From Flavonifractor sp. An112 (GTDB lineage Bacteria > Bacillota > Clostridia > Oscillospirales > Oscillospiraceae), in contig NZ_NFLU01000012.1 in assembly GCF_002161085.1 (NCBI RefSeq), forward strand, positions 1 to 57,557: a stretch of DNA of 57,557 bases, written 5' to 3'. The notes under the pieces are model-generated. The model was not told where the DNA came from. It saw only the letters and a list, made by a program, of their open reading frames with translations, and searched no databases. Position numbers and translations under genes: made by a program. Shown in pieces: positions 1 through 57,557 of the stretch. Position 1 is the first letter of the stretch, and every line of letters begins with the position of its first letter.

Positions 1-227
1 GCCGGAGACTCCGACGGGGCGGCGGAGGGCTCGGTCACCGGTGCGGAGGGGGTGACCTCGGGCTGCACGGAGGGGGTAACCTCGGCGGCGGGGGGAGCGC
101 TCTTGCCCGCGGAGGGGATGAGCAGCAGACAGACGCATACCGCTGCGGCGGCAATGAGCAGGGGCAGGGTGGCACCGGGGCCATTTCTCTTGTTTTTCAT
201 GCGTTTGGGATGATAGGACTGGGACAA
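1..227 (-). CDS. Membrane-anchored extracellular protein, partial (cut by left edge)
   Basis: Only the N-terminus, about 75 residues, is inside the window. A short basic cytoplasmic segment (HPKRMKNKRNG) is followed by one hydrophobic helix (LPLLIAAAAVCVCLLLIP) and a Thr/Pro/Ser/Glu-rich extracellular linker with PSVQPEVTPSAPVTEPS-type repeats, which runs off the edge. I place the start at a TTG (227-225), six bases downstream of a GAGGTG Shine-Dalgarno site; an ATG at 200 is an alternative. The topology and leader closely resemble the SGNH hydrolase at 845-1726, so a second SGNH/DHHW-type cell-surface hydrolase is possible, but no catalytic domain is visible. It follows a terminator on its own strand (340-368), so it is probably transcribed separately. 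Confidence 0.55.
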   Translation of the reverse strand, partial: MSQSYHPKRMKNKRNGPGATLPLLIAAAAVCVCLLLIPSAGKSAPPAAEVTPSVQPEVTPSAPVTEPSAAPSESP

Positions 228-339
228 TGAAGACACCTCGATCTGTATAAACTGGACCCGGCCGGGGGTCTTGTGTTTGCATCTGTTAGACGGCAGGGGC
301 CAGTGAAAAGTTGAGGGAAAGCCAGTTTATTTTTTCAGA

Positions 340-368
340 AAAAACGCCGGGGTATCCCCGGCGTTTTT
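340..368 (-). terminator. Rho-independent terminator after the DUF4358 gene
   Basis: An 8-bp GC stem (CGCCGGGG/CCCCGGCG) around a 3-base loop is flanked by A and T runs. On the minus strand it ends in TTTTTT just after the lipoprotein stop at 378. It closes the five-gene minus-strand operon that begins near 3697. Confidence 0.85.
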
Positions 369-377
369 GGGTGGGAC

Positions 378-848
378 TCAGTTCAGGCTGTCCAGCACAC
401 TGCGAGCGGCGTCAGCGTCGGCGGCCACCACCAGCAGGGCGGTGTTGCCGGTCTGCTCCACGATGGCGTGGTTGAGCTTGTCCACCTCTCCGGGCATATA
501 GCTCTCCAGGGCGGTGATCTGATCGCTGACCCGCTTATCCAGGGCCTCCTTGGCGGTTTTGGCGGCGGCCTCGTCAGTGAGGGTGAGCACGGCGATCTCC
601 TCCGCGCCCATGGACAGGGAGGTGTAAACCACGCAGTCGGTGATGGTGGAGGCGTCAATGCCGTACATGGTGGCGGCGGTGTCCTTGTCCAGGGTGTCCA
701 AGGTGTCGCTGAAGGCGTCGGATTCCAGCAGAGCCTTGGCGGTGGTGGCAGGGTCATAGCTCTTGGCGCTTCCACCGCCTCCGCAGGCGGAAAGGGTCAG
801 GCACAGGGCAAGCACGCCGGGCAGCAGTCGGGTCAACAGGTTCTTCAT
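378..848 (-). CDS. DUF4358-type lipoprotein
   Basis: 156 residues. A lipoprotein signal peptide ([22 protein letters not shown], lipobox LSAC with Cys22) is followed by a Gly/Ser spacer and a compact alpha/beta domain of about 125 residues. The domain resembles the DUF4358 family of clostridial lipoproteins, whose function is unknown. It is predicted to be anchored outside the membrane. The ATG overlaps the stop of the upstream SGNH hydrolase (ATGA, 848-845), so the two are translationally coupled. From the family's usual neighbours (MBOAT and SGNH proteins) I infer a role in surface polymer acylation, but nothing in this sequence shows catalysis. Confidence 0.75.
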   Translation of the reverse strand: MKNLLTRLLPGVLALCLTLSACGGGGSAKSYDPATTAKALLESDAFSDTLDTLDKDTAATMYGIDASTITDCVVYTSLSMGAEEIAVLTLTDEAAAKTAKEALDKRVSDQITALESYMPGEVDKLNHAIVEQTGNTALLVVAADADAARSVLDSLN

Positions 849-1726
849 GGTTCTTTATCTCCTTCCATATCATCCGCATGGGTCTGTCCGGCCTGGTAGA
901 TCGCCGGGTCCACGGTGTGTTCCATCAGACAGGTCAGCCATGTTTCATACCAGGGACGCTTGAAGTGGATGCCGTCCGACGTGGCGTCGTCCGGCAGGGG
1001 GCCGTCGGCGGTGAGGGCGCTGTACACGTCCACCAGCACCACCTGATGCTCCCGGGCCAGCTGGGCAAACAGCTGGTTAAAGGCCTCTACCCGGGCGTTG
1101 GTAATGCAGGAGGCCTGACCGTAGGCCTTGCATTTGGCCTCGTCCACCGGGGCCAGATTTTGCAGATAGACCACGGCATTGGGCTGAAGGGCCTTTACCT
1201 CCTCTATAAAGACGCCGAAGGTGCGCAAATAGTTTTCCTCATTGTAATAACCCAGCTCATTCATACCGAAGGCTATGTAGACCTTGCCGAACTGGGGACC
1301 CTTCTCCAGGGCTTCCACAATGGAATAGTCCTGTCCGTCCACCGTCACCAGGCCGGGATTGTTCACCCCGAAAATACTCAGTCCGGTGTAGACGTAGAAG
1401 GTGGCGCCCCTGACGCCGCTGTACAGCTCCAGCCCATGGGTGCGGGAGTCGCCGATGAACAGGGCGTCGGAGAAGTAGTCCATGTCCACCGGATCGGTCT
1501 TGGGGGCGGGCTGGGTAAAATCAAAGGCAGGTGTAGGGGTAGGTGTAGGCGTGGGAGTGACGGTGGCCGTGGGGAGGGGATCAGCCCCCTCCGCCGGGGA
1601 GCGGCTGAGCACCGGAACGGTCACCAGAACCACACCCAACGCAATGGCCGCCAGCACCAGGGGCAGACGGCGGCGGGGCGGCGGAGAGGAGTTGCCGGTA
1701 AGCTGGGAATAGAGCGAGCGGGACAA
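845..1726 (-). CDS. Membrane-anchored SGNH/GDSL hydrolase
   Basis: About 293 residues: a basic cytoplasmic start, one transmembrane helix (about residues 20-40), a (Thr-Pro)n linker (about 53-66) and an SGNH-hydrolase domain. Visible blocks are FIGDSR with nucleophile Ser94, GMNELGY (block III Asn) and SDGIHF (catalytic Asp/His pair). Such enzymes deacetylate or transfer acyl groups on cell-wall polysaccharides or peptidoglycan; the substrate here is unknown. I chose a TTG start at 1726, six bases after GAGGTG; the upstream in-frame GTG (1735) lies inside that Shine-Dalgarno site. The gene begins 21 bases after the HAD phosphatase stop and overlaps the next lipoprotein gene, so it is in one operon with both. 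Confidence 0.85.
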   Translation of the reverse strand: MSRSLYSQLTGNSSPPPRRRLPLVLAAIALGVVLVTVPVLSRSPAEGADPLPTATVTPTPTPTPTPAFDFTQPAPKTDPVDMDYFSDALFIGDSRTHGLELYSGVRGATFYVYTGLSIFGVNNPGLVTVDGQDYSIVEALEKGPQFGKVYIAFGMNELGYYNEENYLRTFGVFIEEVKALQPNAVVYLQNLAPVDEAKCKAYGQASCITNARVEAFNQLFAQLAREHQVVLVDVYSALTADGPLPDDATSDGIHFKRPWYETWLTCLMEHTVDPAIYQAGQTHADDMEGDKEP

Positions 1727-1747
1727 ACAAAACACCTCGTTTGAAGT

Positions 1748-2449
1748 TTAAAAATCAGGGCCGTCCAGCACCAGCGGCAGCAGTTCCTCCAGCCTGGCGA
1801 TCTCCCAGGTAGGGGTAACGGGGCCGGGATTGGGCAGATGGCGGGGGTTGTACCAGGCGGTATCCAGCCCCATGGCGGCGCCGCCGCCGATGTCGGAGGT
1901 CAGGTTATCCCCCACCATCAGGGCCCGGCTCAGGTGGGTGATGCCCAGGGCGTCCAGCACCGGTCGGAAGAAGGCGGGGCTGGGCTTGGAAGCGCCGATC
2001 TCCTCGGAGATAAAGAGATGGGGAATGAGTTCTTTCAGGGGGGAGCGGTCAAACCGGCCCCGCTGGGCCCGGGCCACGCCGTTGGTGAGGATGGCAAGAG
2101 TGCAGTGCTCCCCCAGGGCCCGGCAGACCTCCAGGGCGCCGGGGAGGAGAAAGGACTGCTCGCCCAGCCGGTCCAGATAGGTCCGGTTGAGGGCGGCGGG
2201 GTCGGCGTCCACCCCCAGGGCGGCGGTGAGCCGGGCAAAGCGCTCCACCACCAGCCACTCCCGGGTGGCCACTCCCCGGTCCAGCATGGCCCACAGGAAA
2301 CTGTTGATGGACACATAGAGGGCCTCGGTCTCCGGGGGACAGGGGATGGAGAAGGCCTCCAGAGCCAGGCGCAGGGCCTCGTGCTCCGAGCGATCAAAGT
2401 CGAACAGGGTATTATCCGCGTCCAGCAGGACGAAATCGTAGCGTCTCAT
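1748..2449 (-). CDS. HAD-superfamily phosphatase, YjjG-like nucleotidase
   Basis: 233 residues starting MRRYDFVLLD. HAD motifs are all present: motif I DADNTLFDF (two Asp), motif II LTNG, the motif III lysine in GASKPSPAFF, and motif IV MVGDNLTSDI. The motif I form and the long alpha-helical cap match the YjjG/YfnB group, which removes phosphate from non-canonical pyrimidine nucleotides; the exact substrate here is inferred. The start overlaps the stop of the ThrE C-terminal half (ATGA, 2449-2446). Longer in-frame extensions upstream run antisense-like through that gene and are not real. Confidence 0.85.
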   Translation of the reverse strand: MRRYDFVLLDADNTLFDFDRSEHEALRLALEAFSIPCPPETEALYVSINSFLWAMLDRGVATREWLVVERFARLTAALGVDADPAALNRTYLDRLGEQSFLLPGALEVCRALGEHCTLAILTNGVARAQRGRFDRSPLKELIPHLFISEEIGASKPSPAFFRPVLDALGITHLSRALMVGDNLTSDIGGGAAMGLDTAWYNPRHLPNPGPVTPTWEIARLEELLPLVLDGPDF

Positions 2450-2922
2450 GGGTGTTTGCCTCCTGACAGGCCCCGCCGGTGATTCTGGTAGTTGGTGACC
2501 AGGCGGGCCAGAGAGGCCACCATCAGCACGCCCACCGCCAGGGCCCCGGCCAGGCCCAGGGTGTGGAGCAGAGACTCCAGGAACAGGGAGGTCTCCCCGC
2601 TCATGGCGTGCTCCATGGTGTAGTAGATGCCGCCGCCGGGCACCAGGGGAAAGAGGGCCACCAGCAGATAGCTGGTCACCGGGCACCGGCGCAGACGGGC
2701 CATGATCTCCGACCAGGCGGAGATGGCCAGGGCGGCGAAAAAGGACTGGATGATGTCGCTGTGAACCAGGGGGGCGGCCAGCAGATAGACCAGCCAGCCC
2801 AGGGCCCCGCCGCCGGCGCAGATGAGCATACCCGCGGCTCCGTGGATGTTGAACAGCAGGGAAAAGCCGATGCAGGCCAGGAAGGCGTAGATACAGGGCA
2901 GATAGTAGGTAAACTCTTCCAT
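2446..2922 (-). CDS. ThrE-type exporter, C-terminal half (YjjB-like)
   Basis: 158 residues, almost entirely hydrophobic, with about four to five transmembrane segments (CIYAFLACIGFSLLFNIHG, LGWLVYLLAAPL, SYLLVALFPLVPGGGIYY, LGLAGALAVGVLMVASLA). It matches the second domain of threonine/serine exporters (ThrE_2, DUF3815), encoded as a separate polypeptide. In E. coli the equivalent split pair YjjP/YjjB has been described as a succinate exporter, so the substrate cannot be assigned. It starts one base after the stop of the N-terminal half and overlaps the HAD phosphatase gene, forming a tight operon. Confidence 0.85.
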   Translation of the reverse strand: MEEFTYYLPCIYAFLACIGFSLLFNIHGAAGMLICAGGGALGWLVYLLAAPLVHSDIIQSFFAALAISAWSEIMARLRRCPVTSYLLVALFPLVPGGGIYYTMEHAMSGETSLFLESLLHTLGLAGALAVGVLMVASLARLVTNYQNHRRGLSGGKHP

Positions 2923-2923
2923 G

Positions 2924-3697
2924 TCAGCCTCCCATCAGCATTCGGATCAGGCCCAGGGCCAGAGCGGTGCCCAGGGCGATGGCCGCTCCGATGAGCAGGG
3001 CCTCTGCGGCCTTGCTGATGCCGGCCACCATGTCGCCGGCCATAATATCCCGCATGGCGTTGGTAAAGGCAATGCCGGGCACCAGGGCCATCAGGGCGCC
3101 GATGATGATGCTGTCGGAATTCTGGCCAATGCCGGCGGCAGTAAGGGCCAGGGCCACAAAGGCGGACACCGCCGCGCCGGCGATGGTTTTGAAAAAGAGG
3201 TTGGCCCCCAGCTTGGAGGTGAAGGCCATACACAGGCAGATCACCATGCCGCAGAGTCCGCCGCACAGACCGTCCCATACCGAGCCGCCGTAGAACAGGG
3301 AGAACATCCCGCAGCCCAGGAAGTGGGCCAGCAGCTGGACGGGCAGAGAGTAGACCTTGTGGGTGCGCTCGATCTGACGCATACTGTCCAGGGCCTCCTC
3401 AAAGGGGGGCGTCTCCCGGCACAGGCGGCGGCACAGATCGTTGTACCGCTCCAGCAGGTAGATGTCGGTGCCGTGGTTGGGCATCCGGCGGATCTGGGTC
3501 ATAGGTTCCCCCTGGGGAGAGGTGAGACTGACGATGATGCAGTTGGGGATGGCAAAGACCTCCCCCCGCTCGGCCCCATAGGCCTGGAGCAGGCGGCTGA
3601 TGGACTCCTCCACCCGGTAGATCTCCGCTCCGCTGAGCATGAGCCGGAAGCCCATTTCGCTTACGATTTCCAGCAGCTCGTTGTAGTCCGGCTTCAA
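2924..3697 (-). CDS. ThrE-type exporter, N-terminal half (DUF1212, YjjP-like)
   Basis: 257 residues. A cytoplasmic N-terminal domain of about 115 residues (EMGFRLMLSGAEIYRVEESI, the typical DUF1212 start) is followed by about five transmembrane helices, one with the conserved LVPGIAFTNAMRD segment. Together with the next gene it rebuilds a full ThrE-like threonine/serine or dicarboxylate exporter in the cytoplasmic membrane. The start is TTG, eight bases after an AAAGGAGGT site. It is the first gene of the minus-strand operon, divergent from the TetR gene; a 14-bp dyad (3734-3747) lies upstream. Confidence 0.87.
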   Translation of the reverse strand: MKPDYNELLEIVSEMGFRLMLSGAEIYRVEESISRLLQAYGAERGEVFAIPNCIIVSLTSPQGEPMTQIRRMPNHGTDIYLLERYNDLCRRLCRETPPFEEALDSMRQIERTHKVYSLPVQLLAHFLGCGMFSLFYGGSVWDGLCGGLCGMVICLCMAFTSKLGANLFFKTIAGAAVSAFVALALTAAGIGQNSDSIIIGALMALVPGIAFTNAMRDIMAGDMVAGISKAAEALLIGAAIALGTALALGLIRMLMGG

Positions 3698-3733
3698 CGG
3701 GGAGACCTCCTTTCTGCAAAAAAGCGCGGTGTT

Positions 3734-3747
3734 CCGGTGGACACCGG
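3734..3747. promoter_or_regulatory. Short dyad between the thrE operon and tetR
   Basis: CCGGTG-GA-CACCGG, six-base arms, sits in the divergent intergenic region about 36 bases upstream of the thrE TTG start. It could be an operator for the adjacent TetR regulator, but the arms are short and GC-rich and may occur by chance. Confidence 0.25.
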
Positions 3748-3825
3748 TTTACAGCTTATCACATTTCCCCCGGGATATCCATACCTTTCTCAGAAATATT
3801 ACGCCCCCCTGAAAAAAGGGAAGTA

Positions 3826-3854
3826 TTGAATGTAAAAATAGGATTTGGTACAAT
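3826..3854 (+). promoter_or_regulatory. Sigma-A promoter of tetR-acetyltransferase operon
   Basis: TTGAAT, 17 bases, TACAAT. The predicted transcription start is near 3861, about 30 bases before the ATG. It rules out the longer in-frame translation that would begin in the -35 box. Confidence 0.75.
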
Positions 3855-3891
3855 AACGGTATCAAGAAAGAGAGGAAAGAGAGGTGGTCTT

Positions 3892-4572
3892 ATGCCGCCC
3901 AGGGAAAAGACGCCTGCGGAAAAAGCAGCAGAAAAAGCCCGTATTCTGGACGCCGCCCTGGACATCCTTGCGGCCGACGGCTATGAGGGCCTGACCATGC
4001 GCCGCCTGGGGCAGAAAATCGGCGCCTCAGCCACCAAGATCTATCTCTATTTTGTCAACAAGGATGAGGTATATCTGTCGGTGGTGATTGAGGGCTACCG
4101 CCAGCTGTGCGACAGTCTGCGGCAGGCCATGGAAACCGTCTCCGGCGGGGAGGCTCAGTTTGACGCCTTCCTGCACACCTATCTGGAGTTTGCGTGGAGC
4201 CACCCCACCTTTTACGAGGTGATGGCGCTGAAAAAGGTCCCCATGCAGGCCGATTACGCCGGCACCGAGATGGAGGAGGTGGCCCGGCGGAAGTATGAGG
4301 CTGGGATGGAGGTCTTTACCCTCACCCGGCAGGTGATGGAGCACTATCTGAGCGACAAGGGATATACCCTCCAGGTGTCCCGGGACGCGGCGGCCTTCTC
4401 CATCATCGTATTTCTCAACGGGCTGCTCAATACCTACTACAACAGGCTGGCTCACACCGTATTCTCCGACCTGGATCAGCTGCTGGGCGACTGCATCCGG
4501 CTGCTGAAAAATTCCTTCCGCAACAGCGCGCTGTCGGAAGGGGACCAATTCCAAGGCAAATCAGGTGAATGA
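3892..4572 (+). CDS. TetR-family transcriptional regulator
   Basis: 226 residues starting MPPREKTPAEKAAEKARILD, after GAGGTGG. The N-terminal helix-turn-helix (about residues 20-65: ILDAALDILAADGYEGLTMRRLGQKIGASATKIYLYFVNKDEVY, shown here only as landmarks ILDAALDI and KIYLYFVNKDE) is typical of TetR. The C-terminal helical ligand domain is unlike any I can name. It is followed after three bases by an acetyltransferase gene, so the two are co-transcribed; it may autoregulate or control the divergent thrE operon. The effector is unknown. Confidence 0.85.
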   Translation: MPPREKTPAEKAAEKARILDAALDILAADGYEGLTMRRLGQKIGASATKIYLYFVNKDEVYLSVVIEGYRQLCDSLRQAMETVSGGEAQFDAFLHTYLEFAWSHPTFYEVMALKKVPMQADYAGTEMEEVARRKYEAGMEVFTLTRQVMEHYLSDKGYTLQVSRDAAAFSIIVFLNGLLNTYYNRLAHTVFSDLDQLLGDCIRLLKNSFRNSALSEGDQFQGKSGE

Positions 4573-4575
4573 AGC

Positions 4576-5220
4576 ATGACGGAGGAAGAAAAGATCTTTG
4601 CCGGGAAGATGTTTGATCCCCGGCGGCAGGAGCTGAAGGACCTGAAGCACAAGGCCCATGAGGCCTGCCGGAAGTACAATTCCATGGACGAGTACGACCC
4701 TGACCGGGGGGAAGTGATCCGGGCCATTCTGGGCCGGGCGGGCAAGGCCTGCTACTTCCAGGGCCCTGTCCAGTTTAACTACGGCTGCCATACCTTTATT
4801 GGAGAGAACTTTTTCGCCAACTTCAATTTGATGGTGATGGATGATGCCAGGGTATTCATCGGGGACAACGTGTGCTTTGGGCCCAACGTGTCCCTGATGG
4901 CCACCAACCACCCCCTGCCCGCCCAGGAGCGCACCGGCCTGGACGGGGAGGGCCGCACCACCATGGCGGAGTTTGCCCGGGAGATCCACATCGGCAGCGG
5001 GGTGTGGCTGGCCTGCAACGTGGTGGTGCTGGACGGCGTCACCATCGGAGACGGAGCGGTGATCGGCGCGGGCAGTGTGGTCACCAAGGACATCCCCGCC
5101 GGCTGGCTGGCTTACGGCAATCCCTGCCGCCCCATCCGCCCCATTACGATTGCTGACAGCAAACGGGAGCTGATCCTGGAGGAGGATCTGGACCACTTTG
5201 CCTGGAATCTCAGGGAATGA
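4576..5220 (+). CDS. Sugar O-acetyltransferase, LacA/Maa/NodL family
   Basis: 214 residues with the left-handed beta-helix hexapeptide repeats of galactoside/maltose acetyltransferases (about residues 70-190: VFIGDNVCFGPNV, IHIGSGVWLACNVVVL, GVTIGDGAVIGAGSVV). The N-terminal Mac domain (MTEEEKIFAGKMFDPRRQEL) and the catalytic His in MATNHPL are present, as is the terminal YGNPCRPIRPI. It should transfer acetyl from acetyl-CoA to a sugar hydroxyl in the cytoplasm. It lies directly downstream of TetR and ends at a strong bidirectional terminator. Confidence 0.92.
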   Translation: MTEEEKIFAGKMFDPRRQELKDLKHKAHEACRKYNSMDEYDPDRGEVIRAILGRAGKACYFQGPVQFNYGCHTFIGENFFANFNLMVMDDARVFIGDNVCFGPNVSLMATNHPLPAQERTGLDGEGRTTMAEFAREIHIGSGVWLACNVVVLDGVTIGDGAVIGAGSVVTKDIPAGWLAYGNPCRPIRPITIADSKRELILEEDLDHFAWNLRE

Positions 5221-5254
5221 AAAAAGCGCGCCGCAGATGCGGCGCGCTTTTTTG
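5221..5254. terminator. Bidirectional terminator between convergent genes
   Basis: A perfect hairpin with 16-base arms (six A, GCGCGCCGCA, loop GA, then the complement and six T). It serves the acetyltransferase on the plus strand and the LtaS-type gene on the minus strand. Confidence 0.9.
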
Positions 5255-5262
5255 TGGGCAGC

Positions 5263-7077
5263 TCAGGGATCGAAAACGGCGCTTCGCCGTCCGCCCCCTC
5301 CAAACAGGTTGTTGTACTGTATCTGCTGGTAGTCCTCAATGAGGGCGGCGTAGTCGTTGGTCTCCAGATGGCTGTGGGCCTGCCCGGCTGTGTCCATATA
5401 GCCCACAAAGGTGAGGGCGGGCAGCTGCTGCTGGAGCTGCCACAGATAGCCGTCGTACACCGTGCCCCCGATACCGGCGTACCGCAGCAGATAGAGGCTC
5501 AAAAAGTTCAGACTGGTGATCTCCGGGCCCTCCTCCGGCAGGGGATAGTTGGCCCAGATCACAAAGGGTGTCTCATACTTGCCCATGTACTGATTCATGT
5601 TCATCTGGTCCTGGGTGACGCCGTAGGCCTTGTCCAGGAAGCCCTGCTCCACCGAGGGCTGGTGGTCACCGAACATGAGGATAATGGTGGGCTCCTCCTG
5701 GTTCTGGAAATACTCCACCAGAGTGCGGAAGGCCTGGTCGGTCTTGTTGGCCAGGGTGAGGTACTGCTCGGCCTGGGGGTACTTGCCCGGCTGGTCGGTG
5801 AGGGTGACCTGGGCGAGATAGTCCTCGGCGGTGTAGCTGCCGTGGTTCTGGATGGTGACGTTGAACAGGAAGAGGGGCTGCCCCTCCTCCTTGTGCTCAA
5901 ACTCCCAGATGATCTGCTGGAAATCGGACTGATCGCTGACATAGCCGTGTTCCATGGTCTGGGCCACGTCCATGTCCTCCACACACTTGAACTGGTCAAA
6001 GCCCAGCTGGGGATAGGCCAGGTTGCGCTGCCAGGAGGTGCGCTCGCCGGGGTGGAAGGCCAGGGTGTCATACCCCTGGGCCTTCAGCAGGGAGGCCAGA
6101 GAGGCGGTGGGCCCCAGCACATACTGCTGGTAGGGAATGCTGCCCGAGGGCAGGAAGGCCATGGTGTTGCCGGTGAGGAACTCAAACTCGCTGGCGCTGG
6201 TACCCGCCCCGAATACCGAGGTATAGGTGTGGCCGAAGATGGAATTGTCCAGGGAGCGGATGTAGTCGGTGACGCTCTCGCTGAGCTGCAGGTTGCCGTA
6301 GGACTCAAAATCGGCCCAGGACTCGTTCATGATGGCGATGATGTTGGGCTTTTGGACCGACACCGCCGCCGGCTCCAGGGCCTCCACCCCCTCCAGCAGG
6401 GTATCCACGTTCTCCGGGGAGTAGCCCTCCGGCTCCTCAACCTCCAGAAACTCGGTGTTGCGGTAAAACACGGCCAGGCAGCCGCCAGTGCGGTAGGCCC
6501 CCGCCTGATCCCACACGTCGGTCTTGACCCCCAGCTTCTCCAGCTTTTCCGAGGGTAGCAGGAACATGAGGCAGGCCAGCCCCGCCGCCAGACAGGCCAG
6601 CCGCAGGGGCAGGCGCTTCCGGGTGGTGAGCCGCAGCCGGGCCTTGCGCCGCTCCGGGTGGAGGAATACCACCAGGGCGGCCGCCAGAAAGATGGCGACT
6701 CCCATCTGCCAGGTGAGGAACAGGTGGTAGTTGCCCGCCACGCTGGCGGCGGTGCCCAGGGCGGAGAAATCCCAGGGCAGGATGGGGGTGCCCCGGAAGG
6801 TGTTGACGAAGCAGTTGGCGGCGCCCCAGGACCCGGCGGCGATGTGGATGCCGATGGTGCAGGGGGCGATGCGCCCCACCAGGGCGCACAGCAGCCAGAA
6901 CAGCAGAGCCACGCACAGGGCGTTGGCCACCAGTACGGGGAAGGTCAGAGCAAAAGGATTGGCTCCGTATGTAAACTGCATGAGCCACACGGCGGTAAAG
7001 GGGGTCAAAAGCAGAAAGACCGCCTGCCACAGCCGGTCCTTGCGCAGCAGGGAAAGGATTTGTTCACGGTTCATCAT
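5263..7077 (-). CDS. LTA synthase family phosphoglycerol transferase
   Basis: 604 residues. Five transmembrane helices (about residues 17-175) precede an extracellular sulfatase-like domain. Metal/catalytic residues are visible: Glu252 in IMNESWAD, the nucleophile Thr293 in GAGTSASEF, HPGERTSW, and the FGDHQPS block. LtaS-type enzymes polymerise glycerol-phosphate from phosphatidylglycerol on the outer membrane face; whether this one makes lipoteichoic acid, primes it, or decorates another glycan cannot be decided. It has its own near-consensus promoter (7115-7143) and an SD (GGAG) nine bases before the ATG. It is monocistronic. Confidence 0.92.
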   Translation of the reverse strand: MMNREQILSLLRKDRLWQAVFLLLTPFTAVWLMQFTYGANPFALTFPVLVANALCVALLFWLLCALVGRIAPCTIGIHIAAGSWGAANCFVNTFRGTPILPWDFSALGTAASVAGNYHLFLTWQMGVAIFLAAALVVFLHPERRKARLRLTTRKRLPLRLACLAAGLACLMFLLPSEKLEKLGVKTDVWDQAGAYRTGGCLAVFYRNTEFLEVEEPEGYSPENVDTLLEGVEALEPAAVSVQKPNIIAIMNESWADFESYGNLQLSESVTDYIRSLDNSIFGHTYTSVFGAGTSASEFEFLTGNTMAFLPSGSIPYQQYVLGPTASLASLLKAQGYDTLAFHPGERTSWQRNLAYPQLGFDQFKCVEDMDVAQTMEHGYVSDQSDFQQIIWEFEHKEEGQPLFLFNVTIQNHGSYTAEDYLAQVTLTDQPGKYPQAEQYLTLANKTDQAFRTLVEYFQNQEEPTIILMFGDHQPSVEQGFLDKAYGVTQDQMNMNQYMGKYETPFVIWANYPLPEEGPEITSLNFLSLYLLRYAGIGGTVYDGYLWQLQQQLPALTFVGYMDTAGQAHSHLETNDYAALIEDYQQIQYNNLFGGGGRRSAVFDP

Positions 7078-7114
7078 AGTATGGTACTCCGGTCATTTGG
7101 GAAGATAGTGTGCC

Positions 7115-7143
7115 ATTATAGCGCAAAAAGCCCAGCTTGTCAA
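7115..7143 (-). promoter_or_regulatory. Sigma-A promoter of the LtaS-type gene
   Basis: On the minus strand, TTGACA, 17 bases, TATAAT: both boxes perfect. It starts immediately downstream of the terminator that closes the amino-acid transporter operon. Confidence 0.9.
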
Positions 7144-7170
7144 AGCCGACCGGTGAAAAAGAAACGGAAA

Positions 7171-7203
7171 ACGTCCCCCGGTACAGTTTGTACCGGGGGA
7201 CGT
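7171..7203 (-). terminator. Terminator of the amino-acid ABC operon
   Basis: Perfect 15-base arms (ACGTCCCCCGGTACA and complement) around a 3-base loop, followed on the minus strand by TTTTCCGTTTC. It lies seven bases after the ATPase stop. Confidence 0.9.
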
Positions 7204-7209
7204 GGCAGA

Positions 7210-7932
7210 TTACAGCACCTTGGACAAAAATTCGATGGTACGCTGTTCCTTGGGGTTGGCGAAGAAGGCGTGGGGCTCGTTCTGCTCCAGCACATGGCCG
7301 CCGTCCATAAAGAGGACCCGGCTGCCCACTTCCCGGGCAAAGCCCATCTCGTGGGTGACCACCACCATGGTCATGCCCTCGTCGGCCAGCTGCTTCATGA
7401 CTTCCAGCACCTCGCCCACCATTTCGGGGTCCAGGGCGGAGGTGGGCTCGTCGAACAGCATCACCTTGGGCTTCATGGCCAGAGCCCGGACAATGGCGAT
7501 ACGCTGCTTCTGGCCGCCGGAGAGCTGGGCGGGATAGGCGTCCGCCTTCTCCTCCAGACCCACCCGCTTCAGCAGGGCGGTGGCGGTGTCATCGGCCTCG
7601 GCCTGGCTCATCAGCTTGGTGCGGACGGGAGCCAGGGTAATGTTCTTCCGAATGGTCATGTTGGGGAAGAGGTTGAAGTGCTGGAACACCATACCCATCT
7701 GCCGACGGATCAGGTCGATGTTGGTCTTGGGGTCGGTGATGGCGGTGCCCTCAAAGGTGATGGTGCCCTTGGTGGGGGCCTCCAGCAGGTTGAGGCAGCG
7801 CAGGAAGGTGGACTTGCCCGAGCCGGAGGGCCCGATGATGACCACTTTCTCCCCGGGATAGATGTGCTCGGAGATGTCGTCCAGCACCAGATGGTCCCCG
7901 AAGGACTTGGACAGATGTTTAACGTCTATCAC
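7210..7932 (-). CDS. glnQ: Polar amino-acid ABC transporter ATP-binding protein (GlnQ-like)
   Basis: 240 residues, the usual length for the family. Walker [11 protein letters not shown]-loop [13 protein letters not shown], signature LSGGQKQR, Walker [15 protein letters not shown] and the switch His in VVVTHEMGF are all intact. It powers import of glutamine or another polar amino acid together with the permease and lipoprotein encoded just upstream. The start is GTG behind AAAGGAGG; the gene overlaps the permease by 14 bases, indicating translational coupling. Confidence 0.95.
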
Positions 7933-8692
7933 TTTGACGCAGCCTCCTTTCCAGAATACCCAGCAGCCAGGTGAAGAGCATGACCATCAGAAGATAGATG
8001 ATGGCGATGCCCAGATAGGGATACATCACATCGTAGGTCTTGCTGCCGATGGACTTGGCGGCATAGACCAGCTCCTTGCCGCCGATGGCGGAGATCAGAG
8101 CAGTATCCTTAAACAGGGTGATAAACTCGTTGCCCAGAGCAGGCAGGATGTTCTTAAAGGCCTGGGGAATGACAATAAAGCGCATGGTGTCCAGATAGTT
8201 CAGGCCCAGGGACCGTCCGGCTTCGCTTTGGCCGATATCCACGCTCATCAGGCCACCGCGGACGATCTCGGCCACATAGGCGCCCGAGTTGATGCCCAGG
8301 GTGAGGGTGCCCACCAGGGTGTACTCACGGCTGCTTTTAAAGATGATAAAGCCCATAATCAGCAGCTGGACCATCATGGGGGTGCCGCGGATAATGGTAA
8401 CATAGATTTTGCAGATCACGTTCAGTACGCCCAGGACGGGGTTGTGCCGTCCCAGACGCTGCTGATCGTGGGTGGTGCGGATCACAGCCACTACCACGCC
8501 CAGCACAATACCCAGGATCAGGGCCATGGCGGTGATCCAGAGGGTGGTCAGCACGCCGTCCAGGTAGAACTGCCAACGGCCCTCCTCAAAGAAGGCCTTA
8601 TAAATGCCCACAAAGGCGTCTTGCCACCAGGGCAAGTCCACACCGTCTTTCAGCTGCTGTCCCAGGGACTCATAGAGTTGCGCCCAGTTCAC
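7919..8692 (-). CDS. Polar amino-acid ABC transporter permease
   Basis: 257 residues of the HisM/GlnP family. An amphipathic N-terminal extension of about 45 residues ([17 protein letters not shown]) precedes the first transmembrane helix, and about five helices follow. The EAA-type coupling loop is visible in [24 protein letters not shown]. The permease binds the GlnQ-like ATPase. A terminator-like hairpin separates it from the binding-protein gene, which should make the binding protein more abundant than the membrane parts. Confidence 0.93.
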
Positions 8693-8731
8693 AGAGATTC
8701 TCCTTTCTTACCTTCTGCCAAATACGACCCG

Positions 8732-8760
8732 AAAAAGGACGGCCCGAAGGCCGCCCTTTT
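8732..8760 (-). terminator. Intra-operon attenuating terminator
   Basis: A 12-base stem with one G-U pair closed by a C(UUCG)G tetraloop on the minus strand, followed by TTTTTC. It sits between the binding-protein stop and the permease start, and probably lets only part of transcription through. Confidence 0.8.
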
Positions 8761-8787
8761 CAGTTGAACACGGATTTGTCGTTTGTC

Positions 8788-9666
8788 TTAGCCCTCAGCG
8801 GGGATATACTTGTCGATGATGGACTGCACGGTGCCGTCCTCGATCAGCTCGTTCAGAGCGGTGTTGACGGCGTCCTTCAGAGCGGTGTTGCCCTTGGCAA
8901 AGCCGATGGCGTAGTTCTCGTTGGCGAACTCAGTGTCCAGAATCTTCAGACCGGGGTTGGCCTTCACATACTCCTGGGCGGGAGCGTTGTCGATAACCAC
9001 ACAGTCAACCTGGCCGTTCATCAGAGCCTGGATGGCAGCGGCGCCGTCGTCATAGGGGATCACGGCGTCCTCGCCGTAGCCGCCGTTCTCGGGGGTGTCG
9101 GAGCAGTAGATGTAGCCGGTGGTGCCCATCTGGCAGCCGATCAGCTTGCCCTCCAGATCATCGATGGTGGCGATGTCGGAGTTCTCGGGGACAATGACGA
9201 CCTGAATGCCGTTGGCGTAGGTGTCGGAGAAGTCCATGACCTCCAGACGGTCGTCGGTCACAGTGACGCCGGCCATGACGATGTCGCTCTTGCCGGTCTG
9301 CACAGCCTGCAGGGCGGCGTCAAAGCCCATGTTGTCCACGACCAGCTCCAGGCCCAGCTTCTGGGCGATGGCATAGGCGATCTCCACGTCGATGCCCTCA
9401 TAGCCGGTGCCCTCGTAGCCTTCGCCGTCGCCCACCATCTCATAGGGGGGGAACTGAGCGTTGGTGCTCATGATCAGCTTACCGGCCTCCACGGTGGTGA
9501 ACTCGCCGGAGGCGGCGGGAGTCTCGGTGTTCTCAACGGAAGGGGTCTCGGTGTTGTTGGCGGGGGTCTCGGCGCTGCCGCTGTTGCCGCCGCCGCAGGC
9601 GGCCAGCAGAGACAGAGACATGACTGCGGTCAGGCCCATCAGGGCCAGCTTCTTGAAGTTCTTCAT
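8788..9666 (-). CDS. Amino-acid ABC transporter substrate-binding lipoprotein
   Basis: 292 residues starting MKNFKKLALMG. The lipobox LLAAC (Cys about 22) is followed by a Gly/Ser/Thr/Pro/Glu spacer and a family-3 solute-binding domain (PPYEMVGDGEGYEGTGYEGI, then GFDAALQAVQTGKSDIVMAGVT). It captures a polar amino acid outside the cell for the permease/ATPase pair downstream. An upstream in-frame ATG (9687) was rejected, because the AGGAGA Shine-Dalgarno site lies between it and 9666. Its promoter carries an AT-rich dyad over the -35 box. Confidence 0.93.
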   Translation of the reverse strand: MKNFKKLALMGLTAVMSLSLLAACGGGNSGSAETPANNTETPSVENTETPAASGEFTTVEAGKLIMSTNAQFPPYEMVGDGEGYEGTGYEGIDVEIAYAIAQKLGLELVVDNMGFDAALQAVQTGKSDIVMAGVTVTDDRLEVMDFSDTYANGIQVVIVPENSDIATIDDLEGKLIGCQMGTTGYIYCSDTPENGGYGEDAVIPYDDGAAAIQALMNGQVDCVVIDNAPAQEYVKANPGLKILDTEFANENYAIGFAKGNTALKDAVNTALNELIEDGTVQSIIDKYIPAEG

Positions 9667-9734
9667 ACTGTATTCTCTCCTATTCATTGCGTATCACGCG
9701 ATCCTCATTGCGTTCCTTGTATTAGGTGTCTCTT

Positions 9735-9762
9735 ATTATACACCGTATGCAAATAAATGCAA
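9735..9762 (-). promoter_or_regulatory. Sigma-A promoter of the amino-acid ABC operon
   Basis: On the minus strand, TTGCAT, 16 bases, TATAAT. The -35 box lies inside a 19-bp dyad (9752-9770), so a repressor bound there would block polymerase. Confidence 0.8.
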
Positions 9763-9770
9763 TATTTATT
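9752..9770. promoter_or_regulatory. AT-rich dyad overlapping the -35 box (possible ArgR-type operator)
   Basis: AATAAAT-GCAAT-ATTTATT, seven-base arms around five bases. On the minus strand the sequence TGAATAAATATTGCA is one step from an arginine-repressor half-box pair (TGAAT-N4-ATTCA). The regulator is inferred, not shown. Confidence 0.4.
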
Positions 9771-9845
9771 CATTCGTCAAACCCCACAAAAAACCTGGAA
9801 GTTTTCAGCCGGTCTCTCTCCGTGCCCGCAGGTGGGTGAAAAGGG

Positions 9846-9866
9846 TCACATAATGCTGTTATGTGA
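9846..9866. promoter_or_regulatory. Dyad TCACATAA-N5-TTATGTGA
   Basis: Eight-base perfect inverted arms with a five-base centre, upstream of the DUF1836 promoter and in the shared intergenic region with the amino-acid transporter. It is probably an operator; no U-tract follows. Confidence 0.45.
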
Positions 9867-9884
9867 GAAAACAGGCCTGTTTTC
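9867..9884. promoter_or_regulatory. 18-bp perfect palindrome
   Basis: GAAAACAGGCCTGTTTTC, perfectly self-complementary, directly abutting the preceding dyad and ending 15 bases before the -35 box of the DUF1836 promoter. Operator-like; too short a stem and no loop for a good terminator. Confidence 0.45.
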
Positions 9885-9899
9885 AGCACCTGAAAGGGT

Positions 9900-9928
9900 T
9901 TACTTCCGGGAAAGTGATGTGGTATAAT
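9900..9928 (+). promoter_or_regulatory. Sigma-A promoter of the DUF1836-degV-prmA operon
   Basis: TTACTT, 17 bases, TATAAT. The leader is about 45 bases to the TTG start at 9979. Confidence 0.75.
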
Positions 9929-9978
9929 GACAGCGATATGTTTAGATATGGTTTTGAAAACCAGAAAGGAGGCCCACC

Positions 9979-10515
9979 TTGGAAGAGATCCGCGCATTAA
10001 AGGAGCGGCTGGAGGGGGAACGACCGGTAGATTGGGAGGGTTTCCCCGATATCGGGCTGTATATGGACCAGCTCATCAACTATATGCCCCGCCAACTGAT
10101 CCACTATGGAGAGGGGGAGGCCCTGACCTCCGCCATGGTGAATAATTATATTAAAGATGGGGCCATGCCCCGGGCGGAGGGCAAGCGGTACTCCCGCACC
10201 CACCTGGCCTACCTCACAGCCCTGTGCGCCCTCAAGCAGGTGCTGTCGGTGAAGGATGCCGGTCTGCTGCTGGCCGCGGCAGCTCAGGGGCGTGAGCCCA
10301 AGGAGCTGTACGAGCAGTTCCGCATGGAGCTGGACCGGGCCCTGGACGTGACCGCCGGGTCCCTGGACCCCACCGCCGGGGAGGAGGACCTGCCCGGCCT
10401 GGCCCTGGCGCTGGCCCTGCGCAGCTATGCCGACAAGCTGGCCTGCCAGCGTATCCTGGAACTGCTGCGGGCCAAACAGCCCCCCAATGAAAAGGAAAAG
10501 AAGAAAAAAGACTGA
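9979..10515 (+). CDS. DUF1836 domain protein (MerR-like)
   Basis: 178 residues. The central part (MVNNYIKDGAMPRAEGKRYSRTHLAYL, seen as MVNNYIKDG and RYSRTHLAYL) is the DUF1836 signature, a domain with a MerR-like winged-helix appearance. The C-terminus is helical and ends in a lysine-rich tail (NEKEKKKKD). The start is TTG, six bases after AGAAAGGAGG. It is followed after 41 bases by degV. The family has no established function; a DNA-binding role is inferred from the fold. Two palindromes in front of its promoter may be its own binding sites. Confidence 0.75.
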   Translation: MEEIRALKERLEGERPVDWEGFPDIGLYMDQLINYMPRQLIHYGEGEALTSAMVNNYIKDGAMPRAEGKRYSRTHLAYLTALCALKQVLSVKDAGLLLAAAAQGREPKELYEQFRMELDRALDVTAGSLDPTAGEEDLPGLALALALRSYADKLACQRILELLRAKQPPNEKEKKKKD

Positions 10516-10556
10516 ATACCGCTCAGATTTTAACAACGATGGAGGTTCTCTGAACA

Positions 10557-11429
10557 ATGGGAGAATATGTGATCTTGACCGACTCCTCCGCCGACCTGAC
10601 CGCCGAGCTGGTGGCCGAGCTGGGGGTGGAAGTGATTCCCCTGTCCTTCACTATGGAGGATAAGACCTACTTCAACTATCCCGACAACCGGGACATCGAC
10701 CCGGCGGATTTTTATGCCCGCCTGCGGGGGGGCGCCATGGCTACCACCGCCGCCGTCAATGTGGCCGACTATACCGAGGCTATGGAGCCCATTCTGAAGG
10801 AGGGCAAGGACGTGCTGGTGCTGGCCTTCTCCTCCGGCCTGTCCGCCACCTGCCACTCCGCCCAGATCGCCGCCGGGGAGCTGATGGAGCAGTATCCCGA
10901 CCGGAAGGTGTATGTGGTGGATACCCTGTGCGCCTCCCTGGGTCAGGGCCTGCTGGTGTGGTATGCCGCCAACCTGAAAAAGCAGGGTAAGACCATGGAG
11001 GAGGTACGGGACTGGACCGAGGAGCACAAGCTCAACCTGTGCCACTGGTTCACCGTGGACGACCTCCACTTCCTCAAGCGGGGCGGCCGCATCTCCGCCG
11101 CCACCGCTGTGCTGGGCACCATGCTGTCCATCAAGCCGGTGATGCACGTGGACAATGAGGGCCACCTCATTAAGGTAGGCACCGCCCGGGGCCGCAACGC
11201 CTCCCTCAAGGCCCTGGTGGACCACATGGAGCAGACCGTGCTGGATCTGAAGGGTCAGTCCATCTTCATCAGCCACGGCGATTGCCTGGCAGACGCCCAG
11301 AAGGTGGCTGATGATATCCGGGCCCGCTTTGGGGTGGAGGATATCGTCATCAACTATGTGGGTCCCGTCATCGGCGCCCACTCCGGCCCGGGCACCGTGG
11401 CCCTCTTCTTTATGGGGAGCGAGCGCTGA
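10557..11429 (+). CDS. DegV family fatty-acid-binding protein
   Basis: 290 residues with the typical DegV opening (VILTDSSADLTAELV), the Thr/Ser lipid-carboxylate site in GAMATTAAVN and SSGLSATCHSA, FLKRGGRISA, and the C-terminal GPVIGAHSGPGTVALFF. DegV/FakB proteins bind a fatty acid so that FakA-type kinases can phosphorylate it, which feeds phospholipid synthesis; the partner kinase is not in this window. Its stop overlaps the prmA start (TGATG, 11427-11431). A second DegV is encoded at 24346. Confidence 0.92.
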   Translation: MGEYVILTDSSADLTAELVAELGVEVIPLSFTMEDKTYFNYPDNRDIDPADFYARLRGGAMATTAAVNVADYTEAMEPILKEGKDVLVLAFSSGLSATCHSAQIAAGELMEQYPDRKVYVVDTLCASLGQGLLVWYAANLKKQGKTMEEVRDWTEEHKLNLCHWFTVDDLHFLKRGGRISAATAVLGTMLSIKPVMHVDNEGHLIKVGTARGRNASLKALVDHMEQTVLDLKGQSIFISHGDCLADAQKVADDIRARFGVEDIVINYVGPVIGAHSGPGTVALFFMGSER

Positions 11430-12373
11430 TGGAGGATATCAAGTGGCTGGAAGTGGTGCTGGACACCACCGAGGAGGAACTGGACGGCCTGTGTGCCCGG
11501 CTCACCGCCAACGGCGTCACCGGCTTCGCCATTGAGGATGAAGAGGACTTCAAGACCTTCCTGGAGCAGAACCGTCAGTACTGGGACTATGTGGACGAGG
11601 ACCTGATGGAGCGGATGAAGGGCGTGTGCCGAGTCAAGTTCTACGTCACCGACGACGCAGACGGCAAGGCCCAGCTGGCGCGCTGGCTGGAGGGCATCGA
11701 CAAGCCCTACACCACCGCATCCCTGGGGGACAACGACTGGGCTCACTCCTGGCAGAAGTATTATAAGCCCATGACCGTGGGCGAGAAGCTGTGGATCGTC
11801 CCTGAGTGGGAGCGGGATCAGACCCCGCCGGAGGGACGCACCCCGGTGTACCTCAACCCCGGCCTTACCTTTGGTACCGGCAACCACGCCTCTACCCAGC
11901 TGTGCCTCATGGGGCTGGAGGAGTATGTGGTACCCGGCCAGCCGGTGCTGGATCTGGGCTGCGGCAGCGGTATCCTGTCCATCGCCGCCATGGCCCTGGG
12001 GGCCTCCACCGCCGTGGCGGTGGACATTGACCCCAAGGCGGTGGACGTGGCCTATGAGAACGCCGGCCTCAACGGCATCGGCAGGGAGCGGTACACCGTC
12101 CGGGCGGGGGATGTGCTCACTGACCAGGCTCTGGTCAAGGAGCTGGGCCAGCAGCGCTACCCCCTGGTACTGGCCAACATCGTGGCCGACGTGATCATGC
12201 CCCTGTCCGCCAAGGCGGGGGAGTGGATGACCGAGGACGGGGTGTTCCTGTGCTCCGGCATCATCGACACCCGCTCCGCCGAGGTGGAGGCTGCCCTGGA
12301 GCGCAACGGCCTGCACATCATCCGCCGCCGGGAGCAGAACGGCTGGGTATCCCTGGCCGCCAAACGGGCGTAA
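11429..12373 (+). CDS. prmA: Ribosomal protein L11 methyltransferase
   Basis: 314 residues, the normal PrmA length. The SAM-binding motif LDLGCGSGILSIAAMALGA and following acidic DIDPKAVDVAYENA, the catalytic-region NIVADVI, and GLTFGTGNHAST are intact. It trimethylates ribosomal protein L11 in the cytoplasm. It is translationally coupled to degV and ends at a strong terminator. I see nothing unusual in it. Confidence 0.95.
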   Translation: MEDIKWLEVVLDTTEEELDGLCARLTANGVTGFAIEDEEDFKTFLEQNRQYWDYVDEDLMERMKGVCRVKFYVTDDADGKAQLARWLEGIDKPYTTASLGDNDWAHSWQKYYKPMTVGEKLWIVPEWERDQTPPEGRTPVYLNPGLTFGTGNHASTQLCLMGLEEYVVPGQPVLDLGCGSGILSIAAMALGASTAVAVDIDPKAVDVAYENAGLNGIGRERYTVRAGDVLTDQALVKELGQQRYPLVLANIVADVIMPLSAKAGEWMTEDGVFLCSGIIDTRSAEVEAALERNGLHIIRRREQNGWVSLAAKRA

Positions 12374-12380
12374 TAAAAGG

Positions 12381-12415
12381 AAAAGGACGCACCGCAGCGC
12401 GGTGCGTCCTTTTTT
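12381..12415 (+). terminator. Terminator of the DUF1836-degV-prmA operon
   Basis: AAAAGGACGCACCGC, loop AGC, complementary arm, six T. Its U-tract overlaps the stop codon of the opposing ribbon-helix-helix gene, so it may also act on the minus strand. Confidence 0.88.
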
Positions 12416-12605
12416 ATGTGGAGGACTGCGGATGGTCCTCCTCCTTCAGGTTTTCCAGCGCCACCCGGGTGGCCTCAATGACAAACTGGGAGAAGTTGCA
12501 GTCAGTTCCCTGAATGGCTTTCTCAACCTCCTCCAGGATCTGATTGGGAAAGCGGATGGTTTTAGAGGTGGTGCCGGGAACGGCGGGCAGTTTAAATTTA
12601 GCCAT
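12414..12605 (-). CDS. Small ribbon-helix-helix protein
   Basis: 63 residues: MAKFKLPAVPGTTSKTIRFP, then NQILEEVEKAIQ and NFSQFVIEATRVALENL. The pattern of a short basic strand (SKTIRFP) followed by two helices with FSQFVIEA is that of Arc/MetJ-type DNA-binding proteins (YlcI/YnfO-like). It is divergent from an orphan gene at 12702. The intergenic region is AT-rich and carries nine-base inverted repeats flanking both promoters, which suggests autoregulation. It could be an antitoxin, but no toxin partner is recognisable. Confidence 0.7.
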   Translation of the reverse strand: MAKFKLPAVPGTTSKTIRFPNQILEEVEKAIQGTDCNFSQFVIEATRVALENLKEEDHPQSST

Positions 12606-12616
12606 AGTATCACCAT

Positions 12617-12672
12617 GTCTTACATTTTGTCATTTACAACGTAATACAATTTGTGATATAAGTATGTAAGAC
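12617..12672. promoter_or_regulatory. Flanking inverted repeats in the divergent RHH/orphan promoter region
   Basis: GTCTTACAT (12617-12625) and ATGTAAGAC (12664-12672) are perfect inverted nine-mers 38 bases apart. Extra TTAC/GTAA half-sites lie between (TTTACA, CGTAATAC). The right arm covers the predicted start of the plus-strand promoter. It may be an operator array for the RHH protein. Confidence 0.5.
12633..12662 (+). promoter_or_regulatory. Sigma-A promoter of the orphan gene at 12702
   Basis: TTTACA, 18 bases, TATAAG, with a predicted start near 12669, inside the right inverted repeat. Confidence 0.55.
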
Positions 12673-12701
12673 AAATAGTAAGACGTGCGGGGGGTGATGC
12701 A

Positions 12702-12998
12702 ATGGATTGGGAGGCTGCCTATGAACAATGCCCTTCGTTTGGTGTTGGGAAAGGCCCCTATAACTGGGAGACAACACAGGTTCTGGAGGCGCTTGAGCGG
12801 GACCTGACAGCACTTCGGCAGAGATTGACCGATGAAACAGGCGAACTGCTAGAGCAGTATTTGAAGAGCGGGGCACACTATTTGCACAGTTGTTGTCGGT
12901 ACTACTATTATCGTGGTATGCTTCATGGTATCAAAGAGGCGTTAGAAATCTGGAGTGCGGAGTACGGTTCAGCAGAAGAGAGTAGCGAAGATAACTGA
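12702..12998 (+). CDS. Unrecognised small protein
   Basis: 98 residues, no signal peptide, acidic (tail EYGSAEESSEDN). It has a helical middle (VLEALERDLTALRQRLTDET) and a Tyr/Cys-rich patch (HSCCRYYYYRGMLHGIKEALEIW). The pattern of a long helix, then FYYGF-like segment, recalls small clostridial families such as DUF6809, but the match is weak. The start follows a GGGGGGTGATGCA stretch and a plausible promoter. Codon use is less GC-biased than in the neighbours, and it is divergent from a DNA-binding RHH gene, so the pair may have been acquired together. Confidence 0.6.
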   Translation: MDWEAAYEQCPSFGVGKGPYNWETTQVLEALERDLTALRQRLTDETGELLEQYLKSGAHYLHSCCRYYYYRGMLHGIKEALEIWSAEYGSAEESSEDN

Positions 12999-13005
12999 CT
13001 TGTAA

Positions 13006-13038
13006 GGGCGGCCTTTATGGCCGCCCGCCGGTTTTTTG
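13006..13038 (+). terminator. Terminator after the orphan gene
   Basis: GGGCGGCC, loop TTTAT, GGCCGCCC, then GCCGGTTTTTT. The T run is offset five bases from the stem. Confidence 0.7.
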
Positions 13039-13068
13039 CCGGCATGAGCCCCCTCCAGGGTGAAAGGA

Positions 13069-13097
13069 TTGCATTTTTTCCCCGGATATGATACACT
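13069..13097 (+). promoter_or_regulatory. Sigma-A promoter of the DEAD-box helicase
   Basis: TTGCAT, 17 bases, TACACT. The leader is about 115 bases to the ATG at 13218 and contains two related stretches (GAAAGGGAGTTTCGATG near 13150 and GAAAGGAAGTTTTGTACCC just before the start), each Shine-Dalgarno-like. Confidence 0.65.
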
Positions 13098-13217
13098 TTT
13101 TCGGTACGATTTGAGGTCGCGCCCCGGGGAAAGAGGGCGTTGGGTACGAAAGGGAGTTTCGATGCCTGTGGGGACCTTGAATCAGGCAGACTGAAACGGA
13201 AAGGAAGTTTTGTACCC

Positions 13218-14399
13218 ATGGAAATCAACGGCGAGCAGGTCAACGAGATCGTCAACTACGCCGACCTGGGCCTGTCCCCTGAGGTCATGAAGGCCATCGA
13301 CAAGAAGGGCTACGTCCAGGCCACGCCGGTCCAGGCGGGCGCCATTCCCTATTTTATGGAGTGGAAGGACGTGATCGCCAAGGCCCCTACCGGTACCGGC
13401 AAGACCTTTGCCTTCGGCATTCCTATGGTGGAGCACATCGATCCGGACAACCAGGATGTGCAGGCCCTGGTGCTGGCCCCCACCCGGGAGCTGGCAGTGC
13501 AGATCCAGGAGGAGCTGCGGGACCTGTGCGAATTTAAGGAAGGGGTACGCACCGTGTGCCTCTACGGCGGCGCCCCCATCGACAAGCAGATCAACACCCT
13601 GAAGAAGCGCCCCCAGATCGTGGTGGCCACCCCCGGCCGCCTCATGGACCACATGAAGCGGCGCACCGTCAAGCTGGACAAGGTGGAGACGGTGGTGCTG
13701 GACGAGGCCGACCGGATGCTGGATATGGGCTTTGTCCGGGACGTGACCCGTATTCTGGACCAGCTGAAGCACCGGAAGAACCTGGGGATGTTCTCCGCCA
13801 CCATCAGCCGGGAGGTGATGGACATCTCCTGGGTGTACCAGCGTGACCCCATTGAGATCACCGTCCGCCCGGTGGAGGAGTCCAAGCCCGACATCACCCA
13901 GTACCGCATTGATCTGGACGGCCGGGAGAAGAAGCTGGACACCATCGTGGCCCTCATCACCCACGGGGAGTACGAGCGGGCCATTGCCTTCTGCAACACC
14001 AAGAACATGACCGACCGGCTGGCCGGGCTGCTCCAGATGCGGGGCATTTCCTGCCAGGCCATCCACGGCGATATCCAGCAGCGGGTGCGGGAAAAGACCC
14101 TGGACAAGTTTAAAAAGGGCGAGATCAAGGTGCTGGTGGCCACCGACGTGGCCGCCCGTGGCCTGGACATCGACGACGTGGACGCGGTGTTCAACTACGA
14201 CGTGCCTGACGAGATGGAGAACTACACCCACCGCATCGGCCGTACCGGCCGTGCCAAGCGCCACGGCGTGGCCTATACCTTTGTGGCCACCGTCACCGAG
14301 AGCGTCCGCATGGACGACATCATCCGCAACACCAAGGCGGAGGTTCAGCGGCTGAAATACGATCAGGACGGCTGCCTCATGCTGGTGGAGCAGCAATAA
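13218..14399 (+). CDS. DEAD-box ATP-dependent RNA helicase
   Basis: 393 residues, a core helicase without a long C-terminal tail. Motifs in order: Q motif (YVQATPVQAGAIP), I (APTGTGKT), Ia (APTRELA), Ib (TPGRL), II (DEAD), III (SAT), then ATDVAARGLDI and HRIGRTGRA. It unwinds or remodels RNA (cold-shock, ribosome assembly or mRNA turnover). The ATG at 13218 starts the conserved part; an in-frame extension to 13140 has a poor start and atypical residues. It stands alone between its own promoter and terminator. Confidence 0.93.
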   Translation: MEINGEQVNEIVNYADLGLSPEVMKAIDKKGYVQATPVQAGAIPYFMEWKDVIAKAPTGTGKTFAFGIPMVEHIDPDNQDVQALVLAPTRELAVQIQEELRDLCEFKEGVRTVCLYGGAPIDKQINTLKKRPQIVVATPGRLMDHMKRRTVKLDKVETVVLDEADRMLDMGFVRDVTRILDQLKHRKNLGMFSATISREVMDISWVYQRDPIEITVRPVEESKPDITQYRIDLDGREKKLDTIVALITHGEYERAIAFCNTKNMTDRLAGLLQMRGISCQAIHGDIQQRVREKTLDKFKKGEIKVLVATDVAARGLDIDDVDAVFNYDVPDEMENYTHRIGRTGRAKRHGVAYTFVATVTESVRMDDIIRNTKAEVQRLKYDQDGCLMLVEQQ

Positions 14400-14406
14400 A
14401 TCGTTG

Positions 14407-14433
14407 AATGGGCGGCCTTTGGCCGCCCATTTT
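14407..14433 (+). terminator. Terminator of the helicase gene
   Basis: ATGGGCGGCC, loop TTT, GGCCGCCCAT, TTT. Confidence 0.8.
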
Positions 14434-14464
14434 CCTGCTTCCGGGCCGGTTCGCCGGATTTCCC

Positions 14465-14493
14465 TTGCCAATTTCCGGAGGCCATGATATCAT
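14465..14493 (+). promoter_or_regulatory. Promoter of the Eis-like GNAT gene
   Basis: TTGCCA, 17 bases, TATCAT, upstream of an 85-base leader. Confidence 0.5.
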
Positions 14494-14581
14494 GTCGGCG
14501 AACTGTACTGGGATAAGATGATTTGCGGCACGAATTCCGTGCGGGTCCTGTCTGCCGCCTGAAAGAGAGAGGAGTGTTCCT

Positions 14582-15460
14582 ATGGTAGAGATCCGTCCCT
14601 CCCGGCCCGGCGAGGCCCAGGCCCAGAAGGACCTGTGGCGGGCCGCCTTTGGGGAGGACCCCCGCTATATTGACTGGTTCTATGAATGCTGCTGGCGGCC
14701 GGAGGACACCCTCCTGCTGCTGGAGGACGGGAAGCTGGCCTCCATGCTGGCCCTGCTGCCTCAGACCATCCACCTGCCAGGCGGCGGCACCGCCTCCGCC
14801 TGGTATGTCTACGCCCTGGCCACCGACCCCAATGTGCGCGGCAAGGGCTATGGCCGGCAGCTTCTGCTCTATGTGGACGAGTTTTTGAAGGCTCGGGGGG
14901 CCGACTGTGTGACTGTGGTGCCCGCTGAGGCTGGGCTCTTTAAATTTTTCGGCATGGTGGGCTATCTGCCCGGCTTTTTTACCCGCAAGGTGGAGCTGCT
15001 GCGGAGCATGACCACGCCCGCCTTCCCGGAGGACAAGGTGGAACCCATCAGCCCGGCGGAGTACAACGCCATCCGGGAGGCGGCGCTGGCAGGCCTGCCC
15101 TTTGTCTCCTACAGCCAGGAGCTGATTCGCTATCAGGAGGGAATGGGTAAGATCACCGGCGGCGGTCTGTACCGCGTCACCGTGGGAGAGTTCCAGGGCT
15201 GTGCCGCCGCCGAATACCTGAACCAGGAGAGCGTTCTTTTTAAGGAATTGCTGCTGCCGCCGGAGCATATGCCCCGTGGCCTGGCCGCCCTGGCCGCCCA
15301 GATGCCCGGTCAGCGGTGCTTCGTCCGCACCCCGGCCCAGTGGGACGGGATGCAGGGCAGCTATCTCCAGCCCTTCGGCATGGTCAAGTGGTATGACCGG
15401 GAGAAGGGCGCCCTGTGGGGGGAGGAGACCCATGGCTATATGGGCCTGGGCTTTGATTGA
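14582..15460 (+). CDS. GNAT N-acetyltransferase (Eis-like)
   Basis: 292 residues. The acetyl-CoA site is visible as VYALATDPNVRGKGYGRQLL (V-x-x-x-x-RGKGYG), followed by FKFFGMVGYLPGF. A second GNAT-like half (about residues 150-285) makes the protein longer than a single GNAT domain, as in Eis-type enzymes. The substrate is unknown. SD GAGAGAGGAG precedes the ATG. It is monocistronic, ending at a long hairpin. Confidence 0.82.
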   Translation: MVEIRPSRPGEAQAQKDLWRAAFGEDPRYIDWFYECCWRPEDTLLLLEDGKLASMLALLPQTIHLPGGGTASAWYVYALATDPNVRGKGYGRQLLLYVDEFLKARGADCVTVVPAEAGLFKFFGMVGYLPGFFTRKVELLRSMTTPAFPEDKVEPISPAEYNAIREAALAGLPFVSYSQELIRYQEGMGKITGGGLYRVTVGEFQGCAAAEYLNQESVLFKELLLPPEHMPRGLAALAAQMPGQRCFVRTPAQWDGMQGSYLQPFGMVKWYDREKGALWGEETHGYMGLGFD

Positions 15461-15496
15461 CCGGCTCCAAAACAGAATACAGCGTTCAAAGATGGG

Positions 15497-15540
15497 CGCG
15501 GACAGACGGGGGATGGTCCCTCATCTGTCCGCGTTTCTTT
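15497..15540 (+). terminator. Terminator of the GNAT gene
   Basis: Ten-base arms CGCGGACAGA/TCTGTCCGCG with an inner stem, then TTTCTTT. Confidence 0.8.
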
Positions 15541-15817
15541 ATCTTGGCATGGGTTTTGCAACCAGACGGTGGGGCAAGATTCAAAGCCGGGGTTTTGCAA
15601 GAATTCCGTTAAAATGAATATGCGGGGCAAAATCGTGAATATATATAAGCAAATTTCATCGCATTAGCGAGAAAAAGTGTCGAAAAGCAGGTGATACAAG
15701 GGAAGAAAGCATCCGATGTCGAAGAATGAAATGGACAATTATGCAGAAAAGTGTCTTTCTGACAAGGACAGCTGCAAGATTTGACGGCGATTCCATCAAA
15801 TTCAGGCGGCAGAACTC
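15541..15817 (+). other. AT-rich intergenic stretch before the opp operon, with a possible 22-codon ORF
   Basis: No conserved gene is visible. It holds an 11-base direct repeat (GGGTTTTGCAA at 15550 and 15591) and a possible mini-ORF at 15716-15784 (MSKNEMDNYAEKCLSDKDSC, then KI), ten bases after AGGGAAG. Base composition is clearly lower in GC than in the flanks. TTGACG occurs twice (15781 and 15818); the second is the opp -35 box. Confidence 0.35.
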
Positions 15818-15846
15818 TTGACGGAAGGTGTTAATTACGATAAAAT
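15818..15846 (+). promoter_or_regulatory. Sigma-A promoter of oppBCDF
   Basis: TTGACG, 17 bases, TAAAAT. The predicted start is near 15853, leaving a 58-base leader before oppB. Confidence 0.82.
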
Positions 15847-15910
15847 AAACAGACGTTTATTGTGGGGCATTCACGGAAAACGAACAGAGACTGGTATAGG
15901 AAGTGAAGAA

Positions 15911-16852
15911 ATGGCAAAATATGTTTTGAAAAGAGTGCTGATGGCAGTGATTACCCTGTTCATCGTCATCTGCCTCACTTTTTTCCTCATGAACGCCATT
16001 CCGGGCAACCCCTGGCTGTCTGAGAAGACCCCATCTCAGGCCACCATCGATGCCCTGAATGAGAAGTACGGCTTGGACCAGCCGGTCATCGTGCAGCTGG
16101 GTAAGTACCTGGGCAACATTCTGCACGGCGATTTCGGTACCTCCATTAAGATGCAGAAGGACCGGCCGGTGCTGGACATCATCACCACCATGTTCCCCAT
16201 CTCGGCCAAGATCGGTATCATCGCCATTGTGTGGGCTATTTTGGTGGGCGTCCCATTGGGCTGTCTGGCCGCATACAAACGAGGTACCTGGGTGGACAGC
16301 CTATTGCGCGTAATATGTACAATAGGTATCTCCATGCCAGGCTTCGTGGTGGCTACCATCCTGCTGCAGATCTTTACCGGTGGTATTGAGGGCTTTAAGA
16401 TATTACCAACGGTATTTGACGGCAGCTGGCAGAGCTATGTGCTGCCCTGTGCTGCCCTGGGCTTCTACCCCATGTGTTATCTGTCCCGGCAGACCCGTAC
16501 CGCCATGCTGGACTCCATCAACCAGGAGTACATCAAGACTGCCCGGGCCAAGGGCCTGCGCAACAAGAAGATCATCTTCAAGCACGCCCTGCGCAACGCC
16601 CTGATCCCCGTCATCACCTATCTGGGCCCCCAGATCGCCTTTACCCTGTGCGGCGGCTTCGTGGTGGAGCAGGTGTTCTCCATCCCCGGTCTGGGCCGCT
16701 ACTTCGTCCAGTCCATCCAGTCCCGTGACTATCCTATCATCATGGGCACCACCATCTTCCTGGCGGCCTTCATCATCGTGATGAACCTGGTTGTGGACCT
16801 GCTGTACAAGCTGGTGGACCCGCGGATCAATCTGAGCAAGGGAGGGAACTGA
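15911..16852 (+). CDS. oppB: Oligopeptide ABC transporter permease OppB
   Basis: 313 residues starting MAKYVLKRVLMAVITLF. It has the OppB/DppB layout of six helices, with the N-terminal TFFLMNAIPGNPW, the periplasmic-loop EKYGLDQPVIVQLGKYL, and the coupling helix YIKTARAKGLRNKKIIFKHALRN. With OppC it forms the membrane channel for di-/oligopeptides. The start follows AGGAAG. A longer in-frame version begins inside the -35 box and was rejected. oppC begins one base after its stop. Confidence 0.95.
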   Translation: MAKYVLKRVLMAVITLFIVICLTFFLMNAIPGNPWLSEKTPSQATIDALNEKYGLDQPVIVQLGKYLGNILHGDFGTSIKMQKDRPVLDIITTMFPISAKIGIIAIVWAILVGVPLGCLAAYKRGTWVDSLLRVICTIGISMPGFVVATILLQIFTGGIEGFKILPTVFDGSWQSYVLPCAALGFYPMCYLSRQTRTAMLDSINQEYIKTARAKGLRNKKIIFKHALRNALIPVITYLGPQIAFTLCGGFVVEQVFSIPGLGRYFVQSIQSRDYPIIMGTTIFLAAFIIVMNLVVDLLYKLVDPRINLSKGGN

Positions 16853-16853
16853 G

Positions 16854-18146
16854 TTGGCAGAGAAACGGAAAAAAGTGCTCGGCTCTCTTCAGCCGGATAT
16901 TGAAGATATCCTGGATTGGAACAAGCTGCCGGAAGACGCCTTTCAGCCGGCCAGCGCAGAAGAGAAAGAGAGTTTTATTCAGGACCGCAAGAGCGTGTCC
17001 TATTGGAAGGACGCATGGCGCCGCCTGCGCCGCAACAAGGTAGCCATGGTGGCCATGGTCATCGTGATCCTGCTGGGCCTGTTTGCCTTTGTGGGTCCCC
17101 TGATCGTGCCCTACAGCTATGATGAAGTGATCCCCGGCGCCAACAACCTGCACCCCTGGCACTACTCCCTGGAGGACCAGGAGGAGCTGGCGGCGGCGCA
17201 GGACCCGGAGAAAGCCATTGAGCTGGCCCGGGCCGAGGCCGAGGCCGAGGGCCGCGAGCTCAGCCGCATCGAGGAAGCTCAGATCCGCGCTCAGGTGAAG
17301 AGCGGCGGCGACGTGGACGAGCTGCGGGCCGAGCTGGGCATCAAGCCCAAGCTGTTCGGCTACACCAACGACGAGCTGCAGCGCATCGCCAACGGCGAGT
17401 CGGTTTTCCCCCATGTGTTCGGCTGCGATATGCAGGGCCGTGATATTATGGTCCGTACCATGATCGGTACCCGTGTGTCCATGATTGTCGGTATCTGCTG
17501 TGCCCTCATCGTGCTGGTCATCGGTGCCATCTACGGCTCCATCTCCGGCTACTGCGGCGGCAAGGTGGACGCCGTCATGCAGCGTATCGTGGAGATCATC
17601 TACACCATCCCCGAGGTGCTCATCATCCTGCTGCTGGGCGCCACGCTCAAACCCATTTTGGAGGACTTCCAAAACTCGGGCGACGGGTTCTTCCAGAACA
17701 TGGTCACCATTCTGGGCCCCAACCTGATCGCCATCTTCATCGCCTTCGGCCTGCTGTACTGGGTGACCATGAGCCGCATCATCCGCGGCCAGATCCTCCA
17801 GCTCAAGCAGCAGGAGTACGTCACCGCCGCCCGCGCCCTGGGCGCCAAGGGCGGGCGCATCATCAAGCGCCATCTGCTGCCCAACTGCGTGGGCCAGATC
17901 GTGACCACCACCTTCCTGCAGATCCCCTCCGCCATCTTTACCGAGTCCTTCCTGTCCTTCCTGGGCATGGGCGTTTCCGCCCCCATGACCAGCCTGGGCT
18001 CCATGTGCTCCGATGGTCTGAGCGGCCTGCAGAGCTATCCCTATCGTTTGTTTATCCCCGCCATCATCCTGAGCATCCTGATCCTCTGCCTGAACCTGTT
18101 CGGCGACGGCCTGCGCGACGCTCTGGATCCCCGTCTGAAGAAGTAA
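16854..18146 (+). CDS. oppC: Oligopeptide ABC transporter permease OppC with an insertion
   Basis: 430 residues; typical OppC is about 300. After the cytoplasmic N-terminus and the first helix (about 62-87), a charged, Glu/Ala-rich, probably alpha-helical segment (about 105-185) is inserted before the conserved HVFGCDMQGRDIMVR. The remaining helices and the coupling loop YVTAARALGAKGGRIIKRHLLPN are normal. The insertion falls in the extracytoplasmic loop and might contact the binding protein. The start is TTG behind GGGAGGG. It is in one operon with oppB and oppD. Confidence 0.94.
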   Translation: MAEKRKKVLGSLQPDIEDILDWNKLPEDAFQPASAEEKESFIQDRKSVSYWKDAWRRLRRNKVAMVAMVIVILLGLFAFVGPLIVPYSYDEVIPGANNLHPWHYSLEDQEELAAAQDPEKAIELARAEAEAEGRELSRIEEAQIRAQVKSGGDVDELRAELGIKPKLFGYTNDELQRIANGESVFPHVFGCDMQGRDIMVRTMIGTRVSMIVGICCALIVLVIGAIYGSISGYCGGKVDAVMQRIVEIIYTIPEVLIILLLGATLKPILEDFQNSGDGFFQNMVTILGPNLIAIFIAFGLLYWVTMSRIIRGQILQLKQQEYVTAARALGAKGGRIIKRHLLPNCVGQIVTTTFLQIPSAIFTESFLSFLGMGVSAPMTSLGSMCSDGLSGLQSYPYRLFIPAIILSILILCLNLFGDGLRDALDPRLKK

Positions 18147-18162
18147 GAAAGGAGGAGACACC

Positions 18163-19236
18163 ATGGAAGAAAAACAGAAAACCGGCAAGCTGCTGGAAGT
18201 GAAGGATCTCCACGTCTCCTTCTTTACCCCCGCCGGCGAAGTCAAGGCTGTGGGCGGCATCAGCTATGACCTGAACTATGACGAAGTCATGGGCATCGTG
18301 GGCGAGTCCGGCTCCGGCAAGAGCGTGGAGGCCTACTCCATCATCGGCCTGCTCCAGTCCCCCGGCAAGGTGGTGGGCGGCTCCATCACCCTGGAGGGCG
18401 AGGACGTGCTGGCCAAGAGCAAGGAAGAGATGATCGACCTGCGGGGCAACAAGGTGGCCATGATTTTCCAGAACCCCATGACCTGCCTGAACCCCGTGTA
18501 CACCATCGGCAACCAGCTCATCGAGGCCCTGAAGGCCCACGACAAGAAGGTCTCCAAGGAGGAGGCCGCCAAGCGGGCCATGGAGATGCTGGAGATGGTG
18601 GGCATCAACAACGTGGAAAAGCGGATGAAGCAGTATCCCCATGAGCTGTCCGGCGGTATGCGTCAGCGCGTCATGATCGCCATGGGCCTGATCTGCCATC
18701 CTCAGCTGCTCATCGCCGATGAGCCCACCACCGCTCTGGACGTGACCATCCAGGCTCAGATCCTGGAGCTCATGAAGGAGCTGCAGAAGAAGACCCACAT
18801 GGGCATCATCTTCATCACCCATAACCTGGGCGTGGTGGCCGAGATCTGCGACAAGGTCTCCGTCATGTATGCCGGCAAGATGGTGGAGCAGGGCCCTGTG
18901 GACGACATCTTCTACAAGCCCGGCCACCCCTACACCATGGGCCTGCTGCGGTCCATGCCCCGTGTGGACGCCGAGAGCTACGAGCGCCTGATCCCCATCG
19001 AGGGTACCCCCGTGGATATGCTCAATCCTCCCGAGGGCTGCCCCTTCGCTCCCCGGTGTGAATACGCCATGAAGATCTGCCTGCAGAAGATGCCTCCCTA
19101 TGTGGAGCTGGGCGACAACCACCGCTCCGCCTGCTGGCTGCGGGTGCAGGAGCAGATGGCCAGGGAGAAGGCCGGCCAGGCGGACGCCAAGCCCGCGCAG
19201 GAGACCGAGAACAAGGAGGCGGGCGACCATGAGTGA
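18163..19236 (+). CDS. oppD: Oligopeptide ABC transporter ATPase OppD
   Basis: 357 residues. Walker A GESGSGKS, Q-loop MIFQNPMTCLNPV, signature LSGGMRQR, Walker B LLIADEPTTALD and switch His (FITHNLG) are present. The C-terminal oligopeptide-binding extension carries the Cys cluster CPFAPRCEYAMKIC...C, which in relatives can hold an iron-sulfur cluster. The tail is Ala/Lys/Glu-rich. It overlaps oppF by eight bases. Confidence 0.95.
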   Translation: MEEKQKTGKLLEVKDLHVSFFTPAGEVKAVGGISYDLNYDEVMGIVGESGSGKSVEAYSIIGLLQSPGKVVGGSITLEGEDVLAKSKEEMIDLRGNKVAMIFQNPMTCLNPVYTIGNQLIEALKAHDKKVSKEEAAKRAMEMLEMVGINNVEKRMKQYPHELSGGMRQRVMIAMGLICHPQLLIADEPTTALDVTIQAQILELMKELQKKTHMGIIFITHNLGVVAEICDKVSVMYAGKMVEQGPVDDIFYKPGHPYTMGLLRSMPRVDAESYERLIPIEGTPVDMLNPPEGCPFAPRCEYAMKICLQKMPPYVELGDNHRSACWLRVQEQMAREKAGQADAKPAQETENKEAGDHE

Positions 19237-20263
19237 GAAGAATGATATCCTCGTTCAGGTAGACCACCTGAAGAAATACTTTGGCGTCAAGGGCCTGAAG
19301 GGCCCCGGCGTCCAGGCCGTGGAGGACGTGTCCCTGTTCATCAAGCGGGGCGAGACCCTGGGCCTGGTGGGCGAGTCCGGCTGCGGCAAGACCACCCTGG
19401 GCCGTACCATCCTCCAGCTCCATCCCCCCACGTCCGGCAAGATCGTCTATGACGGCGAGACCATCTTTGAGGGCGAGGACCCCTGGCAGAAGGACGAGAA
19501 CGGTCAGCTGATCCACGTCAAGACCCCCAAGCCCAAGGCAGTCAATATGCTGCCCTACCGGCGGAAGATGCAGATCATCTTCCAGGACCCCTCCGCCTCT
19601 CTGGACCCCCGTATGACGGTGGGCGAGATCATTGGTGAGGCCCTGGATATCCACAAGCTGTGCCCCAACAAGAAGGACCGCACCGACCGCATCAAGGAGC
19701 TGCTTGCCCGGGTGGGTCTGAACACCGAGCACGCCAACCGCTATCCCCATGAGTTCTCCGGCGGCCAGCAGCAGCGCGTGGGCATCGCCCGCGCCCTGGC
19801 GGTGCGCCCCGAATTCATCGTGTGTGACGAGCCTATCTCCGCCCTGGACGTGTCCATCCAGTCCCAGGTGGTGAATATGCTGGAGGATATGCAGCAGGAT
19901 CTGGGCCTGACCTATCTGTTCATCGCCCATGACCTGTCCGTGGTGCGTCACATCTCCAACCGTATCGGCGTGATGTATCTGGGTACCATGGTGGAGCTGG
20001 CTGAGAGCTACGAGCTGAACAAGCATCCCATCCACCCCTACACCAAGACCCTGCTGTCCGCCGTGCCGGTGCCCGATCCCGAGGTGAGCCGGACCCGTCA
20101 GCGTATCGTGCTCCAGGGCGATATCCCCTCTCCCATGAATCCGCCCACGGGCTGCCGGTTCCATACCCGCTGCCCCTACGCCACCGAGAAGTGCAAGGAG
20201 TGCGTGCCTCAGTTCAAGGAGCATTCGCCCGGCCACTACGCCGCCTGTCACCTGCTGGGCTAA
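19229..20263 (+). CDS. oppF: Oligopeptide ABC transporter ATPase OppF
   Basis: 344 residues starting [18 protein letters not shown], after AAGGAGGCGGG. Walker [23 protein letters not shown], signature FSGGQQQR, Walker [13 protein letters not shown], switch FIAHDLS, and the C-terminal [17 protein letters not shown] cluster are intact. The protein has a normal C-terminus ending HYAACHLLG. Immediately after its stop lies a hairpin repeat, and then a second copy of the last 44 bases of the gene (20407-20450), which is not translated as part of OppF unless the stop is read through. Confidence 0.95.
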
Positions 20264-20264
20264 G
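20221..20264 (+). repeat. oppF 3' tail, copy A (functional end of oppF)
   Basis: Forty-four bases encoding [13 protein letters not shown] and the stop, repeated at 20407-20450 with a single synonymous difference (Ser TCG here, TCT in copy B). It forms the left flank of the hairpin element. Confidence 0.95.
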
Positions 20265-20406
20265 AGGGGCGAATGGGCCTGCCGCCGCATTGCGGCGTCC
20301 AAGCGTTTTGGGCTGTGCCCAAAACCTTGATGCCGGGCGAATTCACTTCGCCCGAGCAGATGAAAGAGAATGGGGTACCCGCCCGGCGGCCTGAGCCGGG
20401 TGGGAG
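20265..20406 (+). repeat. Structured hairpin repeat element, copy 1 (after oppF)
   Basis: About 140 bases holding, in order: CGCCGC-ATT-GCGGCG (20283-20297); H1 GTTTTGGGC-TGT-GCCCAAAAC (20305-20325); linker CTTGATGC; H2 CGGGCGAA-TTCAC-TTCGCCCG (20334-20354); linker AGCAGATGAAA and TGGGGTA; H3 CCCGCCCGGC-N7-GCCGGGTGGG (20378-20404). The core is shared with the copy at 40921-41032, in the same orientation relative to its host gene. It contains no stop codon in the oppF frame. Confidence 0.85.
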
Positions 20407-20450
20407 GCATTCTCCCGGCCACTACGCCGCCTGTCACCTGCTGGGCTAAG
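20407..20450 (+). repeat. oppF 3' tail, copy B (duplicate)
   Basis: A second copy of the oppF gene end, 43 of 44 bases identical, including an in-frame stop. It is followed by the probable native oppF terminator (20495-20522), so this copy looks contiguous with the original downstream flank. Confidence 0.95.
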
Positions 20451-20494
20451 GGAAAGCCGGGTCCGCGCAGTAAGGGCGCTCAAGCGAAAATTGG

Positions 20495-20522
20495 AAAAAG
20501 GCGGCAGATTGCCGCCTTTTTT
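20495..20522 (+). terminator. Terminator downstream of the duplicated oppF tail
   Basis: AAAAAGGCGGCA, loop GAT, TGCCGCCTTTTTT. Confidence 0.88.
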
Positions 20523-20576
20523 CGGAACCAGATAGAAATAAACTGAAGAGTTCGTAACAATTTCGAAACATTTTCT

Positions 20577-20605
20577 TTACACCTGTACCTGACCTGTGGT
20601 ATAAT
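20577..20605 (+). promoter_or_regulatory. Sigma-A promoter of oppA
   Basis: TTACAC, 17 bases, TATAAT. It gives oppA its own transcript, separate from oppBCDF. Confidence 0.78.
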
Positions 20606-20627
20606 ATCTTTGCTTTACTTTAACGTG

Positions 20628-20667
20628 CGAAAGGCCATGGCCTTTCGGCGCCCGCACTGCGGGCGCC
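20628..20667 (+). promoter_or_regulatory. Two strong hairpins in the oppA 5' leader
   Basis: A 20-base perfect palindrome CGAAAGGCCATGGCCTTTCG (20628-20647) abuts GGCGCCCGCA-C-TGCGGGCGCC (20647-20667). Both lie in the untranslated leader of about 128 bases. No U-tract follows, so they are not terminators; they may stabilise the mRNA or be a repeat insertion. Confidence 0.55.
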
Positions 20668-20739
20668 GATGACCATTCCCCTGTGTATCGCGCCCCAAGG
20701 CGTTATAGATACAAAAATGAGAAAGATGGAGGTCCAACC

Positions 20740-22473
20740 ATGAAAAAGAGAAAGCTTGTCTCTCTGCTTCTGTCCGGGGCCCTCGTGTTCGGCCTGCTGG
20801 CCGGCTGCGGCGGCGGCACCAGCAACAGCAACGAGACTCCTGACGCTCAGAACAGCGGCACTCCCAGCAGCGAAGCTCCTTCCGGCGACGCTTTTGAGAT
20901 GACTGTCAACATTGCTTCTGAGCCCCAGACCATCGATCCCGCTCTGAACAGCGCGGTCGACGGCGCCATTATGATCAGCCATATGTTTGAGGGCCTGATG
21001 CGCTGGGAGGATTCCGGCAGCGAGACCGCCGGTTCCGACGGTACCTGCACCAACGCTCAGCTGGGCTACGGCCAGGCCGAGAGCTACGACAAGGTTGCCA
21101 ACGAGGACGGCACCGTTACCTACACCTTCCACCTGCGCGACGGCATTAAGTGGTCCGACGGCAAGGACGTTACCGCTCAGGACTTCGTGTTCTCCTGGCA
21201 GCGCCTGGTCAACCCCGAGACCGCCGCTGACTACAGCTACATGATCGACTGCGTGGTCAACGCCAACGCCATCATGAACGGCGAGATGGAGCCCAGCGAG
21301 CTGGCTGTCTCCGCTCCCGACGACAAGACCTTCGAGGTCACCATCACCTCCGACCTGCCCTACTTCACCGAGATCTGCGCCTTCCCCGCCACCTTCCCCG
21401 TGCGTGAGGACATCGTGAGCAACGCTCAGTGGACCTACGATCCCGCTACCTACGTGTCCAACGGCGCTTACAAGATGACCAACCGTGTCACCAACTCCGA
21501 GATCGTCATGGAGCCCAACGAGTACTACTACAATGTGGATACCCTGGGTCCCCAGAAGATCACCTTTAAGCTGATGGAAGACAACAACGCCATGCTGAAC
21601 GGCTTCAAGACCGGCGAGCTGGACTTCATCGAGTCCATGCCCACCGACGAGATCGCCGGCCTGATGGCTTCCGGCGACCTGAAGATCGTGGACTACATCG
21701 GCACCTACTATGTCTGCTACCAGACCCAGAAGGCCCCCTTCGACGATCCTCGCGTCCGTAAGGCCTTCACTCTGGCCATTGACCGTACCTACATCGTCAA
21801 CGAGATCACCCAGACCGGTCAGGTCGAGGCTGGCGGCTTCGTGCCCGCTGGTGTTTACGACGCTGCCGGCGCTACCGGCGACGACTTCCGCACCGTGGGC
21901 GGCGACTACTACAAGCCCACCGACGCTGACTACGAGGCCAACTGCGAGGAGGCCCGTCAGCTGCTGGCCGAGGCCGGCTACCCCAACGGCGAGGGCTTCC
22001 CCGTTGTTGAGTACCTGTACAACACCGACGACTCCCACAAGGCTGTTGCCGAGGCCCTGCAGAATATGTGGCAGACCCAGCTGGGCGTGACCGTCACCCT
22101 GAACAACCAGGAGTGGGCCACCTTCCTGCAGACCCGTAAGGACGGCGATTACTCCATCGCCCGTAACGGCTGGATCGCCGACTACAACGATCCCATGTCC
22201 TTCCTGGATATGTGGCTCACCGGCGGCGGCAACAACGACGCTCAGTACTCCAACGCCGAGTACGACGCCAAGATCCAGGCTGCCAAGGCTTCTACCGATC
22301 CTGCCGAGCGTATGCAGCTGATGCACGAGGCCGAGGACATCATCATGGGCCAGGATTACGCTCTGTGCCCCCTGTACTTCTACACTCAGAAGTATATGCT
22401 GGCCGACGGCATCCAGGGTATGTACTATACTCCTCTGGGCTACTTCTTCTTCGACCACTGCACCCAGGGCTGA
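20740..22473 (+). CDS. oppA: Oligopeptide ABC transporter substrate-binding lipoprotein OppA
   Basis: 577 residues. The signal peptide MKKRKLVSLLLSGALVFGLL ends at the lipobox LLAGC (Cys about 23), followed by a Ser/Asn/Thr spacer and a family-5 solute-binding domain (PQTIDPALNSAVDGA, then TYTFHLRDGIKWSDGKDVTAQDF). It binds peptides outside the cell for OppBCDF. The start follows GATGGAGGT. Its codon use is the most uniform in the window (TTC, GCT, AAC rich), as expected for a very highly expressed gene. Confidence 0.95.
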   Translation: MKKRKLVSLLLSGALVFGLLAGCGGGTSNSNETPDAQNSGTPSSEAPSGDAFEMTVNIASEPQTIDPALNSAVDGAIMISHMFEGLMRWEDSGSETAGSDGTCTNAQLGYGQAESYDKVANEDGTVTYTFHLRDGIKWSDGKDVTAQDFVFSWQRLVNPETAADYSYMIDCVVNANAIMNGEMEPSELAVSAPDDKTFEVTITSDLPYFTEICAFPATFPVREDIVSNAQWTYDPATYVSNGAYKMTNRVTNSEIVMEPNEYYYNVDTLGPQKITFKLMEDNNAMLNGFKTGELDFIESMPTDEIAGLMASGDLKIVDYIGTYYVCYQTQKAPFDDPRVRKAFTLAIDRTYIVNEITQTGQVEAGGFVPAGVYDAAGATGDDFRTVGGDYYKPTDADYEANCEEARQLLAEAGYPNGEGFPVVEYLYNTDDSHKAVAEALQNMWQTQLGVTVTLNNQEWATFLQTRKDGDYSIARNGWIADYNDPMSFLDMWLTGGGNNDAQYSNAEYDAKIQAAKASTDPAERMQLMHEAEDIIMGQDYALCPLYFYTQKYMLADGIQGMYYTPLGYFFFDHCTQG

Positions 22474-22486
22474 TTTTCAGCCAAAC

Positions 22487-22522
22487 AAACCGGGCGGAGC
22501 CATTTGGCTCCGCCCGGTTTTT
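22487..22522 (+). terminator. Terminator of oppA
   Basis: AAACCGGGCGGAGCC, loop ATTT, GGCTCCGCCCGGTTTTT. Confidence 0.92.
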
Positions 22523-22774
22523 GCTGGACTTTACAGCTCTAGCGTAGGGCTTGTGGACGTCCAATGTTTCAGCGCTGAGTAGGACGGCGGTTTACCCCCG
22601 CCGGCGATCCACGGCAAGGAACGGCGGGCCGGTGGGGACATGGTCCCTGCGGATGAAAAGCGCCGCTCTGTAGGGGGCGAAGACCGAACCCGCCCGTTTG
22701 CCAGGGGATATCATTACCGCTGCGCTGCAAAACACACGCCCTCACTCCGGTGCGGCCTTACCGATGGAACGAAA
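22523..22774. other. Intergenic stretch with short GC-rich hairpins and a repeat copy
   Basis: No gene is visible. It contains several small inverted repeats (for example GGCGGTTTACCCCCGCC near 22588) and, at 22671-22697, a stretch beginning GTAGGGGGCGAAGACCGAAC that resembles the sequence at 44505-44531. The region has the patchwork look of degraded intergenic repeats. Confidence 0.4.
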
Positions 22775-22775
22775 A

Positions 22776-22810
22776 CCCCCGGCGCACTGGGATGCCCAGT
22801 GCGCCGGGGG
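22776..22810 (-). terminator. Terminator of the HtrA gene
   Basis: CCCCCGGCGCACTGGG and its perfect complement (16-base arms, 3-base loop), followed on the minus strand by TTTTCGTT. Confidence 0.9.
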
Positions 22811-22825
22811 TCTTTGCTCAGATGC

Positions 22826-24151
22826 TTACCAGTTGCCGAAGGGGAAGTTGTAGTAGTAATTGCCGCCCTGCTGGGGTTGGGATTGCTGCTGCTGGCTGTT
22901 GTACTCCTCGCTCAGCTGATTCATGGCCTCCTGCCGCTCCTGGTTGTCCTCATCCAGGGTTACATTGACGGTGGAGGTGTTGCCGTCCCGGTAGATGGTG
23001 AAGGTGACGGACTCTCCCGCCTTGTGATCCTTCACAGCGCTCTGGAGCTGGGTCTCGGTAGATACCTGGGTGTCACCCACAGCGGTGATGATGTCGCCTA
23101 CCTGGAGGCCGGCTTTCTGGGCGCAGGAGCCGTCCAGGATGGCCATGATCTCCACACCGGCAGGCACGCCGTAGCGCTGAACGCTTTCATCCACGGCGTT
23201 GATGAGCACGCCCACGTTGGGCTTGCCGGTGACATAGCCGTTCTCCATAATGGAGGTGACCATGTCCTTCACGTCGTTGATGGGGATGGCGAAGCCCAGA
23301 CCCTCCACAGAGGCCTCCGAGCTGGAGCTGGAGGACAGCTTGGCGGACACGATGCCCACCACCTGGCCGTACTTGTCAAAGAGGGGGCCGCCGGAGTTGC
23401 CGGAGTTAATGGCGGTGTCGGTCTGGATCATGTTCATGACGGTGCCGTCGCTCATGGTGACCGAGCGGTCCTTGGCGGAGACGTAGCCGCCGGTGAAGGT
23501 GAAGGTCAATTCACCCAGAGGGTTGCCGATGGCGTACACATCCTCGCCCACATTGATGGCGTCCGAGTCGCCCAGCACCACGGGCCGCAGGTTGCCCTGG
23601 TCGATCTTCAGCACGGCGATGTCGTTCTCCTCCTCGCCGCCCACCAGGGTGGCGTCATAGCTCTTTCCGTCGGAGAAGAATACGGTGATGTCGCTGACGC
23701 CGTTGATGACATGGTAGTTGGTAAGGATGTAGCTGGCGGTGTCATTGGAACTGATGACGAAACCGGAGCCGGACACGGCGTTTTTAACGGTCTGGCCCCA
23801 CACGTTGGTGGTCACGTTGCCGTTGACGCCCACCACCGACTCCAGGTTGGAGGCGTACACCTCTTCGGCGGAGAGGACGGTCTTGCCGTCCACGTTGGCC
23901 AGGGACACGGCGGTGGGACGGGTGCCCTCGTAAATGGTGGTGGAGTTGCCGCCGAAGCGGTTGACAGCCCACACGCCGCCGCCGCCCACCGCGCCGCCGA
24001 TGATGGCGCAGCACAGGCCAACGGCAATGAACTTACCAAAGCCGCCCTTCTTCTTTTCCTTGGGGGGTACGGCGTCATACACATGGAACTGATTGGTTTC
24101 TATGACGGAGTCGCGGTCCTCGGGGGGCCGGTTATAATCACTGTAATACAT
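22826..24151 (-). CDS. HtrA/DegP-type serine protease with PDZ domain
   Basis: 441 residues. A cytoplasmic N-terminus (about 1-38, ending KEKKKGG), one transmembrane helix (about 40-63), a trypsin-like domain with His147 (TNYHV), Asp177 (ENDIAV) and Ser253 (NSGNSGGP), one PDZ domain (about 315-410), and a Gln-rich tail (NSQQQQSQPQQGG) ending YYYNFPFGNW. It degrades or refolds damaged proteins outside the membrane. Length and order match clostridial HtrA; the aromatic/Gln tail is unusual. Confidence 0.94.
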   Translation of the reverse strand: MYYSDYNRPPEDRDSVIETNQFHVYDAVPPKEKKKGGFGKFIAVGLCCAIIGGAVGGGGVWAVNRFGGNSTTIYEGTRPTAVSLANVDGKTVLSAEEVYASNLESVVGVNGNVTTNVWGQTVKNAVSGSGFVISSNDTASYILTNYHVINGVSDITVFFSDGKSYDATLVGGEEENDIAVLKIDQGNLRPVVLGDSDAINVGEDVYAIGNPLGELTFTFTGGYVSAKDRSVTMSDGTVMNMIQTDTAINSGNSGGPLFDKYGQVVGIVSAKLSSSSSSEASVEGLGFAIPINDVKDMVTSIMENGYVTGKPNVGVLINAVDESVQRYGVPAGVEIMAILDGSCAQKAGLQVGDIITAVGDTQVSTETQLQSAVKDHKAGESVTFTIYRDGNTSTVNVTLDEDNQERQEAMNQLSEEYNSQQQQSQPQQGGNYYYNFPFGNW

Positions 24152-24305
24152 AAACGGATCTCTCCTTTACCAGCGGATTTTGCGGTTTCCTTTGAACGAG
24201 TCTTAGAATACCCTGTAATTGTGGCGGAACTGTGAAGAAAATGTGCATGATTTTTAAATTGTTCCCATCGATGGCAGGTTTGTGTCAGAAAAGGGCAAAT
24301 AACAG

Positions 24306-24335
24306 GAAAAAGGGACGCATTTGCGTCCCTTTTTC
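24306..24335 (-). terminator. Terminator of the marR-degV operon
   Basis: GAAAAAGGGACGCA and perfect complement around a two-base centre; ends in TTTTTC on the minus strand. Confidence 0.85.
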
Positions 24336-24345
24336 AGTAATATTA

Positions 24346-25215
24346 TTATTTTTCCAGCGCTTTTGTTACGGTAACAGCCCGGGCGCCGGGGCCGATATGG
24401 CAGGCCACCGACAGAGACAGCGGGTCCATATGGATGGGATAACCGGGGAAAATAGCCTCCAGCTCTTCCAGCCACTCCTGGGCGTCGGCCCGGTCGCCGG
24501 TGTAGGCGGCGGCGATGTGGAGCTGCTCCGGACCGGAGAGCCCGGCAAACTCAGTCTCCATGGTGTGGTGGATGGCGTCGATCATGGTCTTTTTGGCGGC
24601 CTTCCAGCCACGGACCTTGGCGAAGGAGTCCAGCTTCTCGCCCTTGATCCGCAGCACCGGCTTGATGCCCAGCACGGCGCCCAGAGCGGCGGCGGCGGGG
24701 GTGCAGCGGCCGCCCTTTTTCAGGTACTTCAGGGTGTCCACGGTGATGTAGATATCGGAGTCAAACTTGGTGCGCTCCAGATGGTCGTGGATCTCCTGGG
24801 CGGACTTGCCGGCCTGGGCCATTTCCAGAGCGTCCAGCACCGACTGGCGCTGGGTCACCGAGATGCGCTGGTTGTTGACCACAAACACCTTGCCCTCGTA
24901 GTCCTGGGCCAGCATCATGGCGGTCTCGCAGGAGCTGCTCAGGCCGCTGGACATGGGGATGTACACGATCTGGTCATAGTCCTGGAGGATCTTATCCCAC
25001 AGGTCGGTGACGTCGCCGGGGGAGGGCTGGGTGGTCTTGACGTCGGCGTCCTGAGCCAGACGCTCATAGAACTGCTCCTGAGAGAGGGTGATGTCCTCCA
25101 GGAAGAGCTCGTCGTTGATATAGAAAGGCATGGGCAGAACAAAAATACCCAGTTCCTTGCCCTGAGCCTGGGTGATGCCGCTGTTGCTGTCAGTGGCAAT
25201 GGCGATCTTACTCAT
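24346..25215 (-). CDS. DegV family fatty-acid-binding protein (second)
   Basis: 289 residues starting MSKIAIATDSNSGITQAQ. Lipid-site landmarks are VKTTQPSPGDV, PMSSGLSSSCETA, YLKKGGRCTPAAA and the C-terminal LSLSVACHIGPGARAVTV. It is only distantly similar to the DegV at 10557, so the two probably prefer different fatty acids. GAGGT lies five bases before the ATG; an in-frame ATG at 25227 is part of that Shine-Dalgarno site. It follows a MarR gene in an operon, which suggests lipid-responsive control. Confidence 0.92.
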   Translation of the reverse strand: MSKIAIATDSNSGITQAQGKELGIFVLPMPFYINDELFLEDITLSQEQFYERLAQDADVKTTQPSPGDVTDLWDKILQDYDQIVYIPMSSGLSSSCETAMMLAQDYEGKVFVVNNQRISVTQRQSVLDALEMAQAGKSAQEIHDHLERTKFDSDIYITVDTLKYLKKGGRCTPAAAALGAVLGIKPVLRIKGEKLDSFAKVRGWKAAKKTMIDAIHHTMETEFAGLSGPEQLHIAAAYTGDRADAQEWLEELEAIFPGYPIHMDPLSLSVACHIGPGARAVTVTKALEK

Positions 25216-25239
25216 AACGTACCTCATTTCATCAGATCT

Positions 25240-25707
25240 TTATGGTTGTGACTCCGCCGGAGCCTGGGCTCCGCCGCGGAAGAAAGCGGTCAGTTTTTCC
25301 ATACCCCGCGCCAGGGCGGAGGCCTCCTGATCGGTCAGGGCGGACAGCATCCGGTCGGTCAGACGGCGGTGAAAGGCCCGGTGCCGCTCGCTGGCGGCCC
25401 GGCCCAGCTGGGTGGGCAGCAGGCGCACCGCCCGCCGGTCCTTCTCGTCCCGGCGGCGGACCAGATAGCCCTTCTTCTCCAGCAGTCCCACGGCGCAGGT
25501 CAGGGTACCCGCCGGCATCTGCCGGGCGGAGGCAATGGCGGTGGAGCGGTTGTCGCCCCCCTCGTCCACGGTGCGGCAGATGGCGTCAATGAGCTGTACC
25601 TCCCGCAGGGACAGGTCCCCTGCCGCCAGGGTGGCCTCCTCCCGCTTCAGGATGTCGCCAAAGACGTCGGAAAGAAAATGGTTGATGATTTCGCTGGAAT
25701 ACTCCAC
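25240..25707 (-). CDS. MarR-family transcriptional regulator
   Basis: 155 residues. The winged helix is seen in QLIDAICRTV, STAIASARQMPAGTLTCAVGLL (recognition helix) and the wing KKGYLVRRRDEKDRRAVRLLPT. The start is GTG, six bases after AGGGAGG. It precedes the second degV by 24 bases. Upstream of its promoter is the palindrome TTTGACAGTCAAA, which has the form of FabT-type fatty-acid regulator boxes, so it may be a FabT-like autoregulator of lipid genes. That assignment is an inference from the site and the neighbour. Confidence 0.85.
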   Translation of the reverse strand: MEYSSEIINHFLSDVFGDILKREEATLAAGDLSLREVQLIDAICRTVDEGGDNRSTAIASARQMPAGTLTCAVGLLEKKGYLVRRRDEKDRRAVRLLPTQLGRAASERHRAFHRRLTDRMLSALTDQEASALARGMEKLTAFFRGGAQAPAESQP

Positions 25708-25745
25708 TGAGGGCCTCCCTTCTGCGTGGCTTGTTTCGCAACTGA

Positions 25746-25773
25746 ATTATACCGGATTGTAGAAAAATGTCAA
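25746..25773 (-). promoter_or_regulatory. Sigma-A promoter of marR-degV
   Basis: On the minus strand, TTGACA, 16 bases, TATAAT, both boxes perfect. Confidence 0.85.
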
Positions 25774-25781
25774 GGGAATCC

Positions 25782-25794
25782 TTTGACAGTCAAA
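25782..25794. promoter_or_regulatory. FabT-like palindrome TTTGACAGTCAAA
   Basis: TTTGA-N3-TCAAA, a perfect dyad ending nine bases upstream of the -35 box of marR. The form equals the core of FabT operators known from streptococci and lactococci. Confidence 0.5.
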
Positions 25795-25902
25795 ATAATT
25801 TCCACCGCCGGTGAGATTTGGGACAAGGCATACCCGGAGGAATGGGCGCATAGGGTAGAAGGGACCGAAAGGATCCCACATTACAGATGAGGATGGTGCG
25901 AT

Positions 25903-27063
25903 ATGAAAGGGCCGATCTTATGGAAACGACTGTTCCGCCGGAGTGCCGCTTTGTTCCTGGCCACCCTGGCGGTGTGGCTGCTGCTTCTGTGCGGCGGAGG
26001 CGCGGGGGCGCTGCAAAGCCTGGGGGAGAGCGGCGCCTTTGTGTCCACCGCTCTGGCGGCGGAACTGGGCAAGACAGGGGGCGACACCCTGGACAAACTG
26101 GACGGCTGGGACCGGCTGGCGGTGGGCCAGTCCCTGCTGCTGGCAGGCAATCAGGAGGCGGTGGCCCAGCATCTGGGACAAGAGGTGCCGGAGGAAATAC
26201 AACTGCCGGCGGGACAGCCTGCTCAGGATCACGACGACCTGGTGGAGGAGCCCCAGACCACCACCGCCCCCTCGGATATCATCGCCCGCACCCTGATCCC
26301 TACCAGCCCGGAGGGTTACGACGTGGCGGGTGGCCTGTATCTCTATAACCGCACCGGGGAGTCCGTGGATCTGGCGGCGGCGGCCCAGGCGTCGGTGAAC
26401 ATCACCCTGCCCGCCGAGGGACCTCAGATCCTTATCATCCATACCCACACCACCGAGGCATACACCCCAGACGGCACCGACGTGTATACCCCCGACGGCG
26501 GGGTGGCCCGCACCCTGGAGGAGGAGGACAATATGCTGCGGGTGGGGGACGAGATGGAGCGGGTGTTCACCGAGATGGGCCTGTCGGTCATTCACGACCG
26601 CACCGTCCACGACTACCCCCAGTACAACGGGGCCTATACCCGCTCCGCCCAGACGGTGCAGGACTATCTGGAGCAATATCCCTCCATCAAGATTGTGCTG
26701 GACGTCCACCGGGATGCCCTGGCGGGGGAGGACGGCACGGTGTACAAGGCGGTGACGGTCATCGACGGGGTGGATACCGCCCAGGTGATGCTGGTTATCG
26801 GCCATGGTCAGGACGGCAGCAACCCCCACTGGATGGAGAATCTGGCCCTGGCCTGCAAGATCCAGAGCAGCATGAATACCCTCTATCCCACCCTGGCCCG
26901 GCCCATGACCTTCCGCTCCTCTAGCTACAATCAGGAGCTGTCCACCGGCTCCCTGCTGGTGGAGGTGGGCACCCACGGCAACACCCTCCAGGAGGCCCTG
27001 TCCGCCGCCCGGCTCTTCGCCCGCTCCGCCGGTCAGGTGCTGCTGGGCTTGAAGGAGCAATGA
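25903..27063 (+). CDS. spoIIP: Stage II sporulation protein P
   Basis: 386 residues. One N-terminal transmembrane helix (about 12-31) and an amidase/endopeptidase domain outside: HTHTTEAY (zinc His180 and His182 region), EEEDNMLRVGDEM, YNGAYTRS, LDVHRDAL, GHGQDGSNPHW, and LLVEVGTHGNTLQEA. SpoIIP cleaves peptidoglycan with SpoIID during engulfment of the forespore, so the organism carries sporulation genes. The ATG lies about eleven bases after GAGG. I could not identify a convincing sigma-E promoter. Confidence 0.95.
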   Translation: MKGPILWKRLFRRSAALFLATLAVWLLLLCGGGAGALQSLGESGAFVSTALAAELGKTGGDTLDKLDGWDRLAVGQSLLLAGNQEAVAQHLGQEVPEEIQLPAGQPAQDHDDLVEEPQTTTAPSDIIARTLIPTSPEGYDVAGGLYLYNRTGESVDLAAAAQASVNITLPAEGPQILIIHTHTTEAYTPDGTDVYTPDGGVARTLEEEDNMLRVGDEMERVFTEMGLSVIHDRTVHDYPQYNGAYTRSAQTVQDYLEQYPSIKIVLDVHRDALAGEDGTVYKAVTVIDGVDTAQVMLVIGHGQDGSNPHWMENLALACKIQSSMNTLYPTLARPMTFRSSSYNQELSTGSLLVEVGTHGNTLQEALSAARLFARSAGQVLLGLKEQ

Positions 27064-27064
27064 C

Positions 27065-27094
27065 AAAAAAGCACGCCCTCGGGCGTGCTTTTTT
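27065..27094 (+). terminator. Terminator of spoIIP
   Basis: AAAAAAGCACGCCC, loop TC, GGGCGTGCTTTTTT. Confidence 0.9.
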
Positions 27095-27118
27095 GCGTCT
27101 CCAGCCGGCAAAGAAGAA

Positions 27119-27147
27119 TTGCCCTTTTCCGAAAAATCACATATAAT
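27119..27147 (+). promoter_or_regulatory. Sigma-A promoter of the YmdB gene
   Basis: TTGCCC, 17 bases, TATAAT. Confidence 0.75.
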
Positions 27148-27183
27148 AGAACCACTGCGTAAAAACACAGAGGGAGGCAGACT

Positions 27184-27966
27184 ATGATCTTAAACGTGCT
27201 GGCGGTAGGTGATGTGGTGGGCGAGAGCGGCGTGGAGTACCTGAACCGTCACCTCCGCAGCCTGAAGAAGCTCCATGAGGTCCACTTCACTGTGGTCAAT
27301 GGGGAGAACGCCTCCGGCGTGGGCATCCTGCCCCGGCAGGCCCGGGACATCTTCGACGCCGGGGCCGACGTGATCACTTTGGGCAACCACACCTGGAACC
27401 GCATCCAGATCGCCGACTTTCTGGAGGACGACCGCTATACCCTGCGGCCCGCCAACTACACCAACCGGGTGCCCGGCCGGGGCTGGGGGGTGTACGACGG
27501 CCCCAAGGGCCTGCGGATCGGCGTGATGAACCTCATCGGCCGGTGCGAGATGGACAGCAACTTTGAAAACCCCTTCACCACTGCCGACAAGGTGCTGAAA
27601 CGGATGGAAGGGGTGGACGTGGTACTGGTGGATTTCCACGCCGAGGCCACCAGCGAGAAGGGCGCCATGGGCTACTACCTGGACGGACGGGTCCAGGCCC
27701 TGTGGGGCACCCACACCCATGTGCCCACCGCCGACACCCAGGTGCTCCCCAAGGGGCTGGGCTTCGTCACCGACCTGGGCATGACCGGCCCCGCCCGCAG
27801 CGTGCTGGGCATCCGGCCCGACCAGGCCATCAACCGCTTTCTGGGTGGCCTGCCCCGGCGGTTTGAGCAGGCGGACGGGCCCTGTAAGCTGGAGAGCGTC
27901 CTCTTCTCCATCGATACCGACGCCCGCAAGTGCGTGGGTGTGGAGCGGCTGGACCTGCGGGACTGA
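27184..27966 (+). CDS. ymdB: YmdB-like metallophosphoesterase
   Basis: 260 residues, full family length. Metal ligands are in AVGDVVGESG, VVNGENASGVG, TLGNHTWN, DFHAEATSEK and GTHTHVPTADTQ; DLGMTGPARSVLGI is the family hallmark. The B. subtilis member is a 2',3'-cyclic nucleotide phosphodiesterase needed for a normal biofilm/motility switch. SD AGGGAGGC precedes the ATG. It is probably monocistronic, with a hairpin-rich spacer after it. Confidence 0.93.
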   Translation: MILNVLAVGDVVGESGVEYLNRHLRSLKKLHEVHFTVVNGENASGVGILPRQARDIFDAGADVITLGNHTWNRIQIADFLEDDRYTLRPANYTNRVPGRGWGVYDGPKGLRIGVMNLIGRCEMDSNFENPFTTADKVLKRMEGVDVVLVDFHAEATSEKGAMGYYLDGRVQALWGTHTHVPTADTQVLPKGLGFVTDLGMTGPARSVLGIRPDQAINRFLGGLPRRFEQADGPCKLESVLFSIDTDARKCVGVERLDLRD

Positions 27967-27981
27967 CCAAGCCTGCGGCTT

Positions 27982-28133
27982 TCAAAAAAGTGGCGCAGCC
28001 ACTTTTTTGAGGGGGAGGCAGCCCGCTGCGCGCAGACAAAGTCTGCACTTGCGTGCTGAGAAGTGTTTTCTCCGACGCACATGTCGCCGGAGAAAACGAG
28101 ATTATGATTTTTGTTCGCGCCTGCGGGCGCGAA
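27982..28133 (+). repeat. Hairpin array between ymdB and the nuclease operon
   Basis: Four perfect hairpins in tandem: TCAAAAAAGTGGC-GCA-complement (27982-28010), GCAGAC-AAA-GTCTGC (28032-28046), GTTTTCTCCG-N13-CGGAGAAAAC (28065-28097) and TTCGCGCC-TGCG-GGCGCGAA (28114-28133). The first may terminate ymdB. The others have no terminator function visible. The layout resembles the hairpin element after oppF and pgi, but the sequence is different. Confidence 0.6.
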
Positions 28134-28204
28134 CTCTGCGAGGCGCCTTTCTTACAGCGTTCTCTGCTTTTTCGTAATATCCTTTTGGAAAGGAACATAC
28201 ATTT

Positions 28205-29287
28205 ATGTTAACCATCATTCACGGGGCGGACTTCCATCTGGACGCCCCCTTTGCCGCCCTGCCCCCCGACAAGGCCAGGCAGCGGCGGGAGGAGCAGCGG
28301 CAGCTGCTGGACCGGCTGGCCGATCTGGCCCAGGAGGTGAGGGCCGACCTGGTGCTCCTCTCCGGCGATCTGCTGGACTCCAGCCAGACCTACCAGGAGA
28401 CGGTGGAGGCCCTCTCCCGCACCCTGGGCCAGATCCAGGCCCCGGTGTTCATCGCCCCGGGCAACCACGACTGTTACGGCCCCCGGTCGGTATACGCCAA
28501 CACCGTATGGCCTGACAACGTACACATCTTCTCCACCGTGTCGGTGGAGTCGGTGGCCCTGCCGGAGCTGGGCTGCACCGTCCACGGCGCGGCCTTCACC
28601 ACCCCCCAGGCCGACCGCTCCCCCCTCATGGGCTTTACCGTCCCCCGGGACGGGGGCATCCACCTGATGGCCCTCCACGGCGACGTGGACGGCAAGGGCC
28701 GCTACGGCCCCATCGATCCCGCCGACATCGCCGCCAGCGGCCTGACCTATCTGGCCCTGGGCCATATCCATGCCTGCTCCGGTTTGCAGAAGGCGGGGGA
28801 TACCTGGTGGGCCTACCCCGGCTGCCCCGAGGGCCGGGGTTTTGACGAGACGGGGGACAAGGGCGTGCTGGTGGTCACCGTGGGGGACGACCCCAGCGAT
28901 GTCACCGCCCGGTTCGTACCCCTGGCCGCCCGGCGGTATGAGATCGTGGAGGCCGACGTCACCGGGGCGGACACCGCCGCCCAGGCCCTGGAGGAGGTGC
29001 TGCCGGCGGAGCCCTGCGGCGACTGTTGCCGCATCCTGCTCACCGGCCAGCGGTCCTTTGGACCGCCTGATCTGGCGGCTCTCACCGCCCAGGCCCAACC
29101 ATACTACTACAGCGTCACCATCCGGGACCACACCAGACAGCTGCGGGACCTGTGGGAACGGGCGGGGGAGGACTCCCTCACCGGCCTGGTCCTCCGCCAG
29201 CTGAAGGCCCAGGGCGGACCGGAAGCCGAGCTGGCCGCCCGGTTTGCGTTGGCGGCGCTGGAAAACGGGGAGGACCCCTGCCCATGA
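28205..29287 (+). CDS. Metallophosphoesterase, YhaO/SbcD-like nuclease
   Basis: 360 residues. Mre11/SbcD-type phosphoesterase motifs are visible: HGADFHLDAPF, LLSGDLLDSS, APGNHDCYG, MALHGDVDG and LGHIHACSG. The C-terminal capping part is short (about 120 residues). It should be the nuclease partner of the AAA ATPase encoded next; the two overlap by four bases (ATGA). The pair is the Firmicutes YhaO-YhaN type rather than canonical SbcDC, and is expected to act on DNA ends near the membrane. Confidence 0.88.
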   Translation: MLTIIHGADFHLDAPFAALPPDKARQRREEQRQLLDRLADLAQEVRADLVLLSGDLLDSSQTYQETVEALSRTLGQIQAPVFIAPGNHDCYGPRSVYANTVWPDNVHIFSTVSVESVALPELGCTVHGAAFTTPQADRSPLMGFTVPRDGGIHLMALHGDVDGKGRYGPIDPADIAASGLTYLALGHIHACSGLQKAGDTWWAYPGCPEGRGFDETGDKGVLVVTVGDDPSDVTARFVPLAARRYEIVEADVTGADTAAQALEEVLPAEPCGDCCRILLTGQRSFGPPDLAALTAQAQPYYYSVTIRDHTRQLRDLWERAGEDSLTGLVLRQLKAQGGPEAELAARFALAALENGEDPCP

Positions 29288-31488
29288 AAATCATTCGTAT
29301 GAAAGCCACCTTCGGCGGCCTGGACCACCGGGAGCTGGAGCTGAAGGAGGGGCTGAATATCATCGAGGCCCCCAACGAGGGGGGCAAGTCCACCTGGTCG
29401 GCCTTCCTGCGGGCCATGCTCTACGGCATCAACACCAAGGAACGGGACAAGCAGGGCTACATCGCCGAAAAGAACCGCTACCAGCCCTGGAACGGCGGGG
29501 CCATGGAGGGCGTGGTGGAGCTGGAGTGGAAGGGGGAGCAGATCACCCTTCGCCGTGGCCCCAAGGGCAACACCCCCTTCGGCAAGTTTGAGGCGGTGTA
29601 TACCGACACCGGGGAGCCGGTGGGATACCTCACCGCCGATAACGTGGGGGAGACCCTCATCGGCGCGCCCAGAGAGGTCTTTGAGCGCTCCGCCTTTGTG
29701 GGCCAGGGAGGGGCGGCTATTGACGGCGCACCCGCCCTGGAGGCCCGTATCGCCGCCCTGGCCTCCAGCGGAGAGGAGGACGTGTCCTACTCCCAGGTGG
29801 AACGCCGCCTGCGGGACTGGCTCAACCGCCGCAAGCACAACAAGACCGGACTCATCCCCAAGCTGGAGGAGGAGCTGGCCGGCAACGACGAGATCGCGGG
29901 CCGTCAGGCCAAGGCCTTCCGGCTGGCCCAGGAGGCCCGCCGGGAGATGGACAAGCTCCAGACCGAGCACAAGCGCCTTCAGGCCGAGCGGGACGCCCAC
30001 CTGGCCCGGGCTATGGCTGCCCGCCGTCAGCGGTGGGAGGAGGCCCAGAGCGCTCTGGAGACGGCCAGGGGACAGGTGGACACCATCGAAGCGGAACTTA
30101 ACCGCTATGGCACGCCTCCCGACAAGGCCACCCTGCAGAAGGCCCAGGGGGAACTGAACCAGCTCAACGCCCTCCACACCAGCCGCAAGCAGGCGGAGGA
30201 GCGGTTGGAGCAGGCCAAGGCCCAGGAGGCGGAAGCTGCCGCCGCCGCGGTGGACCCCCTGTTCCCCGACATGACCCCCGACCAGGCCTGGGAGCAGGCC
30301 AGCGCCGACGCTCAAACAGCGGGGGAGGTCCCCCGCTGCGGCGGACTGTATGCCGGGGGCGCCGTTGCCCTGGCGCTGGCCGCCGGGTCCCTGGTGCTGG
30401 CCTTTACCGGCGTGCTGCCTGCCCTGTGGATGGGCGGCGCTGCCTGCGGCGTGCTGGCCGTGGCGGGTGTGGGCCTGTTTGTGTCGGCCGCCCTGCGGAA
30501 AAAGCAGGCCGGGACTCTGGCGGCGGAGCTGCTGGAGCGCTATGAGGCGGAGGACCCCCAGGGTATCCTGAACCGGGCCAGCGCCTACCGGGAGGCCTGT
30601 GTGGTGGCCGGACAGGCCGCCAAACAGCGGGAGGAGGCCCAGCAGGCTCTGGACGCCCTGCTGGCCCAGGACGAGAACACCCGCAAGGCCCTGCTGGAGC
30701 TGGTCCACCCCTTTGCCCCCACGGTAAAGGACACCTTCGGCGTGTCGGCGGCCATCTCCCGTGCCCTCCAGCTGGAGGAGCGGCTGGCCACCGCCCAGGT
30801 GAAGCTGGAGGGGGCGGAAAAGCTGGCCGCCAGCCTGCCCCGGCCCGAGCCGGTGGCGGCCGACCCCGGAGTGGAGCCCCGGTTTGACCCCGCCGGGACG
30901 GCGGCCCGGCTCAACGCGGCGGAGGGGGAGCTGTCCCGGCTCCGCAGCGGCCTGGCCATGGCCCAGGGCGAGCTGAACACCCTGGGCGATCCGGCGGAGC
31001 TGGAGCTGCGGCAGGAGGAGGCCCGGGAGGAGCTGGAGCGGCGGCAGACCGAGCACGCCGCTCTGGAGACCGCCCTCAAGGCCCTGGACGCCGCCCACGC
31101 CGGCCTTCAGGCCCGGTTCTCTCCCGCCCTCAACCATCTGGCGGGGGACTATCTGGCCAAGCTCACCGGCGGCAAGTACGACAAGGTGTCCCTCACCCGG
31201 CAGTTTGAGGCTCTGGCCGAGGAGGCCGGCGGCCTCCAGCCCCGGCGGGCCCTGGCCCTGTCCCAGGGAACGGCGGACCAGCTCTATCTGGCGGTGCGGC
31301 TGGCGGCCTGCAAGCTGGTGCTGCCTCAGGAGGAGCCCTGCCCCCTGGTGCTGGACGACGCCCTGGCCAACTTCGACGACAGCCGCGCGGCCCTGGCGCT
31401 GGAGTGCCTGGAGGAGCTGGGGGAGGAGCGGCAGATCCTGCTCTTCACCTGCCACAGCCGGGAAAGAGCCTGGCAGGAGGGCCGCTGA
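29284..31488 (+). CDS. YhaN-like AAA ATPase, SMC/Rad50-type
   Basis: 734 residues. The N-terminal ABC half has Walker A APNEGGKST. Coiled coils (about residues 190-330) lead to a central pair of hydrophobic helices (about 355-403: YAGGAVALALAAGSLVLAF, ALWMGGAACGVLAVAGVGL). A second coiled coil (about 405-610) leads to the C-terminal half with signature LALSQGTADQLYLA and Walker B PLVLDDALANFDD. The membrane hairpin where Rad50 has its zinc hook is characteristic of YhaN. It starts inside the stop of the nuclease gene. Confidence 0.88.
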   Translation: MKIIRMKATFGGLDHRELELKEGLNIIEAPNEGGKSTWSAFLRAMLYGINTKERDKQGYIAEKNRYQPWNGGAMEGVVELEWKGEQITLRRGPKGNTPFGKFEAVYTDTGEPVGYLTADNVGETLIGAPREVFERSAFVGQGGAAIDGAPALEARIAALASSGEEDVSYSQVERRLRDWLNRRKHNKTGLIPKLEEELAGNDEIAGRQAKAFRLAQEARREMDKLQTEHKRLQAERDAHLARAMAARRQRWEEAQSALETARGQVDTIEAELNRYGTPPDKATLQKAQGELNQLNALHTSRKQAEERLEQAKAQEAEAAAAAVDPLFPDMTPDQAWEQASADAQTAGEVPRCGGLYAGGAVALALAAGSLVLAFTGVLPALWMGGAACGVLAVAGVGLFVSAALRKKQAGTLAAELLERYEAEDPQGILNRASAYREACVVAGQAAKQREEAQQALDALLAQDENTRKALLELVHPFAPTVKDTFGVSAAISRALQLEERLATAQVKLEGAEKLAASLPRPEPVAADPGVEPRFDPAGTAARLNAAEGELSRLRSGLAMAQGELNTLGDPAELELRQEEAREELERRQTEHAALETALKALDAAHAGLQARFSPALNHLAGDYLAKLTGGKYDKVSLTRQFEALAEEAGGLQPRRALALSQGTADQLYLAVRLAACKLVLPQEEPCPLVLDDALANFDDSRAALALECLEELGEERQILLFTCHSRERAWQEGR

Positions 31489-31500
31489 CGCGAATTTCCC

Positions 31501-31529
31501 TTGCAATCGGGGGAAAATCGGGCTATAAT
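31501..31529 (+). promoter_or_regulatory. Sigma-A promoter of lepB
   Basis: TTGCAA, 17 bases, TATAAT, beginning 13 bases after the YhaN-like gene. Confidence 0.8.
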
Positions 31530-31561
31530 TTGCATATTCCAAGCATATGGAGCTGATGGCA

Positions 31562-32155
31562 TTGGCAAAAGAAAAGACCCAGGAGCAGGAGCTGGAGGGG
31601 AAGGACGCCCTGAAGGTGGACCTCTACTTCTGGTTACAGGCCCTGGTGATGGTGCTGGTGGCCCTGATCCTCATCTTCACCTTCGTGGGGCGCATCATCG
31701 GCGTGGTGGGCTCCTCCATGTATCCCACCCTCCACGACGGGGACCTGCTGCTGTTACAGAGCATCGGTTATACCCCCAAGCAGGGAGACGTAGTGGTGCT
31801 CACCAAGGAATTTGACGCCTCCGAGGGCCCCATCGTCAAGCGGGTCATCGCCACCGGCGGTCAGCACGTGGTCATCGACTACGACGCGGGCACCGTCACC
31901 GTGGACGGCGAAGTGCTGGACGAGCCCTATATCAATCCGGAGGAGGTCATGCGCCAGCCCGGCGGGGAGACCCTCACCGACGTGGTGGTGCCCGAGGGCT
32001 CCATCTTCGTCATGGGCGACAACCGCAACCACTCCTCCGACAGCCGGGATGTGACCCTGGGCACGGTGGACGAGCGGTATGTGCTGGGCCGGGCCCTGTG
32101 GGTGATTCTGCCCTTCCAGGATTTCGGGCCCATCGCCCACGGCACGGAGGCATAA
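31562..32155 (+). CDS. lepB: Signal peptidase I
   Basis: About 197 residues. A cytoplasmic, charged N-terminus, one transmembrane helix (about 24-46), then the catalytic domain: Ser52 in GSSMYPTL, the general base Lys in GPIVKRVIATGG, and MGDNRNHSSDSRD. It removes signal peptides outside the membrane. The promoter leaves a leader of only about 25 bases. GGAG sits nine bases before a TTG at 31562, so I prefer that start. ATGs at 31547 and 31556 are in frame but have no or badly spaced Shine-Dalgarno sites. Confidence 0.92.
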   Translation: MAKEKTQEQELEGKDALKVDLYFWLQALVMVLVALILIFTFVGRIIGVVGSSMYPTLHDGDLLLLQSIGYTPKQGDVVVLTKEFDASEGPIVKRVIATGGQHVVIDYDAGTVTVDGEVLDEPYINPEEVMRQPGGETLTDVVVPEGSIFVMGDNRNHSSDSRDVTLGTVDERYVLGRALWVILPFQDFGPIAHGTEA

Positions 32156-32358
32156 ATGCAGAAAAAGGGCCTGTTGCAAAATAGCTGTTTTGCACAAGCC
32201 TGTCATTGCGAGCCAGTGCGCACACTGGCGTGGCAATCCGTTTCCTCGGCAAAAGGGGCGGATTCCCACGAAAAACGGCCGCCCACCGGGCGGCCGTTTT
32301 TCTCGGAATGACGGGTCTTTGTACGAGCTGCGCATTTTGCAACAGACCCTTTTTGCAT
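32156..32358. mobile_element. MITE-like palindromic element between convergent genes
   Basis: About 203 bases. Terminal inverted repeats (32156-32182 and 32334-32358, reading ATGCA, AAAAGGG and CTGTTGCAAAAT) enclose a second pair (TGTCATTGCGAG near 32201 and CTCGGAATGACG near 32303) and a third (CGTGGCAATCCG and CGGATTCCCACG). Two local hairpins (GCCAGTG-CGCA-CACTGGC and AAAAACGGCCGCCC-ACC-complement) sit inside. The GTCATTGCGAG core is a repeat found in many bacteria. There is no coding capacity; one hairpin doubles as a bidirectional terminator. Confidence 0.75.
32271..32301. terminator. Bidirectional terminator inside the MITE-like element
   Basis: AAAAACGGCCGCCC, loop ACC, GGGCGGCCGTTTTT. 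It serves lepB on plus and the GNAT gene on minus. Confidence 0.8.
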
Positions 32359-32361
32359 CTG

Positions 32362-33066
32362 TCAGAACAGCCAGAACAGCAGCTCCTCCGACAGGGTCAT
32401 GCCCACCTTGCGCTGGAGGGCCAGGGAGGGGCCGTTGTCGGTGAATACCTGGCCGTAGGGGTACTGTCCCTGCTCCATGCAAAAGACGGTCATGGCCAGC
32501 AGCAGGGCCTCTCCGATGCCCCGGCGGCGGTACTGGGGCAGCACCTCCAGCATCCCCATGGACCCCTCGATGTGGGTGGCGATAAACCCGGCGGGCTGCC
32601 CGTCCACAAAGGCCCCCAGCATCCCCCGGTGGATGGCGTCCTCCATGTAGGGCACCCCGCCGAAGGAGTGGCTGTAGTGTTCCTCCGCCCACACCGCCCA
32701 GCTGCGGTCCAGCCGCCGGATCTCCCCGCCGAAGGGTGGGACGGCGGGGGGCTGAGGGTTCAGCCAGGCCGACTGGCGGCAGATCTGTTCGGTCTGAAAG
32801 CCGAAGTGGGCGGCCAGGATGTCCTTGTACCACATCTGGTGGCCGGTCAGGATGGTACACCCCTCCATGAGGGGGAGCATCTCCTCCAGGACGGCGGGGG
32901 TTTCCGCGTCCACAAACCACACCTCGCTGGGGGGATCGTAGAGCAGTACCCCGTCCTCCCCCGCCCGGCGGACCTGGGCAGTCCCCCGGCGGAGCACCTC
33001 CAGCATATCCAGGTATAAAAGCCGGTTGCCCGTCAGCCGGGCCAGAGCAATCTCTTCCAATGTCAT
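32362..33066 (-). CDS. GNAT N-acetyltransferase
   Basis: 234 residues. The C-terminal GNAT core has MGMLEVLPQYRRRGIGEALLL (acetyl-CoA binding) and FTDNGPSLALQRKVGM. The N-terminal 100 residues (LLYDPPSEVWFVDAETP, LTGHQMWYKDIL) form a second, GNAT-like half without a clear binding motif. The substrate is unknown. Its ATG overlaps the histidine-kinase stop (ATGA, 33066-33063), and it is the last gene of the SprT-UPF0104-kinase operon. Confidence 0.82.
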   Translation of the reverse strand: MTLEEIALARLTGNRLLYLDMLEVLRRGTAQVRRAGEDGVLLYDPPSEVWFVDAETPAVLEEMLPLMEGCTILTGHQMWYKDILAAHFGFQTEQICRQSAWLNPQPPAVPPFGGEIRRLDRSWAVWAEEHYSHSFGGVPYMEDAIHRGMLGAFVDGQPAGFIATHIEGSMGMLEVLPQYRRRGIGEALLLAMTVFCMEQGQYPYGQVFTDNGPSLALQRKVGMTLSEELLFWLF

Positions 33067-34202
33067 GTCTTTCCTCCTCGGTACAGCGGCAGGGAGATGA
33101 TGAAGCTGGTCAGCTTGCCGTTGCTTTCGCAGCGGATGGAGCCGCCGTGGAGCTCCACGATCTCCTTGGCGATGGCCAGACCCAGCCCCGCCCCGCCGGT
33201 GCGGGTGGAGCGGGCGGCGTCCAGCCGGTAGAATTTTTCAAAGATGTTGGCCAGCTCCCCCTCGGGGATCTCCAGCCCTTCGTCCTGAATGGTGATCTCG
33301 GTGTAGGAGCCCATGGCCCTGGCCACCACATCCACGGTGCCCCCGGGGATGGAGTAGCTCACCGCGTTGCGCAGCACGTTGTCGAATACCCGGGCCAGCT
33401 TGTCCGGGTCCCCCCGCACCACCAGATGGGGTTGGATGTCGGCCACGCAGGTCAGGTTCTTTTCGGCAAAGAGGGGGTAGAACTCGTCGGCCAGCTGCTC
33501 CAGCAGCATGGACAGCTGGATGGGTACCTTCTCCCCCGCTCCGCTGTCCAGGTCCATTTTGGTGATGTCGAAAAATTCCCCCAGCAGCTCCTCCAGCCGC
33601 AGGGCCTTGTCCAGAGCGATGCCGGTAAATTTGGCCCTCTGCTCCGGGGCCAGACCGGGGTCGTCGTGGAGCAGGGTCAGATAGCCTACCACCGATGTAA
33701 GGGGGGTCTTGAGGTCGTGGGCCAGAAAGGCCACCAGATCCCCCCGGCGCTGCTCCGCCTCCTGGGCGGCCCGCTCCCGGGCGGCCAGCTGGCGGCGGAT
33801 GGCGTTCAGATCGTCCTGGATAGGGGAGAGCTCCCGAGGCAGAACCACCGGGTCCTCCCGGTCCTCCACCAGGCGGCGGGTGGCCGCCCGGATGTCCTCC
33901 AGCCAGTGGGTGAACCGGCCCATGGCCAGATAGAAGGCGATGAGCATGAGCACCATGATGCAGACGGTGAGGATCTCCTGCTTATTGTCCCGGATCAGGA
34001 TCTGATAGAGGTGGGCGGCATCCTCCGGGCTCTGGCCGAAGAGAGTCTGGGCCGCCCACAGGAAGAACCGGGCGAAGGGGTCCTGAAGCACCCCGTCCAC
34101 CACTACCTCCAGCAGGAAGATGCCGGCGGCTCCGGCAATGAGGGTGCCCACAATGACCACCAGCAGCATTTTCAGTTTGAGACGGGTGTATTTCCCCTTC
34201 AC
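33063..34202 (-). CDS. VanS-like sensor histidine kinase
   Basis: 379 residues starting from GTG (34202), eight bases after GGAGG. Two transmembrane helices (about 12-34 and 77-95) bracket a short extracellular loop of about 42 residues. The DHp domain has His162 in FLAHDLKTPLTSVVGYL; the ATPase domain has the N box (NVLRNAVSYS), a G1 box reading DEGLEI and the G2 box GGAGLGLAIAKEI. The H-box and short sensor resemble VanS-type kinases. The likely partner regulator is encoded divergently at 35934. The start overlaps the stop of the UPF0104 gene (GTGA). Confidence 0.9.
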   Translation of the reverse strand: MKGKYTRLKLKMLLVVIVGTLIAGAAGIFLLEVVVDGVLQDPFARFFLWAAQTLFGQSPEDAAHLYQILIRDNKQEILTVCIMVLMLIAFYLAMGRFTHWLEDIRAATRRLVEDREDPVVLPRELSPIQDDLNAIRRQLAARERAAQEAEQRRGDLVAFLAHDLKTPLTSVVGYLTLLHDDPGLAPEQRAKFTGIALDKALRLEELLGEFFDITKMDLDSGAGEKVPIQLSMLLEQLADEFYPLFAEKNLTCVADIQPHLVVRGDPDKLARVFDNVLRNAVSYSIPGGTVDVVARAMGSYTEITIQDEGLEIPEGELANIFEKFYRLDAARSTRTGGAGLGLAIAKEIVELHGGSIRCESNGKLTSFIISLPLYRGGKT

Positions 34203-35254
34203 GCGGGCCCCTCCTTTTCCTGGGCGTGGCGGCGGGCGGCGGAGCGCTTGGCGAACCGGCCCACCGACCAGGCGCCGCCCAGCAGCAGCACCTCCAGGAA
34301 GGAGGCGAAGCGCCACAGCACCATACCTACTGCCAGATGTTCCCCGAAGATGGGGCCCATGAACAGATAGAAGCTGCCCTCCGCGCCTCCGGCGTTGCCG
34401 GGCAGCATGATGATGCGGGAGAGCACCATCACCAGGCACTGTACCATCACCAGCTCCCAGAAGGAGAAGCCGGTGAGGCCCAGCCCCCGGTACAGGAAGA
34501 AGGGGATGGAGAACAGAGCGGTGAGCTCCACAAACATCCCGGCGTACAGCCAGACCAGCAGCCGTTTGTTGCCCTGGAAGGCCCCCAGCTGCTGGCAGAA
34601 TTCCTCCACCTTGTTCATGCCCTTGTCCACCATACCCTCCTTGGCCATCACCTTCCAGTGCCGGGACAGGAAGGTGAGGATGCGGCGGATGAGCCGCTGG
34701 ATGGGGGCGGGACGGAGGGCGGTAAAGACCGCCAGGCCGCACAGGAAGAGGTAGAGGGCGATGAGCACCCCGGCCCCCGCCACGGCGGCACCCAGGCTGG
34801 CCTTTCGCCAGATCAGCTCATAGGCCAGGGCGGCCACGGCATAGCCGGTGTACACCATGGTGTTGGCCACTGCCTTCCAGGTGTAGATGGAGGCGGTGTA
34901 GGTGGCGGACATTCCGGCGTCGTACATCAGCTTGAGCTGGATGGGGGCCCCGGCGGGGCCCAGCTTGTAGTAAAATTCCCCGATATAGGCCGCGTCAAAG
35001 CAGCCGGTCAGCTTCATGGGGCAGCCGGCGGCCCTGCCCATACCGTAGAACAGGATGGCGTCCACGCTCTCGCTGAAGGGGATGCACAGGGCGGCCAGCA
35101 GCAGCCAGCCGGGCTGTACCTGGGCCACCAGGGTCCGCAGATCCATGGTGCGTGTCACATGGACGATGAGCGCAATGAGAATGACGCCGCCGATGCTCAG
35201 ACCCGCGATGGAGAAAATGCGGTTGAACAGGGCGGCCTTGCTATGCTTTTTCGT
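34199..35254 (-). CDS. UPF0104/YbhN-type membrane protein, apparent ACG start
   Basis: About 351 residues with roughly eight transmembrane helices; PF03706 landmarks are YIGEFYYKLGPAGAPIQ and RIIMLPGNAGGAEGSF. Relatives include the flippase domain of MprF and glycan-polymer accessory proteins. The first helix (FSIAGLSIGGVILIALIVHV) lies upstream of the first standard start (GTG at 35158). A Shine-Dalgarno GGAGGG sits six bases before ACG AAA AAG at 35254, exactly where an ATG would be expected. So the gene either starts at ACG or carries a start-codon mutation. The operon is SprT-like, this gene, kinase, GNAT. Confidence 0.72.
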   Translation of the reverse strand, partial: TKKHSKAALFNRIFSIAGLSIGGVILIALIVHVTRTMDLRTLVAQVQPGWLLLAALCIPFSESVDAILFYGMGRAAGCPMKLTGCFDAAYIGEFYYKLGPAGAPIQLKLMYDAGMSATYTASIYTWKAVANTMVYTGYAVAALAYELIWRKASLGAAVAGAGVLIALYLFLCGLAVFTALRPAPIQRLIRRILTFLSRHWKVMAKEGMVDKGMNKVEEFCQQLGAFQGNKRLLVWLYAGMFVELTALFSIPFFLYRGLGLTGFSFWELVMVQCLVMVLSRIIMLPGNAGGAEGSFYLFMGPIFGEHLAVGMVLWRFASFLEVLLLGGAWSVGRFAKRSAARRHAQEKEGPA

Positions 35255-35269
35255 AGCCTTCCCTCCATT

Positions 35270-35755
35270 CTAATACGCCAGGCGCAGCACGCCGCCGCAG
35301 GCGCAGCGGTAGCGCTCCGGGTGGGCCACCAGGGGGGAGCGGCGGGCGCGGGGGAACTGCCGGCCGCACTTGGTACACACCACCAGATGGCGGATGGGAC
35401 GGATATCCTCCACCCCCAGCTGGTCACAGGTGCCGGTGCGGGAGATGGTATAGCCGTAGGCGGCGTTCATCTGCCCGGCGTAGGCCTTCCACCGGACGCC
35501 GTGGTCCCGGCAGCCGGGGCAGGTGTGGAGCACCTCGTGGGCCAGGGTCTGGAGGCAGGCCTCCTCCGGGGCTTCCAGCAGCCGCTGGGCCAGCTCAATG
35601 CGGTAGGTGCCGTCGGCCTGCCGGATGCAGCAGCCGAACCGGGTCACCGCCCGGCGGTTGAGGCGTACCTGGGGGAGGATATGGGGAGAGACCGGGATGC
35701 CCAGGGCCTTGGCCTGGGCCACCACCCGGGCCAGCAATGTATCTGCGTCGTGCAT
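35270..35755 (-). CDS. SprT-like zinc metallopeptidase
   Basis: 161 residues. The HExxH site is LAHEVLHTCPGCRDHG, followed by a C-terminal zinc ribbon (VVCTKCGRQF and YRCACGG). It resembles the SprT/SprTN family, which cuts DNA-protein crosslinks in eukaryotes; bacterial members are uncharacterised. First gene of the operon, with a promoter at 35798-35826. I see no start other than the ATG at 35755. Confidence 0.85.
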   Translation of the reverse strand: MHDADTLLARVVAQAKALGIPVSPHILPQVRLNRRAVTRFGCCIRQADGTYRIELAQRLLEAPEEACLQTLAHEVLHTCPGCRDHGVRWKAYAGQMNAAYGYTISRTGTCDQLGVEDIRPIRHLVVCTKCGRQFPRARRSPLVAHPERYRCACGGVLRLAY

Positions 35756-35797
35756 GGAACAGCCCTCTCTCTGGAAGAATCAGAATTGTAGACTTAT

Positions 35798-35826
35798 ATT
35801 GTACCACTGTTGGCGGGAAAAGTCAC
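35798..35826 (-). promoter_or_regulatory. Promoter of the SprT-UPF0104-kinase-GNAT operon
   Basis: On the minus strand, GTGACT, 17 bases, TACAAT. Moderate -35 match. Confidence 0.55.
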
Positions 35827-35881
35827 CACCGGCGCCTCGGCCCGGCCCATCTTATGATTTTATTACATTTTTTCCGCCGGC

Positions 35882-35911
35882 TTGACGAAAATACGGCCGG
35901 ACCGGTATAAT
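35882..35911 (+). promoter_or_regulatory. Sigma-A promoter of the response regulator
   Basis: TTGACG, 18 bases, TATAAT; divergent from the kinase operon promoter 56 bases away. Confidence 0.8.
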
Positions 35912-35933
35912 CGAGACAAAAGGAGGGATGGCT

Positions 35934-36626
35934 ATGGAGGCCAACATTCTGGTGGTGGACGACGAGCCCGAGATCGCCGATCTGGTAGAGGTCTATTTGC
36001 AGAGTGAGGGCTGCACCGTCTACAAGTGCAACACCGGCACCCAGGCCCTGGCGGTGGTGAACAGCCGGTCGGTGGACCTGGCCATCCTGGACGTGATGCT
36101 CCCCGATATCAGCGGCTTTACCCTGTGCGGAGAGATCCGCAAGGACCACCATTTCCCGGTGCTTATGCTCACCGCCAAAGCGGAGGACATGGACAAGATC
36201 ACCGGGCTGACCATCGGGGCGGACGACTATATCACCAAGCCCTTCAACCCCCTGGAGCTGATGGCCCGGGTGAAGGCCCAGCTGCGCCGCTATACCCGCT
36301 ATAACGAGGCCGACAAGGGGGACAGCAAGGACATTCTGGACTTCAACGGTCTGGTTATCAACCGCTCCACCCATGAGTGTACTCTGTACGACAAGGAGCT
36401 CAACCTCACCCCCATCGAGTTTGACATCCTGTGGATGCTGGCGGAAAACCGGGGTCAGGTCATCTCCGCCGAGCGGCTCTTTGAGAGCGTGTGGGGGGAG
36501 AAGTACCTGGACCGGAACAACACCGTCATGGTCCACATCCGCCGCCTGCGGGAGAAGATGGGGGAACCCTCCCGCAACCCCCGGTTCATTAAAACCGTGT
36601 GGGGTGTGGGCTACAAGATCGACTAA
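35934..36626 (+). CDS. VanR-like response regulator (OmpR family)
   Basis: 230 residues starting MEANILVVDDEPE. The receiver domain has the acidic pair (VVDDEPE), the phospho-acceptor Asp in LAILDVMLPD, Thr in MLTAKAED and Lys in DDYITKPFNP. The C-terminal winged helix ends IRRLREKMGEPSRNPRFIKT and VWGVGYKID. The receiver most resembles the VanR-ABDEGLN group. The ATG at 35934 is seven bases from GGAGG; an in-frame ATG at 35928 is too close to it. The matching kinase is probably 33063-34202, on the other strand. Confidence 0.92.
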   Translation: MEANILVVDDEPEIADLVEVYLQSEGCTVYKCNTGTQALAVVNSRSVDLAILDVMLPDISGFTLCGEIRKDHHFPVLMLTAKAEDMDKITGLTIGADDYITKPFNPLELMARVKAQLRRYTRYNEADKGDSKDILDFNGLVINRSTHECTLYDKELNLTPIEFDILWMLAENRGQVISAERLFESVWGEKYLDRNNTVMVHIRRLREKMGEPSRNPRFIKTVWGVGYKID

Positions 36627-36669
36627 AAACCCCCGTCTGAAATTTTTTGAAAAAATTGCGAAAAAGCTG

Positions 36670-36698
36670 TTGACAAAATGGGACACTTCGGATATACT
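36670..36698 (+). promoter_or_regulatory. Sigma-A promoter of the tRNA cluster
   Basis: TTGACA, 17 bases, TATACT, 31 bases before tRNA-Met. Confidence 0.85.
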
Positions 36699-36728
36699 AT
36701 CTCTTGCCCTGTTCGTCCGGGTGCAAAT

Positions 36729-36805
36729 GGCGGCATAGCTCAGGTGGCTAGAGCATACGGTTCATACCCGTAGTGTCCCCGGTTCAAATCCAGGTGCCGC
36801 TACCA
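36729..36805 (+). tRNA. tRNA-Met (CAT)
   Basis: 77 bases with encoded CCA. Acceptor GGCGGCA/TGCCGCT, D-arm with AGCTCAGGTGGCTAGAGC, anticodon loop TTCATAC with CAT at 36763-36765, T-loop GGTTCAAATCC. The CAT anticodon could also be the lysidine-modified Ile type, but the first acceptor pair (G-U) and the arms look like an elongator Met. Confidence 0.9.
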
Positions 36806-36807
36806 GA

Positions 36808-36837
36808 CCCAAAAGACGGCACGTGCCGTCTTTTGGG
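36808..36837 (+). terminator. 30-bp perfect palindrome between tRNA-Met and tRNA-Glu
   Basis: CCCAAAAGACGGCAC and its exact complement with no separate loop, followed by GTCCCTTTTCC. It may terminate tRNA-Met transcripts or serve as a processing hairpin, as I see no obvious separate promoter for tRNA-Glu. Confidence 0.6.
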
Positions 36838-36874
36838 GTCCCTTTTCCGAGCGTTCGGCCCGCTTGGGCAACAT

Positions 36875-36949
36875 GGCCCGTTGGTCAAGTGGTTAAGACA
36901 CCGCCCTTTCACGGCGGTAACACGAGTTCGAGTCTCGTACGGGTCACCA
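36875..36949 (+). tRNA. tRNA-Glu (TTC)
   Basis: 75 bases with encoded CCA. Acceptor GGCCCGT/ACGGGTC, anticodon stem CCGCC/GGCGG, loop CTTTCAC with TTC at 36908-36910, T-loop TTCGAGT. Confidence 0.92.
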
Positions 36950-36953
36950 ATAT

Positions 36954-37029
36954 GGAGGCGTAGCTCAGCCGGTAGAGCACTTGCTTCACACGCAAGGGGT
37001 CACAGATTCGAGTTCTGTCGTCTCCACCA
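36954..37029 (+). tRNA. tRNA-Val (CAC)
   Basis: 76 bases with encoded CCA. Acceptor GGAGGCG/CGTCTCC, anticodon stem CTTGC/GCAAG, loop TTCACAC with CAC at 36987-36989, T-loop TTCGAGT. Only four bases separate it from tRNA-Glu. Confidence 0.92.
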
Positions 37030-37030
37030 C

Positions 37031-37062
37031 CAAAAAAGACATCCGTTTGGATGTCTTTTTTG
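37031..37062 (+). terminator. Terminator of the tRNA cluster
   Basis: CAAAAAAGACATCC, loop GTTT, GGATGTCTTTTTTG. Confidence 0.9.
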
Positions 37063-37085
37063 TTTTCTCTGCCTTTCTCCGTCCC

Positions 37086-37115
37086 TTGACAAAGTGGGGC
37101 GGTCCATGCTATAAA
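37086..37115 (+). promoter_or_regulatory. Sigma-A promoter of the ZTP riboswitch-pflAB transcript
   Basis: TTGACA, 18 bases, TATAAA; the predicted start is at the riboswitch P1 stem. Confidence 0.8.
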
Positions 37116-37120
37116 AAGAA

Positions 37121-37195
37121 TATCATATGACTGACGGATAATGTGGAGCCTACCACATGGAGTATGATAGTAAAAAGCCGACCGTCTGGGCGAGA
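37121..37195 (+). promoter_or_regulatory. ZTP (pfl-motif) riboswitch aptamer
   Basis: P1 TATCATA/TATGATA (37121-37127 and 37163-37169), conserved TGACTGACGGA, P2 ATGTGG/CCACAT, then GCCGACCGTCTGGGC. The pseudoknot GACGG (37132-37136) with CCGTC (37182-37186) is perfect. These are the hallmarks of the ZTP-sensing class, which reports folate/10-formyl-THF shortage. It controls pflA and pflB, consistent with formate supply. Confidence 0.88.
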
Positions 37196-37220
37196 GAAGC
37201 CCGGATTGTCGGCTTTTCTT
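37177..37220 (+). terminator. Riboswitch-controlled terminator
   Basis: GCCGAC...TGGGC pairs with GCCCG...GTCGGC (to about 37213), followed by TTTTCTTTG. The 5' arm is the aptamer's 3' domain including the pseudoknot strand, so ligand binding should disrupt termination and switch pflAB on. Confidence 0.82.
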
Positions 37221-37247
37221 TGTGCAAAAAAGGAGGTATGGTTCCCT

Positions 37248-37970
37248 ATGACACAGGGGAGGGTCCACTCCCTGGAATCCATGGGGCTGGTGGACGGCCC
37301 CGGCATCCGCACGGTGGTCTTTCTGCAGGGCTGCGCCCTGCGCTGCCGCTACTGCCACAACCCGGACACCTGGGCGGCGGAAGGAGCGGCAGAGACCGTC
37401 ACACCCCGGCAGCTGGTGGAGCGGCTGGTCCGCTTCAAGCCCTACTACGGCAGCACCGGCGGGGTCACCTTCTCCGGCGGGGAGCCCCTGCTCCAGCCGG
37501 AGTTCCTGGCCCAGTGCCTGGCATTGTGCCATGAGGCTGGCATCCACACCTGTCTGGACACGGCGGGGTGCGGTCTGGGGGAGTATGAGGCCATCCTGGA
37601 GCACACCGACCTGATCCTGCTGGACGTGAAGCACTACACCCCCGAGGGTTGGCGGCAGGTCACCGGCAGTTCCATGGCGGCCTTTGACCGCTTCCTGGAG
37701 CAGGCCCAGCAGGCCGCCGTCCCCCTCTGGGTCCGCCATGTGGTGGTGCCCGGCCTCACCGACGGGGAGCCCCACCTTGCCGGGCTGGAGGCTTATCTGA
37801 AGGGGCTGAAGCACATCCAGCGGGTGGAGCTGCTGCCCTACCACACCCTGGGCGTCCACAAGTATGCGTCCCTGGGCCTGCCCTACCCCCTGGAGGGGGT
37901 GCCCCCCATGGACGGGGCGGCCCTGGAGCACTGGAATGAACGCCTGAACCGCACCTGCGTTCAGGCCTGA
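37248..37970 (+). CDS. pflA: Pyruvate formate-lyase activating enzyme
   Basis: 240 residues, radical SAM enzyme. The cluster motif is [15 protein letters not shown] (Cys29, Cys33, Cys36); [13 protein letters not shown] and the ADVKH-like LLDVKHY follow. It installs the glycyl radical on PflB, encoded 16 bases downstream. The ATG follows AAAGGAGG by about eleven bases; an upstream in-frame extension overlaps the riboswitch and was rejected. Confidence 0.95.
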
Positions 37971-37986
37971 GAAAAGGAGTCGTCAT

Positions 37987-40230
37987 ATGAGCATTGATGT
38001 AAATTGCGCCGCCTGGCAGGGGTTTCGCACCGGCGAGTGGCGGCATTTGGTGAACGTCCGTAATTTCATTCAGAAGAATTACACTCCGTATTCGGGAAAT
38101 GGGGATTTTCTGGCCCCTGTTTCCACAAAAACGGCGGCAGTGTGGAAAAAAGCCGAGGCCCTCATCATTGAGGAGGTGAAGAAGGGGATCATCGATGTGG
38201 AGACCGACGCTGTCTCCGGCATCGACAACTTCGCCCCCGGCTACATCGATCAGGAGAACGAGGTCATCGTGGGCCTCCAGACCGACGCCCCCCTCAAGCG
38301 CATCGTCAACCCCTTCGGCGGCATCCGCAACGCCACCTCCGCTTTGGAGCAGTACGGCTACCAGCTCAACCCGGAGATCGAGCGCCACTTCCGACTCTAC
38401 CGCAAGACCCACAACGAGGGCGTGTTTGACGCCTACCCCAAGCGCACCCGCCTGGCCCGCCACGCGGGCCTGCTCACTGGCCTGCCCGACGCCTATGGCC
38501 GGGGCCGCATCGTGGGCGACTACCGCCGGGTGCCCCTGTACGGCACCGACTTCCTCATCGAGGAGAAGCAGGCCGACCTGGACCGCATCGACGGCCCCAT
38601 GACCGACGAGCGCATCCGCCTGCGGGAGGAGGTCCAGATGCAGATCCGTGCCCTGGAGCAAATGGCCTCCATGGCCGCCAGGTACGGCTGCGACATCACC
38701 CGCCCGGCGGAGAACGCCCATGAGGCGGTACAGAACCTGTATATGGCCTATCTGGCGGGCATCAAGGAGAACAACGGCGCCGCCACCTCTCTGGGCCGGG
38801 TGTCCACCTTCCTGGATATCTACATCCAGCGGGACCTGGACAACGGCGTGCTGGACGAGCAGGGGGCCCAGGAGCTTATCGACCAGTTCGTCATCAAGCT
38901 GCGGTTGGTGCGCCACCTGCGTACCCCGGAGTACAACGAGCTCTTCGGCGGCGACCCCACCTGGGTCACCGAGTCCATCGGCGGCATGGGAGTGGACGGC
39001 CGCACCCTGGTGACCCGCAACTCCTTCCGGATGCTCCATACCCTCACCAACCTGGGCACCGCCCCCGAGCCCAACCTGACGGTGCTGTGGAGCCCCCATC
39101 TGCCCCAGGGCTTCAAGGACTACTGCGCCAAAATGAGCATCGACACCGACTCCATCCAGTATGAGAGCGACGAGCTCATGCGGCCCATGTACGGCGACGA
39201 CTACTGCATCGCCTGCTGCGTCTCCGCCATGGCGGTGGGCAAGCAGATGCAGTTCTTCGGGGCCCGGGCCAACCTGGCCAAGAGCCTGCTGTACGCCATC
39301 AACGGCGGCGTGGACGAGAAGAAGGGCATCAAAGTGGTGCCCGGCATCCAGCTGGACACCGACGAGGTGCTGGACTATCCCAAGGTGCTGGGCAACTATA
39401 AAAAGGTGCTGTCCTATGTGGCGGAGCTCTATGTGGATACCATCAACATCATCCACTATATGCACGACAAGTACGCCTACGAGAGCAGCCAGATGGCCCT
39501 CCACGACACCCTGGTGGAGCGGCTGGCCGCCTTCGGCGTGGCGGGCTTGTCCATCGCCGCCGACTCCCTGTCGGCCATCAAGTTCGCCAAGGTGCGCCCC
39601 ATCCGCAATGAGAAGGGCATCGCCGTGGACTTCGAAGTAGAGGGAGACTTCCCCAAGTACGGCAACGACGACGACCGGGTGGACGACATCGCCGTGGAGC
39701 TGGTGTCCTACTTCTCCGCCGAGCTGAAGAAACACCCCCTGTACCGGAACGCCATCCACACCCTGTCCGCCCTCACCATCACCTCCAACGTGATGTACGG
39801 CAAAAAGACGGGGGCCACCCCCGATGGCCGGAAGGCGGGGGAGCCCTTTGCCCCCGGCGCCAACCCCATGCACGGCCGGGACAAGAGCGGCGCTCTGGCC
39901 TCCCTCAACTCGGTGGCCAAGATCCCCTACCGGGCGGTGTGCCAGGACGGCGTGTCCAACACCTTCTCCATCGTGCCCTCCGCCCTGGGCAAGAGCCAGG
40001 GGGAGCGGGTGGACAACCTGGTGCATATTCTGGACGGCTATTTCCTCCAGGGAGCCCACCACCTGAACGTCAACGTCATGAACCGGCAGCTGCTGGTGGA
40101 CGCCATGGAGCATCCCGAACAGTACCCCACCCTCACCATCCGGGTGTCGGGCTACGCGGTGAACTTCTCCCGCCTGAGCCGGGAGCAGCAGCTGGAGGTC
40201 ATCAAGCGCACCTTCCACGAGCAGATGTAA
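37987..40230 (+). CDS. pflB: Formate C-acetyltransferase (pyruvate formate-lyase)
   Basis: 747 residues. Active-site cysteines 410 and 411 are in [15 protein letters not shown], and the radical Gly722 in [14 protein letters not shown]. It converts pyruvate and CoA to acetyl-CoA and formate in the anaerobic cytoplasm. Under ZTP-riboswitch control, its formate can feed 10-formyl-THF and purine synthesis. Nothing is truncated. Confidence 0.97.
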
Positions 40231-40238
40231 AAGGTCAT

Positions 40239-40272
40239 AAAAAAACCGCCCTGCTTCGGCAGGGCGGTTTTT
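40239..40272. terminator. Bidirectional terminator between pflB and the P-loop gene
   Basis: AAAAACCGCCCTGC, C(UUCG)G tetraloop, GCAGGGCGGTTTTT. Confidence 0.92.
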
Positions 40273-40278
40273 CGTTCA

Positions 40279-40692
40279 TTAGAAGTACTTCTTGATGCCT
40301 TCGGTGGCCAGAGACTCGTCAGCGCTGATGGTGACGGTGAACTTGATGTTGTTCTTCTCGGAGAAGCTGTTCAGCCAATCCAGGAACTCCTCAACGGCAT
40401 GATCGGTGACGTCGGCGGTCACGATCTTGGTCAGGCTGTCGATGAACACGTGGGTAATATCGTAGTTGCCGGCATAGAGGCCGCTGATGAAGCCCTTCAT
40501 AAAGTCGAAGTTGCAGACATCAAAGTGGCTGGCCTCAACCAGGCGAATCTTATAGTGAATGTCATAGGTCAGCTTGGGGCCGCGCTCAATGCAAACGACG
40601 TTGCCATTCTCGCTGTGAACAGCGGAGTTAATGAGCTCGATCATCTGCTTGGTCTTACCGGTGCCCTTGACCCCCATGATCACTCTCACCAT
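40279..40692 (-). CDS. Small P-loop ATPase, unknown function
   Basis: 137 residues starting MVRVIMGVKGTGKTKQMIEL. Walker A is GVKGTGKT; a Walker-B-like strand is DITHVFIDSLTK. The protein is almost only a minimal RecA/ASCE core, ending ATEGIKKYF. Clostridial genomes often annotate such proteins as PilT-like, but no pilus genes are near. SD AAGGAG lies eight bases before the ATG. It stands alone on the minus strand. Confidence 0.75.
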   Translation of the reverse strand: MVRVIMGVKGTGKTKQMIELINSAVHSENGNVVCIERGPKLTYDIHYKIRLVEASHFDVCNFDFMKGFISGLYAGNYDITHVFIDSLTKIVTADVTDHAVEEFLDWLNSFSEKNNIKFTVTISADESLATEGIKKYF

Positions 40693-40835
40693 AGTTATCA
40701 CTCCTTCTTAGTCCGCCGGGACCACCCCGGCCTGGTGCATTTATGTTACCATTTTTACCGTGGGATTGCAACTGATTTGCTCAAGTTCACAAAAAATTCC
40801 CACAGGCCACCCCTGGGTGACCGTCAGGTTTACTG
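40693..40835. other. Intergenic stretch with the probable native pgi terminator
   Basis: No gene is visible. On the minus strand GGTCACCC-AGG-GGGTGGCC (about 40807-40825) is followed at some distance by ATTTTTTG, and probably terminated the original pgi transcript. The rest is the leader of the P-loop gene. Confidence 0.45.
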
Positions 40836-40920
40836 TTAGCCCAGCCGGGCCTCCAGCTCCGCCTTTTTATCTTCGTAACCAGGCTTACCCAGCAGGGCGT
40901 ACATATTGTTCTTATAGGCC
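40836..40920 (-). repeat. pgi 3' tail, copy B (duplicate)
   Basis: Eighty-five bases encoding [20 protein letters not shown], then ELEARLG and a stop, a second copy of the pgi gene end. It differs from the functional tail at 10 of 26 codons, all synonymous, plus one extra Gly codon. It has no start and is preceded by the hairpin element. Confidence 0.95.
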
Positions 40921-41032
40921 GCCCCACGGAACTACAGTTCCGTGGGGACCCCAAAGATTTGATCTGCTCGGGCGGAATAAATCCGCCCGGCATCAAGGTT
41001 TTGCCTGCGGCAAAACGCTTGTTGTGGAGGCC
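40921..41032 (-). repeat. Structured hairpin repeat element, copy 2 (after pgi)
   Basis: 112 bases directly after the pgi stop. In gene sense: H1 GTTTTGCC-GCA-GGCAAAAC (41016-40998), linker CTTGATGC, H2 CGGGCGGA-TTTAT-TCCGCCCG (40989-40969), linker AGCAGATCAAA and TGGGGT, H3 CCCCACGGAAC-TGTA-GTTCCGTGGGG (40947-40922). Linkers match the oppF copy; the stems differ with compensating changes. Confidence 0.88.
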
Positions 41033-41114
41033 TTACAGTCTGGCTTCCAACTCAGCTTTTTTATCTTCGTAGCCGGGTTTACCCAGCAGGGCGTACATAT
41101 TATTCTTGTAGGCC
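41033..41114 (-). repeat. pgi 3' tail, copy A (functional end of pgi)
   Basis: Eighty-two bases encoding the last 26 residues of Pgi and its stop; the partner copy is at 40836-40920. All base differences within shared codons are silent. Confidence 0.95.
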
Positions 41115-42364
41115 TCCACGCCGGGCTGGTCGAAGGGGTTGATCTCCAGCAGGTAGCCGGACAGGCCGCAGACGTACTCAAAGTAGTAGATCAGCGCGCC
41201 CACGCTCTTGGCGCAGCGGCCGGGGGCGGTGACCATCAGGTTGGGCACGCCGCCGTCCACATGGGCCAGCAGGGTGCCCCGCATGGCCTGCTCGGCCACG
41301 AAGGACAGGTCCTTGCCCGCCAGGAAGTTGAGCCCGTCCACGTTATCGGGGTCGTGGGGGATGGTGATGGCGGGGCCGTTGCTGTTGGCAAAACGCACCA
41401 CGGTCTCCAGCATGAGGCGCTCGCCCTGCTGGATGTACTGGCCCATGGAGTGCAGGTCGGCGGTGAACTCCACGCTGGCGGGGAACAGGCCCTTGCCGTC
41501 CTTGCCCTCGCTCTCGCCGAAGAGCTGCTTCCACCACTCGCCGAAGAACCGGAAGGAGGGCTCGTAGCCCACCAGGATATCCACCTTCTTGCCGGCGGTG
41601 TACAGGGCGTGGCGGGCGGCAGCGTGCTGCCAGGCGGGGTTGGCCTCACCGGGCACAGCCAGGGTCTCCATCTCCTCCCGGGCGCCCTCCATCAGGGCAG
41701 CAATGTCCACACCGGCGCAGGCGATGGGCAGCAGGCCCACGGCGGTGAGCACGCTGTAGCGGCCGCCGATGGCGTCGGGCACCACGAACTCCTCGTAGCC
41801 CTCGGCGTCGGCCAGACCCTTCAGGGCACCCTTGTGGGCGTCGGTGGTGGCGTAAATGCGCTTGCGGGCCTCCTCCTTGCCGTACTTCTCCTCCAGCAGA
41901 TTCTTGAAGATACGGAAGGCCACGGCGGGCTCGGTGGTGGTGCCGGACTTGGAGATCACGTTGATGGACCAGTCCTTATCCTTGATGAGGTCCATCACCT
42001 CCAGCATGGCGTCGGTGGACAGGCCGTTGCCGGCGAAGTAGATGGCGGGGCCGTCCTTGTGGGTCAGGTTGAAATTGGGAGAGTTGACCAGCTCCACCAC
42101 GGCCCGGGCGCCCAGATAGGAGCCGCCGATGCCGATGACCACCAGGGCCTGGGAGGTGGCGCGGATGCGCTCCGCCGCCGCCTGGATGCGGGCAAACTCT
42201 TCTTTATCATAGTCCCGGGGCAGGTGGACCCAGCCGGTAAAGTCGCCGCCGGCGCCGCTGCCGGTCTCCAGCTTCTGACGGGCGCTCTCCAGGGCGTCCA
42301 GACGGCTGGTGAGCCAAGTGTCGGGCAGGAAAGAACGGGCGTTGGAGGTGTCGATTTGAATCAT
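41033..42364 (-). CDS. pgi: Glucose-6-phosphate isomerase
   Basis: 443 residues. Landmarks: VIGIGGSYLGARA, VISKSGTTTEPA (phosphosugar site), the catalytic Glu in FGEWWKQLFGESEGK, and the C-terminal Lys/Gln region EINPFDQPGVEAYKNN. It interconverts glucose-6- and fructose-6-phosphate. The ATG is ten bases after GGAG. The gene end (41033-41114) is duplicated downstream, separated by a hairpin element. Codons in this functional tail (AAA AAA GCT, TTG, GAA, AGA) are less GC-rich than the rest of the gene. Confidence 0.96.
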   Translation of the reverse strand: MIQIDTSNARSFLPDTWLTSRLDALESARQKLETGSGAGGDFTGWVHLPRDYDKEEFARIQAAAERIRATSQALVVIGIGGSYLGARAVVELVNSPNFNLTHKDGPAIYFAGNGLSTDAMLEVMDLIKDKDWSINVISKSGTTTEPAVAFRIFKNLLEEKYGKEEARKRIYATTDAHKGALKGLADAEGYEEFVVPDAIGGRYSVLTAVGLLPIACAGVDIAALMEGAREEMETLAVPGEANPAWQHAAARHALYTAGKKVDILVGYEPSFRFFGEWWKQLFGESEGKDGKGLFPASVEFTADLHSMGQYIQQGERLMLETVVRFANSNGPAITIPHDPDNVDGLNFLAGKDLSFVAEQAMRGTLLAHVDGGVPNLMVTAPGRCAKSVGALIYYFEYVCGLSGYLLEINPFDQPGVEAYKNNMYALLGKPGYEDKKAELEARL

Positions 42365-42474
42365 GGTGACGTCACTCCTTTTATGTTTCACAAAGCCAGA
42401 ATCGGCTGATGCCTTTATCATACACCCGGGGACCGGCTTTGACCAGAGAAAAAAGCCAATTCCCGGAAAAACCT

Positions 42475-44436
42475 TTAGGCCTTACGGACCCAGATGGTGT
42501 TGTCGTTCATGGTGGTGGCCTCGCCCCAGTCGGACAGGCGGTCGTGGGTCAGGCAGTTGACGGTGTTCTCGCCGGGATAGACGCCCTCGGCCACCACCGT
42601 CATGGGAGCCACTGCCCGGTCCAGAGCCAGGGTGCAGGTCATCTCGCCCAGCTTGTTATAGCACACCACCTGCTCCCCCAGGACCAGGCCCAGACGGGCG
42701 GCGTCCTCGCTGTTCATACGCACCGTCATTTCCCCCCGCAGGTCCCGCAGGGTGGAGGACTCATTGAAGGAGGAATTGAGGGTGTGGACAGCCGGGGCGC
42801 AGATCAGGTGGAAGGGGTCGGAGCCGCCGTGGGGCGGGAACCAGCCGATGATAGGATCGTCCAGATGGACCTTGCCATCCTCGGTCTGAATGGGCAGGGG
42901 GAAGGGGGATTCCAGCACCACCGGCTCCCCGGCAAGCACCTTGTCCTTCTCCTCCCGGGAGAGGGCCCAGCTGTCCTCCACCATCTGGCGGCACAGCTCC
43001 TCCGCGGTGCGGCCCTGGAAGGGATCGTCCAGACCCATGGCGGCGGAGAGCAGGGTAAATACCTCAAGGTTGCTCTTCACCTCGCCGGGGGCGGGAACCA
43101 CCGCCGGGGCGTACTGGATCTGCCGGTACCCGTAGGGGGTGTACAGGTCGGTCTGTTCCACCATGTAGGGGGCGGGCAGGATGATGTCGGCGTATTTGGC
43201 GGTGTCGGTCATGTACCGCTCATGGACCACGGTAAACAGGTCCTCCCGGGCCAGGCCCCGGCGGACGGCGTTCTGGTCGGAGGTCACTGTGGCCGGGTTG
43301 GCGTGGTAGACATACAGGCTGCGGATGGGGGTGGAGAGTCCCTTGCCCTCCAGGGCACGGCCCAGCTGGTTGATGTTGATCATCTGGGTGTTCGGCCCGG
43401 CCAGGTCGGGACGCTTGACGGCGGACTTATCCACCAGATCGGGGGAGGAGCACACGCCATAGGTGCCGCCGCCCTTCTTGGCCCAGGCGCCCACAGCGGC
43501 GGGCAGAGCGGTGATGGCCCGGGTGGCCTCGCCGCCGTTGCCCGAGCGGGAGAAGCCGCTGCCCAGCACGATGCAGGGGGCCTTGGCTCTGCCGTAGGCC
43601 CGGGCCAGGTCCCGGATCACATCGGGGGCCTGACCGATGAGACACTGGGTCTCCTCCGGGTCCCACACATCCAGAGTAGCCCGAAACTCCTCCCACCCGG
43701 CGGCGTGCTCAGCCAGCCATGCCTCGTCGGTGAGTCCCTCCTGGTCCAGCACCTGGAGCATGGACAGGGCCAGGGCGCCGTCGCTGCCCGGCTGGATCAG
43801 GATGGTCTGGTCGGCCAGCTCGGCGGAAGCGTTTTCGTATACATCAATAAGGATGATTTTGGCCCCGTTGGCCTTGGCCTTCCGCAGGATGGGGGCCAGG
43901 TGGGCCCGGGTGGCGGGGATATTGGCGGACCACAGCAGGATCAGGTCACTGTGCTCCACATCCCAGGGGGCCAGGTCGCAGGAGCCCCCCATGACCTTCT
44001 GCCAGCCGGTGGACTTGGCGGTGCTGCACAGGGTGCGCTTGAGGCGGCTGGCGCCCAGGGCGTGGAAGAAGCCCTCTCCGCAGTTGCGGTGGACCACGCC
44101 CATGGTGCCGGCGTAGGAGTAGGGCAGAATGGTCTCCGCTCCGTACTGGGCGATCAGATCTTTCCAGCGGGATGTGATCTCTCCGATGGCCTGATCCCAG
44201 GAGATGGGCTCAAACTCCCCGGTCCCCTTGGCGCCGGTGCGGCGGAGGGGAGTGAGGATACGCTCAGGGCTGTTGATGGCCTCCGGCAGATTGCGCATCT
44301 TGGCGCACACCCAGCCGTCGGTGAAGGGGTTGGCCGGATCACCGGTGATGGAGGTGACGGTATTGCCCTCGGTCTCTACCAGCAGAGAGCAGCCCTCAGG
44401 GCAATCATAGGGACAGGCAGAACGACAAGTGGACAT
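42475..44436 (-). CDS. Molybdopterin-dependent oxidoreductase
   Basis: 653 residues starting MSTCRSACPYDCPEGCS, eight bases after AGGAGG. The N-terminal 4Fe-4S site is CRSACPYDCPEGC plus a later Cys (WVCAK). The Mo-bis-MGD domains follow: LKRTLCSTAKSTG offers a Cys as the likely Mo ligand, then LGSGFSRSGNGG. The C-terminal cofactor-binding domain has VHTLNSSFNE and VRMNSEDAARLG. It belongs to the DMSO-reductase/formate-dehydrogenase superfamily without partner subunits nearby. No Tat signal is present, so it is cytoplasmic; the substrate is unknown. Confidence 0.88.
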   Translation of the reverse strand: MSTCRSACPYDCPEGCSLLVETEGNTVTSITGDPANPFTDGWVCAKMRNLPEAINSPERILTPLRRTGAKGTGEFEPISWDQAIGEITSRWKDLIAQYGAETILPYSYAGTMGVVHRNCGEGFFHALGASRLKRTLCSTAKSTGWQKVMGGSCDLAPWDVEHSDLILLWSANIPATRAHLAPILRKAKANGAKIILIDVYENASAELADQTILIQPGSDGALALSMLQVLDQEGLTDEAWLAEHAAGWEEFRATLDVWDPEETQCLIGQAPDVIRDLARAYGRAKAPCIVLGSGFSRSGNGGEATRAITALPAAVGAWAKKGGGTYGVCSSPDLVDKSAVKRPDLAGPNTQMININQLGRALEGKGLSTPIRSLYVYHANPATVTSDQNAVRRGLAREDLFTVVHERYMTDTAKYADIILPAPYMVEQTDLYTPYGYRQIQYAPAVVPAPGEVKSNLEVFTLLSAAMGLDDPFQGRTAEELCRQMVEDSWALSREEKDKVLAGEPVVLESPFPLPIQTEDGKVHLDDPIIGWFPPHGGSDPFHLICAPAVHTLNSSFNESSTLRDLRGEMTVRMNSEDAARLGLVLGEQVVCYNKLGEMTCTLALDRAVAPMTVVAEGVYPGENTVNCLTHDRLSDWGEATTMNDNTIWVRKA

Positions 44437-44454
44437 GATGATAACCTCCTTTTG

Positions 44455-44482
44455 AAAAAGGCCGCCCGTGGGCGGCCTTTTG
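44455..44482 (-). terminator. Terminator of the UPF0210 operon
   Basis: AAAAGGCCGCCC, loop GT, GGGCGGCCTTTT. It lies between the UPF0210 gene and the oxidoreductase, so the latter has its own promoter or depends on read-through. Confidence 0.85.
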
Positions 44483-44504
44483 CGAGCAAAACAGGAATCA
44501 TTTG

Positions 44505-44560
44505 CGTAGGGGCCGACGCCCACATCGGCCCGGCGGTTTTGTATCTAGAGGGGGACAACG
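44505..44560. repeat. Intergenic repeat copy with hairpin
   Basis: GTAGGGGCCGACGCCCACAT followed by CGGCCCG resembles the stretch at 22671-22697 and is itself partly palindromic (GGGCCGA/TCGGCCC). It abuts the hairpin GGGGGACAACGTCCCCC (44551-44567). This looks like a dispersed intergenic repeat. Confidence 0.4.
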
Positions 44561-44572
44561 TCCCCCCTGGAC

Positions 44573-45931
44573 TCAGTTCTTCAGGCTCTGCATGGGGGCG
44601 GGGATACGGCCGCCCCGGGCCACGAAGGCCTCAGCGCTCTCGGAGTGGACGGGCATAACGGGGGCGGAGCCCAGCAGGCCGCCGAATTCCACGGTGTCGC
44701 CCACCACCTTGCCGGGGGCGGGGATGATGCGGACGGCGGTGGTCTTGGAGTTGACCATGCCGATGGCGGCCTCGTCGGCGATGATGGCGGAGATGGTGGC
44801 GGCGGAGGTGTCGCCGGGGACCGCGATCATGTCCAGACCCACGGAGCACACGCAGGTCATGGCCTCCAGCTTGTCCAGGTGGAGGGTGCCGGCACGGGCG
44901 GCGGCGATCATGCCCTCGTCCTCACTGACGGGGATAAAGGCGCCGGACAGGCCGCCCACATGGGAGGAGGCCATGACGCCGCCCTTCTTCACCGCGTCGT
45001 TCAGAAGGGCCAGGGCGGCGGTGGTGCCGTGGGTACCGCAGGTCTCCAGACCCATCTCCTCCAGGATGCGGGCCACCGAGTCGCCGATGGCGGGGGTGGG
45101 GGCCAGGGACAGGTCCACAATGCCGAAGGGCACCCCCAGACGGCGGCTGGCCTCCTGGGCCACCAGCTGACCCATACGGGTCACCCGGAAGGCGGTCTTT
45201 TTGATGGTCTCGGCCACCACGTCAAAGGGCTGGCCCTTCACGTCCTTCAGGGCGTGGTGCACCACGCCGGGGCCGGACACGCCCACGTTGATGATGCAGT
45301 CGGGCTCGCCCACACCGTGGAAGGCGCCGGCCATGAAGGGGTTGTCCTCCACGGCGTTGCAGAACACCACCAGCTTGGCGCAGCCAAAGCCGCCCTTGTC
45401 GGCGGTGAGCTGGGCGCACTCCTTGATGATGCGGCCCATGACGCCCACGGCGTTCATGTTAATGCCTGCCTTGGTGGAGCCCACATTGACGCTGGCGCAC
45501 ACCAGGTCGGTGCGGGCCAGGGCCTCAGGGATGGCGGCGATGAGCTTCCGGTCGGCCTTGGTGGCACCCTTCTGCACCAGGGCGGAGAAGCCGCCGATGA
45601 AGTTGACGCCCACCGCTTTGGCGGCGCTGTCCAGGGCCACGGCAAAGGGCACGTAGCTGTTGGTCTCGGAGGCGCCGGCCACCAGGGCCATGGGAGTCAC
45701 CGAAATGCGCTTGTTGACGATGGGAATGCCGAACTCCCGCTCAATGGCCTCGCCGGTGGCCACCAGATGCTCGGCCTGGCGGGTAATCTTGTCGTAGATC
45801 TTGCGGCAGGCGGCGTTGGGATCGGAGTCGGCGCAGTCCAGCAGAGAGATGCCCATGGTAATGGTACGCACATCCAGATGCTGCTGGTCGATCATGTGGA
45901 TGGTGTCAAAAATTTCGTTGGTATTGATCAT
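44573..45931 (-). CDS. UPF0210 / DUF711 'PFL family' protein
   Basis: 452 residues, a full-length member of the conserved UPF0210 family (landmarks [41 protein letters not shown]-type stretch, [19 protein letters not shown]). Despite the 'PFL' nickname it has no glycyl-radical motif and no pyruvate formate-lyase activity is known. It nearly always pairs with the ACT-domain protein encoded 12 bases upstream, as here. The function is unknown. Confidence 0.93.
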
Positions 45932-45943
45932 GTCGGCTCACCC

Positions 45944-46213
45944 TCAAATGCGATGCATGGCGTTGAAGATGTCCTCCCGCTGGGCGCGGATGGACAGGTC
46001 ACGGTCCTTGCCCTCCTGCTCCATCAGGGCGGCCAGATCGGCAAAGGGCATATCGCAGTTGCCGGCGTCCACCAGCATAACCATGGTGAAGTAATCCTGG
46101 AGGATGGTCTGGCTGATATCCAGAATATTGACGTTGTGCTGGGCCAGCAGGGCGCAAACGGCGGACATGATGCCCACACGGTCCTTGCCCAGAACGGTGA
46201 CAATGGCTCTCAT
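45944..46213 (-). CDS. ACT-domain protein (UPF0237)
   Basis: 89 residues consisting of one ACT domain (MRAIVTVLGKDRVGIMSAVC, then NILDISQTILQDYFTMVM). The family is thought to bind a small ligand such as an amino acid and to partner with UPF0210. The ATG follows GGAG by nine bases; the in-frame extension to 46264 has no ribosome site. Confidence 0.92.
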   Translation of the reverse strand: MRAIVTVLGKDRVGIMSAVCALLAQHNVNILDISQTILQDYFTMVMLVDAGNCDMPFADLAALMEQEGKDRDLSIRAQREDIFNAMHRI

Positions 46214-46260
46214 ACTTGATAACTCCTTTATTTCTTCTGTCTCTATGAAAACGGCGCCGG

Positions 46261-46848
46261 TCATTCCCGGCCCATCTCATCCAAAGTCATGCCGAAGGCG
46301 GGGAGGAAATGCTCCAAAAAGTAGTCTACCTCGGGCAGGTTATAGCCTTTCAGCGCATCCAGCGTCTGACGGGCGGCCTGCTGGAACTCGCTGTTGCCCG
46401 CCTTCAGCTCCTCCAGACACTTGATGTGGGCGGACAGCTTGTCCGCGGCCTTCACCAGAGCCTTGGTATCCGGGTCATAGTCCTCCCGCAGCAGGGGGGA
46501 GAAGGCGGGGCGCAGCTGCTCCGGCAGCATGGCCAGCAGCTTGCCGGCGGAAAATTCCTCCACCTTTTTATAGGCGTCCCGGATCTCCGGGTCGTAGTAC
46601 TTGATGGGGGTGGGCAGGTCGCCGGTGAGGATCTCAGGGGCGTCATGGTACAGGGCGGCCATGGCGGCCAGCCCGGGATCGGCCTCTCTCCCGAACACAT
46701 CCCGCCGGATCACCGCCAGGGCGTGGGCGAGTACCGCCACCATGTGGGAGTGCTCCTGAATATTCTCCTGGAAGGTATTGCGCATGAGCCCCCAGCGGTT
46801 GATATACCGCATTCGGGACAAATAGGCAAAAAAAGGATGTTGATCCAC
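46261..46848 (-). CDS. HD-domain 5'-deoxynucleotidase, YfbR-like
   Basis: 195 residues starting at GTG (46848), eight bases after GGGAGG. The N-terminal FFAYLSRMRYINRWGLMRN and the HD site LYHDAPEILTGDLPTPIKYY match YfbR, which dephosphorylates deoxyribonucleoside monophosphates. Upstream in-frame codons overlap the promoter and were rejected. It is the first gene of the operon with the ACT and UPF0210 genes. Confidence 0.88.
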   Translation of the reverse strand: MDQHPFFAYLSRMRYINRWGLMRNTFQENIQEHSHMVAVLAHALAVIRRDVFGREADPGLAAMAALYHDAPEILTGDLPTPIKYYDPEIRDAYKKVEEFSAGKLLAMLPEQLRPAFSPLLREDYDPDTKALVKAADKLSAHIKCLEELKAGNSEFQQAARQTLDALKGYNLPEVDYFLEHFLPAFGMTLDEMGRE

Positions 46849-46879
46849 AAAAAATGCCTCCCATCCGTCGAAACAAGTT

Positions 46880-46908
46880 ATTTTACCATAAAAGTGGGGC
46901 GGTGTAAA
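46880..46908 (-). promoter_or_regulatory. Sigma-A promoter of the yfbR-ACT-UPF0210 operon
   Basis: On the minus strand, TTTACA, 17 bases, TAAAAT. Confidence 0.75.
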
Positions 46909-47004
46909 CGGCAGGCGGTTAAACTTCCTGTCCCAAAGCAGGAACAAAGGCCGGAAAAAATGAACAGGAAAAATGATACAAAATTTCCCGTTACAGGGCA
47001 AGTT

Positions 47005-47014
47005 GTGCTATACT
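47005..47014 (+). promoter_or_regulatory. Extended -10 promoter of the SLH surface protein
   Basis: TG-C-TATACT without a good -35 box. The leader is about 50 bases. Confidence 0.5.
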
Positions 47015-47073
47015 GGTATCATATAGAGCCGCACTGCCGACTTGGTGCGGATGCAGGAGAAGGAGGAACACAC

Positions 47074-49986
47074 ATGGCTAGCAGGAAACGACGGTTTGTG
47101 AGCATTTTGGCAGCCCTGGCGCTGTTGCTGGGCTTGCTGCCCGCTGCCTCTGCCTCAGCGGAGGACGGCGGCTCCTACAGTTCTTCGATTCAGTGGAGTT
47201 TCAGCGGGGATACGCTGAAGCTCACCGGTACCGGGCCCATGCTGTACGGTACCACCACACCGTGGGACAAGTATAAGTCGGACATCCGCCGGGTGGAGGT
47301 GGGCTATGGCATCACCACTCTGTGCAACAATGCCTTTGCCGGCTGTACCAGACTGACGGATGTGGAACTGCCCGGCTCTCTCCAGAACATCGGCGACAAC
47401 GCCTTTGCCGACTGTACAGCCCTGACCTCCATCGAATTTCCCAAATCCCTGGAGTTGATCGGCAATGGGGCCTTCCGCAGCAGCGGCCTGACCTCGGTGG
47501 AGTTCCCCGGCTCGGTGGACTTCCTCTATAGCGAGGCCTTTGCCTACTGCGACGGACTGACGGAGGTGGAGCTGCCAGACACCATCCATACCATCAATGG
47601 CCAGGTGTTTTACGGCTGCGCCAACCTGACCACCGTTGATCTGCCCGCCATCTCGGTGATGGGAGAGTATGTTTTTGGGGAATGCCCCAAGCTGAAAACC
47701 GTGTACTGGCCGGAGTATATGAGCGCCAGCTACAACTATTTTAACGGCTGCAACCCCCTGACGGTCTATTATGAGGGCAGCCGTGAGCAGTGGGAAGGCA
47801 TCGCCCAATGGAAGGGACAGCTGGTGCCCGCGGGGTCCACCATCTACTACGGCAGCGGAGGCTCGGGCACCGAGACCCCCACTCCGGCGCCCACGGTGAC
47901 GCCCAAGCCTACGGTGACACCGACGCCTACCCCCACGCCCACACCCACACCTACTCCGACGCCCACCCCGACCCCGGCCCAGACGGGCCAGGCCATGGAG
48001 GACGGGGAGTATCCCATCCGGTTCCGCTCCGACGCGGTGTATGGGTCTTTGACCTATGACTTCTACTATAGCGAGGACTTTTTCACTCACCCGGCCACCG
48101 AGTACGACCATGAGCTGGCCAAGACCACCCTGGGGCTGGTTATGGCGGGCTTCTCCACCACCTCCAGCGACAGATACTACAACACCGACGGGGATGTGGG
48201 CCGGGAGGACCATATCCGCCAGGCCTATGAGACTCTGGGCTTTGACGGGGCGGCCTTTTACAACTACGACGTGGCCCTGGACTGCACCGACAACAAGGTG
48301 GCTTTCTCCTTTGCCCGCAAGACGCTGGAGGAAAACGGGCGGACCTACACCGTCATCCCGGTGATCGTCCGTGGCGGCGGCTACGGCGCCGAGTGGGCCA
48401 GCAACTTCTACGTCAACGACGACTCGGCCCATGCCGGTTTCCGCCGCGCGGCCGAGGGGGTATACGATGCCCTGGAGGAGTACGTGGAGGAAGCGGAGGC
48501 CGGCGGCGCCCAGCTGGGTACCATCAAGCTGTGGATCGGCGGCTTCAGCCGGGGCGCGGCGGTGGCCAACCTGCTGGCGGCCAAGGTGTGCAATGACTTC
48601 TCCCGGGTGGATGAGAGCAATGTGTACGCCTACACCTTCGCCACCCCCCACGCGGTGACCGGCATGGAGGAGGGCGGCGTCAGCTGGGACTATAACAACA
48701 ACTATACCGCCGCGCTCATCCCAAAGCAGGAGTATGAGGAGAGCTGCATCCACAATATCATTTACAGCGGCGACGTGGTGCCCCGGGTGCCCCTGAACGA
48801 CTGGGGCTACCAACGAAACGGCAATGATCTGTTCCTGCCTGTAACCCGGGTCTCGTCGGAGGTTGGGGGTCTGGGCGCCGCCTATATGGAAATCACCAGG
48901 CAGAATATCAACTTTAAGGAGCTGGCCGGTTCGGGCAAGATTCTGGAACTGGAGAATGCCCTGGCCTCCATCGCCAAGGACGCCGCTTACTACGAAAAGC
49001 ACTATCAGGATGCCGTCATGGACATCTTCCAGTATCTCTACATGGTGCCCAACCGCTCGGTGGTCAGCGAGTCAAAGGATAATCTGGACCAGATCGCCCA
49101 GCAGATTGCCTCCCTGGATCACATCTCCATCAGTGCGGAGGAGGTGTCCTCCAAATGGGAGGGGGCTCAGTTGATTTCTGATCTGGTGCGCTCCGCCGCA
49201 GGGGTGGAGATTCCGGTGCCGCTAATTATCATTGGTCAGATTCACGGGCTGGCCCCCGATGTACTGGGGGTGCTGTTCCAGTACGCTGTGGGGGTATTCC
49301 CGGACAACCTGTTGTCGGATAATTTTTCCGAAGTGGCCATGGGCCATCATCCGGAGGTCTATCTGGCATTGATGGAGTACTATGACTACCAGGATGAAAA
49401 CGACTATTCCATGCGGCCGGTCACCAACACCGAGACCAACAACTGGCTGGATTCGCTGATGCCCGACGTGGCCAGAGGCAGCTACTACAACAGCGCCGTC
49501 ACCTGGGCGGTGAGCAACGGGGTCACCACCGGCACCACGGCCACCACCTTCTCCCCTGACCGGGCCTGTACCCGGGGCGAGGTGGTCACCTTCCTGTGGC
49601 GGGCCTACGGCTCTCCCATGGTGGAGGATGACGGCGTGCCCTTCCGGGATGTAAGCTCTGACGCTTTCTACTATGATGCGGTGCGCTGGGCGGTGGAGAG
49701 CGGCATTACCAGCGGCTCTTCGGCCACCACCTTCTCCCCCAATGCCGTGTGCACCCGGGCCCAGGTGGTTACCTTCCTGTGGCGGGCCCACGCCGACCAG
49801 CCCAAACTCTCCGGCAGTACCGTGTTCCGGGATGTGAAGAGCAGCGACTACTACTGGTATCCGGTGCGGTGGGCCGCTTCCAACGACGTCACCACCGGTA
49901 CCTCCTCCACCACCTTCTCCCCCGACCTGCCCTGCACCCGGGCCCAGGTGGTCACCTTCCTCTACCGGGACCAGCGGCTGTCATAA
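47074..49986 (+). CDS. Surface protein: leucine-rich repeats, lipase domain, three SLH domains
   Basis: 970 residues. A signal peptide (MASRKRRFVSILAALALLLG, cut near ASASA) is followed by BspA-type LRR_5 repeats (about 35-250: CTRLTDVELPGSLQNIGDNA) and a (Thr-Pro)n linker (about 268-307). Next is an alpha/beta-hydrolase region of class-3 lipase type, with Ser492 in GGFSRGAAVAN, Asp567 in YSGDVVPRVP and His758/759 in MGHHPEVY as a plausible triad. Three SLH domains (about 808-970: TTFSPDRACTRGEVVTFLWR and two relatives) anchor it to the cell wall. Adhesion plus lipid/ester hydrolysis is the likely role. Confidence 0.9.
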   Translation: MASRKRRFVSILAALALLLGLLPAASASAEDGGSYSSSIQWSFSGDTLKLTGTGPMLYGTTTPWDKYKSDIRRVEVGYGITTLCNNAFAGCTRLTDVELPGSLQNIGDNAFADCTALTSIEFPKSLELIGNGAFRSSGLTSVEFPGSVDFLYSEAFAYCDGLTEVELPDTIHTINGQVFYGCANLTTVDLPAISVMGEYVFGECPKLKTVYWPEYMSASYNYFNGCNPLTVYYEGSREQWEGIAQWKGQLVPAGSTIYYGSGGSGTETPTPAPTVTPKPTVTPTPTPTPTPTPTPTPTPTPAQTGQAMEDGEYPIRFRSDAVYGSLTYDFYYSEDFFTHPATEYDHELAKTTLGLVMAGFSTTSSDRYYNTDGDVGREDHIRQAYETLGFDGAAFYNYDVALDCTDNKVAFSFARKTLEENGRTYTVIPVIVRGGGYGAEWASNFYVNDDSAHAGFRRAAEGVYDALEEYVEEAEAGGAQLGTIKLWIGGFSRGAAVANLLAAKVCNDFSRVDESNVYAYTFATPHAVTGMEEGGVSWDYNNNYTAALIPKQEYEESCIHNIIYSGDVVPRVPLNDWGYQRNGNDLFLPVTRVSSEVGGLGAAYMEITRQNINFKELAGSGKILELENALASIAKDAAYYEKHYQDAVMDIFQYLYMVPNRSVVSESKDNLDQIAQQIASLDHISISAEEVSSKWEGAQLISDLVRSAAGVEIPVPLIIIGQIHGLAPDVLGVLFQYAVGVFPDNLLSDNFSEVAMGHHPEVYLALMEYYDYQDENDYSMRPVTNTETNNWLDSLMPDVARGSYYNSAVTWAVSNGVTTGTTATTFSPDRACTRGEVVTFLWRAYGSPMVEDDGVPFRDVSSDAFYYDAVRWAVESGITSGSSATTFSPNAVCTRAQVVTFLWRAHADQPKLSGSTVFRDVKSSDYYWYPVRWAASNDVTTGTSSTTFSPDLPCTRAQVVTFLYRDQRLS
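47925..47985 (+). repeat. (Thr-Pro)n coding tandem repeat
   Basis: Imperfect six-base units of the ACNCCN type encode TPTPTPTPTP in the linker of the surface protein. A shorter version lies in the SGNH hydrolase (about 1528-1560). Length may vary by slippage in multiples that keep frame. Confidence 0.75.
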
Positions 49987-49999
49987 AGTTTAAATGGCA

Positions 50000-50034
50000 A
50001 ACAGAGGCCGGCTGCAAAGCAGCCGGCCTCTGTT
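50000..50034. terminator. Hairpin between the surface protein and ppdK
   Basis: ACAGAGGCCGGCTGC, loop AAA, GCAGCCGGCCTCTGT. The U-tracts are weak on both strands (GTTGTGTAATTT and TTTGCCATTT). Confidence 0.7.
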
Positions 50035-50052
50035 GTGTAATTTGCAAGGGTG

Positions 50053-52692
50053 TTACCGGGGGTTCTTGATGGCGGCCTGAGCAGCGGCCAGACGGGCGAT
50101 GGGCACACGGAAGGGGGAGCAGGACACATAGTCCAGGCCGACCTTGTGGCAGAACTCCACAGAGGTGGGGTCGCCGCCGTGCTCGCCGCAGATGCCCATA
50201 TGGATGTCGGGACGGGTCTGATGGCCCAGCTGGACGGCCATGGCCACCAGCTTGCCCACGCCGTTCTGATCCAGGTGGGCGAAGGGATCGGACTCGTAGA
50301 TCTTCTTGTCGTAGTAGTAGCTCAGGAACTTGCCGGCGTCGTCCCGGGAGAAGCCGAAGGTCATCTGAGTCAGGTCGTTGGTACCGAAGGAGAAGAACTG
50401 AGCCTCCTTGGCGATCTCGTCGGCGGTGAGGGCGGCACGGGGGATCTCGATCATGGTGCCAACCTCATACTTCATGTCGATACCGGCGGCGGCGATGATG
50501 GCGTCGGCGGTCTTGACCACCACGTCCTTGACGTACTTGAGCTCCTTGACCTCGCCCACCAGGGGGATCATGATCTCGGGCACCATGGTCCAGTCGGGAT
50601 GCTTCTTCTGGACGTTGATGGCGGCGTTGATGACGGCGGTGGTCTGCATGGCGGCGATCTCGGGATAGGAGACGGCCAGACGGCAGCCGCGGTGACCCAT
50701 CATGGGGTTGAACTCATGCAGGGAGGCGATGACGTTGTGGAGCTTCTCCAGAGGGATGTTCATCTCCTTGGAAATCTCCACGATGTCCTCCTCCTTGGTG
50801 GGGAGGAACTCATGCAGCGGGGGATCCAGGAAGCGGATGACCACGGGATGACCCTGCATGGCCTCATAGATGCCCTCAAAGTCGCCCTGCTGATAGGGCA
50901 TGATCTTGGCCAGAGCCTTCTCACGGTCGGCCACGTTGTCGGAGACGATCATCTCACGGATGGCCTTGATGCGCTCGCCCTCGAAGAACATATGCTCGGT
51001 GCGGCACAGGCCGATGCCCTGCGCGCCAAAGGCGTAGCCCTGAGCGGCGTCACGGGGATTGTCGGCGTTGGTGTACACCTTGAGCTGACGGTACTTGTCG
51101 GCCCAGCCCATCAGGCGGCCAAAGTAGCCGGAGCCGGGATCGGCGGGCACAGTGGCGATGGCCTCGCCGTAGATGTTGCCGGTGGAGCCGTCCAGGGAGA
51201 TCCAGTCGCCCTCATGGTAGTCCTTGCCGGCCAGAGTAAACTTCTTGCCCTCGTAGTCCACCACGATATCGCCGCAGCCGGACACGCAGCAGGTGCCCAT
51301 ACCGCGGGCCACCACGGCGGCGTGGGAGGTCATGCCGCCGCGGACGGTGAGGATACCCTGGGAGACCTGCATACCCTCGATGTCCTCGGGGGAGGTCTCA
51401 AGACGGACCAGGATGACCTTCTCGCCGCGGGCGTGCCACTCCTTGGAGTCCTCGGCGGTAAAGACCACACGGCCGCAGGCGGCGCCGGGAGAGGCGGCCA
51501 GGCCCTTGCCCACTGCCTGGGCCTTCTTCAGGGCCTCGGGGTCAAAGGTGGGGTGGAGCAGGGCGTCCAGCTGCTTGGGATCGACGCGGCACACGGCCTC
51601 CTTCTCGTCGATCATGCCCTCATCCACCAGATCCACAGCCACCTTCAGGGCGGCGGCGGCGGTGCGCTTGCCGTTGCGGGTCTGGAGCATATAGAGCTTG
51701 CCGTTCTCAATGGTAAACTCCATGTCCTGCATATCCTTGTAGTGCTGCTCCAGGCGGTTGGCGATGTCGGCGAACTGCTCGTAGACCGCGGGCATCTCCT
51801 CGTGAAGCTTGGAGATGGGAGAGGGGGTACGTACGCCGGCCACCACGTCCTCGCCCTGGGCGTTGATGAGGTATTCGCCGAAGAGGGCCTTCTCACCGGT
51901 GGCGGGGTTGCGGGTGAAGGCCACGCCGGTACCGGAGTTGTCGCCGGAGTTGCCGAACACCATGGACTGCACGTTGACGGCAGTGCCCCAGTCGTAGGGG
52001 ATCTCGTTCATGCGGCGGTACACGTTGGCACGGGGGTTGTCCCAGGAGCGGAACACGGCCTTGACGGCTTCCATCAGCTGGACCTTGGGGTCCTGGGGGA
52101 AGTCCTCGCCCTTTTCCTTCTTATAGAACTCCTTGAAGAGAACCACCAGGTGCTTCATGTCGTCGGTGTCCAGCTCCACGTCCTGCTTGACGCCCTTCTT
52201 GGCCTTGACCTCGTCGATGATCTCCTCAAAGCGCTTCTTGGACAGCTCCATGACCACGTCGGAGAACATCTGAATGAACCGGCGGTAGGAGTCGTAGGCG
52301 AAGCGGGGGTTGTTGGTAAACTTGGCCAGGCCTTCCACCACCACGTCGTTGAGGCCCAGGTTGAGGATGGTGTCCATCATACCGGGCATGGAGGCCCGGG
52401 CGCCGGAGCGGACGGAAACCAGCAGGGGGTTCTCGGGGTCGGCAAACTTCTTGCCGCAGATCTCCTCCATCTTGCCCAGGTACTCGTAGATCTGGGCCTG
52501 AATGTCCTCGTTGATCTGACGACCGTCATTATAGTACTGGGTGCAGGCCTCGGTGGTCACGGTAAAGCCCTGAGGCACCGGCATACCCAGATTGGTCATT
52601 TCGGCCAGATTGGCGCCCTTGCCTCCCAGCAGCTCACGCATAGAGCCGTTGCCTTCGGAGAACAAGTAGACGTACTTGTGAGAATTGCCCAT
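50053..52692 (-). CDS. ppdK: Pyruvate, phosphate dikinase
   Basis: 879 residues, normal length. The nucleotide-binding N-domain (LLGGKGANLAEM, SVRSGARASMPGMMDTILNLG), the phospho-His in VRGGMTSHAAVVARGMGT (about residue 455), and the PEP-site Cys in HMGICGEHGGDP (about 830) are intact. It interconverts pyruvate and PEP using ATP and phosphate, in the glycolysis of many anaerobes. AGGAGG lies nine bases before the ATG at 52692; a GTG six bases upstream is too close. Confidence 0.97.
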   Translation of the reverse strand: MGNSHKYVYLFSEGNGSMRELLGGKGANLAEMTNLGMPVPQGFTVTTEACTQYYNDGRQINEDIQAQIYEYLGKMEEICGKKFADPENPLLVSVRSGARASMPGMMDTILNLGLNDVVVEGLAKFTNNPRFAYDSYRRFIQMFSDVVMELSKKRFEEIIDEVKAKKGVKQDVELDTDDMKHLVVLFKEFYKKEKGEDFPQDPKVQLMEAVKAVFRSWDNPRANVYRRMNEIPYDWGTAVNVQSMVFGNSGDNSGTGVAFTRNPATGEKALFGEYLINAQGEDVVAGVRTPSPISKLHEEMPAVYEQFADIANRLEQHYKDMQDMEFTIENGKLYMLQTRNGKRTAAAALKVAVDLVDEGMIDEKEAVCRVDPKQLDALLHPTFDPEALKKAQAVGKGLAASPGAACGRVVFTAEDSKEWHARGEKVILVRLETSPEDIEGMQVSQGILTVRGGMTSHAAVVARGMGTCCVSGCGDIVVDYEGKKFTLAGKDYHEGDWISLDGSTGNIYGEAIATVPADPGSGYFGRLMGWADKYRQLKVYTNADNPRDAAQGYAFGAQGIGLCRTEHMFFEGERIKAIREMIVSDNVADREKALAKIMPYQQGDFEGIYEAMQGHPVVIRFLDPPLHEFLPTKEEDIVEISKEMNIPLEKLHNVIASLHEFNPMMGHRGCRLAVSYPEIAAMQTTAVINAAINVQKKHPDWTMVPEIMIPLVGEVKELKYVKDVVVKTADAIIAAAGIDMKYEVGTMIEIPRAALTADEIAKEAQFFSFGTNDLTQMTFGFSRDDAGKFLSYYYDKKIYESDPFAHLDQNGVGKLVAMAVQLGHQTRPDIHMGICGEHGGDPTSVEFCHKVGLDYVSCSPFRVPIARLAAAQAAIKNPR

Positions 52693-52747
52693 TTTCACAT
52701 TCCTCCTAAGTTTGCCCCGCCTGGGGCGGGACGGTTCACTGGGTCAT

Positions 52748-52775
52748 ATTATACCATTTTGACAAACAAATGCAA
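52748..52775 (-). promoter_or_regulatory. Sigma-A promoter of ppdK
   Basis: On the minus strand, TTGCAT, 16 bases, TATAAT. Confidence 0.78.
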
Positions 52776-52886
52776 GGGCTGGACGGGTTTATGTGCCATT
52801 TTTCACCAAACCGTACAGTATGAAAATAATTTTCATATTTTGGGGGCTCCGGCATGATCTGTCATGAAATTGTAACCCGATTGGGC

Positions 52887-52915
52887 TTGACAAAAAGAGG
52901 TTACAGTTGTACCCT
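52887..52915 (+). promoter_or_regulatory. Promoter of the blaI-M56 operon
   Basis: A perfect -35 TTGACA with a weak -10 (TACCCT at 17 bases). Both operators lie on or just after it. Confidence 0.55.
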
Positions 52916-52940
52916 AAAGCTGAAAGGTACAACTGTAACC
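52899..52940. promoter_or_regulatory. Twin BlaI/MecI-type operators
   Basis: GGTTACAGTTGTACC (52899-52913) and GGTACAACTGTAACC (52926-52940) are exact inverted copies 12 bases apart. Each contains its own TACA-N2-TGTA dyad, the core recognised by BlaI/MecI repressors. Confidence 0.82.
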
Positions 52941-52956
52941 GGAAGGAGGAGACGCC

Positions 52957-53337
52957 ATGGGTGCCGCAGAAGAGAAGATCACCGAGGCGGAGCTGGAGGT
53001 GATGGAGGTGCTGTGGGACGCCGGGGAACCGGTGACACTGAGCCAGATCAGGGAGGCCCTGGCAGACAGGAACGGGGAGACGGTCAAGACCCTGCTGCGG
53101 CGGCTGTGCGCCAAGGGTGCGGCGGCCCAGGAGAAGCGGCAGGTCTACTATTACCGGCCTCTGGTGAGCCGGGAGGAGCTGGGCTGCTACCGCACCCGCA
53201 AGCTTATTGACAAGCTGTACGCCGGGTCGGCCCGGCAGATGGTGGCCGCCCTGGTGGAGCACGACCAGCTGTCCGGGGATGACATCGCGGAGTTAAAAGC
53301 CCTGCTGGACAGCCTGGACGGAGAAGGAGGGAGCTGA
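52957..53337 (+). CDS. BlaI/MecI-family repressor
   Basis: 126 residues. The winged helix (ITEAELEVMEVLWDAGEPVT, then TVKTLLRRLCAKGAA and VYYYRPLV) and the helical dimerisation tail match BlaI/MecI/CopY repressors. SD GGAAGGAGG precedes the ATG. The next gene, the M56 protease, starts one base after its stop. By analogy, signal binding by the protease leads to cleavage of this repressor and opens the twin operators. No beta-lactamase is in the window. Confidence 0.92.
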   Translation: MGAAEEKITEAELEVMEVLWDAGEPVTLSQIREALADRNGETVKTLLRRLCAKGAAAQEKRQVYYYRPLVSREELGCYRTRKLIDKLYAGSARQMVAALVEHDQLSGDDIAELKALLDSLDGEGGS

Positions 53338-53338
53338 C

Positions 53339-55864
53339 GTGACACCCTTTCTGTATACCCTGCTGAAGCTGAGCGTGCTGGGGTCGCTGCTCACCGGCCT
53401 GCTGCTGTTGGTTCGGCCCCTCATCAAGAGCAAGGCAGCGGTTTACTATCTGTGGCTGCTGGTGTTGGTGCGCCTGGTTTTGCCGGTGGGGGTGACCCTT
53501 CCGCTGCCTGCTCTGCCGGAGCAGGGGACCTACCAGGCCCACACCCAGACGGAGGTTTCCCTCAGCGGTCAGACCGACCCGGTCCAGATCCAGGGCCAGA
53601 CAGGGGAACCGACAGGCCCGGCCATGCCTGAAAATCCTGGCGCGCCGGAGCAGCCTGCCGCTCCGGTGGCAGACTGGAAGGGAGTGCTCACCGCCCCTGA
53701 ACTGTGGTTCGGCCTGTGGGCCGCAGGGGCAGGCCTGTGGCTGGGGCGGTATGTGTGGGGCTACCGGCGCTTTGCCGCCCTGGTGCGCATCTCTGCCCGG
53801 CCTGCCGGGCAAGGAGCCCGGAATGTGCTGGCCGCCCTGGACCCGGGCGGGCGCACTGTGGTGCTGGAGTGTATCCATGTCCATACCCCCATGCTGCTGG
53901 GGGCGATCCATCCCGCCATTGTGCTGCCTGTGGGGGTGGAAAACGACCGGCTGGCGGATATCCTGTCCCACGAGCTGACCCATGCCCGGCGGCACGATCT
54001 GCTCTATAAATGGCTGGCGGCGGCGGTGACCAGCCTCCACTGGTTCAATCCCCTGATGGTGGTGGTGCGGCGGGAAATCTCCCGCTCCTGCGAGCTCTCC
54101 TGTGACGAGGCGGTGACCAGAACCATGGACGGCCCCGCCCGGAAGCACTACGGGGAGACTCTGCTGGTGCTGGCCGCCCGGCCCCCCAGAGGCATGGGGG
54201 TGCTGGCCACCACCCTGTGCGAGGAAAAGACCCGACTGAAAGAAAGGCTGGTGTCCATCATGAAAGGAAAGCGGCAGGGGCCCGCCGCCCTGGCGGCCAC
54301 CCTGGCTCTGGCCATTGTTTTGACCGGCTGCGCCGCCATCAGCGGGGCGGCCCCCAGCCCCAGCCCGGAGCCTACCCCCGACCTGAGCGCTTTGCTGGAG
54401 AACCCGGTGCTGTACGACCTGGACTACGACCTCCAGCTGGCCATTCCCAGCGACCTGGACGGCAAGCTGCTGGTGGAGCTGCCCGAGGAGGGAGAGGACT
54501 TCCTGGTCTGCGTGTGGGAAAAGCGCAGCTATGAGGCGGCGGGCGGCGGCGACACCGACATGGGGTGGCTCTTCACCCTGGTCCGGTGGGACCAGGCCAC
54601 CTACGAACAGTATCTCATCTCCGACGGCAGCGGGGTGACGCCCTTTGGCTATCGGGACGGCTGGTACTATGTGTGGCTGACGGCCAGCGATGTGCGGTTC
54701 TACAGCAATTCCCAGGACGAAGCGGTGATACAGGCGGAGGAGGCGGAATGGACGAACCTGAATCAGCGCCTGCCCGAGGAGGTGCGCCCCGACTTCCTTG
54801 CCCGCAACGGCCTGGAAGCCTACGAGGACAGTATGTACTTCCACGACGGCTATGTGTGGGAGAGCGATCACCGCTATGTCTACTTCCGCACGGAAAACTG
54901 GGGCGAGTCCATTACTCTGCTCCTCTCCCAGCCCATCAAGCAGGGAGCGGGCGGCATCTGGTGCGTGGAGGGCTGGGTGGACAACAACTACGGTACCCGC
55001 TATCTGGTGCTCCCCCGGGACACCGGCACCACGGCGGCGGACTACTACACCCAGCTCCAGCAGCAGGCGGACGGAGGCCGTGAAAACGGTCTGCTGGACC
55101 CCCTCTCCGCCGCCAGGGAATGGCTGAGCGGGCAGGGCTACAACGTGGGCGCCGGCTATGTGGAGCTGGTGGAGGGGGACCCGGCCTGGAATATCTACAG
55201 CCGGGAGATGGAGCCCATCCTGGCCGGCAGCAGCCCCGCCCGGACCCTGACCTATGAAAACGGGCAGGAGACGGATGTGGAGACCTGCGGCGTCATCGAC
55301 AGCAGCATCCAGCTGTGGGTGCGGGTGTGGGTGAAGGCCCAGGCCCCTGCCGCCCTCAACGGCAAGGCGGTGACCTGCACCGATCAAAACGGAGACAGTC
55401 TCATCTTCCTGGAGGAGGGCGGACTGGTGGGCATCGTCCGGGACGGGGAGACCAGCTGGTATGCCTATGCCTACGACTACGACGCCCCCAGCCCCTATGA
55501 GACCATGTACAGCGCCTGCCAGGACTGGCTGGCCATGAAAAATCCGCCGCCCTCCCACAATTACTCCTCGGAGGAGTATAACCGGGCCTATGAGACGGTG
55601 GTACAGAGCTTTGAGACCGGGATGGCAGGGTGTACCCTGGAAAGTTCGTACTATGATCCCCAGCAGTCCTATGCGGTGGCGGCGGACTATCTCCACACCG
55701 ACGACCCGGAGCGGATCAACAATGTGATCGTCTTTTTTGTGAGCTTTACCACCGACGGCAATCAGCCGGTGCTGGACCCCAACACCACCTACACCGACTA
55801 TCAGTTCATCCTCCAGCGGGAGGACAAGGACTCTCCCTGGGTGGTCATCGACGGAGGATATTGA
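53339..55864 (+). CDS. M56 (BlaR1/MecR1-like) sensor protease with large C-terminal domain
   Basis: 841 residues from a GTG start. N-terminal transmembrane helices and a Pro/Gln-rich loop (about 60-115) are followed by the cytoplasmic zinc protease: HELTH (His211, Glu212, His215) and CELSCDEAV. Then comes a further helix (LAATLALAIVLTGCAAISG) and a Ser/Pro linker. The last roughly 490 residues (about 350-841) are extracellular and do not contain the penicillin-binding SxxK domain of BlaR1; they are rich in Trp, Tyr and Asp and look like a different ligand sensor. Partner of the BlaI-type repressor. Confidence 0.87.
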   Translation: MTPFLYTLLKLSVLGSLLTGLLLLVRPLIKSKAAVYYLWLLVLVRLVLPVGVTLPLPALPEQGTYQAHTQTEVSLSGQTDPVQIQGQTGEPTGPAMPENPGAPEQPAAPVADWKGVLTAPELWFGLWAAGAGLWLGRYVWGYRRFAALVRISARPAGQGARNVLAALDPGGRTVVLECIHVHTPMLLGAIHPAIVLPVGVENDRLADILSHELTHARRHDLLYKWLAAAVTSLHWFNPLMVVVRREISRSCELSCDEAVTRTMDGPARKHYGETLLVLAARPPRGMGVLATTLCEEKTRLKERLVSIMKGKRQGPAALAATLALAIVLTGCAAISGAAPSPSPEPTPDLSALLENPVLYDLDYDLQLAIPSDLDGKLLVELPEEGEDFLVCVWEKRSYEAAGGGDTDMGWLFTLVRWDQATYEQYLISDGSGVTPFGYRDGWYYVWLTASDVRFYSNSQDEAVIQAEEAEWTNLNQRLPEEVRPDFLARNGLEAYEDSMYFHDGYVWESDHRYVYFRTENWGESITLLLSQPIKQGAGGIWCVEGWVDNNYGTRYLVLPRDTGTTAADYYTQLQQQADGGRENGLLDPLSAAREWLSGQGYNVGAGYVELVEGDPAWNIYSREMEPILAGSSPARTLTYENGQETDVETCGVIDSSIQLWVRVWVKAQAPAALNGKAVTCTDQNGDSLIFLEEGGLVGIVRDGETSWYAYAYDYDAPSPYETMYSACQDWLAMKNPPPSHNYSSEEYNRAYETVVQSFETGMAGCTLESSYYDPQQSYAVAADYLHTDDPERINNVIVFFVSFTTDGNQPVLDPNTTYTDYQFILQREDKDSPWVVIDGGY

Positions 55865-55884
55865 GAAGAGGAGCCACCAAGATA

Positions 55885-55918
55885 AAAAGATCCCCTGCCA
55901 GATGGCAGGGGATCTTTT
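55885..55918. terminator. Bidirectional terminator
   Basis: AAAAGATCCCCTGCCA, loop GA, TGGCAGGGGATCTTTT; shared by the M56 gene (plus) and the right-edge gene (minus). Confidence 0.92.
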
Positions 55919-55922
55919 CGTC

Positions 55923-57557
55923 TCAATATTTGTTGACCATTCCCGAGATCAGGGGGGTGGGCACCAGCCACATGATGAGGAACACCAGCAGGTTGGAGGC
56001 CGACAGGGAGGCGTAGGCTCCCACAAAGGTGAGGTAGAAGGCCAGAATCAGGCCTACCACCGCCCCCAGGCTGGCCAGCACCGCCGAGGTGCGGACGGCC
56101 CGGCGGAGCCGGGCGGCGCCTACCACCGCCTCGGAGTAGGGCCCGATGCCCTCCCGGCAGAGGACGGCGGTGAGAATGTCGCTGTGGAGCTGGTCCTCGT
56201 CGGACAGCTCCATCCGCCGCTCCACAGAGGGGTATTCCATCCGGTCCACCGGCAGCTTGAATCGCTGGCGGAGCATGGCGGGGGTCAGGTTGAAGTCCCG
56301 GGTGGCCATCACCGGGGACACCCGGTTGCGGATCAGGCTGGTGAGGGCCGGGTCCACCGTGCCGTGGAGGGTGTAGTTCAGGGCGAAGATACCCGCCAAC
56401 TCCCCGTCGATGGCACAGAATACGGCGTTCTTCACATGAAGTCCCGGGGGCAGGGCAATCTCCATCAGCCGCATGAAGTCGGCGGAGCCCACCAGTACCT
56501 GTTCGTTGCGGATGACGCCGGACAGGCCGCCCTCATAACAGAAGAAGTTGGATACCCGGCGGTAAATGGCCCCCTGGGCCCGGAGCAGGTCGTGGAAGGG
56601 CTTGTCCAGGCCGCAGCCCGATTCCCGGATGAGGGTGGCGGTATCGGCTACCACCTTTTCTGCCGGGAAGTCGCCGAAGATCTTGATGCCGTTGAGGGAG
56701 ACACAGCCCGGGGGGAACAGGTCGGAGTCGGTGACCAGAATGCCGCTGCCGCCGGTGGCGGTGACGCCGTCCCAGCCGGCGATGGCGGCCCCCGATTTGC
56801 TCAGCCGCTGGCACAGGGTAAGCCAGGGCTGCCCGAAGCACAGGGCCCCCGACAGGGAGGCGGAGGCGGTGAGGGTGGCGGACAGGCACCACAGCAGCCG
56901 CTCCGGCGCGCCCCGGCCAATGGAGGCCACGATGCTCAGCAGCATACTGGCGATAAACAGCAGGGGGCAGATCCGCCGGAAAATACGCTGGGCGCCGTCG
57001 CTGGCCTGCATCTGCCGGCCAAAGCCTACCGGATCGCCCGACCACTTGGCGTAGGTGTCCCGGCCGTTCCACTTGCCCTCATCCAGGGTGACCAGATAGG
57101 GGTGGGAGGCGGCCGCCGCCGTCTTACAGGCCAGCCGCAGACCCCGCCGCTTTCGGTAGGTGCCCCGCAGCAGCAGGGAGATGCCCAGCACAATGGCGGC
57201 GCAGTAGGGCATCTGGCCCTCCCGGGGGTCCAGCTTGAACATGGTAAGGGCGTCGGCCAGGGTGGCGGCGGAGGCAAAGAGCAGCAAGGTGTCCATGCCG
57301 AACTCCAGCCGAAGCAGGCCGAACAGACCCCGGAAGAGGACATCCAGTCCCAACAGCATGGCCAGCACCTGGACCCCGGCCAGGGCCAGCACCCGCAGCT
57401 CAGGCGTAAGGGCCTGGGGATGGGGAAAGACCTCCAGGGTCAGATAGAGGGCGGGCAGGAACAGCAGGAGGACCAGGGTGGCCCTCAGCCGCATCCCCTT
57501 GAGACCCTTGCCGTACCGTTTGGCCAGATCCGCCGGGGGCAGATCGGGGGCGGGAGG
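55923..57557 (-). CDS. Degenerate P-type-ATPase-like membrane protein, partial (cut by right edge)
   Basis: At least 544 residues; the frame stays open to the window edge, so the start is outside. Two N-terminal hydrophobic segments, a soluble loop, paired helices (CPLLFIASMLLSIVASIG, LLWCLSATLTASASLSGALC) and a terminal pair (LASLGAVVGLILAFYLTF, LLVFLIMWLVPTPLISG) follow P-type ATPase order. Where the phosphorylation motif DKTGT should be, the sequence reads ILVTDSDLFPPG, and no GDGxND motif is visible, so ion-pumping activity is unlikely. Function unknown; it could be a regulator or pseudo-enzyme. Confidence 0.65.
   Translation of the reverse strand, partial: PPAPDLPPADLAKRYGKGLKGMRLRATLVLLLFLPALYLTLEVFPHPQALTPELRVLALAGVQVLAMLLGLDVLFRGLFGLLRLEFGMDTLLLFASAATLADALTMFKLDPREGQMPYCAAIVLGISLLLRGTYRKRRGLRLACKTAAAASHPYLVTLDEGKWNGRDTYAKWSGDPVGFGRQMQASDGAQRIFRRICPLLFIASMLLSIVASIGRGAPERLLWCLSATLTASASLSGALCFGQPWLTLCQRLSKSGAAIAGWDGVTATGGSGILVTDSDLFPPGCVSLNGIKIFGDFPAEKVVADTATLIRESGCGLDKPFHDLLRAQGAIYRRVSNFFCYEGGLSGVIRNEQVLVGSADFMRLMEIALPPGLHVKNAVFCAIDGELAGIFALNYTLHGTVDPALTSLIRNRVSPVMATRDFNLTPAMLRQRFKLPVDRMEYPSVERRMELSDEDQLHSDILTAVLCREGIGPYSEAVVGAARLRRAVRTSAVLASLGAVVGLILAFYLTFVGAYASLSASNLLVFLIMWLVPTPLISGMVNKY

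Follow-up and report, generated by a model that had tools for sequence, protein, structure and literature searches.

The end of the pgi gene raises the question of why a bacterial gene should carry its 3' extremity twice, and with differences that leave the protein unchanged. In the window, by which we mean the whole stretch of 57,557 nucleotides analyzed from Flavonifractor sp. An112, the last codons of pgi (41033-41114) are repeated at 40836-40920. This 82-nt direct repeat is 85% identical, with a distal copy of 85 nt and a start-to-start spacing of 194 nt. Its score is 104; when 1000 pairs were formed from stretches of different genes, the 99th percentile was 29 and the highest score 71. 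The name pgi was taken from the original prediction, and orthologues from 17 genomes of the genus were compared codon by codon. That prediction, a gene end present twice with silent-only divergence, held true: at this locus (L068), 10 codons differ silently and no residue is changed within the shared part, the single replacement in the tally of 10 silent and 1 replacement codons being the codon that straddles the junction.

All parts of the locus lie on the reverse strand. The pgi ORF (41033-42421, 462 aa), whose true start may be downstream of 42421, uses the proximal tail t1, delimited by repeat comparison at 41033-41114, as its functional end. The duplication begins in the middle of a target site, GTGGA/GGCCT, located within the gene at 41110-41119. 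In the tail joined to pgi, the stop codon leads directly into a guide (41024-41033) that overlaps the last base of this stop and is the reverse complement of GTGGAGGCCT over 10 of 10 positions. Next comes a hairpin body (40921-41023; match to our covariance model R1 at 40922-41033, E 3.4e-26), which is below the full-length form in size, and then the distal tail t2 (40836-40920), which we take as the displaced older pgi end with its native 3' flank.

The separator between the two tails had been described as a hairpin element; this was confirmed, and the element is a member of a dispersed family. By DNA similarity, a 285-bp query found 17 matches to the hairpin part in the source genome, window copy counted. 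The model R1, built from an alignment of 17 bodies in which RNAalifold reported double changes at 10 of 23 pairs, gave 29 matches in this genome at E<1e-4. Inspection of the window copy and 16 others located the element mostly behind the stop of a different gene each time, some of these genes being presumably groEL, alaS and the like, and a second copy of the respective gene end lay 3' of the element in most of them. R1 matched 19 of the 61 genomes of the bacterial family, with 0 to 29 matches per genome. In a sample of 148 genomes spanning the class it matched two, which also belong to the Oscillospiraceae. From the named pgi relatives, we judge the hosts to be Oscillospiraceae near Flavonifractor and Pseudoflavonifractor.

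The body measures 108-194 nt by model match (median 133) and contains up to five hairpins by eye. Over 91 bodies, pairing in the model structure amounts to 96%. Double-change cells number 254, versus a mean of 71 after shuffling, and the covariation score is 0.346, falling to 0.018-0.061 once the partners are slid; the alignment had been fitted to the tested structure and favours it. In the two main hairpins, 16 G-T cells were counted versus 3 A-C cells (row sum), which suggests that the orientation as drawn is that of the folding strand; the other hairpins of the full-length form are a by-eye reading. The family consists of small non-coding hairpin elements with no protein of their own.

After removal of an antisense shadow match (L085), 143 loci were analyzable for repeats. 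A repeat scoring at least 40 upstream and downstream of the element is found at 112 of them, a score attained by only two of the 1000 control pairs mentioned above. At 103 of the 143 loci the duplication starts between -8 and +12 nt of the 3' end of the body; it is 26-145 nt long (median 66) and mostly corresponds to a gene end. These 103 loci, a count that includes orthologous insertions in related species, represent 59 gene clusters and include 22 of the 29 loci of the source genome. By this anatomy the insertion leaves the gene intact, one copy of its end lying before the element and one behind, and such a layout may let the element enter genes without breaking them.

The pgi guide is one case among many. 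A guide touching or spanning the junction, as the reverse complement of the target, was detected at 84 of the 103 loci and in 49 of the 59 clusters, as opposed to 21 of 3000 mismatched pairs from different genes and 2 of 103 loci in direct orientation; when the search was confined to a narrower window, 49 of the 103 loci exceeded 99% of the null. Over the 84 loci, selected for having a match, the pairing frequency is 0.92-0.98 at positions -2 to +5 and at least 0.71 at -5 to +7, versus 0.22-0.35 past -7 and +12, and the longest perfect guides reach 21 nt (L141) and 19 nt (L119). The stretch ahead of the body is therefore a putative built-in guide of about 13 nt, complementary across the insertion point.

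Other arrangements were seen at some loci. In L050 and L051 (both G000), another small repeat-like insert lies in the distal tail, less than about 250 nt downstream of the element, and apparently replaces about 8-14 nt. In L176, L177, L179, L195, L184, L189, L155, L159, L172 and L171, it is the start of a gene that appears to be duplicated, in antisense; the apparent start codons differ by eye between the two copies of L184 and L189 (GTG/TTG and GTG/ATG, respectively).

We then compared the end of pgi across the genus, the locus being obtained from 18 of 20 genomes. An element was recognized by eye at the pgi end of 10 of these 18, at three different targets: the window-type element at target 1 (G000, G002 and G008), and another element type both at target 2 (G002, G006, G013 and G016) and at target 3 (G004, where the contig ends within the element, G011, G014 and G017). 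G002 and G008 display three tails and two elements stacked, as read by eye. A single tail had been predicted for relatives lacking the element, and was indeed found, by eye, in six of the 18 genomes for pgi (G009, G015, G003, G007, G001 and G005) and in five of 20 for the second gene described below. In G018 the contig stops at the pgi end. Two further pgi ends are worth describing. In G014 (L022), tail, guide and element form a tandem repeat that is near-exact over the stretch printed. In G012 (L014), a partial second tail is separated from the first by a few bases and no body, which is likely the deletion footprint of an element.

The two pgi tails of the window differ in their affinities. 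The distal tail is followed by the same 3' flank, by eye, as the single tails of the element-free G009 and G007. The proximal tail is similar only to the tail of G002, which carries the same element (0.947; next best 0.867), and contrasts in this with the upstream part of pgi, which is 0.93-0.96 identical to six species. The C-termini also differ, RL-stop for the proximal tail and RLG-stop for the distal copy. The original prediction considered that the distal copy had added this glycine, and the relatives speak for the reverse: five of the six element-free ones end in RLG-stop or RLGG-stop and one in RL-stop, so that the functional tail probably lost its terminal glycine.

Silent divergence changes abruptly along the gene. 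Over 17 genomes, the synonymous difference of pgi is 0.100-0.286 in the upstream bins of 25 codons; the three successive bins that begin with the target-1 codon give 0.450, 0.387 and then 0.385. The six element-free genomes give 0.086-0.251 upstream, with 0.126 in the last bin, then 0.508, 0.465 and 0.346. The step begins at the insertion codon, element-free genomes included. As a control, 42 predicted ORFs of the window were compared with three relatives; 41 are listed, most with one relative only, and since the calling of these ORFs by script relied on GC at third positions, some are possibly on the wrong strand. Where the next gene lies within 25 nt there is no terminal rise, with 0.12-0.18 over the last 30 codons versus 0.158 past codon 80; genes with gaps of at least 60 nt rise to 0.28 in the last 10 codons. 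A value of at least 0.30 over the last 25 codons was observed for seven of the 41 genes. The highest is pgi (0.49 versus 0.10 upstream), and the second element-bearing gene of the window is among them (0.39 versus 0.18). The others are 35928-36626 (0.39 versus 0.15), 50053-52698 (0.32 versus 0.13), 55923-57494 (0.33 versus 0.18), 1830-2180 (0.30 versus 0.19) and 22826-24151 (0.30 at the end versus 0.33 upstream). Four of the six genes other than pgi have no known element or are diverged throughout. At orthologous insertions elsewhere (42 pairs) the rise is smaller, from 0.094-0.166 upstream to 0.12-0.23 in the first 24 tail codons. One candidate control, 44573-45931, was dropped in favour of this window-wide one, as it shows a step itself near its end and has an apparent element in G001 and G014; in these two orthologues (L243 and L244) the apparent element lies, by eye, directly behind the stop.

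A second gene of the window displays the same 3' arrangement, on the forward strand (script-called ORF 19100-20263, locus L048). Its proximal tail copy (20221-20264, locus L060) is 44 nt long and 98% identical to the distal copy found by repeat comparison at 20407-20450, and a second hairpin element lies between them at 20266-20402 (R1, E 1.5e-29). The second gene that we surveyed across the genus (G000 C12, C-terminus VADAMIWQGVSY), which we take to be probably glutamate dehydrogenase, shows the tail-element-tail order in 12 of 20 genomes, a tail and guide without second tail in three (G002, G019 and also G018, since its contig ends there), and no element in five. Stacked units were seen by eye in G001, G014 and G005.

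What follows the stop is informative here. The proximal flank, from stop to guide, has a terminator-like hairpin. It was cut out in 14 genomes, and in every one of them it is similar to the flank of one or more other genomes with an element (best scores 36-99), while its scores against element-free flanks do not exceed 19. In G000 and G006, on the other hand, the distal flank matches that of the element-free G007 and G009 (scores 96-105), as against 17 and 16 with their own proximal flank, where 99% of shuffles score 19 or less and the maximum is 23. Altogether, the flanks behind the two tails are unrelated in seven of 11 comparable genomes (scores 12-17) and related in four (G008, G003, G001 and G014; scores 64-119). 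Among these seven, G017 gives an ambiguous reading, since the flank behind its distal tail is similar to the proximal-type flank found in other genomes (score 37). In at least six genomes, then, a gene end of another kind is preceded by a tail that has a terminator, a guide and a body of its own. At other genes, using thresholds set by ourselves and with 47 loci too short for the comparison, the flanks were related at 12 of 24 judgeable loci and unrelated at 12. In L345-L364 (the second gene) and also in L066, L105, L149 and L156, the T-run of a terminator-like hairpin, just ahead of the guide, often marks the end of the proximal flank or lies close to it. Such an ending could point to a transcript end as the source of the proximal flank.

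The silent bias of pgi is a property of the family. At 102 loci with an assigned frame, the tail copies differ by 251 silent and 50 replacement codons for the 84 sense loci, and by 64 silent and 31 replacement codons for the 18 loci assigned to antisense, some of which are mis-assigned. A neutral distal copy would show mostly replacement changes. A link between decay of the distal tail and a broken guide or hairpin was considered and set aside as weak, the ratio of replacement to silent changes being 0.30 at 26 loci with either one broken and 0.17 at 56 loci with both intact.

Starting from what is directly observed, namely the position of the element, its guide, the duplication, the stacking, the covariation and the differing flanks behind the distal tail, we propose that a unit made of tail, guide and body spreads between alleles and species, repeatedly taking over gene ends and leaving the old tail behind. 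We hold this reading to be somewhat more probable than its opposite. The distal tail would then be the old gene end and could be used as a homology arm for the spread, and successive rounds of takeover would stack units in the order t1-element-t2-element-t3. Both tails would look like protein because each recently served as the working end.

Several results go against such a takeover. An apparent fidelity of the guide to the proximal tail (37 of 41 sites) was discarded, the guide having been found by alignment to that same tail. In an unbiased repeat with 17 unambiguous differing guide sites, the guide agreed with the proximal tail at seven, with the distal tail at six and with neither at four. 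The divergence of the first tail is not correlated with that of the body (rho -0.01, p 0.93), and is correlated with that of the second tail (0.64), both over 52 of 54 pairs, L099-L141 and L141-L156 being left out. These two tests, of guide fit and of divergence, speak rather against the idea that tail and element travel together. The related flanks found in four of 11 genomes at the second gene and at half of the judgeable loci elsewhere also count against it, as do the rise at the end of some window genes with no known element, the greater likeness of tails within a genome described below, and the failure of Y1 transposase and reverse transcriptase to track the element. The original prediction, according to which the element perhaps swapped in a tail from a diverged lineage and kept the old one behind it, is thus partly supported. 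It agrees with the element-free type of flank behind the distal pgi tail, the restriction of the proximal tail to G002, the silent step at the insertion codon and the unrelated flanks of the second gene; a joint arrival of tail and element at each locus is not supported by the two tests just given. The family-wide guide-bearing element, the duplicated end at most insertions and the three target sites at the pgi end go beyond what had been predicted.

Another hypothesis is that the duplications are old and arose in situ, by template switching of replication at the hairpin, followed by ordinary recombination and gene conversion with no dedicated mobility. Tails of the same genome are closer to each other than to the corresponding tails across species in 34 of the 52 pairs (mean 0.946 versus 0.923), which suggests in situ duplication or gene conversion. 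In L143, moreover, a variant is present in both tails of G006 and in that genome only, and the related flanks at 12 of the 24 informative loci point in the same direction. This hypothesis fits poorly with the occurrence of element and duplication together at 22 places of the source genome, the scattered distribution over 19 of the 61 genomes of the bacterial family, the three insertion sites in the pgi end and the silent-divergence step, which suggest a recurrent and specific process. As a full explanation we regard it as unlikely. Together with the guide fit and the lack of correlation, the closeness of own tails rather indicates that in situ duplication, gene conversion and transfer probably all act.

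It could also be imagined that both tails are in use, the element and the proximal tail being removed precisely by RNA splicing or by reversible DNA excision. The half-site would thereby become continuous with the distal tail, and the guide would act as the internal guide sequence does in a group I intron. The guide has the geometry of a sequence that pairs on both sides of a splice point, and the body covaries with an excess of G-T over A-C cells in its two main hairpins. The other loci of each gene also served to polarise the changes, with cruder frames and with 160 silent and 89 replacement differences not assignable: at unanimous sites, 41 silent changes and 11 replacements fall on the proximal branch, against 42 silent changes and 21 replacements on the distal one, again mostly silent. 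The distal stop, furthermore, is retained at 69 of 75 judgeable sense loci. It is nevertheless lost at the other six, and the distal tail is itself interrupted in L050 and L051, perhaps also in L157, L088 and L097, where the repeat starts are shifted. The antisense-assigned loci, several of them gene starts, are silent-biased as well (64:31 over 18 loci, with the mis-assignments mentioned above), which splicing of a sense-strand RNA cannot explain; for this reason we rate RNA splicing alone lower. No Rfam intron family was matched up to E 1. On the whole, use of both tails seems to us rather improbable. As for an assembly artefact or a dead chance duplication, it is scarcely conceivable given the silent bias between tails and the recurrence of the arrangement at pgi in G000, G002 and G008 and at 103 loci overall.

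Coming back to the takeover of gene ends by a mobile unit, one may ask how the element could move. A tentative possibility, in which we place less confidence than in the takeover itself, is that of a guide-directed mobile RNA or single-stranded DNA with no protein gene of its own. The guide would pair with its target, and the 3' end of the body would be joined at the middle of the duplex. The strand end on the left would be extended through the gene end, thereby rebuilding the host gene end ahead of the element, and joined to the 5' end of the guide, giving the observed order. The ends of important genes could thus be colonised harmlessly, with subsequent homing into the same gene of other strains.

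A parallel may be drawn with known systems. In its logic the family comes nearest to the WHO (HO-like) homing elements of the yeasts Torulaspora and Lachancea, as reported by Coughlan et al. 2020 (PMC7282813): the WHO protein, encoded by these elements, cuts FBA1, the 3' end of the gene is replaced at each integration, giving a diverged 3' part next to a conserved 5' part, and the old ends remain as fragments in clusters, where the most recent element lies closest to the gene. Replacement of a gene end, retention of the old one and clustering are found here too, indirectly, by genome comparison. Our element differs by being non-coding, about 105-140 nt long as a rule, present at many genes and equipped with a guide complementary to its target. 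Model matches of 108-194 nt leave no room for a homing nuclease gene. Group I introns and IStrons share with it a short guide in the element that pairs with the flank at the junction, according to a survey (PMC4227781); IStrons are reported there not to duplicate their target, unlike the hairpin element family, which duplicates gene ends. Internal guide pairing is indeed present, the guide reaching the junction in 84 of 103 loci (null 21/3000). The U-G wobble of group I introns at the junction was not found, position -1 being Watson-Crick in 0.92 of the 84 loci; over the 103 loci this position is A in 45, G in 27, T in 20 and C in 11, and where the element has bases in common with its target, the exact junction may be misplaced by a few positions. 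Searches of Rfam with the pgi stretch and with 10 loci brought up no intron family at E values up to 1, and all matches obtained were below the gathering level.

MITEs and REP/BIME repeats are small, non-coding, hairpin-forming, dispersed and multi-copy. The present family shares these general features and differs by its insertion-specific guide and the gene end it carries; the short fixed target duplication of MITEs was not observed, the duplications here ranging from 26 to 145 nt. Integrative elements located in gene 3' ends bring an attachment site that restores the gene end while the old end is displaced. Unlike them, the hairpin element has no room for an integrase gene, and its guide is complementary to the junction. 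An IS200/IS605-type element does not fit either, as there is a target duplication and the Y1 transposase does not track the element (4 of 10 element-rich versus 3 of 14 genomes without element match). Reverse transcriptase (RVT_1) was found in 5 of 11 element-rich versus 2 of 14 element-free genomes, one of them under the cut-off and some genomes being incomplete; in both counts, element-free means no match at E<=0.001, with filters that lose weak matches. Between these two candidates compared across genomes, no mobilising enzyme was found, and it is possible that the enzyme is supplied from elsewhere.

The terms that we tried in the open PMC literature returned no description of such a family, which is weak evidence of novelty. 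If our reading is true, the hairpin family would be a type of mobile element uniting the absence of any protein, a guide to its own junction and a carried replacement of the host gene end, three traits that are not seen together in the kinds of element we could name. With different guides at different genes, it would also constitute a naturally retargeted insertion system. For the bacteria that harbour it, it would explain how a core gene like pgi comes to have a several-fold higher silent difference at its 3' end, and it would confound gene trees and annotations in these organisms.
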